Shown: piece after piece, positions 1-43,839 of the stretch | How positions within the stretch are numbered: the stretch's first letter is position 1 | How the letters are laid out: every line of letters begins with the position of its first letter | Assembly: GCF_001870225.1 (NCBI RefSeq) | Contig: NZ_CP017675.1 | Span: 2,479,360-2,523,198 of the forward strand | From: Gloeomargarita lithophora Alchichica-D10 | Lineage (GTDB): Bacteria; Cyanobacteriota; Cyanobacteriia; Gloeomargaritales; Gloeomargaritaceae | Direction of reading: 5' to 3' | DNA: 43,839 bases | Translations under genes and position numbers: made by a program | The notes under the pieces: generated by a model | The model's database searches: none | The model's input: only the letters and a program-made list of their open reading frames with translations | Told to the model about the DNA's origin: nothing

Positions 1-1
1 T

Positions 2-106
2 AGAGATGTGGATTTAGTTGAACGTGAAAGTATAGAAAAAAGTCACAATTATCTGCGTAAAGAGGAAATTTTAGGCTCTTTGCAGGTGATTTATGCTACC
101 TCGTGA
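2..106 (+). CDS. C-terminal end of a possible nucleotidyltransferase-type protein (partial)
   Basis: An open frame enters from the left edge and stops at 104-106, giving 34 residues that start RDVDLVER and end with LGSLQVIYATS. The D-V-D-L-V stretch and the tail ending in an I-Y pair resemble the C-terminus of MntA-like minimal nucleotidyltransferase antitoxins. This is inferred from a short fragment only. The gene lies just before the repeat array and close to other toxin-antitoxin remnants, which fits, but an unrelated protein is possible. Confidence 0.3.
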   Translation, partial: RDVDLVERESIEKSHNYLRKEEILGSLQVIYATS

Positions 107-115
107 GCGTAACTA

Positions 116-503
116 TAGCAATATGACACGATTTACGGGCAGAAATTCCGCAGAACCAAGTACAGGGGCAATACTCCTGCGACCGCTGTTCAAAATTGAA
201 TTAGGATTGCTATAGCAATATGACACGATTTACGGACAGAAATTCCGCAGAACCAAGTACAGGGGCAATACTCCTGCGACCGCTGTTCAAAATTGAATTA
301 GGATTGCTATAGCAATATGACACGATTTACGGGCAGAAATTCCGCAGAACCAAGTACAGGGGCAATACTCCTGCGACCGCTGTTCAAAATTGAATTAGGA
401 TTGCTATAGCAATATGACACGATTTACGGACAGAAATTCCGCAGAACCAAGTACGGGGGCGGCGCCCCTGCGACCGCTATTCTAAAACCAATTAAGATTG
501 CTA
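116..503. mobile_element. Tandem array of four 97-bp family A miniature elements
   Basis: Four head-to-tail units (116-212, 213-309, 310-406, 407-503) total exactly 388 bp. Each starts TAGCAAT and ends ATTGCTA, which are inverted repeats. The whole block is flanked by one TA on each side (114-115, 504-505). Units 1 and 3 are identical, unit 2 differs by a single G-to-A, and unit 4 shares that A but differs in its right half. Inner junctions read ATTGCTA-TAGCAAT with no extra TA. No protein is encoded. This looks like a MITE that was amplified in tandem after one TA-targeted insertion. Confidence 0.9.
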
Positions 504-599
504 TAGTTTTTGCTCAGCCACTGTTGCAACTTCATGCCCCGCTTGTCGTAGCAAACGTGCGCCCCTCTGTCCCAAATTTTCATCAAGCTTCAACCTCAC
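501..599 (-). pseudogene. Truncated DUF5615 PIN-like toxin
   Basis: A 32-codon frame starts with GTG overlapping the stop of the upstream DUF433 gene (ATGTGA). The peptide begins VRLKLDENLGQRGARLLRQA and continues GHEVATVAEQKL, the N-terminus of DUF5615 PIN-like proteins, which are normally about 110-120 residues and partner DUF433 proteins. The stop TAG is formed by the end of the repeat array. Removing the array and one TA adds only five codons before another stop, so the array alone did not truncate the gene. It keeps the first acidic residue of a PIN-like fold but should be inactive. Confidence 0.75.
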
Positions 600-844
600 A
601 TGAGCTTCTCCATCGGAATATCAACATACCGTTCGCGGGACATTTCAGCCCCATAAGCAATACAGGCATAAATATCTTGGGCTTCTAACTGGGGATAGTC
701 TTCTAACAACTCTGGAATGCTCATACCACTAGCAAGAAAATCCAGAATGAGCGAAACCCAAATGCGATGTCCCTTAATACAAGGCTTACCAAAGCAAATA
801 TGGGGGTTGATCGAAATTCGAGAGAGTAAATCCTGCCGATTCAC
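596..844 (-). CDS. DUF433 family antitoxin-like protein
   Basis: 82 residues matching DUF433: an N-terminal segment with ISINPHICFGKPCIKGHRI, then a helical part with FLASGMSIPELLEDYPQL and a tail with DIYACIAYGAE. DUF433 proteins are small winged-helix-like proteins commonly found as the antitoxin-like partner of DUF5615 PIN-like toxins. The start is GTG at 844 with a GGGAAAAG stretch upstream. The next gene on the strand is the truncated DUF5615 partner, overlapping by four bases, so this antitoxin is now effectively an orphan. The family assignment is firm; DNA binding and neutralisation are inferred from the family. Confidence 0.85.
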   Translation of the reverse strand: MNRQDLLSRISINPHICFGKPCIKGHRIWVSLILDFLASGMSIPELLEDYPQLEAQDIYACIAYGAEMSRERYVDIPMEKLM

Positions 845-877
845 AATCTTTTCCCAATAAGTTCACTTCAATTTTAA

Positions 878-885
878 GCGATCGC
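878..885. repeat. HIP1 octamer GCGATCGC
   Basis: An exact GCGATCGC palindrome 8 bp upstream of the PIN remnant. HIP1 is highly over-represented in many cyanobacterial genomes. Here it was found only three times, the other two inside the AlbA/HATPase gene at 43178 and 43567. Confidence 0.9.
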
Positions 886-892
886 TATTTCT

Positions 893-1045
893 ATGCCAAC
901 CCGTAAGATTTTTCTCGATACCAGCTATTTGCTTGCATTGGAGTGGGAAAATGACCAAAATGCTCCACCTGATTTAGGGGCGCGGGGAAATGGGGGAAAG
1001 AAGCTACTTCACTCGGATTCAACTGTACTTTATTTAGGAGTTTAA
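893..1045 (+). pseudogene. PIN-domain toxin N-terminal remnant
   Basis: A 50-codon frame opens with MPTRKIFLDTSYLLALEWEN followed by DQNAP. This is the typical first strand and helix of a VapC-like PIN domain, with the first catalytic Asp in FLDTSYLLA. After about residue 24 the family resemblance ends and the frame runs through unrelated codons to a stop at 1043-1045. Complete PIN proteins of this type have about 130-150 residues, so the catalytic core is gone. A HIP1 octamer lies just upstream (878-885). No cognate antitoxin is visible next to it. Confidence 0.7.
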
Positions 1046-1048
1046 CCA

Positions 1049-1321
1049 ATGAAAATACCTACGGTAAGTGCCCGAAAACTTCGTTCTCTTGCTTTTCATT
1101 CCCACCGTTGGCTGGGCTTAGTTGGTGGCCTATTGCTATGTATTGCTGGGCTAACAGGTGCAGTGCTGGTGTTTTGGCATGAAATTGACCATTGGGTTAT
1201 CGCCCAGCGATTTGGTCAGGTTATTCGTATAGGTGAACCCGTAGCAGTTGCCGCAATTGCTGACAGGATAAAATCTGCCTATAGCAATCCCACCCAATTG
1301 GCGTTAGCCTGCGTGCCGTAG
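1049..1321 (+). pseudogene. Truncated PepSY-associated transmembrane protein
   Basis: The start ATG at 1049 follows a good ribosome site (AGGAG at 1036-1040). The first 75 residues contain HRWLGLVGG, LLLCIAGLTGAVLVFWHEID and an amphipathic stretch, the first membrane helix of PepSY_TM (iron-regulated inner-membrane) proteins, which normally have 350-500 residues and four or more helices. The frame runs into a family A repeat end at 1282 and stops at 1319-1321, the last residues being coded by the repeat. The rest of the gene is not visible downstream. The product would be a single-helix fragment, so the gene is called broken. Confidence 0.8.
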
Positions 1322-1375
1322 GCATACAGAAATCCCACAGAACCAACTACAGGGGCAATACTCCTGCGACCTATT
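1282..1375. mobile_element. Degenerate family A element, one end only
   Basis: The block starts TAGCAATCCCACCC directly after a TA (1280-1281) and is the reverse complement of the right end of the complete element at 4986-5149, including GGCGTTAGCCTGCGTGCCG. It then passes into the shared core (CACAGAACCAACTACAGGGG). The opposite terminal repeat is missing. It interrupts the PepSY gene. Confidence 0.75.
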
Positions 1376-1412
1376 TTTAGAGATGTCCATTTGATTTATA
1401 AATTCTGATACT

Positions 1413-1437
1413 CCCCTCTCCTGTTTTAGGAGAGGGG
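1413..1437. repeat. Perfect 10-bp hairpin in CCCCTCTCCT repeat
   Basis: CCCCTCTCCT (1413-1422) and AGGAGAGGGG (1428-1437) form a perfect stem with loop GTTTT. The surrounding stretch AGAGGGGCAGGGGGTGAGGT is a commonly dispersed cyanobacterial intergenic repeat. There is no U-run on either side, so it is not a clear terminator. The rest of 1438-1596 shows no gene I can support. Confidence 0.6.
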
Positions 1438-1596
1438 CAGGGGGTGAGGTCAAATTCTCCAGTAGGAAGGGAGCAAAAAAAGCGGCAGGGCGTGAAGTCA
1501 GTCTCCCATATTGCAAAATGTAAACGAAATTTACCCATCACTTTGGAGGCTTAGACTACGCTTAATAAAGTAGCTAACTCAAGGGGGCTTGGGCAG

Positions 1597-4500
1597 TTGA
1601 AAAGGACATCGGTAGTGAAATTGTGCCGTCAAATGACCCTCCAAATCCAGGCGGGGGCGGCGGTAGATGGCGTTTTGCAGTCTGTATTGACGCAAATTCA
1701 ACCGGCCTGGAAAGCGCACCATATTTCCCTCTACCGGGGTCAGCAAAAGCTACTAACCGCCGGGGAACCTGCGGGGAATGTGCCATTACCCAATACCTGG
1801 CAAGTGCAGAAAATTCCAAGTGAATCCGGGGAAACCTGGTGTTGGCCGGTGCTGGTGCGTCAGCAGGGGTGGGGCTGGTTGGTAGGCCATTGGGATACCA
1901 GCCCCAGAAAAAAAATTGTGCCCCAGGGGGAATTATTGACCGCCCATATCGGTTTGATTATTCAGGCATCCCCAGCCTCAAATTATCCTTTGCCCCTGCC
2001 CACCACCGAGGAGGAACCCTATCAATTTTTGCTCAATGTTTTACCGATTGGTATTGCGATAACCAATGCGGCGGGCAGTTGTATTTATGTGAATGAATAT
2101 CTCAGCCAACAGTTGTGGCAAATGCCCTCCGATGAAATGCTGGGATGGAATTGGACAGATGCGATCCACCCCGATGACCGGGAACAGGTAACCCAATCCT
2201 GGCAACGGGCGATTGATACACCAATCCACGAATACGCAGAAGAATATCGCCTGCAACGCCGGGATGGTGCGGTAATTTGGGTACGGGATCAGGCGCTGGT
2301 GTTACGCAATCCTCATGGGGATATAGCGGGTTTTATTTGTATATCTACAGATATTACCGAGGCGAAAAACCTCCAGACCAGGCTGACCACAAGTGAACAA
2401 AAATATCGCCAGATTGTAAACTATCAAACGGATTTTTTAGCCTATTCTTTACCAGATGGAACAGTTACATTCGCCAACCCATACCTCTACCAATGCTTGG
2501 GCTATAATATCAAACAAGAAGAAATAATTGGCTTAACTTGGGAACAGGCGATTCCAGATGCAGAAGATTTGCAAATTTTAGCGCAAAAAATCCAAGAAAT
2601 TACCCCTCAAAATCCTATTTTCACCCACACGAATCCGATCCGGGGTAAACAGGGTCAAATTTTGTATGCGGAATGGATCAATCTGGGGGTTTTTGATGAA
2701 CAGGGTACATTATTAATGATTCAATCCATTGGCCGAGATATTACCCTATTACGGCAGAAAGAATCAGAATTGCGGGAAAGTCAACAACAATTTGCCACCC
2801 TACTCCAAAATATGCCGGGGATGGTCTATCGTTATCACCCCGCTACCGATGAGCAACCCCATCGCTTTAGCTATGTGAGTGACTATGCTGAAGAAATCTT
2901 TGAACTGAAACCAGCACAAATCATGGAAAATCCAACAATGGTTTGGATGAATTTTACGCATCCAGAGGATTTGAATTTGTTACTCACTTCGATTCAAGAA
3001 GCAGTTTCCCAATCTGCACCTTGGCATTGTCAATGGCGTACAATCACCCCTACAGGAAAATTGAAATGGCTAGAAGGACGTTCCCAGATGCGTCAGGATC
3101 ACAAGGAAGCATTTTGGGATGGGATTGTTATGGATATTACTAAACTCAAAAACACAGAATTAGCTCTCGCAGAAAACCAAAAATTACTGGAAAATATCCT
3201 CACCAATTTACCCATAACCATCTGGCGGTATCAGCTTTGGCCCGATGGCCGGGAGGCTTTGCCTTATGTGAGTACCGGGTCTGGGGATTTGTATGGTATT
3301 CCCTCAGAACAGGCACAGCAAAATGTACAAGCTTTATGGGATTTGGTCGTTCCCGAAGATGTACCCCGTATCCGTGCGTCAACGGCAGAGTCCCAGCAGA
3401 ATTTAACCCTTTGGCAGGCGGAATTTCGCATCGTCACCCCCCAAGGCGAATGTAAATGGTTGCGGGGGCAAGGTCAACCCCAACGACAACCCGATGGCAG
3501 TACGGTCTGGGATTCCATAATGATAGACATCACCCCGCGCAAGCAAGCGGAAATAGCTCTCAACCACTGGAATCAAGAATTAGAACAACGCATTCAAGAA
3601 CGTACTTTTATCCTCCAAAAACAAGCCCAGTCGGAAGGTTTATTACGTTTAATTATTGAAACCATCTATGAATCATCTGATATTACAAAAACCTTGCCTA
3701 TTGTCCTCGATGAAACCCGTGCTACCCTCGCCTGTGACCGGCTGGTGGTCTATCAATTTAACCCCGATTGGACGGGCTATTTTTTGGCCGAATCCGTAGC
3801 AGATGGCTGGGTATCGGTGGTGAATGGAGCTATGACCACCCTCTCTGACCATTGTTTAGAGGAAACCCAAGGCGGGCGGTTTCAACAGCATTATATTTTG
3901 GTGAGTAATGACATTTACCAATCCGGGTTTAGCCCCTGCCATATCGCCCTCCTAGAGCAATTTCAAGCCCGTGCCCACATCATCGTTCCGATCTTTTTAG
4001 AACAAAAACTCTGGGGTCTTTTGGCCGCTTACCAAAACGATGCGCCCCGCATTTGGCAAACCAATGAAATAGAGACTCTCAAACACGTTGGTTTACACTT
4101 GGCGATTGCTTTGCGTCAAGCGGAATTATACAAAACCAGCCAAGCCCAGGTCGTTGAACTGCAAAAATTAAACCAACTCAAGGATGAATTTCTCAGCACC
4201 GTTTCCCACGAATTGCGCTCCCCTATGCACAATATCGGCATGGCGATCAAAATGCTAGAGTTGCGTTTGCAAAAATCAGGGGTTTTAGAAAATTCAGAAT
4301 TGGGCATCGAACGCTATCTGGATATTCTTAAATCCGCAACCCAACGGGAAACCGAGCTTATTAATGATTTGTTAGATTTAGCTCGATTAAATGCCGATGC
4401 GGTTGATCTGATATTTGCGCCGGTGGATATTCAGCAAATTTTGAGTAAACTTTTACCAGCAATTACCGAGCGTACCTGCGACCAAAATCAACACCTGAAC

Positions 4501-4890
4501 CTACAATTACCAGAACATTTGTGCCCCATAGAAACCCATGCGGATTCCCTAGAGCGCATCCTGCAAGAACTGTTGCACAATGCCTGCAAATATACCCCCA
4601 AAGAGGAAACTATTACCCTAGCAATTGACTGCGAATCCGAAAATTATTATCAATTTCAAGTGATCAACACCGGGGTTGCCATCCCCCCAGAGGAACGGGA
4701 TCGCGTATTTGATAACTTTTATCGCATCCCCAACCATGACCCTTGGCAATACGGGGGCACGGGTTTAGGCTTGGCTTTAGTGAAAAAATTGGTAGAGCGA
4801 TTGCACGGAGAAATTCATTTGATTAGCCAAAATAATAGTACCGAATTTCGGGTGAACCTACCCATTAGTTCTCCTACAAAAGGAAGATAA
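1597..4890 (+). CDS. Multi-PAS/GAF sensor histidine kinase, candidate cyanobacteriochrome
   Basis: 1097 residues. Order seen: an N-terminal GAF-like region (about 1-140), four PAS/PAC units (about 145-265, 266-390, 395-520, 525-655), a coiled coil, a phytochrome-type GAF (about 675-835), HisKA with the phospho-His at 871 in SHELRSP, and HATPase_c with N, G1 (GVAIPPEERDRVF) and GGTGLGLALVKK. The GAF keeps a Cys-His pair (781-782, SPCHIALL), where cyanobacteriochromes attach bilin, and has D-H-C-L at 751-754, where DXCF-type proteins carry a second Cys. No membrane helix is seen, so it is probably cytoplasmic. The TTG start at 1597 follows AAGGGGG; GTG 1615 or ATG 1633 are alternatives. No response regulator is adjacent. 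Kinase assignment is firm; bilin binding is inference. Confidence 0.9.
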   Translation: MKRTSVVKLCRQMTLQIQAGAAVDGVLQSVLTQIQPAWKAHHISLYRGQQKLLTAGEPAGNVPLPNTWQVQKIPSESGETWCWPVLVRQQGWGWLVGHWDTSPRKKIVPQGELLTAHIGLIIQASPASNYPLPLPTTEEEPYQFLLNVLPIGIAITNAAGSCIYVNEYLSQQLWQMPSDEMLGWNWTDAIHPDDREQVTQSWQRAIDTPIHEYAEEYRLQRRDGAVIWVRDQALVLRNPHGDIAGFICISTDITEAKNLQTRLTTSEQKYRQIVNYQTDFLAYSLPDGTVTFANPYLYQCLGYNIKQEEIIGLTWEQAIPDAEDLQILAQKIQEITPQNPIFTHTNPIRGKQGQILYAEWINLGVFDEQGTLLMIQSIGRDITLLRQKESELRESQQQFATLLQNMPGMVYRYHPATDEQPHRFSYVSDYAEEIFELKPAQIMENPTMVWMNFTHPEDLNLLLTSIQEAVSQSAPWHCQWRTITPTGKLKWLEGRSQMRQDHKEAFWDGIVMDITKLKNTELALAENQKLLENILTNLPITIWRYQLWPDGREALPYVSTGSGDLYGIPSEQAQQNVQALWDLVVPEDVPRIRASTAESQQNLTLWQAEFRIVTPQGECKWLRGQGQPQRQPDGSTVWDSIMIDITPRKQAEIALNHWNQELEQRIQERTFILQKQAQSEGLLRLIIETIYESSDITKTLPIVLDETRATLACDRLVVYQFNPDWTGYFLAESVADGWVSVVNGAMTTLSDHCLEETQGGRFQQHYILVSNDIYQSGFSPCHIALLEQFQARAHIIVPIFLEQKLWGLLAAYQNDAPRIWQTNEIETLKHVGLHLAIALRQAELYKTSQAQVVELQKLNQLKDEFLSTVSHELRSPMHNIGMAIKMLELRLQKSGVLENSELGIERYLDILKSATQRETELINDLLDLARLNADAVDLIFAPVDIQQILSKLLPAITERTCDQNQHLNLQLPEHLCPIETHADSLERILQELLHNACKYTPKEETITLAIDCESENYYQFQVINTGVAIPPEERDRVFDNFYRIPNHDPWQYGGTGLGLALVKKLVERLHGEIHLISQNNSTEFRVNLPISSPTKGR

Positions 4891-4924
4891 TTTCTCTATC
4901 ACTCCGGCTGAATATGAGGTACGG

Positions 4925-4944
4925 GCAAGGGGCTTAAGCCTCTT
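4925..4944. terminator. Near-perfect 20-bp palindrome, possible terminator
   Basis: CAAGGGGCTTAAGCCTCTTG is self-complementary apart from one pair and is followed by TTTTG. It lies 35 bp after the kinase stop. A related palindrome occurs at 29072-29091 followed by the same TTTTGCA, so this may be a dispersed repeat that also ends transcription. Confidence 0.5.
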
Positions 4945-4985
4945 GTTTTGCAGGGATACCGCCCCGTAATTGGTTCTCAGTACTA

Positions 4986-5149
4986 TAGCAATTCTCACTG
5001 AGTATAGCTACGCCACGCTAATGCCTACGCCACGCTATCGCTAACGCTATGAGAATAGCGGTCGCAGGGGGGCACCCCCCGCACTTGGTTCTGTAAAATT
5101 TTTGTATGCCTACGGCACGCAGGCTAACGCCAATCGGGTGGGATTGCTA
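4986..5149. mobile_element. Complete family A element, 164-bp subtype
   Basis: Starts TAGCAATTCTC and ends GGGATTGCTA, with TA on both sides (4984-4985, 5150-5151). It contains the shared core in the orientation GCGGTCGCAGG...CTTGGTTCTG and copies of a CTACGCCACGC motif. It sits just after the 3' end of the mazF-like gene (stop at 5156). No coding capacity. Confidence 0.85.
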
Positions 5150-5155
5150 TAGCAC

Positions 5156-5509
5156 TTATACATCGTATCCTAACGTTACCAACATTACTTCTTCTAGTTG
5201 AGCAATCGTTTCAGCACTAAGTTGACCTAACTTCCGAATTAACCGAGTCTTATCCAGTACTCGAATTTGAAAACACAATGCAACTGAATCCTGTGATAAT
5301 CCACCATCTCCCTGCTCAATCAGTATACAAATCGGTAATGAGGCGCGACGCTGGTTTGTAGTTAGGGGAATTGCAATGATTGTTGTGGAAAACTGAGAGA
5401 CAATATCATTTTGAAAAATGATGACAGGACGAATACCTGCTTGCTCAGAACCTTGAGTAGGATTAAGATTTACCAACCAAACTTCTCCCCGTTTAAGCTG
5501 GTCGGTCAT
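5156..5509 (-). CDS. MazF/PemK family endoribonuclease toxin
   Basis: 117 residues with the MazF fold markers: KRGEVWLVNLNPTQGSEQAG, RPVIIFQND, a central strand TTIIAIPLTTN, and SVALCFQIRVLDKTRL near the end. MazF proteins cut single-stranded mRNA at short motifs. Length is normal for the family, and the Arg (RPVII) and Thr (PLTTN) positions associated with RNA cleavage are present. It overlaps the upstream antitoxin by four bases (ATGA), a usual type II toxin-antitoxin arrangement, and appears to be the only complete toxin gene in the left 7 kb. A family A element follows its stop within 6 bp. Confidence 0.9.
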   Translation of the reverse strand: MTDQLKRGEVWLVNLNPTQGSEQAGIRPVIIFQNDIVSQFSTTIIAIPLTTNQRRASLPICILIEQGDGGLSQDSVALCFQIRVLDKTRLIRKLGQLSAETIAQLEEVMLVTLGYDV

Positions 5510-5742
5510 TGCTGATCTTCCTGAGCAAGCATTATTGCATAATCACCCATTCCAGCTTCAGCAAGTGTACGGTCTTCTTCTGCAAACTCAGTTAAGAGGG
5601 AAGCTAACCGAGCAGGATCGAGAACAAAACGACGGCATTTATCTTGAAATTTGAGGAAGGCAATAAAATCAGCAACTTGTTGAAGTTGCTCGTTGGTGAG
5701 TTGATCAAGGTCTTGCTTAAGAGCTTCGCTAGTGACTGGCAT
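5506..5742 (-). CDS. Antitoxin partner of the MazF-like toxin
   Basis: 78 residues, acidic in its second half (EFAEEDRTLAEAGMGDYA), with an N-terminal helical segment ALKQDLDQLTNEQLQQVADF followed by IAFLKFQ. This resembles small cyanobacterial antitoxins of the DUF2281-like or coiled type rather than the SpoVT/AbrB MazE fold. It precedes the toxin with ATGA overlap, so translation is probably coupled. A TATAAT box (5784-5779) lies about 37 bp upstream. The pairing is inferred from order and overlap; the antitoxin family is not certain. Confidence 0.75.
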   Translation of the reverse strand: MPVTSEALKQDLDQLTNEQLQQVADFIAFLKFQDKCRRFVLDPARLASLLTEFAEEDRTLAEAGMGDYAIMLAQEDQQ

Positions 5743-5778
5743 AACGACGAAATAAAAGGTTTTTTAAGCTGTTACTCT

Positions 5779-5784
5779 ATTATA
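5779..5784 (-). promoter_or_regulatory. -10 box (TATAAT) for the toxin-antitoxin operon
   Basis: An exact TATAAT on the minus strand 37 bp upstream of the antitoxin start. No good -35 hexamer is seen at 16-18 bp. The AT-rich stretch around it would suit antitoxin autoregulation, but no palindromic operator is obvious. Confidence 0.5.
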
Positions 5785-5934
5785 GATAATATGCTTCCAC
5801 TTCACCCCTTACTTTTCCCCGCTTTCCCATCAACTGCCGTCTCACCGTAACCTCACGGTAATTTAACCCCCAAACACCAACAGACAAGCTTTTGGTCACG
5901 TCCCAACCAAGTTCGAGCGGCATAACGATCAAGC

Positions 5935-6015
5935 TCACCGGACGCAGATCACCTTTGCATCATTATCACGGGGATCATTAACGTAGATCAAAATATTAGT
6001 ATCAACGGCGTTCAT
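5935..6015 (-). pseudogene. Truncated VapC-like PIN toxin
   Basis: The frame starts at ATG 6015, overlapping the 3' end of the upstream antitoxin gene, and reads MNAVDTNILIYVNDPRDNDA then KVICVR and stop. The start is a textbook PIN N-terminus (first catalytic Asp in AVDTNILIY). Only 26 of the expected 130 or so residues remain. Downstream, in another frame, GELDRYAARTWLGRDQ can be read to about 5853, but I cannot tie it to the PIN family. The toxin is therefore called broken. Confidence 0.75.
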
Positions 6016-6247
6016 GCAGCATATCCCGTGTGAAATGAGGAGCATTGAGCGGAATCGGATTTTGCTGCATTCGCTCCACTAGAGATTTGAGAAATTGTTT
6101 TTTAACTTCTACACTAGAAAGCAGTGGTGATACAGCGTGGGGAGACTGAACCAACAATTCAACCTCGGTTCCTTCCGGTAACTCGAAAGCTGATTGAAGA
6201 ATGAAAGTGCCGTTACGGTAAATTGCTTTCAGAGCTTGTTGAGGCAT
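6002..6247 (-). CDS. AF2212/DUF104-like antitoxin, orphaned
   Basis: 81 residues from ATG 6247 (MPQQALKAIYRNGTFIL, then LPEGTEVELLVQSP). The basic KAIYRNG strand followed by L-P-E-G-T-E-V-E is the hallmark of the DUF104/AF2212-like antitoxin family, usually encoded before a PIN toxin. GGGAG lies six bases before this start; ATG 6265 (with GAGGG) and ATG 6283 are alternative upstream starts. Its partner is the truncated PIN frame that overlaps its 3' end, so the antitoxin stands alone. A possible remaining role in repression is inference. Confidence 0.75.
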   Translation of the reverse strand: MPQQALKAIYRNGTFILQSAFELPEGTEVELLVQSPHAVSPLLSSVEVKKQFLKSLVERMQQNPIPLNAPHFTRDMLHERR

Positions 6248-6305
6248 AGGAAACTCCCTATTCATCGCTGTACCCTCAAGCATAGTCGATCATGCCCCAC
6301 GCGGT

Positions 6306-6359
6306 GGATTGGTTTGAAATGTAAGGTTTAGAGCTACCAACCCATTTCAAAACCAATCC
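6306..6359. repeat. Inverted repeat with 16-17 bp arms
   Basis: GGATTGGTTTGAAATG (6306-6321) pairs with CATTTCAAAACCAATCC (6343-6359) with one bulged base and a 21-bp loop. It lies upstream of the orphan antitoxin. It could be the ends of a small element or a hairpin; no gene is inside. Confidence 0.6.
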
Positions 6360-6374
6360 TGTTATTTTACATAA

Positions 6375-6513
6375 GGGCACCTCTATAAATAGGCTACGCC
6401 ACGCAAGCCATGAAAATTAGCGGTCGCAGGGCGCAGCCCCGCATTGGTTCCCCAGTATCTTGAGGCGACAACCTTACCCTACTTAGCTATAGTTCAAATA
6501 AATAGAGGTGACC
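6375..6513. mobile_element. Family B miniature element
   Basis: Left end GGGCACCTCTA and right end TAGAGGTGACC are inverted repeats with one mismatch, and a 4-bp ATAA occurs directly on both sides (6371-6374, 6514-6517), a likely target duplication. The inside carries the shared core (GCGGTCGCAGGGCGCAGCCCCGC, read in pieces, then TTGGTTCC). It is non-coding. Between its end and 6717 nothing further was recognised except a weak core relic (ACAGCGGTCACAGG near 6634). Confidence 0.75.
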
Positions 6514-6717
6514 ATAAATGTTGCCGCCGCTCACAAAACTTTATCATTGGACTGTGCCATCACGCTGATGGAAACATCCGATTGAATCATCTATGAAAAT
6601 TTATATTTTGCCACCATATTTGAATCGTAAACAGCGGTCACAGGATACCATTCCATAATGGGTTTTCCTGATTTTCAGGTGATAAGTGTATCCTATTTTG
6701 CCATATTATTATCTAAC

Positions 6718-7179
6718 TCACCTGTCCAATTTGGTGTGCTTGAGCCTCTCATACAACGCAACCGGGAACTCATGTTCGACCCACAGTTCCTTGTACCCCT
6801 GAACCCCGTGCTGGGCAAGAATGCGCTCCAGAGCCATAATAACTTGTTCTTTGACCACCGAGAACGGCGCAGTCCCCGCCGCCGCCACCAGGTACTGATC
6901 GGAGGGGTATATGTCCCAACTTGCCCAATCATCAAACCACCTAACCTCTACCGCCACATCATTCCCACCCACTTGACGTAATACAAAGTGATGCTCTCCT
7001 GGCTCGGACATGAAAATGACAGCCGCCTCTGCCTGACCAGACTCTAATTGCAAAATGGCTTCAGCAAGTTGTTCCAGTGAGTCATGGAGGTACGAAACGG
7101 TCATAACAACTGCACAATCACCTACAGTGACAGTTGCGGTCGCCCACCCGGTTCCATCCAGCACATAGTCAAATTGCAC
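6718..7179 (-). CDS. Hypothetical protein, acidic, 153 residues
   Basis: I do not recognise a named family. The chosen start is GTG 7179, nine bases after GGAGG; TTG 7188 touches that site and is less likely. The protein begins VQFDYVLDGTGWATATVTVG, then a helix (SLEQLAEAILQLESG), strands with EAAVIFMSEPGEHHFVLRQV, an aromatic motif RWFDDWASWD, and a C-terminal helix (VVKEQVIMALERILAQHG). There is no signal peptide or membrane segment, and the fold looks mixed alpha/beta. A short frame ending RRRTILSGG overlaps its 5' end (stop near 7188) and may be the tail of a lost upstream operon partner. An immunity-like role would be speculation. Confidence 0.65.
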   Translation of the reverse strand: MQFDYVLDGTGWATATVTVGDCAVVMTVSYLHDSLEQLAEAILQLESGQAEAAVIFMSEPGEHHFVLRQVGGNDVAVEVRWFDDWASWDIYPSDQYLVAAAGTAPFSVVKEQVIMALERILAQHGVQGYKELWVEHEFPVALYERLKHTKLDR

Positions 7180-7261
7180 CGTTCTCAACCTCCGCTCAGG
7201 ATTGTCCGCCTGCGACTGCCAACGAAATCAGCAAGATTAATGTTAATCAAATCTGGTTTCG

Positions 7262-7361
7262 ATAGTAATCTCATAGTATCTACAAACCAAAATTCTGTGG
7301 AACCAAGGACGAGTATGCCGCCCCTGCGACGGTTAATTTTTCATTCAAATAGGATTGCCAT
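7262..7361. mobile_element. Degenerate family A element
   Basis: The stretch carries the core in recognisable order (ATTCTGTGGAACCAAGGAC, CCGCCCCTGCGACGG, TTCAAATAGGATTGCCATA), matching the 97-bp unit but with several substitutions, including a damaged right end (ATTGCCATA for ATTGCTATA). The left terminal repeat is not recognisable. 7362-7529 is AT-rich and holds only the leader of the next gene. Confidence 0.6.
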
Positions 7362-7529
7362 ATAAACCGACACTAATTATTTCCAATTTATTTTACTTTT
7401 GTGAAATACGCTATCAAAAATGATTAATATAGCCAAGATCATCAGGCAATTTTCCCGTGTACCCAACTAACTTGATGGGATGATTTTTATCCATGTTACG
7501 ATGAGGCTGTCGTATTGGAGGTCATAGCC

Positions 7530-7805
7530 ATGAGTGAAGATAATAAGGGTATATTGGGCAATGTCGGTAGCTTTGTGAGTGGTCTGGCGGGCAAGGCTGG
7601 CGACGTGGTGGAAAACATCGCCGATCATGTGGAAAACGTGGTCGGGGGTGCAGTGGAAAAGGTCGCCGGGCAGGAGGCAGCAGAAAAAGTGTCTAACGTG
7701 CTGAATACGGATGTGGGTGCCGCCGCAGGTAATGTGGCGGACAAGGTGGGTGATGCCGTTGGCGATTTGCACGAAAAGGTGACCGGTAAGGATAAACCGG
7801 AATAG
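7530..7805 (+). CDS. Small amphipathic helical protein (hypothetical)
   Basis: 91 residues from ATG 7530 with GGAGG eight bases upstream. It is rich in Ala, Val, Gly, Asp and Lys, with no aromatic core: repeated segments such as GKAGDVVENIADHVENVVGG, VEKVAGQEAAEKV and NVADKVGDAVGDLHEKVTG. The 11-residue-like amphipathic pattern resembles LEA-like stress proteins and small Rv0909/CsbD-type helical proteins. There is no signal peptide. It is monocistronic with a strong terminator. A stress or membrane-surface role is only a guess. Confidence 0.75.
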   Translation: MSEDNKGILGNVGSFVSGLAGKAGDVVENIADHVENVVGGAVEKVAGQEAAEKVSNVLNTDVGAAAGNVADKVGDAVGDLHEKVTGKDKPE

Positions 7806-7824
7806 CGATTTAATTAGCAAAAAG

Positions 7825-7866
7825 ACATCGCAGGGAAACCGAAACCAGGTCTGCGGTGTTTTTTTT
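7825..7866 (+). terminator. Rho-independent terminator
   Basis: ACATCGCAG (7825-7833) pairs with CTGCGGTGT (7851-7859), with one G-T pair, followed by eight T. It lies 20 bp after the stop of the small helical protein and before the convergent reductase gene. Confidence 0.8.
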
Positions 7867-7893
7867 AGGTCGAAAAGATTAACCCATTTTGGC

Positions 7894-8838
7894 CTACAAG
7901 GAATAATCCAGTACCGGCCCTATCGGGATAATTTGATTAGGATTGAGTTCAAGTAAACCTGCGTAATACAAACGCTTAACATGGTCAGGACTGCATACTT
8001 CCTTGACCCCCGGTTGTTGATAAAGTACCCGCAAATAACGCCATAAATTCGGGTAATCTACCAAGCGTTTGATATTGCACTTAAACAACCCATGATAGGC
8101 CAAATCAAAACGAAATAACGTGGTGAATAAACACCAGTCCACCAAAGTAATTTCATGCCCACATAAATAGGGCTGTTGAGCTAGAATTTGCTCCCAATAG
8201 TCTAGGGCAACAAAAAGTTCTTTGACCGCCTGTTCGTAAGCCGTTTGTACCGTGGCAAATCCCGCCCGATAGACCCCATTATTGATGGGTTGGTAAATGG
8301 CATCTAAAGTGGCATCAATTTGGGTTCGCAAAGGCTGGGGATAAAAATCTCGCTCCGGGTAAGTAGCAAATTGATTAAATTCCCCATTCAACATCTGGAT
8401 AATTTGCCGAGATTCATTGTTGACAATCGTTTGTGTTTGCTTGTCCCACAGCACTGGAACCGTGACCCGTCCAGTATAACTAGGTTGAGCCTTCACATAA
8501 ACCTGCCAGAGATAATCACAGTGATTTACTTCATCTAAAGTACACCCCGAATAGGAGGAAAATTGCCAGCCATATTCACTAATCACTGGGTTAACAATAG
8601 ATAAACCGATAACTGATTCTAACCCTTTCAAAGTACGCAGTAATACAGTGCGATGCGCCCAAGGACACCCCAGGGAAACGTAGAGATGATAACGCCCCGA
8701 TTCTGCCGGAAAACCGCTGGTGTCTGGGGCGGTAATCCAATCCCGAAATTGGGTTGACATCCGTTGAAACTGCCCCTGCTCGTTATGTTCTGTCCAGTCT
8801 TTTTGCCAGACACCATTCACCAATTGTCCCAGTGCCAT
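7894..8838 (-). CDS. yqjG: Glutathionyl-hydroquinone reductase (GST omega-like, YqjG type)
   Basis: 314 residues. These enzymes remove glutathione from glutathionyl-hydroquinones using a catalytic Cys. It is seen here as Cys58 in SLGCPWAHR, the signature of the family. The rest follows the GST plan: thioredoxin-like N-domain with TVPVLWDKQTQTIVNNESRQ (cis-Pro and Glu-Ser for glutathione binding) and an all-helical C-domain with GHEITLVDWCLFTTLFRFD. Start ATG 8838 is seven bases after GGAGG; ATG 8844 is too close. Length is typical. It is followed on the strand, after a short gap, by nothing else before the convergent helical-protein gene, and lies next to the dioxygenase, which fits quinone detoxification. 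Confidence 0.92.
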   Translation of the reverse strand: MALGQLVNGVWQKDWTEHNEQGQFQRMSTQFRDWITAPDTSGFPAESGRYHLYVSLGCPWAHRTVLLRTLKGLESVIGLSIVNPVISEYGWQFSSYSGCTLDEVNHCDYLWQVYVKAQPSYTGRVTVPVLWDKQTQTIVNNESRQIIQMLNGEFNQFATYPERDFYPQPLRTQIDATLDAIYQPINNGVYRAGFATVQTAYEQAVKELFVALDYWEQILAQQPYLCGHEITLVDWCLFTTLFRFDLAYHGLFKCNIKRLVDYPNLWRYLRVLYQQPGVKEVCSPDHVKRLYYAGLLELNPNQIIPIGPVLDYSL

Positions 8839-8866
8839 AATCATCCCTCCATAAATGAACTAAAAA

Positions 8867-9658
8867 TCAACTAAAACTGTAGGAAGCCATGCTAAAAACC
8901 CCATAGGTGAAACTGCGATGTAAGGGTTTAATTTCTGGGTCATTCCCCCCCGCCCCTAAAGCCACAAACAAAGGCAGTAAATGTTCTGGGCTGGGGTGGT
9001 TGTGTTGCGCATGGGGTGCCAATTGCCCATAATCCAGCAAAGACTGAACTTGGCGATCCATCAACTGCTCGTACACCCAATCGTCAAATTGTTGCGCCCA
9101 AGTCACCGGGGGGGCATCCAAAGGGTAGGTGCCAAAATGAGATAGGTTGTGGGTGAGCGCACCACTGCCCAGAATCAATATCCCTGCGTCCCGCAAAGGA
9201 GCTAAAGCCCGCCCGATTTGCCAATGATAGGTCGGGGATAACCGGGGCTGAATTGCTAATTGGGTCACAGGAATGTCTGCCTGAGGGTACATCAGCATCA
9301 GGGGTGACCAGGCACCATGATCTAACCCCCGGGTCAGATGGGAGGTAGTCGAAACCCCTTGCACATTTAACAGGGTTTGCACCCGCTCTGCCAAGTCCGG
9401 GGCACCAGGAGCCGGGTACTGAAACTGATACAACGCTGGGGCAAACCCACCAAAATCGTGGATGGTGGCCATTTGCACTGCCCTACTCACGGTGGGTACC
9501 AAGGTCAACCAGTGGGCAGAGAGAACCAAAATCCCCGCCGGTCGCCCAAGGGTCTGCCCCAATTGCCTAAGAAAACTGTGCGCCAGACTCGGATGTAATG
9601 CCAAATCCGGGGCACCGTGAGACACAAATACACTGGGCATCCGTACCATTTTTACCAT
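8867..9658 (-). CDS. ygiD: LigB-family extradiol dioxygenase (YgiD/DODA type)
   Basis: 263 residues of the class III extradiol dioxygenase fold used by 4,5-DOPA dioxygenases. Seen: the N-terminal metal motif VFVSHGAPDLAL, LSAHW with a second His, HDFGGFAPALYQFQYPAPG, the LDHGAWSPLMLMYP loop, and a C-terminal GSGALTHNLSHFG. These give the His ligands for a non-haem metal. The product lies 28 bp upstream of the reductase on the same strand, so they may be cotranscribed. It is divergent from the TetR gene with a 118-bp gap. The natural substrate is unknown. Starts at 9649 or 9640 are possible, as no strong ribosome site is seen. Confidence 0.88.
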   Translation of the reverse strand: MVKMVRMPSVFVSHGAPDLALHPSLAHSFLRQLGQTLGRPAGILVLSAHWLTLVPTVSRAVQMATIHDFGGFAPALYQFQYPAPGAPDLAERVQTLLNVQGVSTTSHLTRGLDHGAWSPLMLMYPQADIPVTQLAIQPRLSPTYHWQIGRALAPLRDAGILILGSGALTHNLSHFGTYPLDAPPVTWAQQFDDWVYEQLMDRQVQSLLDYGQLAPHAQHNHPSPEHLLPLFVALGAGGNDPEIKPLHRSFTYGVFSMASYSFS

Positions 9659-9740
9659 TTAGTAGGTAGTAAATTTATTATGCCCTAGGAACATAAAAAT
9701 GGCAATGTAGAGCGATTTTGCGGGAAATATTCCCAACCCC

Positions 9741-9770
9741 TTGACATATCTAGCTACCTATAGATAGGAT
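9741..9770 (+). promoter_or_regulatory. Promoter/operator of the TetR gene
   Basis: TTGACA (9741-9746) and TAGGAT (9765-9770) are spaced 18 bp. A TATCTA/TAGATA inverted repeat (9747-9752, 9761-9766) fills the spacer, a good position for a repressor. The expected transcription start falls at about the ATG (9777), and no clear Shine-Dalgarno precedes it, so the mRNA may be leaderless. CTACCTA occurs here (9754-9760) and again just before the divergent dioxygenase (minus strand, about 9670-9664). Confidence 0.65.
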
Positions 9771-9776
9771 AAAGTC

Positions 9777-10361
9777 ATGCAACCCACGGACACCAAAACC
9801 CAAATCCTCGATGTGGCTCAAGACCTGATCCAACGGTTGGGGGTGAATGGTATGAGCTATCAGGATATTAGTGCCGTCGTGGGGATTCGCAAGGCCAGTA
9901 TCCATACCCATTTTCCCCGCAAGGAGGATTTGGTAACGGCATTGCTGGTGCGTTATCGGGAGCGGTTTTTGCGGATCGTGGATGGGATTTTAGCTTCGGG
10001 TGATGAACCAGAAGTCAAACTCCGCCGTTACTGCGGTCTGTACGAAGCCACCCTGAGCAGTGGCAACCGGAACAAGGTCTGTCTGTACGCCATGTTGGGT
10101 GCGGAATTAAATGTGCTCAATAGTCCATTGGTTGTCCAGATTCAGCAGTTTTATCGGGATAATGAGGACCGGTTGGTACACCTGCTTACGGAGGGCAAAC
10201 AACGGGGGGATTTTCGCTTCCCTGGGGATGTGGACACGATGGCCACTTTGGTCTTTGGGTCACTCGAAGGGGAAATGCTGATCGCCCGGGCGCACGGGGG
10301 GGCAGAACGATTCCATCAGGTGGTGGAGCAGTTGCTCCGATTGATTAAAGGACACCTCTAA
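9777..10361 (+). CDS. TetR/AcrR family transcriptional regulator
   Basis: 194 residues. The N-terminal helix-turn-helix is clear: TQILDVAQDLIQRLGVNGMS, YQDISAVVGIRKASIHTHFP and RKEDLVTALL. The C-terminal helical ligand domain contains an SSGNRNKVCLYAML segment seen in TetR proteins near detoxification genes. Divergent placement suggests control of the dioxygenase and reductase and of itself. The last codons (GGA-CAC-CTC-TAA) lie inside the left end of a family B element, so the C-terminus and stop codon are supplied by the insertion. Without the element the tail would read about LING-stop, so function is probably intact. Confidence 0.9.
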   Translation: MQPTDTKTQILDVAQDLIQRLGVNGMSYQDISAVVGIRKASIHTHFPRKEDLVTALLVRYRERFLRIVDGILASGDEPEVKLRRYCGLYEATLSSGNRNKVCLYAMLGAELNVLNSPLVVQIQQFYRDNEDRLVHLLTEGKQRGDFRFPGDVDTMATLVFGSLEGEMLIARAHGGAERFHQVVEQLLRLIKGHL

Positions 10362-10460
10362 AAATCGGTCGCCGGGGCACCACCCCCGTCCCTGGTTCTC
10401 GGCAATACCGGTATTCCAGCGAAATAACTTTCTGCTGGTTCAAATGAGTAGAGGTGTCCT
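10349..10460. mobile_element. Family B miniature element, 112 bp
   Basis: AGGACACCTCT (10349-10359) and AGAGGTGTCCT (10450-10460) are perfect inverted repeats. Inside is the shared core (GGTCGCCGGGGCACC...CTGGTTCTC). The left end overlaps the 3' end of the TetR gene and provides its stop. The first 32 bases are nearly identical to the left end of the chimeric block at 33479. Confidence 0.88.
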
Positions 10461-10519
10461 AATGGCTGATTCAGGTTGTTTTTTTGTTAATATAACATCC
10501 AACTAGAAGGAAGGAAATC

Positions 10520-11203
10520 ATGGCTAAGATCGGTGTTTTAGGCACGGGACGAATGGGGGTACGGTTGGCGCAGATGTTTGCCCAGGTCGGGCATTCGGTG
10601 ACTTTGGGTTCTCGCACACCCCAACGGGCGGAGCAGATTGCCGAGGCATTGGGTTTATCCAACCTCAGGGCAGGGGAATATCGGGAGGCGGCTCAGGCAG
10701 AGGTGATTGTTCCGGCGATGTTTTTGCGCGATGGGATGTTGGACATCCTCGAACCGTTGCGCCAGGATTTTGACCACAAGGTGTATCTGGACATTTCTAA
10801 CCCGTTCAATGACACCTACACGGATTTTATTTTGCCCTGGGATACCAGTGGGGCGGAGCATATTCAGCATCGGTTCCCCAAAACTCGGGTGGTGGGAGCG
10901 TTCAAAAATGTCTGGTGGGAAGTGTTTGATGCCCCCTATTTTGGCGAAACCCTCAGCGATGTCTTTGTGGTCAGTGATGACGAGGAAGCCAAAAGAATAA
11001 TCTTAGATTTGGGGAAAAATACGCCCTTTTGTTACATAGATGCGGGACGTTTATGCAATGCCCGGACGATTGAACGCATGACCCTTTTAAGTGGGGAATT
11101 GGGGTTACGTTATGGGTATTTTCCTCGGATGAACTACAAATTTTTGGGGGAAACCTGGAAGGTGGGGAAACAGGATCGTTTGGGGCATTTATTGGCTCAG
11201 TAA
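10520..11203 (+). CDS. F420-type NADP oxidoreductase family protein
   Basis: 227 residues starting MAKIGVLGTGRMGVRLAQMF, an NADP-type Rossmann motif (GxGxMG) with GSRTPQRAEQ, where the Ser-Arg pair suits NADP phosphate binding. The family (NADP oxidoreductase, coenzyme F420-dependent-like) includes enzymes that use other acceptors, and cyanobacteria do use F420 in photolyases. Later motifs are VYLDISNPFND and VVGAFKNVWWEV. ATG 10520 follows GGAAGGAAATC. It is probably the first gene of a small run with the next two or three genes. The substrate cannot be told from sequence. Confidence 0.85.
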   Translation: MAKIGVLGTGRMGVRLAQMFAQVGHSVTLGSRTPQRAEQIAEALGLSNLRAGEYREAAQAEVIVPAMFLRDGMLDILEPLRQDFDHKVYLDISNPFNDTYTDFILPWDTSGAEHIQHRFPKTRVVGAFKNVWWEVFDAPYFGETLSDVFVVSDDEEAKRIILDLGKNTPFCYIDAGRLCNARTIERMTLLSGELGLRYGYFPRMNYKFLGETWKVGKQDRLGHLLAQ

Positions 11204-11224
11204 ATTTTAGTAGGAGATGGGCAG

Positions 11225-11515
11225 ATGCAGTGCCATGAATGTTGGTCATTGATGGGTTTAGAACGGGAGGCATTTGCTGAGAATTTACGCCGGGAATTGC
11301 CTGCTCATCAGGAGAATTGGACGGCTAATCTCAGTCAATTTCTCCAAACCCAATGGCAGTCCTATCGCTTAGCAATAGTCGTCAGTGCTTTGATGATCAC
11401 ACTCAATCATGGCACCGCTCTGGTACGAGGTCAAATGACCAAACAACGTTGGTTATCCCTGGCACTTGGATTTATGGTGCCCCTGGTGGTCAATCGTTAT
11501 CAGCCTCGGCGGTGA
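11225..11515 (+). CDS. NrtS-like small membrane protein
   Basis: 96 residues. After a soluble N-terminal part of about 45 residues come two membrane helices, YRLAIVVSALMITLNHGTAL and WLSLALGFMVPLVV, ending NRYQPRR. The pattern of helix 1 ending in N-H-G, a short loop, then a second helix with V-P and a Tyr near the end is that of NrtS, a small nitrate/nitrite transporter in some cyanobacteria. AGGAG precedes the start. The N-terminal extension is longer than I expect, and no nitrate genes are near, so the function is uncertain. It follows the oxidoreductase by 21 bp and is likely cotranscribed. Confidence 0.6.
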   Translation: MQCHECWSLMGLEREAFAENLRRELPAHQENWTANLSQFLQTQWQSYRLAIVVSALMITLNHGTALVRGQMTKQRWLSLALGFMVPLVVNRYQPRR

Positions 11516-11612
11516 CCTCTATGACATGGGCTGTGGGGGTTAAAATCTGTTATTGATTTATTGCCCCACAAAAACCTGGTTTACATTTCGCTTACCCAAA
11601 GGAGATACAATC

Positions 11613-12212
11613 ATGATCAAGTTGTACGGTCACGAACTTTCTGGTAATAGTTACAAAGTGCGTTTGTTCTTAGAAATTTTGCAAATTTCCTACGAATGGA
11701 TTAACGTTGATCTGATGCAATCTGCCCACAAATCCCCCACTTATCTAGCCATCAATCCCTTTGGTCAGGTACCCACATTAGTGGATGGGGAATTACAGCT
11801 AGGCGATGCTCAAGCAATTTTAGTCTATTTAGCCCGCCAGTATGGTGGGGATGGGTGGTTGCCCAGAGAACCCGTCGCTTTAGCCCAAGTGATCCGTTGG
11901 TTATCCATCACGGCAGGAGAGGTGCGTCAGGGGCCAGAAAGTGCCCGTTTGTACCATTTATTCGGCGTAACGAGTATTAACATCGAACGTGCCTACCAAC
12001 GCTCACAGTTTATTCTCACCCAACTTGATCAGCATCTAAAAACCCATTCTTGGTTGGAGATGGCACATCCTACTATTGCCGATATTGCCATCTTTCCCTA
12101 CGTGGCGTTGGCGCGGGATGGTCAGGTAAACTTGGATGATTACCCCCACATTTTAACCTGGATTGAACGGGTGAAACAACTTCCAAATTTTACGCCCATG
12201 ACGGGGATTTAA
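11613..12212 (+). CDS. Glutathione S-transferase family protein
   Basis: 199 residues from ATG 11613, which has AAAGGAG eight bases upstream; an in-frame upstream start at 11553 would add an unrelated leader. The N-domain begins MIKLYGHELSGNSYKVRLFL with a Ser in the active-site position (ELSGNSYKV), then NPFGQVPTLVDGELQLGDAQ, the cis-Pro and Asp/Glu-Ser-like glutathione site. The C-domain is helical with HPTIADIAIFPYVALA, the usual GST N-capping box. It probably conjugates or reduces small electrophiles. It is the second GST-fold protein in 4 kb, which suggests a shared detoxification role. Confidence 0.88.
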   Translation: MIKLYGHELSGNSYKVRLFLEILQISYEWINVDLMQSAHKSPTYLAINPFGQVPTLVDGELQLGDAQAILVYLARQYGGDGWLPREPVALAQVIRWLSITAGEVRQGPESARLYHLFGVTSINIERAYQRSQFILTQLDQHLKTHSWLEMAHPTIADIAIFPYVALARDGQVNLDDYPHILTWIERVKQLPNFTPMTGI

Positions 12213-12244
12213 CCACAACAAACTAGCTGGGTTACACTTATCTC

Positions 12245-12281
12245 AAGGGATTATAATTTTGTAATCCCTTAGGATTGCTAT
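12245..12281. repeat. Perfect 9-bp hairpin followed by a solo family A end
   Basis: AAGGGATTA (12245-12253) and TAATCCCTT (12262-12270) form a perfect stem with an 8-base loop after the GST stop, but without a U-run. Directly after it, AGGATTGCTATAG carries one family A terminal repeat with no partner, probably a relic of a lost element. Confidence 0.55.
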
Positions 12282-12316
12282 AGAATAATATCCACCTTAG
12301 GCAAGTTTGTGAGGTA

Positions 12317-13288
12317 ATGATGGCGATACCGGGTTGGCAACGGCCAGAGTCCCCTTTTCATGCTGGAGAACAAGCCATTCATGCCCGGTTGGGAACCCAG
12401 GATATGGTAGAACAACAGGGACGGCGATTTATCCGGGAATCTATGCCCGCACAGCATCAACAATTCTTTGCCCAATTACCCTATTTATTGGTTGGCACAG
12501 TGGATTGGGAGGGCAATCCTTGGGCTTCGATTTTAGTGGGTCAACCAGGGTTTTTAGTTCCCTTAGATGCCCAACATTTACGGGTGAATTCCCAGCCGTT
12601 GTTTGGTGATCCACTCCACAATAATTTAACCGTGGGAGCCGATATTGGCTTACTGGGAATTGAATTGCAAACCCGCAGGCGCAATCGTTTGAATGGCACG
12701 ATCATCAACCAAGATGCCGATGGTTTTACTGTCCAAGTGCGGCAAAGTTTTGGTAACTGTCCCAAGTACATTCAAGCCCGTACCTGGCAACTGGAATCCT
12801 GGGATGTGACCATTCCCAAACCCCTGCGAAATTTTAGCCAGTTTGAAGCTCTGGAACAGGCGTTTATTTCCCAGTCGGACACCTTTTTTATTGCCACAGC
12901 GTACCAAGACCCGTCCGCACCAGCAACTACGGGGGTGGATGTTTCCCATCGGGGGGGTAAACCGGGGTTTATCAGAGTAGATGATGACCGAATTTTGACG
13001 GTGCCAGACTTCTCCGGCAACTGTATGTTTAACACCTTTGGTAACTTGGAATTGAACCCCAGAGCCGGTTTGATTTTCATTGACTTTGGAGCGGGGGATA
13101 TTCTCTATTTGACTGGTAATGCTTGGGTGGTTTGGGAGGGCGAAGTAATAAGTCAATACCCTGGGGCAGAACGATTATTTCACTTTGAATTAACCCAAGG
13201 GATTCACATGGCTCAAAGTTTACCCCTGCGTGGGTCGGAACCGGAATTTTCCCCATTTTTAGCGGGTTTGGGAGCGTGGGTATCTTGA
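12317..13288 (+). CDS. PPOX-type (pyridoxamine phosphate oxidase-like) flavoprotein
   Basis: 323 residues. It begins WQRPESPFHAGEQAIHARLG then MPAQHQQFFAQLPYLLVGTV and DWEGNPWASILVGQPGFLVP, the split-barrel FMN-binding fold of the PNPOx-like superfamily. A second half repeats the fold features (SDTFFIATAYQD, DVSHRGGKPGFIRVDD, GNCMFNTFGNLELNPRAGLI). Some relatives have a C-terminal ferredoxin domain; none is present here. The ATG-ATG start at 12317 has GAGG very close by, so translation start is a little uncertain. It is the last gene of the redox run. Cofactor and reaction are inferred from the fold. Confidence 0.82.
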   Translation: MMAIPGWQRPESPFHAGEQAIHARLGTQDMVEQQGRRFIRESMPAQHQQFFAQLPYLLVGTVDWEGNPWASILVGQPGFLVPLDAQHLRVNSQPLFGDPLHNNLTVGADIGLLGIELQTRRRNRLNGTIINQDADGFTVQVRQSFGNCPKYIQARTWQLESWDVTIPKPLRNFSQFEALEQAFISQSDTFFIATAYQDPSAPATTGVDVSHRGGKPGFIRVDDDRILTVPDFSGNCMFNTFGNLELNPRAGLIFIDFGAGDILYLTGNAWVVWEGEVISQYPGAERLFHFELTQGIHMAQSLPLRGSEPEFSPFLAGLGAWVS

Positions 13289-13385
13289 CTCGGTGGCTTG
13301 GTAAGCGGTTATGCGGATTTTTCCCTGGGGGGTGGGACATCATCCCTTAAGATAGAGTTAAGAACCAATTACGGATCGGTACTCG

Positions 13386-14996
13386 GTGACAGAATCCCTG
13401 GTTTTAGCGGCCATAGATGTTGGTACCAACTCGATTCACATGGTGGTGGTGCGGATTCAGCCTCAGATTCCGGCGTTCACCGTCATTGCCCGTGAGAAGG
13501 AAACCGTGCGCCTGGGGGAACGCTGTCCCCAAACCGGCAACCTGATCCCAGAGGCGATGGCACGGGCATTGGAGGCTTTGCAACGCTGTTTGACCCTCTC
13601 CCAAATCCACCAGGCGGCAGTCACCATTGCCGTTGCCACCAGTGCGGTGCGAGAAGCCCCCAACGGCACGGAATTTCTGCAACGGGTCGCCGCTGAAACC
13701 GGGTTAATCATTGACTTGATTGCCGGGGTGGAGGAAGCTCGCTGTATCTATCTGGGTGTCCTGTCCGGCATGGAACTGCACCGGCAACCCCATGTGGTGA
13801 TTGACATCGGCGGCGGTTCCACGGAATTGATTTTGGGGGACGGGAGTGAACCGCAGTATCTTAGCAGTACAAAAGTTGGTGCGGTGCGGCTCACCCAGGA
13901 AATGATCACCACCGACCCGATTAGTAATGCGGAGTACGACTGGTTACGGGCGTATTTACAGGGGATGTTGGAATGGCCGACCCACGACCTGCGCCAAAAG
14001 TTGTGCCGCCAAACCGTCCCGATGATTGGCACCTCTGGCACCATTGAAGCCCTGTTTCTGCTCCATGCTCAGATTAGCGGTTCCCCACCACCACAACCGT
14101 TGCAGGGGCAAAAATTAACCCGCAGTCAGATACAAAATTTAGTACAAAAACTCCGCAGTTTGAATGACCAACAACGGCGGGAGCAACTGCATTTACCCCC
14201 CAAACGCTCGGAAATCATTTTGGCCGGAGCGATGATTCTCCAAGAAACCATGCAACTGCTCAATTGCGATCAAATTATCTACTGTGAACGGGCATTGCGG
14301 GAAGGGATTATTGTCAATTGGATGATCAATCATGGCTTAATTGCTGATCATTTGCGTTATCAAAGTTCCGTGCGGCAACGCAGTGTTTACAAACTGGCGG
14401 ATAAATACCGGGTTCGTTTAGAGCATGGGAAACAGGTGGCGGCGTTGGCCTTAGAATTATTTGACCAAACCCAAGGTGAATTGCATCCAGGCAATGCGTT
14501 GGAACGGGAGTATTTGTGGGGGGCGGCGATTTTGCACAATTGCGGTCATTTTATTAGCCATGATGCCCATCATAAACATTCCTACTATTTAATTCGGTAT
14601 GGGGAATTATTGGGTTATACGGAAAATGAAATCGAAATCATTGCCCACATTGCCCGCTACCATCGCAAAAGTCCCCCCAAACGGAAACATGAAGCCTACG
14701 GTGCCCTAGATAAAACCAGTCGCACAATGGTGGAACGGTTAAGCGCATTTTTACGGATTGCTGTGGCCTTAGACCGCCGCCAAATTGGGGCGATTCATCA
14801 TTTGGAATGTCGGCTAGAACATCCCGATTTGCACCTGTACTTATACCCACAAAAACCCGAAGATGATTGTACTTTAGAACTCTGGAATTTAAGTTATAAA
14901 AAGACTTTTTTTGAATCGCTTTTCAATCTCCAAGTCCAGTCCCATTTGGCAACCAGAAAAACCACGAAAAAGAAAAAAATATCCGCAGGTTCTTAA
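13386..14996 (+). CDS. ppx: Ppx/GppA exopolyphosphatase family
   Basis: 536 residues. Two actin-like ATPase-fold domains (about 5-310) carry AAIDVGTNSIHMVVVRI and DIGGGSTELILGDG, the phosphate-binding loops of Ppx/GppA enzymes that release phosphate from polyphosphate or pppGpp. The C-terminal part (about 325-520) is an HD-like helical domain with LHNCGHFISHDAHHKHSYYL, where the usual Asp after the first His is Asn, as in many cyanobacterial homologues. Start is GTG 13386 with no strong ribosome site. It is monocistronic by spacing. Whether it prefers polyphosphate or pppGpp cannot be told. Confidence 0.92.
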   Translation: MTESLVLAAIDVGTNSIHMVVVRIQPQIPAFTVIAREKETVRLGERCPQTGNLIPEAMARALEALQRCLTLSQIHQAAVTIAVATSAVREAPNGTEFLQRVAAETGLIIDLIAGVEEARCIYLGVLSGMELHRQPHVVIDIGGGSTELILGDGSEPQYLSSTKVGAVRLTQEMITTDPISNAEYDWLRAYLQGMLEWPTHDLRQKLCRQTVPMIGTSGTIEALFLLHAQISGSPPPQPLQGQKLTRSQIQNLVQKLRSLNDQQRREQLHLPPKRSEIILAGAMILQETMQLLNCDQIIYCERALREGIIVNWMINHGLIADHLRYQSSVRQRSVYKLADKYRVRLEHGKQVAALALELFDQTQGELHPGNALEREYLWGAAILHNCGHFISHDAHHKHSYYLIRYGELLGYTENEIEIIAHIARYHRKSPPKRKHEAYGALDKTSRTMVERLSAFLRIAVALDRRQIGAIHHLECRLEHPDLHLYLYPQKPEDDCTLELWNLSYKKTFFESLFNLQVQSHLATRKTTKKKKISAGS

Positions 14997-15070
14997 ATTT
15001 TTACCCTGGTTAGGCGGTTTGGGCTGTCCAGATTCCTATAATTAAGGGTGTTGGATCAAGGATTATTACC

Positions 15071-16777
15071 ATGACCTCTCGTACCCCGATTCCCCTTGCC
15101 GCTGGTGTTGGTAGCTTGGTGTTGGCTTCAACTGTGACCCTGGGTCTGCTGTTGGGTATGGTGTTGGTGTTGGGTTTGGCGGTGATTTTGATCCTGGATA
15201 GTAGTCATCCAGCGTTAGGATTTTTTGCCGCTATTGTAATTACTATTTTATTCAATGCTATTGTTTTTTTCCTGTCGCCCTACCTGATGGATTGGGTGCA
15301 ATGGGGGCTTTATCAAACCCGCTGGGTGTCGCTGACGGACATCGAGCGGCAGAGTCGGGCTGCGGCTCGGATTATCCGGCAGGTATGTGCGGAGCGGGGC
15401 TTAAAAGAACCAAAGTTGGGCTTAATTGATGACCAAAATCCCACCGCTTTTACCTATGGTTCTCTGCCCAATACTGCGCGAGTGGTGGTGAGTCAGGGGT
15501 TATTTACCTATTTAGAAGATGAGGAAGCGGCGGCGGTTTATGCCCACGAATTGGGTCATGTGGTGCATTGGGATTTTGCCGTGATGACCTTGGCGCAAAC
15601 CTTGGTACAAATTTGTTATTTACTTTATATTTTCCTGCGGGAAATGGGCAGTGGGGATAGTGATAATAAGGCGGCCAGTGCGGCGCGCTCGGCGGCGGTA
15701 GCGGCCTACATTTTTTATATCATTGGCACCTATTTACTTTTGTATTTATCCCGGGTGCGGGAGTATTTTGCCGACCATTTTGCCGCTGAAACCACGGGCA
15801 ATCCCAATGCTTTGTCCCAGGCGTTGGTGAAAATTGCCTACGGGATTGTGGAGCAAAGTCAAAAATCCGAGCAACCCAGCCGGGTCTTGGAGGGGACGCG
15901 GGCGTTGGGCATTTTCGACCCGAAGGCGGCGGGGGCGACGGGCACCATTTATGCTTCGGCGGGCACCGGGGCGGTGGGACGGGTCTTTTTGTGGGACTTG
16001 TTCAACCCCTGGGCGACCTGGATGGAGTTAAATTCGACCCATCCCCTGACGGGCAAACGGATTCGGGCGTTGACCCGCTATGCGGAGGCGTTGGGGCAAC
16101 CGGCGGCGTTTGATATGGCGGCAATCATCAGCGAGGGTCGTCATCTGGATCAAAAGCGACTTTACAGCACCTTTATCCTCGACATCATTCTCTACTGGGC
16201 ACCGTGGTTGGGGGCACTGGTGGGATTGGTGGTGGGATTGGTGGCAGTGGGTACCCTGGGTGAGGGCTATGAATTGCTGGCGGTCGGTTTGCCTTTGGTC
16301 GGTTTGGGGGTGGGATTGCTGGTGAAAACCTGGGTCATGTATCCGGCGTTTCGGCAAGCCCCCCAGATGGATGTTTTAACCCTCATGTCTGACCCCTACG
16401 CCAGTCCTTTGCGGGGCAAACCCGCCCGTTTAGCAGGGCAGGTAATTGGCCGGGGCAATAGTGGGTATATTTGGGGTTCCGAGATGCAGTTTCAGGACAA
16501 AACCGGTTTGATGTTTTTGCGCTATGCGTCTCGCTTTGGCTCGATTGGTAATTGGTTATTTGGGGCCAAACAAGTCGAAGATTTTATCGGTCAAAATGGG
16601 GAAACCTTGGGTTGGTTTCGCCGGGGCATTGCTTCATCCATGGATATGATTCATTTACGTTTAGGGAATCGCACGGTCGAGAGTTTTCACCGTTTTTGGG
16701 GGATGATTTGGAGTGTTTTATTGATCCTGGTGGGTGCATTTTTCCTCCTGTTAGGCATGGCCGGTTCATGGGTCTAA
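15071..16777 (+). CDS. M48 family membrane zinc metalloprotease (HtpX-like)
   Basis: 568 residues. Two N-terminal helices (about 15-45 and 50-70), then the zinc motif HELGH at 159-163 (YAHELGHVVHWDF) with the third ligand in REYFADHFAAE, as in HtpX/Ste24 proteases. A helix pair lies between them. After residue 370 come more hydrophobic segments, a soluble domain with an ASPLRGKPARLAGQVIGRG stretch and a final C-terminal helix. It is larger than HtpX (about 290 residues); the extra C-terminal domain is common in cyanobacterial homologues. Probably a membrane protein quality-control protease. Its stop overlaps the next gene's start by ten bases. Confidence 0.88.
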   Translation: MTSRTPIPLAAGVGSLVLASTVTLGLLLGMVLVLGLAVILILDSSHPALGFFAAIVITILFNAIVFFLSPYLMDWVQWGLYQTRWVSLTDIERQSRAAARIIRQVCAERGLKEPKLGLIDDQNPTAFTYGSLPNTARVVVSQGLFTYLEDEEAAAVYAHELGHVVHWDFAVMTLAQTLVQICYLLYIFLREMGSGDSDNKAASAARSAAVAAYIFYIIGTYLLLYLSRVREYFADHFAAETTGNPNALSQALVKIAYGIVEQSQKSEQPSRVLEGTRALGIFDPKAAGATGTIYASAGTGAVGRVFLWDLFNPWATWMELNSTHPLTGKRIRALTRYAEALGQPAAFDMAAIISEGRHLDQKRLYSTFILDIILYWAPWLGALVGLVVGLVAVGTLGEGYELLAVGLPLVGLGVGLLVKTWVMYPAFRQAPQMDVLTLMSDPYASPLRGKPARLAGQVIGRGNSGYIWGSEMQFQDKTGLMFLRYASRFGSIGNWLFGAKQVEDFIGQNGETLGWFRRGIASSMDMIHLRLGNRTVESFHRFWGMIWSVLLILVGAFFLLLGMAGSWV

Positions 16778-17754
16778 ATACGCCCGTTGCATTTCTTATC
16801 TTTCGCCGCCCTGACCTCACCCAAAGGGTTTTTCAGCGCATTCGTCAGGCGCAACCCCAGCAGTTATTTGTCGTTGCCGATGGCCCCAGAAATGAAGCCG
16901 AAGCGATTCAATGTGCCCAAGCCAGAGCCGTGATCGAGCAAGTGGATTGGGATTGTGAAGTGCTCACCAATTATGCCGATGAAAATTTGGGATGTAAAAA
17001 ACGGGTAGCGAGTGGAATTAGCTGGGTCTTTTCTCAAGTGGAATCAGCCATCATTTTAGAAGATGATTGCTTACCGGCTCCCACGTTTTTCTCCTTCTGT
17101 GAAACCCTACTTCAACATTACAAGAATGATGAACGTATTTGTATGATTTCGGGGAATAACTTTCAACGGGGTATCCAGCGTAACCCCTATAGTTATTATT
17201 TCTCCAAATATCCCCATATCTGGGGCTGGGCAACCTGGCGTAGGGCTTGGCAGTATTGGAGTGATGACCCCCAACAATGGACAATTTTTAGGAAAAATCA
17301 ACTACTACAATCCATTCACCCCAACCCCGATGAATATCAATACTGGGTCAGGATTTTCGATGATATATTCTATCGGCAACATCCCGATACTTGGGACTAT
17401 CTCTGGACATTTGCCTGCTGGTCGCAGGGGGGATTGACAATTTTACCCAGGGTCAACCTCGTTACCAATATTGGCTTCCGAGCGGATGCCACCCATACTA
17501 AAATGGAAAACAGCACTAATGCTTATATCCCTATGTTTGATATTTCAGAAGTCAATCATCCGCCTTTTCATGTTATTAACTCTCAAGCGGATGAGTATTC
17601 TTTAGGATTTTGTTTTGATGTCAATTTTGCAGAACCAAAAAACTGGATTCAAATTACATTTAAGCAATATAAAATCTTAGTCAAAAAAATAATCAAAACC
17701 CTAAAAAAATTAAACAATTTCGATAGTATTAAGCTCATTTTTGTCAGCCGATGA
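16768..17754 (+). CDS. Glycosyltransferase (GT-A fold, HlpA-like)
   Basis: 328 residues from ATG 16768, which lies inside the last codons of the protease gene. It starts MGLNTPVAFLIFRRPDLTQR then QLFVVADGPRNEAEA, a GT-A nucleotide-sugar fold, with the metal motif ILEDDCLPAPTFF and a SKYPHIWGWATWRRAWQYW acceptor-side segment typical of the bacterial HlpA-like glycosyltransferases. No signal or membrane segment. ATGA overlap with the next gene implies coupled translation. The last 60 residues are Lys- and Asn-rich with lower GC than the rest, hinting at transfer of the pair. Donor and acceptor are unknown. Confidence 0.85.
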   Translation: MGLNTPVAFLIFRRPDLTQRVFQRIRQAQPQQLFVVADGPRNEAEAIQCAQARAVIEQVDWDCEVLTNYADENLGCKKRVASGISWVFSQVESAIILEDDCLPAPTFFSFCETLLQHYKNDERICMISGNNFQRGIQRNPYSYYFSKYPHIWGWATWRRAWQYWSDDPQQWTIFRKNQLLQSIHPNPDEYQYWVRIFDDIFYRQHPDTWDYLWTFACWSQGGLTILPRVNLVTNIGFRADATHTKMENSTNAYIPMFDISEVNHPPFHVINSQADEYSLGFCFDVNFAEPKNWIQITFKQYKILVKKIIKTLKKLNNFDSIKLIFVSR

Positions 17755-18983
17755 ACGTTCTCCACATCAACCAATCGGATACAGGGGGAGGGGCAGGAAT
17801 TGCGGCCTATCGCTTACATCAGGGACTTCTAAACCAGGGAATTGACTCGAAATTGTTGGTCGGCATCCGGCAAACCGACGATCCACGAGTAGCCAGAGTG
17901 CCCCGGCGGAATTACCCTTTGACGGGTTTATTGAAGAATATGACCGATGCAATGGGATTAAATTATGTCAGTCATTTAGCGACTTGGAAAATTCCCAGCC
18001 ATAAATTCTATCAAGAAGCAGATATTCTCAATTTTCACAACCTGCATTCAGGTTATTTTAATTATTTGTTTTTACCGCATTTAACTCGAAATAAACCCGC
18101 AATCTATGCCCTCCATGATATGTGGTCTTTTACCGGGCATTGTGCCTATAGCTTTGATTGCAATCGTTGGCAAGTTGGTTGTGGTCAATGTCCATATCCA
18201 GATACTTATCCTACAATTAAAAGGGATAATACCGAATTAGAATGGAAGCTAAAAAAATGGGTTTATAAGCAGGCTAATTTAACGATTGTCACCCCTAGTC
18301 ATTGGTTGGCAAGCCAAGTGAAATTGAGTATTTTAGAAAAATATCCGACCTATTGCATACCCCATGGTATTGATATTAATATATATATTCCTTTGGATCA
18401 GTTAGAATGTCGTCGTTGCCTACGGATTGAGCAATATCAATACATTTTAGTTACATCCGCACTCAATTTGCAAGACCCTCGTAAAGGCACAGATTTATTG
18501 ATTAAAGCGATCAATGCTTTGTCTGATGCTCTCAAAAGAGATATACTTATATTGGTAATGGGTGATGGGGGCAAAAACTTGAAAACGCAACTAGATTGTG
18601 ATGTTTTACCCCTGGGTTATATCAATTTAGACCAGTTAAAAGTTATGGTTTTTTCTGCCGCTGATTTATTTATTTTTCCAACCCGTGGTGATATATTCGG
18701 ATTAGTAGCTCAAGAAGCGATGGCCTGTGGCACACCCACGGTTGCTTTTAATGTGGGCGGGGTTCCTGATCTCGTTCGTCCTGGGATTACGGGTGAGTTG
18801 GCTGAACCGGAAAATCCCCAGGATTTAGCTCGCAAAATTGAACAACTGCTGGTTGGTTCGGAAGCCCGTTGTAAGATGTCGCAAAACTGTCGAGAAATTG
18901 CGGTGAAGGAATACAATTTAACCCTGCAAGCCCAGAGGTATATAGACCTTTACCAACAGGTGCTGGCGGATTTTCGGGGGTGA
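17751..18983 (+). CDS. Glycosyltransferase family 4 (GT-B)
   Basis: 410 residues. The N-domain has MNVLHINQSDTGGGAGIAAY and HDMWSFTGHCAYSFDCNRW followed by a Cys-rich GCGQCPYPDTY segment seen in this GT4 branch. The C-domain carries the donor motif: VTSALNLQDPRKGTDLL, then FPTRGDIFGLVAQEAMACGT and PTVAFNVGGVPDLV, with the E-x7-E motif. It probably retains anomeric configuration and adds a sugar from a nucleotide donor to a polysaccharide or lipid. It overlaps the upstream glycosyltransferase by four bases, so both likely act on one surface glycan. Confidence 0.9.
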   Translation: MNVLHINQSDTGGGAGIAAYRLHQGLLNQGIDSKLLVGIRQTDDPRVARVPRRNYPLTGLLKNMTDAMGLNYVSHLATWKIPSHKFYQEADILNFHNLHSGYFNYLFLPHLTRNKPAIYALHDMWSFTGHCAYSFDCNRWQVGCGQCPYPDTYPTIKRDNTELEWKLKKWVYKQANLTIVTPSHWLASQVKLSILEKYPTYCIPHGIDINIYIPLDQLECRRCLRIEQYQYILVTSALNLQDPRKGTDLLIKAINALSDALKRDILILVMGDGGKNLKTQLDCDVLPLGYINLDQLKVMVFSAADLFIFPTRGDIFGLVAQEAMACGTPTVAFNVGGVPDLVRPGITGELAEPENPQDLARKIEQLLVGSEARCKMSQNCREIAVKEYNLTLQAQRYIDLYQQVLADFRG

Positions 18984-18991
18984 TGGGGATT

Positions 18992-19041
18992 GTAACAAAC
19001 CGTTACTTGGTTCTCAGGTGGGGGTCGCTGACCGGTATGAT
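18992..19041 (+). promoter_or_regulatory. apcE upstream region: inverted repeat and -10 box
   Basis: GTAAC (18992-18996) and GTTAC (19002-19006) are a perfect inverted repeat with a 5-bp spacer. A TATGAT box (19036-19041) lies 38 bp before the apcE start. No -35 hexamer is seen at the right distance, so activation by a factor at the inverted repeat (centre about -49) is plausible. It does not match the RpaB HLR1 direct repeat. Confidence 0.5.
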
Positions 19042-19054
19042 CACTGGGGAATAG

Positions 19055-21766
<2,712 letters not shown>

Positions 21767-21767
21767 G

Positions 21768-22931
21768 GTGTTTCACCCTCAAATTTGGGTTTTATTTGTA
21801 GGCCGCTTACTCTCACAGTTGGGTAGCGGCTTTACGCTTTTTTATGCGCCGATTGTGTTTGTGAATCAGGTGGGTTTGAGTGCCACCCAAGTCGGTATTG
21901 GGCTAGGTGCAACGGCTTTAAGCGGCATCGCCGGACGCATCGCCGGGGGGTGGGGCAGTGACCGCTTTGGCCGCAAACCCGTATTGGTGCTGGCCGCCGG
22001 GATTTCTGCCCTGGGGTGTGCTGGGTTGGCCGGTTCTGGGGACTTTACCAGCTTTGCCCTGGGGAATTTGATTTTGGGGCTAGGGGTAGGACTGTACTGG
22101 CCTGCCAATGAGGCCGCCGTGGCGGATTTAACCACGCCCGCCCAACGCCAGGGAGCCTACGCCCTGACCCGCAGTGCCGATGCGGTGGGTTTGGGGCTGG
22201 GGGTGGCTCTGGGGGGGATTTTGGTGGGGGAATGGTTTCGCTGGTTATTTATCATTGACGGGATAACGTTTGCTATTTTCGGGGCAGTTGTGGCGGTAGG
22301 ACTCCGGGAACCCGCTCGTAAAACCGTTAGCCATTTGAGTAATATGGGGCAAATTTTAGTTCACGATAAAACCCTACAATTTTATGTGGTGATTAACGTT
22401 ATATTTACTTTTTTTCTCGCGCAAACCAACAGTGCCTTACCCCTATATTTGAAAAATTTTGTGGGGGAACAGGGCTTATCTAATTTACGAATTACCGCCT
22501 TTTTTACCCTGTTTGTTTTGCTGACGGCGGTGATGCAAATTCCCGTGATCCGCCTGACCCGCCCCTTGGGGTTGATTGGCACGTTGCAACTCTCGGCTAT
22601 TTTTTGGGGGTTGGGGTTTATGGGCATTGCTGGCACCGGATTATTCAATCTCCCCGCCTGGGTGGGGTTATCGGTTCTGGCACTGGCGACCGTGGCCTAT
22701 CTGCCTACTGCATCAACCTGGGTGGCTCAACTGGCTCCCCCGGAACTGCGGGGCACCTATTTGGCGATCAATTCCCTGTGTTGGTCGCTGGGGTATTTGC
22801 TGGGGCCGCCGGTGGGGGGCTGGTTTTTGGATTTACCCCGGCCTTGGGCAGATGGATTGTGGTGGGTTTTGGTAGTACTGGCAACCGCCTTGGGCGTGGG
22901 GTTACAGCGTTTAGGTGCTACTGTTAAATAA
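21768..22931 (+). CDS. Major facilitator superfamily transporter
   Basis: 387 residues from GTG 21768, one base after the apcE stop; an ATG at 21720 would extend 16 residues into apcE and is less likely. About twelve membrane helices are visible, starting with IWVLFVGRLLSQLGSGFTLF. The loop 2-3 motif GGWGSDRFGRKPVLVLAAG is the MFS signature, and VGLYWPANEAAVADLTTPAQ RQGAY-type sequence marks helix 4-5. The substrate cannot be told; the family includes drug and sugar-efflux carriers. Tight spacing suggests readthrough from apcE, but a functional link to the phycobilisome is not evident. Confidence 0.88.
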   Translation: MFHPQIWVLFVGRLLSQLGSGFTLFYAPIVFVNQVGLSATQVGIGLGATALSGIAGRIAGGWGSDRFGRKPVLVLAAGISALGCAGLAGSGDFTSFALGNLILGLGVGLYWPANEAAVADLTTPAQRQGAYALTRSADAVGLGLGVALGGILVGEWFRWLFIIDGITFAIFGAVVAVGLREPARKTVSHLSNMGQILVHDKTLQFYVVINVIFTFFLAQTNSALPLYLKNFVGEQGLSNLRITAFFTLFVLLTAVMQIPVIRLTRPLGLIGTLQLSAIFWGLGFMGIAGTGLFNLPAWVGLSVLALATVAYLPTASTWVAQLAPPELRGTYLAINSLCWSLGYLLGPPVGGWFLDLPRPWADGLWWVLVVLATALGVGLQRLGATVK

Positions 22932-22985
22932 TCTTGTAGGTGTGGGTATAATACAAGTTATACGCATTCAAGAGCCATTATTCTC

Positions 22986-23678
22986 ATGTCGGTCAGAAAA
23001 ATATCCAGTCGAAAACACTGCATTTTGGTCATTGATGACAGCATTATGATCCGCAAAATGGTGGTGGATTTGTTGGAAGACCGGTTCCAGGTCGTGGAAG
23101 CGCGTAACGGGCGGGAGGGGGTGCGCCTCGCCAAAGAGCATAAACCGGATGTGATTTTGCTCGATTTTGTCATGCCCGAATTGGATGGCTATGAGACCTT
23201 ACAACTTTTGCAAAAAGATGTGACGTTACAAAAAATTCCGGTGATCATGATGTCCGGTTTGCCGGATGAAGTCGTCAACAAAGTTCCCCAACCCTTTGTG
23301 GGTTTTGATTTTTTAGAGAAACCTTTTCAACAGGAAGATTTACACCAACATATTAACAAGGCATTAACCGGCGAATTTCAGGTGCTACCCGCCCCGGTGG
23401 CCGCTACGGAAATGCAGGCGCTCAGCAATAAACTGGTCAATATTGAAACCCTGCTCATCCAAGGAATTGAAGGCTTAGTACAGCGGGAAATTGTCTCCCG
23501 TTTGGCCGAATTGGATGCCCAAGGAGAATCCCAGGAAAATCGCTTGGGTAGTTTAGAAACCCGGATGGAGCGGTTACAATTACAGTTGGATCAGCAGAAT
23601 AAAATTTTATTAAGTATTGTGAGTGAAATTCAACAGTTGCATAACCTATTAAATCGGGTGAATTATGTCCGCTCCTGA
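22986..23678 (+). CDS. Response regulator with coiled-coil tail, coupled to nblB
   Basis: 230 residues. A CheY-like receiver (about 10-125): acidic pair in VIDDSIMIRKM, phospho-Asp60 (VILLDFVMPELDG), Ser90 and Lys112 (FLEKPF). After it a linker and a coiled coil (about 140-228, VNIETLLIQGIEGLVQREIV then ENRLGSLETRMERLQLQLDQ). There is no DNA-binding domain, so the output is probably protein binding. It overlaps the start of nblB by 14 bases. No kinase is adjacent; the nearest one seen is the multi-PAS kinase at 1597. The pairing with nblB suggests a signal-controlled step in phycobilisome turnover, which is inference. Confidence 0.9.
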   Translation: MSVRKISSRKHCILVIDDSIMIRKMVVDLLEDRFQVVEARNGREGVRLAKEHKPDVILLDFVMPELDGYETLQLLQKDVTLQKIPVIMMSGLPDEVVNKVPQPFVGFDFLEKPFQQEDLHQHINKALTGEFQVLPAPVAATEMQALSNKLVNIETLLIQGIEGLVQREIVSRLAELDAQGESQENRLGSLETRMERLQLQLDQQNKILLSIVSEIQQLHNLLNRVNYVRS

Positions 23679-24321
23679 AACGGTACAGGCATTATTAGCC
23701 GACGGGGATTGGGGTCGCCGCCTGCATGGGGTAGAGCAGTGTCGGCAGTTGGCACCCACGGCGGCGATGGGTTTGCTAAAAGAGGTGATCACCGACCGCA
23801 ACGCCCGGGTGCGGTATGCTGCCGTCAGCCAGTTGGGGAATATGGTGGGTTTGTCCCCAACCCAAAAGCAGGAATTGTTACCCCTTTTGCGGGAGCGGTT
23901 GTACGGAGATAGTGAAGCGGATGTACAGGCGGCGGCGGCGGATGCCCTGGCGGGGCTGGGGTTGACCGAGGCCTACGAGGATTTGGAGCGTGCCTACCGG
24001 GAAAGCCCGGAGTGGTTGGTGAAATTCAGTGTGATTGCCGGGTTGGGGGTGTTGGGAGATGCCCGGGCTTATTCGGTGCTGTTGGAAGCCTTGGATGCGG
24101 ATATTGACCTGTTGCAGTTGGCCGCCATTGGAGCCTTGGCGGATTTGGGCGATGTGCGAGCGGTTTCCCGGCTGGGCAAATTGGTCACCCATCCCGATTG
24201 GCAGGTGCGGTTGCGGCTGGCGCAGGCGTTACAGCGGTTGAATAGCCCCGATGCCCAACCTTTTTTGGCTACCCTGGCTCAGGACGACATGGACTTGGTG
24301 GCACAGGCGGCGCGGGGATAA
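23665..24321 (+). CDS. nblB: NblB-like HEAT-repeat phycobilisome degradation protein
   Basis: 218 residues of HEAT-like repeats (NARVRYAAVSQLGNM, EADVQAAAADALAGLGL, EWLVKFSVIAGLGVLGD, DLLQLAAIGALADLGD, DWQVRLRLAQALQRL), related to the CpcE/F bilin-lyase family and matching NblB, needed for phycobilisome breakdown under nutrient stress. Order, length and the TEAYEDLERAYRESPEWLVK segment fit NblB better than CpcE. ATG 23665 lies within the end of the response regulator gene, so translation is coupled. A bilin lyase role instead of degradation cannot be excluded by sequence alone. Confidence 0.85.
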   Translation: MSAPETVQALLADGDWGRRLHGVEQCRQLAPTAAMGLLKEVITDRNARVRYAAVSQLGNMVGLSPTQKQELLPLLRERLYGDSEADVQAAAADALAGLGLTEAYEDLERAYRESPEWLVKFSVIAGLGVLGDARAYSVLLEALDADIDLLQLAAIGALADLGDVRAVSRLGKLVTHPDWQVRLRLAQALQRLNSPDAQPFLATLAQDDMDLVAQAARG

Positions 24322-24406
24322 TTCCGGCCATTTTGCCAAAACCCTCCCATTCGTTATACCTTAGTAGGAGTGTGAGGAATCGTAGCTCATTGCTGAATAT
24401 TCATCT

Positions 24407-27202
24407 ATGACCCCTATGTCGTCCCCCCCCGACAGCCTTGCCCAAACTGGCCTGTCCTTTCTTGTCATCACCACCCCTGAAGGTAGCCGCAAGGTGCCTT
24501 TGACGGCGGAAACCTTGCTTTTGGGGCGGCATCCCACCTGCGATATTGTGATTGAAGAAACGGTGGTTTCTGGTCGCCATGCCCGCTTGGAACGCCGACT
24601 AGAGGGCTACGAAATTATTGACCTGCATAGCAGTAATGGCCTGGTTTATGACGGCCAACGGGTGCAACAGCATAACTTATGTAATGGTGATGTACTGAAC
24701 ATTGGCAATCGGGTCACCCTGGGGTATCAGGTGGTGATACCGGATCAGCCCGCCACCCGGCAAAATGGACAGGGGGACAGCGGTAAAACGATTTTACTGG
24801 GGGATGACCCCCTGCCGTTGGCCAGTACCCAACCGGCGATTTTGGATTTGCGGGGGCGACAGGCGTTGACCATTGGCCGTGACCCGCAAAATGAATTGGT
24901 GATTGACCACCCCACCGTGTCCCGGTGCCACAGCCGGGTGGAGCGCAAGGACGGTTCTTTTGTGATTACCGACTTGGGTTCGACCAACGGGACTTTTGTC
25001 AATGGCAAACAGATTGCCGCCCCCTTTATCCTGCGGACGGGCGATACGATTCGGATTGGGTCGCATTTATTAGTGTTAAATATTGACGAAACCCTGGTTC
25101 AGACCAATGAGGTGGGCAACCTACGGCTGGATGCCCTGAACCTGACCAAGTTGGTCAAATCCGGTGCCAAGGTACTGAATGGGGTGTCGGTGTCGATCAT
25201 GCCCCGGGAGTTCGTGGCGGTTTTGGGGCCTTCGGGTTCGGGCAAATCCACGCTTTTGGATGCCTTAAATGGCCTGCGTCCGGCCACGGGCGGCACGGTG
25301 ATGGTGAATGGGGTGGACTTGTACCGCAATTTCAACGCTTACCACAGCGAAATCGGTTATGTGCCCCAGAAAAATATCATCCACGAGGAATTAACCGTTG
25401 CCCAGTCCTTGGATTTTGCCGCCCAACTGCGGATGCCCGCCGATACCCGACCGCAGGAACGGCAACAGCGGATTACGGAAGTGCTGGCGGAATTGGGGTT
25501 GACCCAGCGGCGGGATGTGCCGGTGAAAAACCTCAGTGGTGGGCAACAGCGGCGGGTTTGTATCGGGGTAGAACTGCTCACCAAGCCGAGTTTGTTTTTC
25601 CTGGATGAGGCCACTTCTGGTCTTGACCCCGGCACGGAAACGGACATGATGGAGCTTCTGCGCCAGTTGGCCGACCAGGGGCGGACGATCCTGCTTATTA
25701 CCCATGCCACCCAAAATGTTGCCCTGTGTGATTTGGTGATCTACATGGCGGAGGGGGGTCGGGTGGCCTATTTTGGGCCGCCAGAAGAATTGGTGCCCTA
25801 TTTCCTGGAAAATTTTGCCGAATGCTTAGCACCGTTCCAAATTCGGGATATTACGGGGATTTATCGCGCCTTAGACCGGGAGAAAAACCCCCAGGCACCC
25901 ACGGCGATGCAACTCCAGGAAACCTACCTGGCTTCGCCCCAGTATCGTCAGTACGTTCTGGAGCGGCAACAGTCCTTGCAGGAGATGGTCAAACCCAAGA
26001 CCTCTGGTTTGCGCCCCAAAATACCCCAGAAACGGGTGATGAACCGGGGGATTTCCCCCTGGCGGCAGTTTTTGATTTTACTGCGGCGAAATATCGCCAT
26101 TTTGCAACAGGATGTGGGCAGTTTTGGTTTGATTTTACTCACGCCCGTATTGCTGGGGATGTTGGATTTTATTGCCTGGGATCGGAATATTTTTAATACT
26201 GATACCGGCAATGCGGCGCAGGGAATGACCATGTTGTTTGTCAGTGCTTTGATTGCGGTGTTGATTGGGGAATTGACCACCATGCGGGACTTGGTGAAGG
26301 AGGTGGAGGTCTATCGCCGGGAACGGATGGTGGGCTTACAATTGATTCCCTATATTGCCTCCAAAGTCTCGCTGGCGTTAATTTTTGCGGCCTACCAGGG
26401 GGCTGTATTTTTATTAGTCAAAAAACTGGCGGTGGACATCCCCGGCGGTTGGGACGTGGTGGGGCAAATGTACTTTACCTTTGCGCTGGCGACCTTTGGG
26501 GGAATGGTGATGGGTCTGTTGGTTTCGGCGCTGGCTCCCAACCAAAATATGGCACCCCTGCTAAGTATTTTGTTGCTGGTACCGATGATTATTTTCAGCG
26601 GGGGGATTCAGCCGGTGAGTGGCATGGGGGGCGGGGCGAAGTTGCTTTCCCAGGTGTCGGTGATCCGCTGGCCCTACGAGGCATTGGTGAGCCTATCGGG
26701 GATGGGGCGGGATTTGATCCAAGACCCCTGTTGGCAAAAGGATGGGGAAGCCCGCAAAGCCCTGACCACGGCGGAATTGCAAACCTGTCAATGTCTGGGT
26801 GCCAATGTGTTTCGTCAATGTGAATTTCCGGGGATTCGTAGCCGCTACAATTCAGCGGTGGACGAGTTGGAGCCGGTCAAACCCACCAAACCAGCCGATC
26901 CGGGCGATGTGCCGGACGACCCGGCGGCCTTTGCCACCTTCCGGGACACCCTGCGCGCCTATCAAGACCAGATGAAAACCTACCAGGATCAAATCACCGC
27001 TTGGCAGGACAAATTTACCGATTGGCAACAGCGGCGTAGTCGTTCCATCAACGAAGCGGAGGGGTTGCTCGACACCTTCCGCAAGGATCATGGGTCTTTA
27101 TTTGCGGCCAATGTGGTGGCGAGTTGGCGGCATTTGGGTTTATTGATTTTGGGGATGTTGATAGCGGTTCCCTTCCTGCAAAAACGCCGGGATATGGTCT
27201 AG
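24407..27202 (+). CDS. ABCG-like transporter with two N-terminal FHA domains
   Basis: 931 residues. FHA 1 (about 15-115; LLGRHPTCDIVI, SGRHARL, SSNGLVYDG) and FHA 2 (about 150-235; IGRDPQNELVIDHPTVSR, DLGSTNGTFVNG) both keep the Arg, Ser-x-x-His and Asn of phosphothreonine binding. The ATPase (about 245-480) has Walker A GPSGSGKST (274-282), signature LSGGQQRR and Walker B FFLDEATSGLDP. The permease part has about six helices, with a large loop (about 790-905) rich in Cys, Pro and Gln repeats before the last helix. Such FHA-ABC half-transporters are controlled by Ser/Thr kinases elsewhere. It probably exports a lipid or polysaccharide-related substrate as a dimer. Confidence 0.9.
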   Translation: MTPMSSPPDSLAQTGLSFLVITTPEGSRKVPLTAETLLLGRHPTCDIVIEETVVSGRHARLERRLEGYEIIDLHSSNGLVYDGQRVQQHNLCNGDVLNIGNRVTLGYQVVIPDQPATRQNGQGDSGKTILLGDDPLPLASTQPAILDLRGRQALTIGRDPQNELVIDHPTVSRCHSRVERKDGSFVITDLGSTNGTFVNGKQIAAPFILRTGDTIRIGSHLLVLNIDETLVQTNEVGNLRLDALNLTKLVKSGAKVLNGVSVSIMPREFVAVLGPSGSGKSTLLDALNGLRPATGGTVMVNGVDLYRNFNAYHSEIGYVPQKNIIHEELTVAQSLDFAAQLRMPADTRPQERQQRITEVLAELGLTQRRDVPVKNLSGGQQRRVCIGVELLTKPSLFFLDEATSGLDPGTETDMMELLRQLADQGRTILLITHATQNVALCDLVIYMAEGGRVAYFGPPEELVPYFLENFAECLAPFQIRDITGIYRALDREKNPQAPTAMQLQETYLASPQYRQYVLERQQSLQEMVKPKTSGLRPKIPQKRVMNRGISPWRQFLILLRRNIAILQQDVGSFGLILLTPVLLGMLDFIAWDRNIFNTDTGNAAQGMTMLFVSALIAVLIGELTTMRDLVKEVEVYRRERMVGLQLIPYIASKVSLALIFAAYQGAVFLLVKKLAVDIPGGWDVVGQMYFTFALATFGGMVMGLLVSALAPNQNMAPLLSILLLVPMIIFSGGIQPVSGMGGGAKLLSQVSVIRWPYEALVSLSGMGRDLIQDPCWQKDGEARKALTTAELQTCQCLGANVFRQCEFPGIRSRYNSAVDELEPVKPTKPADPGDVPDDPAAFATFRDTLRAYQDQMKTYQDQITAWQDKFTDWQQRRSRSINEAEGLLDTFRKDHGSLFAANVVASWRHLGLLILGMLIAVPFLQKRRDMV

Positions 27203-27252
27203 AAACCACTAGAATATCAGTATTCTAATGCGATGGGGATTGGGTGCTGATC

Positions 27253-28974
27253 ATGAATCCCGAAGAAACGAAACAGGAGCAAGATGAATCTATTGCCGCC
27301 GAGCAGTCTTTCCTTGATGAGGATAATATCTCACAGGCAAAACAGCGACTTTACCAAATCCTTTTAGGGAACCCGACAGATGATCAATCACGGCAGTTAT
27401 TGCGGCAAATATGCCAAAAAAATAGTTCTAGTTTTGGGCAGAACAAACAAAAGTTCATAGAAACTTTAGAGCAAGAATACCAAGTAATTTATGAGAAAAC
27501 GATTACCCTAGCGTCTGTCGGGTGGCGCTATTGCCTAGGACTGGATTCAGAATATATTGACCCTTCATTACAGGCTATTTCGTCAGCCAAAAAACAAGAA
27601 ATCAAACCAGAAGTCGTCTTAGAAAAAGCACCCTATACCGCGGCTCAATACCTAGAGCAAATTTTAAGCATTGGTGATATTCAATCCCGGTGGCACTATG
27701 TTAATGAACTTGTATATGCTAAAAATAAGGAACTTCTGGCCGATGACTTTGCGGATATTCATGACTGCGAATTATTAGATTCTCTGAAAAGCACCCTATG
27801 CGGCTCCAAACTCAATATCCTGATTTTTGGTGCTGGTGTCGTGGGACTTGCATTTGCCAATGCCCTGAAAACTTCCCTGGGTGAATTGGTTAATATTTTG
27901 ATGATTGAAAATCGCATTTACACCAAACACATTAAGAAGCCCTACACCCGCAATTGGCTAACCAACATATCCAATGCTCTGTATCAAGACTTTTTTGACC
28001 CTAGAGTGGTCGCCATCCTCCGTGAATTTGGGAATGGGGATTATATGGGCGTGCCCCTGAATATTCTGGAGACCCTACTTTTTCTTGCGAATAGAGCCCA
28101 GGGAACTCGATTTTATTTCGATGATAATTTTAAGTTATCCTTGATTAAGGAAACCGATACCGATATTGTCATTGACGCAACGGGTGGCAAGCTAAATATC
28201 ATTGATGCAAATGCTTTAGACGATGGTTCTTTCGTTGTTAAGCTAACCGCTCATCCCCAATTTGGTTCGTATTACAAAGGTTTTGGGATTACCAATTCCA
28301 GTGATATGCCTGCGATAGGTTTAACGCTTTCTCAAAAAGGCTCTTTTTTTTACCCAAGTTTAGCGGGAAAACAACTCAAATCTGCAATGGTTAAACTGAC
28401 GGATGTACCCTTGGAACTCCAGGAGAGTCTCCTGGCTCAGGTAACCCCAAACAATAGTGATGGCTTAATTTATATTTGGCCGGGTAAATTACGCCCAGAA
28501 CTTAATAGCCTTTTAATTCTCATTAATCTTTCTATATCGGATTATCATCACCTTAATCAATTATTATCACAAAAAACTGACTTAAACTCGTTTATTATGC
28601 AGAATTCAAAAAAATTGGAGCTTGACCCAAGGATATTAGAGTTTTTTCAAAAAATCCTAGAATATGATGTTGGGAATAATTCTAAAATTGAGTCACCTTT
28701 CCTCTATGAACCTCGCATACATATATAGCAATATGACACGAGTTACGAACGGAAATTCCGCAGAACCAAGGGCGGGGGATGCCCCCCTGCGACCGCTGTT
28801 CTAAATTCAAATAAGATTGCTATAGTTGATAAAAAACCGTTGCGTATTTTTGGGTGTCCAATTTTTCGGATTGGTGACAGTGTATTTAACGGGCATCCCA
28901 AGGTTGGTAACGGCCTTGGCTCACATTTGGTTATTGTTGGTGAGTTACATGATTTGATTCTGGCAATAAGTTAA
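27253..28974 (+). pseudogene. FAD/NAD(P)-binding protein gene split by a family A element
   Basis: The first part (ATG 27253 to stop 28728, 491 residues) has a helical N-terminal region (about 1-190), then LNILIFGAGVVGLAFANALK, a Rossmann dinucleotide motif, and VIDATGG, as in FAD-dependent monooxygenase-like proteins. The stop lies in the repeat end. Removing 28726-28824 joins ...PRIHI to VDKKPLRIFGCPIFRIGDSV and FNGHPKVGNGLGSHLVIVGE in the same frame to stop 28974, giving 540 residues with the family's C-terminal GD motif. The gene is therefore broken by the element, or gives two pieces. GTG 27244 is an alternative start. Substrate unknown; it follows the FHA-ABC gene by 50 bp. Confidence 0.8.
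28726..28822. mobile_element. Family A element, 97 bp, inserted in a FAD-binding gene
   Basis: Starts TAGCAATATGACACG, ends AAGATTGCTA, exactly 97 bp as in each unit of the 116-503 array. TA duplications flank it (28724-28725, 28823-28824). Precise removal with one TA (99 bp) restores the host reading frame. Internal hairpin GGGGGATGCCCCCC differs from the array units. Confidence 0.95.
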
Positions 28975-29071
28975 GGCTAAAGCCGCACCGAGAGATGATT
29001 TATAAACATGGATACACAACCTTTTTGTCTAAAACGACGATACAGAGTTTTTCACGCTGATGGGTTGCGGG

Positions 29072-29095
29072 CAAGGAACTCAAGCCCCTTGTTTT
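29072..29095. repeat. Palindromic repeat related to 4925-4944
   Basis: CAAGGAACTCAAGCCCCTTG followed by TTTT is partly self-complementary and shares GGGCAAGG...CAAGCC...CTTGTTTTGCA with the palindrome at 4925. The interval 28975-29252 otherwise holds no gene that I can support. Confidence 0.5.
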
Positions 29096-29145
29096 GCATA
29101 TATTCTAGCCTTAAATCAGTATGTCATCTACAAAAAAACGCTGTA

Positions 29146-29230
29146 TAGCAATCCTACTTGAATTTTGAACAGCGGTCGCAGGGGTATCGCCCCCGTCACT
29201 GGTTCTTCTGAATATCTGTTCGCCAATAAG
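29146..29230. mobile_element. Degenerate family A element, one end
   Basis: TAGCAATCCTACTTGAATTT follows a TA at 29144-29145 and leads into the core (CAGCGGTCGCAGGGG, CACTGGTTCTTC), in the opposite orientation to the array. The other terminal repeat is not recognisable. Confidence 0.65.
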
Positions 29231-29252
29231 GCTTTTCTAACCCCTGATTTTT

Positions 29253-29459
29253 TTAAGCCTTGATATAAACCACGGCGCCCCGGGACAGGAAAAAACGCTC
29301 CTGCTGCCCATTCATTAGACACAAATAGCTGGGGTCTTGCCAGAGGATTTGCCCCGCCAGCACATCGCCGGTAGTGAGCTTGACCTCCACCCCTTTTTTC
29401 TCTTGAATGTAGGTCTGCACCTGACGCACGCTGGGCAAACCCGTATCCAGTTCCGCCAT
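29253..29459 (-). CDS. hfq: Cyanobacterial Hfq homologue
   Basis: 68 residues: MAELDTGLPSVRQVQTYIQE, then VEVKLTTGDVLAGQILWQDP and a C-terminal strand RFFLSRGAVVYIKA. This is the short cyanobacterial Hfq (Sm-fold), which keeps the fold but lacks the classic distal RNA-binding residues. In Synechocystis it binds a pilus ATPase and is needed for motility rather than sRNA chaperoning. GGGGAAA precedes the ATG. It follows the SPOR-like gene by 50 bp on the same strand. Length and motifs fit the family well. Confidence 0.88.
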   Translation of the reverse strand: MAELDTGLPSVRQVQTYIQEKKGVEVKLTTGDVLAGQILWQDPSYLCLMNGQQERFFLSRGAVVYIKA

Positions 29460-29509
29460 GCTATTTCCCCCAGGGCTACACCCCGGTATTGTACTCCAGA
29501 ATTAGGCCA

Positions 29510-30277
29510 CTATTGGGATTCGACCACCACCTGAAAGCCACGGGAACGCAGGTAATTCACCAACTGGTCGGCACGGGTGCGGTCTTGGAAGCGACCCACC
29601 TGCCAAAGGATTTGACCCCGATGGCTGGCACGAAAGGCTTCCGGCATCAACTTGAGAATATCTTCCTGCTGGGTGGGGGTGGCCGGTTGCACCAATACCC
29701 GCACCACCGGGCTGGAACTGGGCAGGGCATTGCGGCGCAGATTATTCCAACCGGATACAGCCTCCAAAGAACTCGGATTGCCATTGCGTTGCGGGTTTAA
29801 CACCATCTGCATCTGGGCATCCCGGCGCGCCGTCGCCACTTGGGTTTGGGCTGGACCTACCACCTGCCCCGGTAACCCCTGTTGCCGCAGACGTTCCGCC
29901 AACTGCTGGGCTTCGGGGGCGGATTGAAACACCCCCGCCTGCATTACCACCTGCCCCTGATAGCGCACCGGAAAGGCTTGGGGCACCATTTGCCGCAGTA
30001 CCCCCAAATTCGCCGGGGGCATTCCCACCACCAAGACCCGGTAGGACTGTTCGGGATTCGTCATCGCCCCCGGAGCGGGTGGTAAAACACTGCCTTGCCC
30101 CACCGGAGCCGACATTCCTGGTACCGGAAGCGGGCGTTGACCGGGCTGGCTCACCCGTTGTTGGCGTTGATTCCAGTCCGCCGGTGCCGGTAATTGCGTG
30201 CCCAACTGCGCCCAGACAGGGGCGGCCAAGAGAGTCAAAGCTAACGTCAGGCCGCTGGTGCGTCGTGTGTGTTGCAT
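29510..30277 (-). CDS. Secreted protein with two SPOR-like repeats
   Basis: 255 residues. A signal peptide is clear (RRTSGLTLALTLLAAPVWAQ, cut after Ala-x-Ala). Then a Pro/Gln-rich linker to about 75. Two repeats follow (about 77-142 and 190-255), each with RVLV, a helix ending (V/L)MPxAF or MVPQAF, GQxxxQ(A/V)GxFQ and a final GxxxxVV strand, a SPOR-like fold of the type that binds denuded peptidoglycan. The start ATG 30277 has GAGGAG eight bases upstream. No membrane helix besides the signal. Peptidoglycan binding is inferred from the repeats; no division gene is near. Confidence 0.75.
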   Translation of the reverse strand: MQHTRRTSGLTLALTLLAAPVWAQLGTQLPAPADWNQRQQRVSQPGQRPLPVPGMSAPVGQGSVLPPAPGAMTNPEQSYRVLVVGMPPANLGVLRQMVPQAFPVRYQGQVVMQAGVFQSAPEAQQLAERLRQQGLPGQVVGPAQTQVATARRDAQMQMVLNPQRNGNPSSLEAVSGWNNLRRNALPSSSPVVRVLVQPATPTQQEDILKLMPEAFRASHRGQILWQVGRFQDRTRADQLVNYLRSRGFQVVVESQ

Positions 30278-30511
30278 GGGAATTAACTCCTCAAGTGTGG
30301 TGGTACTGGTAATACCTGCCCTGTTCCTACGTCACGCCATGGGACTCGTGGAATCGGGTCAGACGGTAAACAAAACCTTTATAAGCAAAAAACTTCAATC
30401 GAACCCAAGGAGCGAATAAATTGGGCATGATAACACCTAAAGAATAATCAGCCAGCCCCCGGATGTCAACCATCCCATAAACGCCCATAAACTAAAAAGG
30501 ACGGGAATGGC

Positions 30512-31131
30512 TTAGGGTGTGTCATCAATTAGCTAAACTAGAGGAGTGGAAAGGTGACAATCAAAGAAGCGAGATGACCAGTGGGAGCGGGTCAAGAACC
30601 TACTGCCAGGCAGAGAAGGAACCGTCGGAGTCACTGCCAAAGACGATCGCTTGTTTATTGAGGCGGTGTTGTATCGCTACCGAGTAGGCATCCCTTGGCG
30701 AGATTTGCCAGAGTGTTTTGGGGATTTTCGAGTCGTACACACCCGTTTTAGCCGATGGTCAAACTTGTGTCTTGGATGGTGCGGATGTGCTACTGGAATA
30801 CTTATAGCAATTCTAATTGGGTATGGCTACGCCACGCAGGCTATTGGGTGGGATTGCTATAGTTGCCGATACGCTACTGGCTGATAAAGGCGAGGATGCT
30901 GATGAGCGTGTGATTGAGAACGAGGATAAAACGGCTGTGATTCCACCGAAGCGCAATCGGACAATAGGGAATATGACCAACACTTGTACCAAACTCGACA
31001 TTTGATTGAGAACTTGTTCGCCAAAACAGTATCGAGCCATTGCTACCCGCTAGGATCAACGAGCAACCAATTCCCTAGGGGCTATTTATCTGGCTGCTTC
31101 CCTCCTCTGGCTTAATTGATGACACCCTCTA
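30512..31131. mobile_element. IS5-family insertion sequence remnant
   Basis: Imperfect terminal repeats TAGGGTGTGTCATCAATTAG (30513-30532) and, reversed, TAGAGGGTGTCATCAATTAA (31131-31112). Inside are pieces of an IS5-type transposase in several frames: DQWERVKNLLPGREG, YRVGIPWRDLPE, then VADTLLADKGEDADE, VIPPKRNR, and ATNSLGAIYLAASLLW near the right end. The middle catalytic part is deleted, stops and frameshifts are present, and a 55-bp family A element is nested inside. It is dead; about 620 bp against an expected 800-900 bp. Confidence 0.85.
30805..30859. mobile_element. Family A mini-element, 55 bp, nested in the IS remnant
   Basis: TAGCAATTCTAATTGGGTAT to GGGTGGGATTGCTA with TA on both sides (30803-30804, 30860-30861). 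It lacks the GGTCGC core and keeps only the two end segments and a CTACGCCACGC motif, so it is an internally deleted form of the 164-bp subtype. It was inserted after the IS5 copy arrived. Confidence 0.85.
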
Positions 31132-31243
31132 GCCCCTGGTTACAGGACTTGTTACACTTGATGAAGTGAATCCCATTCATCGCTGGCCTTCATGTTAGCC
31201 TGCTAAAGATTGCTAGTTTGTATCCAACTGAGTTGTTTTGGTC

Positions 31244-31447
31244 ATGATAACCTCCACCCCAGACCTACGGGCAGAATTGCGGGAAGACCTGCGGGATTAT
31301 GTCGCCCATCTCCAGGTGCACATGGCGTTACAGTTTCGGAATCTCGTGCCCCCGGTTTCCCCTCAGAGTCAGGATAGCCGGGAGCAGATGTTGGGGCAAA
31401 TCCAGGCGGATTTAGAAAAGCGGATTTCCCGCCAAATGCTGGGATAG
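31244..31447 (+). CDS. Small hypothetical protein directly before hisG
   Basis: 67 residues from ATG 31244, stop at 31445-31447 immediately before the hisG ATG. Predicted all-helical and charged (DLRAELREDLRDYVAHLQVH, REQMLGQIQADLEKRISRQM), with no membrane segment. I do not recognise the family. The zero-base junction means translation of hisG is probably coupled to it. It may be a conserved cyanobacterial small protein; a regulatory or HisZ-like role is not supported by the sequence. Confidence 0.6.
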   Translation: MITSTPDLRAELREDLRDYVAHLQVHMALQFRNLVPPVSPQSQDSREQMLGQIQADLEKRISRQMLG

Positions 31448-32125
31448 ATGCTGGTTGTTGCCCTCGCTAAGGGTTCCCTGCTCAGCGACAGCATTGCCCG
31501 TCTGTACCGGCTGGGTTTGGATTTTCGTTCCCTGGGTGCGGCGGACAATCGCTTTTTACAGATGAATGACCCCCACACCGGTACCCAAGCCCTCCTGGTG
31601 CGTAATCAGGATGTGCCGGTCTATGTGGCGCGGGGGCAAGCTCATTTGGGGATCGTGGGGTACGATGTCCTGCGGGAATCCCAGGCGGAGGTGGCGCACT
31701 TGGCGGATTTGGGGTTTGGGCATTGTCGGATGTCGGTGGCGATGCGCCGGGATAGCTCCTACACCTGCGCCTTGGATTTACCCGCCTACAGCCGGGTGGC
31801 TACTAAATTCAGCCACTGCGCCCGGGAATTTTTTACTGCTTTAGACCTGCCGGTGGAGCTGGTGCCCCTAGCCGGTTCCGTGGAGTTGGGGCCGATTACG
31901 GGGATGGCGGAAGCGATTGTGGATTTGGTCGCCACGGGTCGCACCCTGCGGGACAATGGCCTGGTGGAACGGGATGTATTATTCCACAGCACGGCGCGGC
32001 TGATCGCCCATCCCCTCAGTTATCGCCTCAACCAGGCCGGGGTACAGGAATTAGCTGCCCAGCTTGAGGGCATCCAGGTACATCCCGCCGATAAAACCCA
32101 CCTTGAGCATATTCAACAGGGATAG
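31448..32125 (+). CDS. hisG: ATP phosphoribosyltransferase, short form (HisG)
   Basis: 225 residues, the short form that lacks the C-terminal feedback domain and works with HisZ. Seen: [36 protein letters not shown], a [13 protein letters not shown] segment, and the PRPP loop in [20 protein letters not shown]. It catalyses the first step of histidine synthesis. HisZ is not seen nearby. The last 75 bp overlap the 3' end of the convergent ycf20 gene, so the C-terminal residues of both share DNA. Confidence 0.93.
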
Positions 32126-32374
32126 GAGCCAACCCACCCGCCGCTGACTGTACACCCAACGGTTGAGGATTTCCGTAGCCGCTAGCAGTACAGCCATCGC
32201 CACGATGTCAAATTGAGCTAAAGCCCCCAAACCGGTGGTAATGGCACTCGCCAGAAAATTACCCAGGAAAAAAAATACCAGGTACAACAACCAAGCATGG
32301 AGGGGAAACTTCAGCCACCCCTGCGCCGTTTGCCCCAACTGGTTGGCAATCTGATTAAGCCGGGTCTGTTGCAT
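32051..32374 (-). CDS. ycf20: Ycf20-like (DUF565) membrane protein
   Basis: 107 residues from ATG 32374 ([20 protein letters not shown]). Two or three membrane helices ([20 protein letters not shown] and [20 protein letters not shown]), ending [18 protein letters not shown], the DUF565/Ycf20 signature. In algae Ycf20-like proteins affect thermal dissipation of excess light. It overlaps secF upstream by 20 bases and hisG downstream by 75 bases in the antisense direction. An upstream start at 32410 is possible but adds an unlikely leader. Confidence 0.85.
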
Positions 32375-33272
32375 GACGACTCCGCCACCAGGCCAAGGAA
32401 GTACTGGCAATAAAGATACTCGAATAAGCCCCAGTTAAAAAGCCCACAATCAAAGCCACCGCAAACCAGCGCAGGGTTTCCCCCCCAAATAATACAATTG
32501 CCACCAAACTCAACACCGTGGTCAAAGTCGTATTGATCGAGCGGGTCAAGGTCTGCATCACCGCCGCATCCACTACCTGCTGGATCGGCCAATCCCCGTG
32601 TAGTTTCAACAGTTCCCGCACCCGGTCATAGATCACCACCGTATCATTCACTGAAAAACCCACAATCGTCAACAAGGCCACCACAAATAAACTATCCACC
32701 TCCACCCCCGCCACCAACCCCAGCAGGGCAAACACCCCCACGGTCACCAGCACATCGTGGGCGAGGGCGACAAAGGCCAACACCGAATAATCCACCTGAA
32801 ACCGGAGAGCTAAATAAACCCCAATCCCCCCAAATGCCACCAGCAGAGCCAACACCCCACTGGTCAATATCTGGCCGCCAAAGGTCGGGCCAATGCTATC
32901 AATTTGGACTTTATTCTCATCCAACGCCCCCATCACCTCTGCCAATTTGGCCTGCACCTGCTCCCGTTCCTCCGGTTGCAAAAACCGCGTCCGCAGGGAC
33001 ACCCCCTGTCCGGCGACAATTTGCAGACTGCTATTGGCCAGCCCCAACTCCTCCAAGGCTACCCGCAACGGCGGCAAGGTCAACGCCTGGGGACAGCCCT
33101 GGGTGCAGTCCCGTTCCAACTGCAACCGGGTACCGCCAATAAAATCAATACTCGGTCGCAAAGGAAAACCCGTCTGCACCCACAACACCCCCATCGCCAC
33201 CCAGCCGATCACAATCACCGCCGCCGAAATCCCCCACCATAGCCGCTGATGTTGGGTCACCCGCCACGTCAT
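32355..33272 (-). CDS. secF: Protein translocase subunit SecF
   Basis: 305 residues. First helix near the N-terminus (WWGISAAVIVIGWVAMGVLW), then the periplasmic P1 domain opening SIDFIGGTRLQLE, and a cluster of five helices with the family motifs ALAHDVLVTVGVFALLG, GFSVNDTVVIYDRVRE and SINTTLTTVLSL. SecDF uses the proton gradient to help Sec export. secD, usually just upstream, is not present in the 200 bp before this gene or elsewhere in the window. The gene overlaps ycf20 by 20 bases, so they may be cotranscribed. 33273-33478 upstream holds no gene I can support. Confidence 0.93.
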   Translation of the reverse strand: MTWRVTQHQRLWWGISAAVIVIGWVAMGVLWVQTGFPLRPSIDFIGGTRLQLERDCTQGCPQALTLPPLRVALEELGLANSSLQIVAGQGVSLRTRFLQPEEREQVQAKLAEVMGALDENKVQIDSIGPTFGGQILTSGVLALLVAFGGIGVYLALRFQVDYSVLAFVALAHDVLVTVGVFALLGLVAGVEVDSLFVVALLTIVGFSVNDTVVIYDRVRELLKLHGDWPIQQVVDAAVMQTLTRSINTTLTTVLSLVAIVLFGGETLRWFAVALIVGFLTGAYSSIFIASTSLAWWRSRHATDPA

Positions 33273-33478
33273 TTTGTTGCCACCAAATTTTTATGGGAAC
33301 TAAATCAATTTTAGGGGGAAAACGGGCAGGGCGCATGGAAAACCGGTGGTTGGCGACGGGGCGATACCGTTCGCTGATCAAAAAACCCACGCCTGAGGGG
33401 TTCGCAAGCCATTACTCTTACCCGCATCTGTGATCAGTAAGCGCAATTCATTTATTAATTCTTAAAGCTGTCAAAATC

Positions 33479-33742
33479 AGGACACCTCTAAAAATAGGTC
33501 GCAGGGGGGCACCCCCGGACGTGGTTCGCCAAAATATCGGTTCACCAATTGGGTGAAATTGCGATATTTGAATTTTGCATGGCGGTCGCAGGGGGGCACC
33601 CCCCGGACGTGGTTCGCCAAAATATCTGTTCGCCCATTGGGTGAAATTGCGATATTTGAATTTTGCATGGCGGTCGCAGGGGGGCACCCCCCGGACGTGG
33701 TTCGCCAAAATATCGGTTCGCCCATTGGGTGGGATGGCTGTA
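33479..33742. mobile_element. Chimeric miniature element with three tandem cores
   Basis: The left end AGGACACCTCTAAAAATAGG is family B (nearly identical to 10349). The right end ATTGGGTGGGATGGCTGTAG matches family A ends (18 of 20 bases to 30841-30862). Three core repeats begin at 33497, 33584 and 33672, period 87-88 bp, each GGTCGCAGGGGGGCACCCCC(C)GGACGTGG in two adjoining pieces, then TTCGCCAAAATATC. A minus-strand open frame across it is only a repeat shadow. Confidence 0.8.
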
Positions 33743-33852
33743 GCTGTTATAAAACTATAAAATTCCATCTCATTTTATTGAGGATTGCAACGGATTGTAC
33801 TTGCGCTAGAAATCTCTCTGGTAGGATAACGTTTACTGATCTGGGAGGGGTC

Positions 33853-34020
33853 ATGGCTGACAAGGTTAGGCATTTAAGCGTACGTCTCAGCGATGATGAA
33901 AATCAAGCGCTAGAGTGCTATTGCGATCAAACAAGCCAATCTAAGACGGAAGTGATCCGTGAATTTATTCGTTCTTTGGTGTACCCCGCCTCAGCTAATT
34001 CTAGCCCAAAATCCACCTGA
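33853..34020 (+). CDS. Ribbon-helix-helix protein (CopG/Arc type)
   Basis: 55 residues: MADKVRHLSVRLSDDENQAL, then a second helix SQSKTEVIREFIRSLVY. The strand RHLSVRLSD followed by two helices with a T-E-V-I-R-E-F-I turn is a ribbon-helix-helix DNA-binding fold. GGGAGGGG lies 2-9 bases before the ATG. It starts 110 bp after the chimeric element. Its 3' third overlaps the next reading frame. It may be an antitoxin whose toxin is gone, or a small repressor; no toxin is visible. Confidence 0.75.
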   Translation: MADKVRHLSVRLSDDENQALECYCDQTSQSKTEVIREFIRSLVYPASANSSPKST

Positions 34021-34288
34021 ACCACCCCCAGAAGAATCCTGGTTAGCGTTGATTTCCCTGGTGGCCAGTTTGGTGCAGGGGCTGATTTTCCTATTGGGAT
34101 TTACATTTTCGGGGTTGGTGTTGATCGGGCAGGGATTGGCTTCCCTATTTTCCCTGGCGTTGGGATTGGTTTGGACACCGTTACAAGGGATTTTGACGGC
34201 TCTGGTGTTGCCGTTTTTTGCGACCGGGGTGGGCATGATGATTCCGGTGGTGGTTATTGTAATTGTGGTGCTCGTTTTGGCGGCTTAA
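33959..34288 (+). CDS. Small conserved-looking membrane protein
   Basis: Up to 109 residues, frame open from a GTG at 33959. After a Pro-rich stretch (AQNPPEPPPEESW) come long hydrophobic segments: LALISLVASLVQGLIFLLGF, FSGLVLIGQGLASLFSLALG and MMIPVVVIVIVVLVLAA, so two or three membrane helices. The true start is unclear because the first 60 bases overlap the ribbon-helix-helix gene in another frame; no good ribosome site is seen. I do not recognise a function. The overlap suggests a recent fusion of junctions rather than a designed operon. Confidence 0.6.
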   Translation: MNLFVLWCTPPQLILAQNPPEPPPEESWLALISLVASLVQGLIFLLGFTFSGLVLIGQGLASLFSLALGLVWTPLQGILTALVLPFFATGVGMMIPVVVIVIVVLVLAA

Positions 34289-34401
34289 ACGCTATGACTA
34301 AGGCATTAGCTAATGGGCACCTGCTCGATAATACTTAATTTCTGCTTTTTCTCAAGGTGAAAACCCTACCCCATTTTGCTGTAGCTCTAAGCATTGGATA
34401 C

Positions 34402-34424
34402 AAAAAACCCCCAGGGTTGGGGGC
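34402..34424 (-). terminator. Terminator of the groESL operon
   Basis: On the minus strand CCCCCA-ACCC-TGGGGG followed by six T, 48 bp after the groEL stop. Confidence 0.8.
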
Positions 34425-34471
34425 TGCGATTAAAAATTTGAGCCGAATTTTAGAATTGCTTAAGCGGTTGG

Positions 34472-36100
34472 TTAGTAGTCGAAGTCGCCGCCGCCGGGGG
34501 CTGATGGTGCTTTGTCCTTGGGTTCGGGTTTGTCCACCACGATACATTCGGTGGTCAAGACCATCCCGGCAATGGAGGCGGCGTTTTGCAGGGCAGAGCG
34601 GGTGACCTTGGCGGGGTCAACGATCCCGGCCTCGATCATGTTGCTGTAGGTGCCCTGGGCGGCATCGTAACCCACATCAAAGGCTTTGTCCTTCACCTGG
34701 TCGGCGATCACTGCCCCGTTTACGCCAGCGTTTTCGGCGATCCGCATCAGGGGTGCGGTCAATGCCCGACTGACGATCAATGCCCCGGTCAACTCTTCGT
34801 TGGTCAGGGTGCCCTTCGCCCAGCTTTCCAGTTCGGGAGCCAGGTGCGCCAGGGTAGTACCGCCCCCAGGGACGATACCTTCCTCCACGGCGGCCTTGGT
34901 GGCGTTGATGGCATCCTCCAGGCGCAATTTCTTGTCCTTCATCTCGGTTTCCGTGGCCGCCCCGACTTTGATCACCGCCACACCCCCGGCCAGTTTCGCC
35001 AGACGTTCTTGCAGTTTTTCCTTGTCGTAGGAGGAATCGGTTTCCTCAATTTGCTTACGGATTTGCTCACACCGGGCTTTCACCGCCACTTCATTGCCTT
35101 CGGCGATCAGGGTGGTGTGGTCTTTGGTGATGTTCACCCGCCGGGCTTTGCCCAGCATTTCCATCCGCACACTGTCGAGCTTGGAGCCGGTTTCTTCGGA
35201 AATCACCTGCCCACCAGTCAGTACGGCGATGTCCTGCAACATGGCCTTGCGCCGGTCACCAAACCCAGGGGCTTTGACGGCGGCCACGTTCAACACCCCC
35301 CGCAGTTTGTTCACCACCAGGGTCGCCAGGGCTTCTTTTTCAATGTCCTCGGCGATGATCACCAAGGGCCGCCCCGCCCGTGCCACCTGCTCCAGCACCG
35401 GCACGAGGTCCTGCACCAGGGCAATTTTCTTGTCGGTAATCAGCAACAACGCCTCTTCCAACACCGTTTCCATCCGCTCCGGGTCGGTGGCAAAGTAGGG
35501 GGAAATGTACCCCTTGTCAAAGCGCATCCCTTCGGTGACTTCCAGTTCGGTGCTGGTGGATTTGCCCTCTTCCAGGGAAATCACGCCTTCTTTGCCCACC
35601 TTGTCCATGGCGGCGGCGATCATTTGCCCCACCTCTTCGTCATTCCCGGCGGAGATGGAGGCCACCTGGGCAATGGCTTTGGAGTCTTCCACTTGACGGG
35701 CGTGGCTGGCAATTTTTTCCACCACAAAATTGGTGGCTTTGTCAATCCCCCGTTTCAGGGCAATCGGATTGGCACCGGCGGCCACATTCCGTAAACCCTC
35801 TTTGACCATGGCATGGGCCAATACTGTGGCGGTGGTTGTGCCATCCCCGGCCACATCGTTGGTTTTGGAGGCGGCTTGGCGGATCAAGGCCACACCGGTA
35901 TTTTCCACGTGGTCTTCCAGTTCGATTTCCTTGGCAATGGTCACCCCGTCATTGACAATTTGGGGGGCACCAAATTTCTTTTCCAACACCACGTTGCGCC
36001 CCTTGGGGCCGAGGGTGACGGCTACCGCTTCGGCGAGGATGTCCATGCCCCGCTCCAGGGCACGACGCGCCTCTTCGTAATAGAGAATTTTCTTAGCCAT
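34472..36100 (-). CDS. groEL: Chaperonin GroEL (GroEL1 type)
   Basis: 542 residues from ATG 36100, which has GGAGG nine bases upstream; the longer frame to 36280 would extend into the intergenic gap and groES. Starts [23 protein letters not shown]-site motifs [17 protein letters not shown] and [18 protein letters not shown] are intact, and [16 protein letters not shown] lies in the equatorial domain. The C-terminus ends GGGDFDY instead of Gly-Gly-Met repeats, as in cyanobacterial GroEL1. It folds proteins in a double ring with GroES. The second gene of the operon, 19 bp after groES. Confidence 0.97.
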
Positions 36101-36119
36101 GAGTAAAAACCTCCTTCGG

Positions 36120-36431
36120 TTACTGAACGGTAGCGAGAATGTCTTTTTCCGCCAGCAGGACGTATTCCTCACTGCCGATTTTGATTTCCGTGCCAGCGTA
36201 CTTGGAGTACAGCACTTTGTCGCCGACTTTGACTTCCAGGGCTTGGCGTTCCCCATCCTCATCCCGTTTGCCAGGGCCAACGGCGGCCACTTCGCCGATT
36301 TGGGGTTTTTCCTTGGCGGTGTCGGGCAAAAGGATGCCCCCGGCGGTTTTTTCCTCGGATTGACTGACTTTCACCAGTACCCGGTCACCCAATGGGGTTA
36401 CGGTGGATACATTCAAGGTGATGGTTGCCAT
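36120..36431 (-). CDS. groES: Co-chaperonin GroES
   Basis: 103 residues from ATG 36431 ([20 protein letters not shown]); an ATG at 36452 would add seven residues without family support. The mobile loop is seen in [20 protein letters not shown] and the roof and dome strands in [17 protein letters not shown] and [12 protein letters not shown]. It caps the GroEL ring. First gene of the operon, controlled by the CIRCE and K-box elements upstream. Confidence 0.97.
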
Positions 36432-36498
36432 AAACGATGCTCCCAATGTCACTAAAATTGAACCTGATGTGCAAATGCAGATAGTTAATTACCTGGAC

Positions 36499-36524
36499 TA
36501 GCACTCTCGGCCTTCGAGTGCTAA
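36499..36524 (-). promoter_or_regulatory. CIRCE operator (HrcA site)
   Basis: TAGCACTC (36499-36506), a 9-bp spacer and GAGTGCTAA (36516-36524), matching the TTAGCACTC-N9-GAGTGCTAA consensus except one end base. It lies 68 bp before the groES start and should bind HrcA. Confidence 0.93.
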
Positions 36525-36551
36525 TTTAGCGTACCCAGGGGCGGTGCTTGG

Positions 36552-36567
36552 GTACGGGTTCCCGAAC
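36552..36567 (-). promoter_or_regulatory. K-box upstream of groESL
   Basis: Minus strand GTTCGGGAACCCGTAC matches the cyanobacterial K-box pattern (GTTCGG-NNAN-CC-NN-AC), known from light- and heat-responsive groE expression, at every defined base. It lies 28 bp upstream of CIRCE. Confidence 0.75.
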
Positions 36568-36676
36568 TGACGGCTGTGTAAATCAGCGCAAAGTTTTGTG
36601 GGGAAGTATTGCGAAGGGTGGGGTGCAGGGGGGAGAGCGGTTTTAGGATGGGGGTGATTTGACTGGAGTACTGCCC

Positions 36677-36931
36677 ATGAATCCCCTACTTTTGACGGTG
36701 CCGACGACGGTGCCCTGGTCTTCGAGTGTGGCTTTGGTGATGATCGGTTGCAATCTGTTTGCGGTGGCGATTGGCTACTACGCCATCCAGGCCAAGGGGG
36801 TGGGGCCGGCCTTGCCGTTGCCGGAATTATTCAAGGGGTTTGGCCTGCCGGAGTTGTTGGGGACGGCGGCCTTGGGTCATGTGCTGGGGGCGGGGATGGT
36901 GCTGGGTTTAGCCAATTCGGGATTGTTGTAA
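36677..36931 (+). CDS. psaK: Photosystem I subunit PsaK
   Basis: 84 residues from ATG 36677 with GGAG eight bases upstream; the longer frame from 36659 begins with TTG and is less likely. Two helices are visible (SSVALVMIGCNLFAVAIGYY and ELLGTAALGHVLGAGMVLGL) joined by QAKGVGPALPLPELFKGFGL, the PsaK signature. It binds chlorophyll at the edge of photosystem I and helps couple antenna. Monocistronic, divergent from groES. Length is normal. Confidence 0.95.
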   Translation: MNPLLLTVPTTVPWSSSVALVMIGCNLFAVAIGYYAIQAKGVGPALPLPELFKGFGLPELLGTAALGHVLGAGMVLGLANSGLL

Positions 36932-37002
36932 TTGAATCTGTGACATGAATCCGCAACCCCGGCTTCCTACAATAGAAATAGTTGTTTTCGGGGGTGCAGG
37001 CG

Positions 37003-38304
37003 ATGCAAGGGGGAATCCGGGTCGGTGCGTTGTTTGGGATTCCCCTGTACCTTGACCCGTCTTGGTTTGTGATTGCCCTGTTGGTGACCTGGGGCAATAG
37101 TTTGCGGTGGCGAGAGTTATACCCGGATTGGCCGGGGAGTTGGGTGTGGGGCGTGGGGTTATTGTTGGCGTTGGGCTTGTTCGGCTCGGTGCTGTTGCAT
37201 GAGTTGGGGCATAGTTTGGTGGCCAAAGCCCAGGGGGTGAAGGTGCGCTCGATCACCCTGTTTTTGTTTGGGGGGGTGGCGACCCTAGAGCGGGAATCCC
37301 GGACACCGATGCAGGCGTTGCGGGTGGCGGTTGCGGGGCCGGTGGTGAGTTTGGGGCTGGCAGGTATTCTGGGGGCAATGGTGTGGTTACTAGGGGGGGA
37401 ACGTCTTTTATTGGAGCTTAGCCAAGCCCAAGATGAAACGCTTCGCCCTATCCTCACCGCTTTTACAGAAAAGATTGGCCTCAAACGTGTTGTCATCAGT
37501 GCTATTGCCTGGAATTTAGCAAGTATCAATCTTGTTTTAGGTGTGTTCAACCTGCTCCCAGGATTACCCCTTGATGGAGGGCAGGTCTTGAAAGCCTGTA
37601 TTTGGCAGGTGACGGGCAGTCCGTTCAGGGGGGTGCAGTGGGCGGCTGGGTCGGGTTGGATACTGGGGATATTAGGGATGGTGTTGGGAGTGCTAACTCT
37701 GTTTAGTGGGGGTATTTGGCTATTCCTAATTGGTTGGTTTATGGCGATTAATGCCCAGACCTACCGCCAGTACAGTGTTTTACAAGAAATGCTTCTCAAA
37801 ACCCTGGTGCATCAAATTATGAGCCGGGAGTTTCGGGTGTTGGGGGCGGAATTGTGTTTGCGGGATTTTGTGGATTTGTACTGCTTGCCTGCCCAGACCC
37901 CGGAGATTTATTTTGCGGAGGCGGATGGCCGTTACCTGGGGTTGGTGGATAGCGGGCGCTTGTCTCGGATTGAACGCAGTCAATGGTCGAGTGCATCCCT
38001 GGCAACCATCGTGATTCCCCTGGATGAACTCCCCAAGGTGCGGGAGCAGGATAATTTGGCACAGGCAATTATTGCCCTGGGGGATGATCATGCTTGGCTG
38101 TTGGTGCGTTCCCCGGTGGGGGGGGTGCAGGGCTTGGTTCTGCGGGGGGATGTGCTGAAACCCCTGGCGCCCTTTTTGGGGTTGAGCGGGTCGGATTTGG
38201 AGCGGGTGAACCGGGAGGGGCGGTATCCCCAGGGCTTAAACCTGGTGCCTTTGGCGCAAAAAGCCCTAGAAATGGCGGCCGCTCTCCCAGAAACCCAGCA
38301 TTAA
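37003..38304 (+). CDS. Site-2 protease family (M50) with C-terminal regulatory domain
   Basis: 433 residues from ATG 37003 (MQGGIRVGALFGIPLYLDPS). The zinc motif HELGH (66-70) lies in the second or third helix, with the other ligand in NLLPGLPLDGGQV. Six or so helices span about 15-255. The C-terminal 180 residues are soluble, in the position where M50 relatives carry CBS pairs, but the CBS pattern is weak. Between the helices lies an unusual charged loop (LLELSQAQDETLRP then LTAFTEKIGLKR). It cuts membrane-spanning substrates; the target is unknown. Convergent with gap2 with a 7-bp gap. Confidence 0.88.
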   Translation: MQGGIRVGALFGIPLYLDPSWFVIALLVTWGNSLRWRELYPDWPGSWVWGVGLLLALGLFGSVLLHELGHSLVAKAQGVKVRSITLFLFGGVATLERESRTPMQALRVAVAGPVVSLGLAGILGAMVWLLGGERLLLELSQAQDETLRPILTAFTEKIGLKRVVISAIAWNLASINLVLGVFNLLPGLPLDGGQVLKACIWQVTGSPFRGVQWAAGSGWILGILGMVLGVLTLFSGGIWLFLIGWFMAINAQTYRQYSVLQEMLLKTLVHQIMSREFRVLGAELCLRDFVDLYCLPAQTPEIYFAEADGRYLGLVDSGRLSRIERSQWSSASLATIVIPLDELPKVREQDNLAQAIIALGDDHAWLLVRSPVGGVQGLVLRGDVLKPLAPFLGLSGSDLERVNREGRYPQGLNLVPLAQKALEMAAALPETQH

Positions 38305-38311
38305 CCCAAAA

Positions 38312-39328
38312 TCAAGCCACCCAGTTGTGCGCCACGTATTCGGCTAAGTCCACCACCCGCTGGGAATAACCCCATTCGTTGTCATACCAGGCGACAACTT
38401 TCACCAGGGTGCCATCCATGACCATGGTTAAGGCCGCATCCACGATGGAGGAGGTGTCGGTACCCCGGTAATCGCTGGACACCAGGGGTTCTTCGTTGTA
38501 CCCCAAAATACCCTGCAAAGCTCCTTCGCTGGCTTGTTTCAAAGCGGCATTCACCTCTTCGGCAATGGTGGGCTGGCTGACCTCCACCACCAAATCCGCC
38601 AGGGACACGTTGGGGGTGGGCACCCGGAAGGCGATGCCGTTGAGTTTGCCGTTCAATTCGGGTAACACCAAGCCCACCGCCTTGGCCGCCCCGGTGGAAG
38701 TGGGGACGATATTCACCGCCGCCGCCCGTGCCCGCCGCAAATCCCGGTGGCTGGAGTCCAACAGCCGTTGGTCGCCGGTGTAGCTGTGGGTGGTGGTCAT
38801 CATGCCTTTGACAATGCCAAATTGCTCGTGGATCACCTTCACCACCGGGGCGAGGCAGTTGGTGGTACAACTGGCATTGCTAATGATGTGGTGTTGCTGG
38901 TGGTCGTAGTCGGTATGGTTGACCCCCATGACAAAAGTGCCGATGCCTGCCCCTTTCCCCGGTGCGGTGATCATCACTTTTTTGGCACCGGCGTTGAGGT
39001 GTTTGCTGGCACCTTTTTCATCCACAAAAACCCCGGTGGCTTCGATAATTAGATCAATACCCAGTGCCTTCCAGGGTAGGTTTTCCGGGTTGCGGTCGGA
39101 ATAGCATTTGCAGGTTTTACCATTGACCGTAATCGAATTTTCATCACTGGTAATTTGGGCATCCCAACGCCCCAACATGGAATCATACTTGAGTAAGTGG
39201 GCGTTGATTTTCGGGTCGGAAGTGTCGTTGATTGCCACAACCTCCAGCCCAGTGGTCGCCCGTCCCGCCCAACAGCGCAGGAAGTTGCGCCCGATGCGGC
39301 CAAAGCCATTAATTGCAACCTTAATCAC
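38312..39328 (-). CDS. gap2: Glyceraldehyde-3-phosphate dehydrogenase, Gap2/GapB type
   Basis: 338 residues from GTG 39328 with GAGG six bases upstream; TTG 39340 has no ribosome site. N-terminal NAD(P) motif [17 protein letters not shown], catalytic Cys154 in SNASCTTNC, and a C-terminal [19 protein letters not shown]. The sequence around residues 28-35 ([11 protein letters not shown]) lacks a strict NAD-only pattern and suits dual NADP/NAD use. It works in the Calvin cycle and gluconeogenesis. Monocistronic, divergent from murC. Confidence 0.95.
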
Positions 39329-39503
39329 GGTAGTCCTCAACGGTGATGATGGCGTGAATTTGCCCTACATCTTACCACCGTTTGGGCTTTCGCACCGGGG
39401 ATCAAGGGGAAAGGGGACGACTTTTTCCCTAACGGCGATTGGTCGGGGAAAAGGCCGGGGTGACCGAATATGCGAGTACATTCCCTCGCCGGAAAATTCC
39501 TGG

Positions 39504-39509
39504 TATGAT
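39504..39509 (+). promoter_or_regulatory. -10 box (TATGAT) upstream of murC
   Basis: TATGAT 38 bp before the murC start, with no clear -35. The ribosome site AAGGAG lies at 39537-39542. Confidence 0.45.
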
Positions 39510-39547
39510 AACGCCTGAACCCCGTTGTGGTGTCGTAAGGAGTCCAG

Positions 39548-40960
39548 ATGCCACCCCGCACCCTCGATCTTTCTGGCCGCCCCTTTCATTTTATTGGCAT
39601 TGGGGGCATTGGGATGTCGGCGCTGGCGCATATTCTGGTCAGCCGGGGGGTGGCGGTGTCCGGTTCGGATGTGTCGGTGAATGGCATCAGTGCCCGTTTG
39701 GAAACCCTGGGGGTGCGGGTGACGGCGCAGGATGGTTCGGCTCTGCGGGAGTGGGGGGAGGTTTTACCCCAGGTGATTTGTTCCACGGCGATTAGTGACT
39801 CCAACCCGGAATATCAACTGGCGCAGGCGTTGGGTTGCCCTCTATTTCATCGTTCCGAAGTGTTGGCCGCGCTTGCCCAGCAATATGACAGTATTTTGGT
39901 GGCGGGTACCCACGGCAAGACGACCACCAGCAGTTTAATTAGCCATATCCTGTTGCACGCTGGCTATGACCCCACGATTATTATTGGCGGCGAAGTAAGC
40001 ACCTGGGGGGGCAATGCGCGCCTGGGTCAAGGGCGATTTCTGGTGGCGGAGGCGGATGAATCCGACGGCACCCTGGTCAACCTGCGGGGACGGGTGGGGG
40101 TGATTACCAACATTGAACTCGACCATACGAATCACTTTGCCTCCCTGGCGCAGGTGGTGGCAACGTTTCGGGCTTTTGCCCAGCATTGTGGGTTAATGGT
40201 CATCTGTGCCGATTGTGCTACGGCGGCGCAGGTGGGGCAGGAATTGGCCACCCCGGTTTTGACCTATGGGTTAAACGTCCCGGCCACTTATACGGTGACG
40301 GAGGTGCAGTACGCCCCAACCGGGATCACCGCCCAGGTGTGGGAGCGGGAGCAGGTTTTGGGAACGCTTTCTCTGCCCCTATTCGGCCAACATAATTTGA
40401 AAAACACCCTGGCGGCGGTGGCCGTCTGTCGGGAATTGGGGCTGGCGTTTCCCTTGATCCAGGAGGCCGTCACCACGTTTACCGGGGCACGGCGGCGGTT
40501 TGAATTGCGGGGGCAGGGCGGGGGAATTGAATTTTATGACGACTACGCCCACCATCCCAGCGAAATCCGGGCGACTTTGAATGCGGCACGCCAGCGGTGG
40601 CCCCAGGGGGAACGCCGGTTGGTGGTGGTGTTTCAGCCCCATCGCTACAGCCGCACGGCCAGTTTACTGACGGATTTTGGTCCGGTATTTGCCGAGGCGG
40701 AGGTGGTGATGACGCTGGATATTTACGGGGCGGGGGAGGCCAATCCTACGGGCTTGACGGGGGAAGATTTTGCCCAGCAGGTGCGCCAATATCACCCGGC
40801 GGTGACCTATGCCCCCACCCTGGAGGCGGCGGAACATCATTTGCAAGCATTATTGCAACCGGGGGATGCGGTGTTGTTTTTGGGAGCCGGAAACTTGAAT
40901 CGGGTGATTCCTAGCCTGTTGGCGTTTTATCAGCCGAGTGACCCCCTCACGGTGGGATGA
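39548..40960 (+). CDS. murC: UDP-N-acetylmuramate--L-alanine ligase (MurC)
   Basis: 470 residues. N-terminal UDP-binding loop FHFIGIGGIGMSALAHILVS, ATP P-loop GTHGKTT (120-126), then EADESDGTLVNL and ITNIELDHTNHF, and the late motif DYAHHPSEIRATLNAARQRW. It adds L-Ala to UDP-MurNAc in the cytoplasm, the first amino-acid step of peptidoglycan. AAGGAG is six bases before ATG 39548. It overlaps murB by four bases (ATGA), so both are cotranslated. Confidence 0.97.
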   Translation: MPPRTLDLSGRPFHFIGIGGIGMSALAHILVSRGVAVSGSDVSVNGISARLETLGVRVTAQDGSALREWGEVLPQVICSTAISDSNPEYQLAQALGCPLFHRSEVLAALAQQYDSILVAGTHGKTTTSSLISHILLHAGYDPTIIIGGEVSTWGGNARLGQGRFLVAEADESDGTLVNLRGRVGVITNIELDHTNHFASLAQVVATFRAFAQHCGLMVICADCATAAQVGQELATPVLTYGLNVPATYTVTEVQYAPTGITAQVWEREQVLGTLSLPLFGQHNLKNTLAAVAVCRELGLAFPLIQEAVTTFTGARRRFELRGQGGGIEFYDDYAHHPSEIRATLNAARQRWPQGERRLVVVFQPHRYSRTASLLTDFGPVFAEAEVVMTLDIYGAGEANPTGLTGEDFAQQVRQYHPAVTYAPTLEAAEHHLQALLQPGDAVLFLGAGNLNRVIPSLLAFYQPSDPLTVG

Positions 40961-41853
40961 CCCCAACGGAACTGTGCCGGGAGCAGGCGGCCTTGGCGGA
41001 ATTGACCACCTACCGGGTAGGCGGGCGGGCGCAGTGGTTGGCGGTGCCCCGGTGTCAGGATGAATTGCTTACGGTTGTGGCTTGGGCAAACCAGCAACAT
41101 CTGCCGGTGACGGTGGTAGGAGCCGGTTCTAATTTGCTAATCAGCGACCGAGGGCTGACGGGATTAGTCCTCTGCACCCGGTATCTGCGGGGGGTGCAGT
41201 GGGATGAAACCACGGGGCAAATGACGGCGGCGGCGGGGATGCCCTTACCTCAGTTGGCCTGGGATGCGGCCCGCCGGGGGTGGCACGGCCTGGCCTGGGC
41301 GGTGGGGATTCCTGGTACGGTGGGGGGTGCCGTGGTGATGAATGCGGGGGCGCAGGGGGGCTGTACGGCGGATTACCTGGTTGCGGCGCAGGTTTGGCGG
41401 GAAGGGGCAATCACCACCTGTACTACAGCAGAATTAGCTTACGGTTACCGTGCTTCCAGTTTGCAAATTAGTAAGGGGCTGGTGTTGTCCGCCCGTTGGC
41501 AATGTACCCCCGGCCATGACCCGCAACTTTTACTCCAACAAACCAGTGAGTATTTGCACCACCGGCGCAGTACCCAGCCCTACCATTTACCCAGTTGTGG
41601 CAGTGTGTTTCGCAATCCAGTGCAGTACAAAGCGGGTTGGTTGATTGAGCAAAGTGGCTTAAAGGGCTATCAAATCGGCCAAGCCCAAGTTTCCCCCCTG
41701 CACGCTAACTTTATGGTCAATTTGGGGGGGGCAACGGCGCAGAATATTTACGATTTAATCCATCATGTGCAAGCGGTGGTCGCCGAACAGTGGGGGATTG
41801 AATTACACCCAGAGGTGAAATTTTTAGGGGAGTTTAGCCATCGCCCAGTTTGA
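40957..41853 (+). CDS. murB: UDP-N-acetylenolpyruvoylglucosamine reductase (MurB)
   Basis: 298 residues. FAD-binding motifs TYRVGGRAQWLAVP, VVGAGSNLLISDRGLTGLVL and GIPGTVGGAVVMNAGAQGG, active-site SCGSVFRNPVQYKAGWLIEQ with the catalytic Ser, and a C-terminal Glu in LHPEVKFLG. It reduces UDP-GlcNAc-enolpyruvate to UDP-MurNAc with NADPH, the step before MurC. Type I by length. Follows murC with ATGA overlap. Confidence 0.97.
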   Translation: MTPTELCREQAALAELTTYRVGGRAQWLAVPRCQDELLTVVAWANQQHLPVTVVGAGSNLLISDRGLTGLVLCTRYLRGVQWDETTGQMTAAAGMPLPQLAWDAARRGWHGLAWAVGIPGTVGGAVVMNAGAQGGCTADYLVAAQVWREGAITTCTTAELAYGYRASSLQISKGLVLSARWQCTPGHDPQLLLQQTSEYLHHRRSTQPYHLPSCGSVFRNPVQYKAGWLIEQSGLKGYQIGQAQVSPLHANFMVNLGGATAQNIYDLIHHVQAVVAEQWGIELHPEVKFLGEFSHRPV

Positions 41854-41906
41854 ATCTACCTTATTATCCAGTTAGACCGATACCCCAAACCCTCAGTGCA
41901 TTTGAG

Positions 41907-42941
41907 CTACTTTAATTCTGGTTCAAGAGTTGGTTGCGAGTCGGGCAATAATAGTTCCGTTCGATCAGCAATTTTCTGGGCTAGATCCTTGAAATCCCAG
42001 TACACTAGCTTGACAGCATCAATATGAGAACCGATTGCCCCATCCGCAGGTTTAAGATGAAAAATGGGTTTATGAGACTCCTGAGCCATTGGCATTAAAC
42101 TTTGATAGTGTTTAAGTAAGGCTAAGCGATTTGGGTCGCTTGATGGCGTTAAGATAATTTCATTTGGTTCTTGAATAACTTGGGTATTATAAATATCTGG
42201 AATTCGTTCAATCCATTTTTGGAATGCCTTTACAGGACGGTCAAATCGAACACCATGTTGAAGAATAACATATCCCACAGGTTGCATTTTCCCTGTTGGT
42301 AGAGCGAGGTTTGAGACTGGGTTCTTGAGGATACGTTCTTGCCATTCTTCTCTCCAGCGTCTTACGGTTGGCCCAAGGTTTTTTAGTCCTTGCAATGAGA
42401 AAATATCTGGGGAAAGAGGAACTACAATGTAGTCTGAGGCGATAAGTGCCGCTCGGTTAATTGCTCCTAAGTTAGGACCTAAATCAACCAAGACAACATC
42501 AGCACTAGCACTAGATGCGGCTTGACTCAATACGCGCCAAAACGCCGAGATAACTCTGAATGCTCGTTCTTTGCGATCAAGGCAATCAGACCACTGGGAG
42601 GACAATTCGTCTTCAAACCCAGACAGTTGTAAATCGCCAATTAAAAGGCTTAATCCATCTTCTATCTTTTCTGAATTTGGAGTTGCAATATCACCAATAC
42701 CACTTAATAAAGGTCTGACGCATTGAAAAATAGTATTGTAGCTATGGGTATTGCTACCTTCCCATACCTCTTCTAATCGATCTTCATTTAGAAAAGCTGC
42801 CGTTAAATTAGCTTGAGGGTCTAAATCTGCGGCGATTACTTTTAACCCTAAATCAAAGTACATCCAGGCTAAATGATAGACAAGAGATGTTTTTCCAACT
42901 CCTCCCTTATTGTTGAAGAAGGCAATGATTGGTGCGGTCAT
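41907..42941 (-). CDS. ParA/MinD-like ATPase
   Basis: 344 residues. Deviant Walker A NNKGGVGKTSLVYHLA (residues 10-25; signature Lys12) and DLDPQANLTAAFL (Walker A-prime), then VVLVDLGPNLGAINRAALIA with the Walker B Asp. This is the ParA fold, which forms ATP-dependent dimers on DNA or membranes. The C-terminal part (about 210-344) is larger than in plasmid ParA and contains KPIFHLKPADGAIGSHIDAV, a segment seen in standalone ParA-like ATPases near AlbA/HATPase genes. No ParB or parS is visible. It follows the AlbA/HATPase gene with ATGA overlap. Role in defence or regulation is inference. Confidence 0.85.
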   Translation of the reverse strand: MTAPIIAFFNNKGGVGKTSLVYHLAWMYFDLGLKVIAADLDPQANLTAAFLNEDRLEEVWEGSNTHSYNTIFQCVRPLLSGIGDIATPNSEKIEDGLSLLIGDLQLSGFEDELSSQWSDCLDRKERAFRVISAFWRVLSQAASSASADVVLVDLGPNLGAINRAALIASDYIVVPLSPDIFSLQGLKNLGPTVRRWREEWQERILKNPVSNLALPTGKMQPVGYVILQHGVRFDRPVKAFQKWIERIPDIYNTQVIQEPNEIILTPSSDPNRLALLKHYQSLMPMAQESHKPIFHLKPADGAIGSHIDAVKLVYWDFKDLAQKIADRTELLLPDSQPTLEPELK

Positions 42942-43839
42942 GGTTGCCTCCTAACAACTACCAATGTATGAGTATCATTAAAAGAAAATTCAGGAGGGGG
43001 ATTACCATTTTTCTCCAATGCGCATTTTGCGGTGGGGATACCATAACCAAAACGTTGTACATATCCTAAATCTTTCATCACTCCCGCTAAGTGTGGATTG
43101 CGATAGTCTGTAACGCCATGACCAAAGTTTTCTGGGTTAACCTGCCCAAATAGCCCGCCTGGATTGGAAATTTCAATGCGATCGCTAAACCAATATACCT
43201 TTACTGGTGCATTTGTTTGTTCATAGGAGCGATGCATCACTGCATTTCTGACAAGTTGCCGTAGGGCTTCAATGGGATAATCTGGGTGCTGTAGTTCAAG
43301 GCTCTGACTGGTAATATCTGAAGCAATTGAAATATTCACTTGTAGGGTTTCATCTAGTATGCGGAGAATATCCAGTAGTGATCCACTAATTTCTTTCTGA
43401 TCTTTAATGGGATTGCCCAATTCAGTGCCATCTATTCTCAGAAATTGAATATAGTGTCCCGGAACAAATTGCCTTGCATCTTTACCAATAATCAAAATTC
43501 CTAAAACGGTTGGGCAAGACTCTGGTGGGGGAGTTGCAAATCGAACTGAAGCTAATTGTTGATGGGGCGATCGCTGATTTTCCTCTAAAACTTCTGGTGC
43601 CAATGCTGAAGTTAAATATTCACGCTGAAAAATATCTAAATTCAAATCATCAATAGAAGCGGAAACCAAAGGACACAAATCAAAAGGTAAGTCTCTGGCG
43701 CGTCTTTTTTCATTAAGGCGACGTTCTTCTTCATGTGTAGCTGTGGCGCGTCTAGGGCCAACTCGAATATATGTCCGTCCGTCGAATCTAACCGGAGGAG
43801 CATCTGACGGTTCCACAATAACAACTGCTAATTCACAGC
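42938..43839 (-). CDS. AlbA_2/HATPase_c_4-type ATP-binding protein (partial)
   Basis: About 300 residues visible; the frame is open to the window edge, so the N-terminus is missing. The visible start (ELAVVIVEPSDAPPVRFDGR then TYIRVGPRRATAT) is the end of an AlbA_2 (Schlafen-like) DNA/RNA-binding domain. Then a linker and a GHKL-like ATPase part (EALRQLVRNAVMHRSYEQTN with Asn, RIEISNPGGLFGQV). Such proteins are predicted transcriptional regulators or defence factors. It overlaps the ParA-like gene by four bases. Two HIP1 octamers lie inside, unlike the rest of the window, which hints at transfer. Confidence 0.8.
   Translation of the reverse strand, partial: CELAVVIVEPSDAPPVRFDGRTYIRVGPRRATATHEEERRLNEKRRARDLPFDLCPLVSASIDDLNLDIFQREYLTSALAPEVLEENQRSPHQQLASVRFATPPPESCPTVLGILIIGKDARQFVPGHYIQFLRIDGTELGNPIKDQKEISGSLLDILRILDETLQVNISIASDITSQSLELQHPDYPIEALRQLVRNAVMHRSYEQTNAPVKVYWFSDRIEISNPGGLFGQVNPENFGHGVTDYRNPHLAGVMKDLGYVQRFGYGIPTAKCALEKNGNPPPEFSFNDTHTLVVVRRQP
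43178..43185. repeat. HIP1 octamer GCGATCGC
   Basis: Exact GCGATCGC inside the AlbA/HATPase gene. A second copy is at 43567-43574. Confidence 0.9.
43567..43574. repeat. HIP1 octamer GCGATCGC
   Basis: Exact GCGATCGC inside the AlbA/HATPase gene, 390 bp from the copy at 43178. Confidence 0.9.

What the first reader, a model, noticed from the sequence alone, without database searches (positions are those of the whole stretch)
28724..28824. A 97-bp element splits a FAD-binding gene, and exact removal restores the frame
Removing 28726-28824 (element plus one TA) joins PRIHI to VDKKPLRIFG with no frame change, and the restored C-terminus carries the GDS...GNGL motif expected for this fold. TA duplication plus TAGCAAT/ATTGCTA ends point to an IS630/Tc1-mariner type transposase acting in trans. 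Seen directly; the transposase family is inference, as no such transposase is in the window.
Basis: partly seen in the sequence, partly recalled or inferred. Interest (0 to 1): 0.75.

Follow-up and report, generated by a model that had tools for sequence, protein, structure and literature searches.

The report
Tiny transposon truncating a cyanobacterial gene
A 97-base parasitic DNA element, present in at least 58 full copies in this cyanobacterium's genome, has jumped into a probable FAD-binding enzyme gene and cut off its last 49 amino acids; this is an ordinary event, well documented here, although the only matching jumping enzyme left in the genome looks dead.

Summary
Window 28726-28822 is a 97-bp non-coding element with 7-bp perfect ends (TAGCAAT/ATTGCTA), flanked by a TA duplication. 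The genome (3.05 Mb, one contig) holds 58 full-length copies with perfect TATAGCAAT...ATTGCTATA ends; 20 copies, including this one, are identical but lie at different sites. [quoted passage not shown] Two congeneric genomes carry the gene uninterrupted (544 and 547 codons), with no insert at the site. The severed C-terminus alone matches their profile (E = 8e-19). The gene loses 49 residues, including a conserved GDS...GNGL motif. Frame restoration proves little: 97 + 2 = 99 = 33 codons. Truncation comes from a TAG that is the element's own first three bases. The missing transposase exists elsewhere in the genome: an IS630-family element of about 1.15 kb with TA-flanked TAGCAATCC ends. Its first catalytic Asp is Asn, unlike all 25 aligned homologues; the copies in the two relatives are damaged differently, one by a nested MITE. 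Mobilisation in trans is well supported for the past, but probably no longer occurs from this genome's own copy. New member of a known kind.

The parts
27253..28728 (+). Truncated reading frame, 491 aa: probable FAD-binding protein, cut by the insertion
   Evidence: 67% / 65% identical to uninterrupted homologues in G004 / G002; weak NCBIfam similarity to UbiH/COQ6-type FAD hydroxylases
28724..28725 (.). Target-site duplication TA, left copy
   Evidence: the G004 empty site has a single TA in the aligned ATA codon; TA flanks on every perfect-ended copy
28726..28822 (+). 97-bp MITE with perfect 7-bp ends TAGCAAT / ATTGCTA (9 bp counting the flanking TA) and a G+C-rich hairpin in the middle
28726..28728 (+). 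In-frame TAG stop, the first three bases of the element, ending the truncated protein
28823..28824 (.). Target-site duplication TA, right copy
28825..28974 (+). Severed 3' end of the gene (49 codons plus TAA) carrying GDSVFNGHPKVGNGLGSHL
   Evidence: this piece alone matches the homologue profile at positions 490-546, E = 8.4e-19; 76% / 73% identical to G004 / G002

Best explanation
A non-autonomous 97-bp MITE transposed into an (A/C)TA(G/T) target inside the 3' part of a single-copy gene for a probable FAD-binding protein. It duplicated the TA and stopped translation at once with the TAG at its own end. The transposase was supplied in trans by an IS630-family element of the same genome whose ends share TATAGCAAT and subterminal sequence with the MITE. 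The insertion is young: the element is identical to 19 other copies, and the severed 3' end shows no decay. Shown: element, TSD, copy number, empty site in relatives, loss of the C-terminus, and an IS630 with matching ends. Inferred: that this transposase moved it, that the gene product is inactive, and that the asparagine in the resident transposase has ended mobility.
For: 58 full-length perfect-ended copies in this genome and 106, 21 and 11 in three congeners. 40 copies read in detail are all exactly 97 bp, 20 of them identical, at unrelated flanks. Palindromic target preference (A/C)TA(G/T). Uninterrupted homologues of 544 and 547 codons without the insert. The severed 3' piece matches the homologue profile independently. 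A distant homologue in another family ends in GDSHYIGNPKTGNGLANHL. IS630 at G000:2156843-2157989: DDE_3 E = 1.8e-15 and helix-turn-helix domains, TA-flanked TAGCAATCC ends, two overlapping frames at an A11 run. In G002 the IS end TAGCAATCCTAAATGAGAATAGAAC is identical over 25 bp to MITE ends listed for G004 and G002. The window MITE's right end matches the other G002 IS end at 14 of 18 inner positions; 1 of 20,000 random 18-mers does as well.
Against: The only full-length partner in this genome has Asn for the first catalytic Asp, so it cannot be shown to move anything now. The window MITE's left end matches that IS only at the outer bases and a subterminal GAAC. The MITE core does not come from that IS, so it is not a simple internal-deletion derivative. 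Mobility was not observed directly.
Confidence: 0.88

Rival explanations
1. The insertion is a MITE, but it was moved by another IS630-type element now lost or decayed, such as the relic near 1,158.4-1,159.2 kb whose left end is TATAGCAATATGATTTGA.
For: The relic's left end matches the left end of a G000 MITE subfamily (TATAGCAATATGATTTGAATC...) over 18 bp; the surviving IS has TAGCAATCC ends and a changed catalytic residue.
Against: The relic is heavily decayed (about 73-78% DNA identity to the surviving IS, in fragments), while 20 MITE copies are identical, which suggests a recent active source.
Confidence: 0.3
2. The gene naturally ends near residue 491 and the downstream 49 codons are an accidental open frame.
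For: The truncated frame is long and the downstream piece is short.
Against: Homologues continue through these residues, and the piece alone scores E = 8.4e-19 against their profile.
Confidence: 0.01
3. The element is a reversible switch: precise excision restores the protein in part of the population.
For: 99 bp is a multiple of three and a clean excision would restore the gene.
Against: IS630-type excision would be expected to leave a footprint (established knowledge of Tc1/mariner elements, not tested here); the resident transposase lacks a catalytic Asp; the same element lies in about a dozen other probable genes.
Confidence: 0.03

Closest known systems
RUP of Streptococcus pneumoniae, mobilised by IS630-Spn1 (reviewed in PMC2229807)
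   Same: About 100 bp (107 bp), 9-bp terminal repeat, TA target duplication, about 100 copies, stops in all six frames, ends shared with an IS630, insertions into IS elements
   Different: Unrelated host; RUP is described as intergenic, whereas here about a third of the sites examined lie in reading frames
Nezha, a MITE of cyanobacteria (Zhou et al. 2008, cited in PMC10969869)
   Same: Active MITE described in cyanobacteria
MITEs of Anabaena sp. 90 (PMC3542288)
   Same: 147 copies, 15 of them splitting ORFs and making pseudogenes
   Different: Called type II there because no IS with matching ends was found; here an IS with matching ends is found

Membership tests
MITE | Short, no transposase gene | tested here: met
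   97 bp, stops in six frames
MITE | Terminal inverted repeats | tested here: met
   TAGCAAT/ATTGCTA perfect, 9 bp with the flanking TA
MITE | Target-site duplication and empty site | tested here: met
   TA on both sides; empty site in G004 with one TA; insert also absent in G002, where the codon is ATG
MITE | Multiple dispersed copies | tested here: met
   58 full-length copies, 20 identical including the window's
MITE mobilised by IS630 | Ends shared with an autonomous IS630 of the same genome | tested here: met
   TATAGCAAT on both; 25-bp identity among G002/G004 copies and the G002 IS; for the window copy only partial identity beyond the first 9 bp
MITE mobilised by IS630 | Movement by that transposase | not testable with these tools
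   needs a transposition assay
IS630 family (partner element) | DDE_3 domain, helix-turn-helix, TA target, about 1.1-1.2 kb | tested here: met
IS630 family (partner element) | Intact catalytic triad in this genome's copy | tested here: not met
   FLNECH instead of DECH at the first position; Asp in all 25 aligned homologues
Nezha | Nezha terminal repeat sequence | not tested
   the original paper was not read; only a citation of it was found

The most novel reading that the evidence does not exclude
A MITE family orphaned after a recent burst: in three related genomes the only full-length partner IS630 found has decayed independently (Asp to Asn here, a nested MITE in orfA in G002, a deletion near one end in G004), while 21 to 106 perfect-ended MITE copies remain. 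MITE bursts may thus have been self-limiting through loss of the transposase, partly by MITE insertion into it.
Probability: 0.35. Interest if true: 0.45.

Novelty: new member of a known kind. Interest (0 to 1): 0.3.

Why it matters
It explains a broken gene and a genome-wide repeat in a lineage related to Gloeomargarita, and names the likely partner transposase, which is often missing for bacterial MITEs. Twenty identical copies with a partner IS that looks dead make the question of how MITE bursts end testable. As a biological principle it is not new; RUP/IS630-Spn1 is the precedent.

Tried and rejected
Rfam: no RNA family in 28500-29400. Conserved RNA structure: the element folds better than shuffles (z = -3.4), but there are no compensatory changes across 14 copies, so no claim is made. 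Structure prediction of the intact homologue: mean pLDDT 36 with three sequences, unusable, so no fold search was run; the FAD-binding assignment rests on motifs and weak NCBIfam hits. Sequence search of solved structures: the transposase found none, the homologue profile only a weak ferredoxin-NAD reductase match, E = 0.004. The search for related loci with the truncated protein found nothing in genome contigs. The two other DDE_3 genes of the genome (861 kb and 1,646 kb) have no matching TAGCAAT pair at their ends.

Full report
Observation. The sequence at 28716-28835 reads CATACATA-TA-[TAGCAAT...ATTGCTA]-TA-GTTGATAAA. The element is 97 bp (28726-28822) between two TA dinucleotides. Joining the flanks in a script gives one frame of 540 residues across PRIHI/VDKKPLRIFG. 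The truncated product is 491 aa and ends at a TAG that is the first three bases of the element. Because 97 + 2 = 99, the frame is kept whatever the site; the informative fact is what lies downstream.

Copies. The window is G000:C1:2479360-2523198 of a 3,049,282-bp single-contig genome. A pattern search for perfect TATAGCAAT...ATTGCTATA ends finds 58 full-length copies here, 106 in G002, 21 in G004 and 11 in G005, and none for the reversed control. The 40 copies read in detail are all exactly 97 bp; 20, counting the window's, are identical. Flanks show a palindromic preference, (A/C)TA(G/T) with A at -3 and T at +3 as the commonest bases. In a sample of 242 genomes of the class, full-length similarity is confined to the same genus; three genomes outside it give short weak matches only. 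G002 has the contig length of OV696605.1, Gloeomargaritales cyanobacterium VI4D9. That the window is from Gloeomargarita lithophora itself is my guess from genome size and was not tested.

Empty site. G004 and G002 encode the gene without interruption (open frames 544 and 547; 67% and 65% identity to the truncated protein). The DNA alignment shows the insert missing at the exact site; G004 has ATA there, hence a single TA, and G002 has ATG. A profile of the three proteins finds the severed 3' piece of the window genome on its own at profile positions 490-546, E = 8.4e-19. A distant homologue in another cyanobacterial family ends in GDSHYIGNPKTGNGLANHL, so the motif lost here is old. Only one copy of the gene was found in this genome. 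The 3' piece is as conserved as the rest (76% against 68% identity to G004) and has no stop or frameshift before the native stop, which fits a young insertion. The protein's identity is weakly known: similarity to UbiH/COQ6-type FAD hydroxylases at E about 1e-3, a GxGxxG-like GAGVVG, and the GDS...GNGL motif. 'Probable FAD-binding protein' is as far as this goes.

Other genic copies. Of 37 independent sites read, 13 including this one give a reading frame of at least 220 codons across the joined flanks, against at most 76 as they stand; one of the 13 (L021) has a largely masked flank and is less certain. Halves scanned separately agree for a LysR-type regulator (profile positions 2-170 and 178-206 of the same domain) and for a Cas3-like helicase (DEAD part before, Cas3 C-terminal part after). 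A DNA methylase and a glutathione-transferase-like gene matched before the element only.

Transposase. Of three DDE_3 genes in the genome, one lies in a 1.15-kb element, G000:2156843-2157989, bounded by TATAGCAATCCTA and its complement, with helix-turn-helix and DDE frames overlapping at a run of 11 A. Homologues with TATAGCAATCC-type ends are widespread in cyanobacteria. In G002 one IS end and MITE ends agree over 25 bp, which ties the MITEs to this IS subgroup. The window MITE's own ends share TATAGCAAT with the IS; its right end matches a G002 IS end at 14 of 18 further positions, which 1 in 20,000 random 18-mers does; its left end is more divergent. In this genome the first catalytic Asp is AAT (Asn) at 2157378-2157376, whereas all 25 aligned homologues have Asp. 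The G002 copy carries a nested MITE in orfA and the G004 copy a deletion near one end. Flanks of the three copies are not homologous, so they are separate insertions.

Mechanism. Most likely: cut-and-paste insertion into a TA by an IS630 transposase acting in trans on the MITE's ends, recently, during a burst that produced identical copies; truncation by the TAG in the element's end; and later loss of the transposase. The insertion, the truncation and a partner with matching ends are shown. The transposase's action, the loss of gene function and the end of mobility are inferred.

Known or new. It works like RUP with IS630-Spn1 in pneumococcus (107 bp, 9-bp ends, TA; PMC2229807), and MITE-split genes are known in Anabaena sp. 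90 (PMC3542288). Whether it belongs to Nezha could not be tested. I file it as a new MITE family of a known kind.

Noticed in passing
window 113-506: Four head-to-tail copies of a related 97-bp MITE with period exactly 97, abutting as ATTGCTATAGCAAT without an extra TA between them; how such arrays form is unexplained. Similar arrays with periods 84 and 119 lie at L036 667-1024 and L052 689-988.
   Followed up: partly
window 29144-29230: A partial, related element (TATAGCAATCCTACTTGAATTTTGAACAGCGG...) about 170 bp downstream of the split gene, without its right end.
   Followed up: no
window 33497-33731: Tandem 88-bp repeats sharing the core GGTCGCAGGGGGGCACCCCCC with the MITE but without TAGCAAT ends; a similar core with TATAGCTAA-type ends is nested in the relic IS of L081. 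The core recurs with different ends.
   Followed up: partly
window 4984-5152 and 30803-30863: Other sequences bounded by TATAGCAATTCT... and ...GGTGGGATTGCTATA with different interiors, possibly further element types using the same ends.
   Followed up: no
L046 (G000:1406200-1407600): A related MITE (12 differences) splits a Cas3-like helicase gene, so a CRISPR system of this genome may be disabled.
   Followed up: partly
L077 (G002:958294-961881), positions 1201-1298: A MITE with the same type of ends lies inside the orfA of its presumed partner IS630.
   Followed up: partly
G004:C2:15422-15907 (L061, L187): A second, partial copy of the FAD-binding gene's 3' part, with an internal TGA, on a smaller contig of G004.
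   Followed up: no
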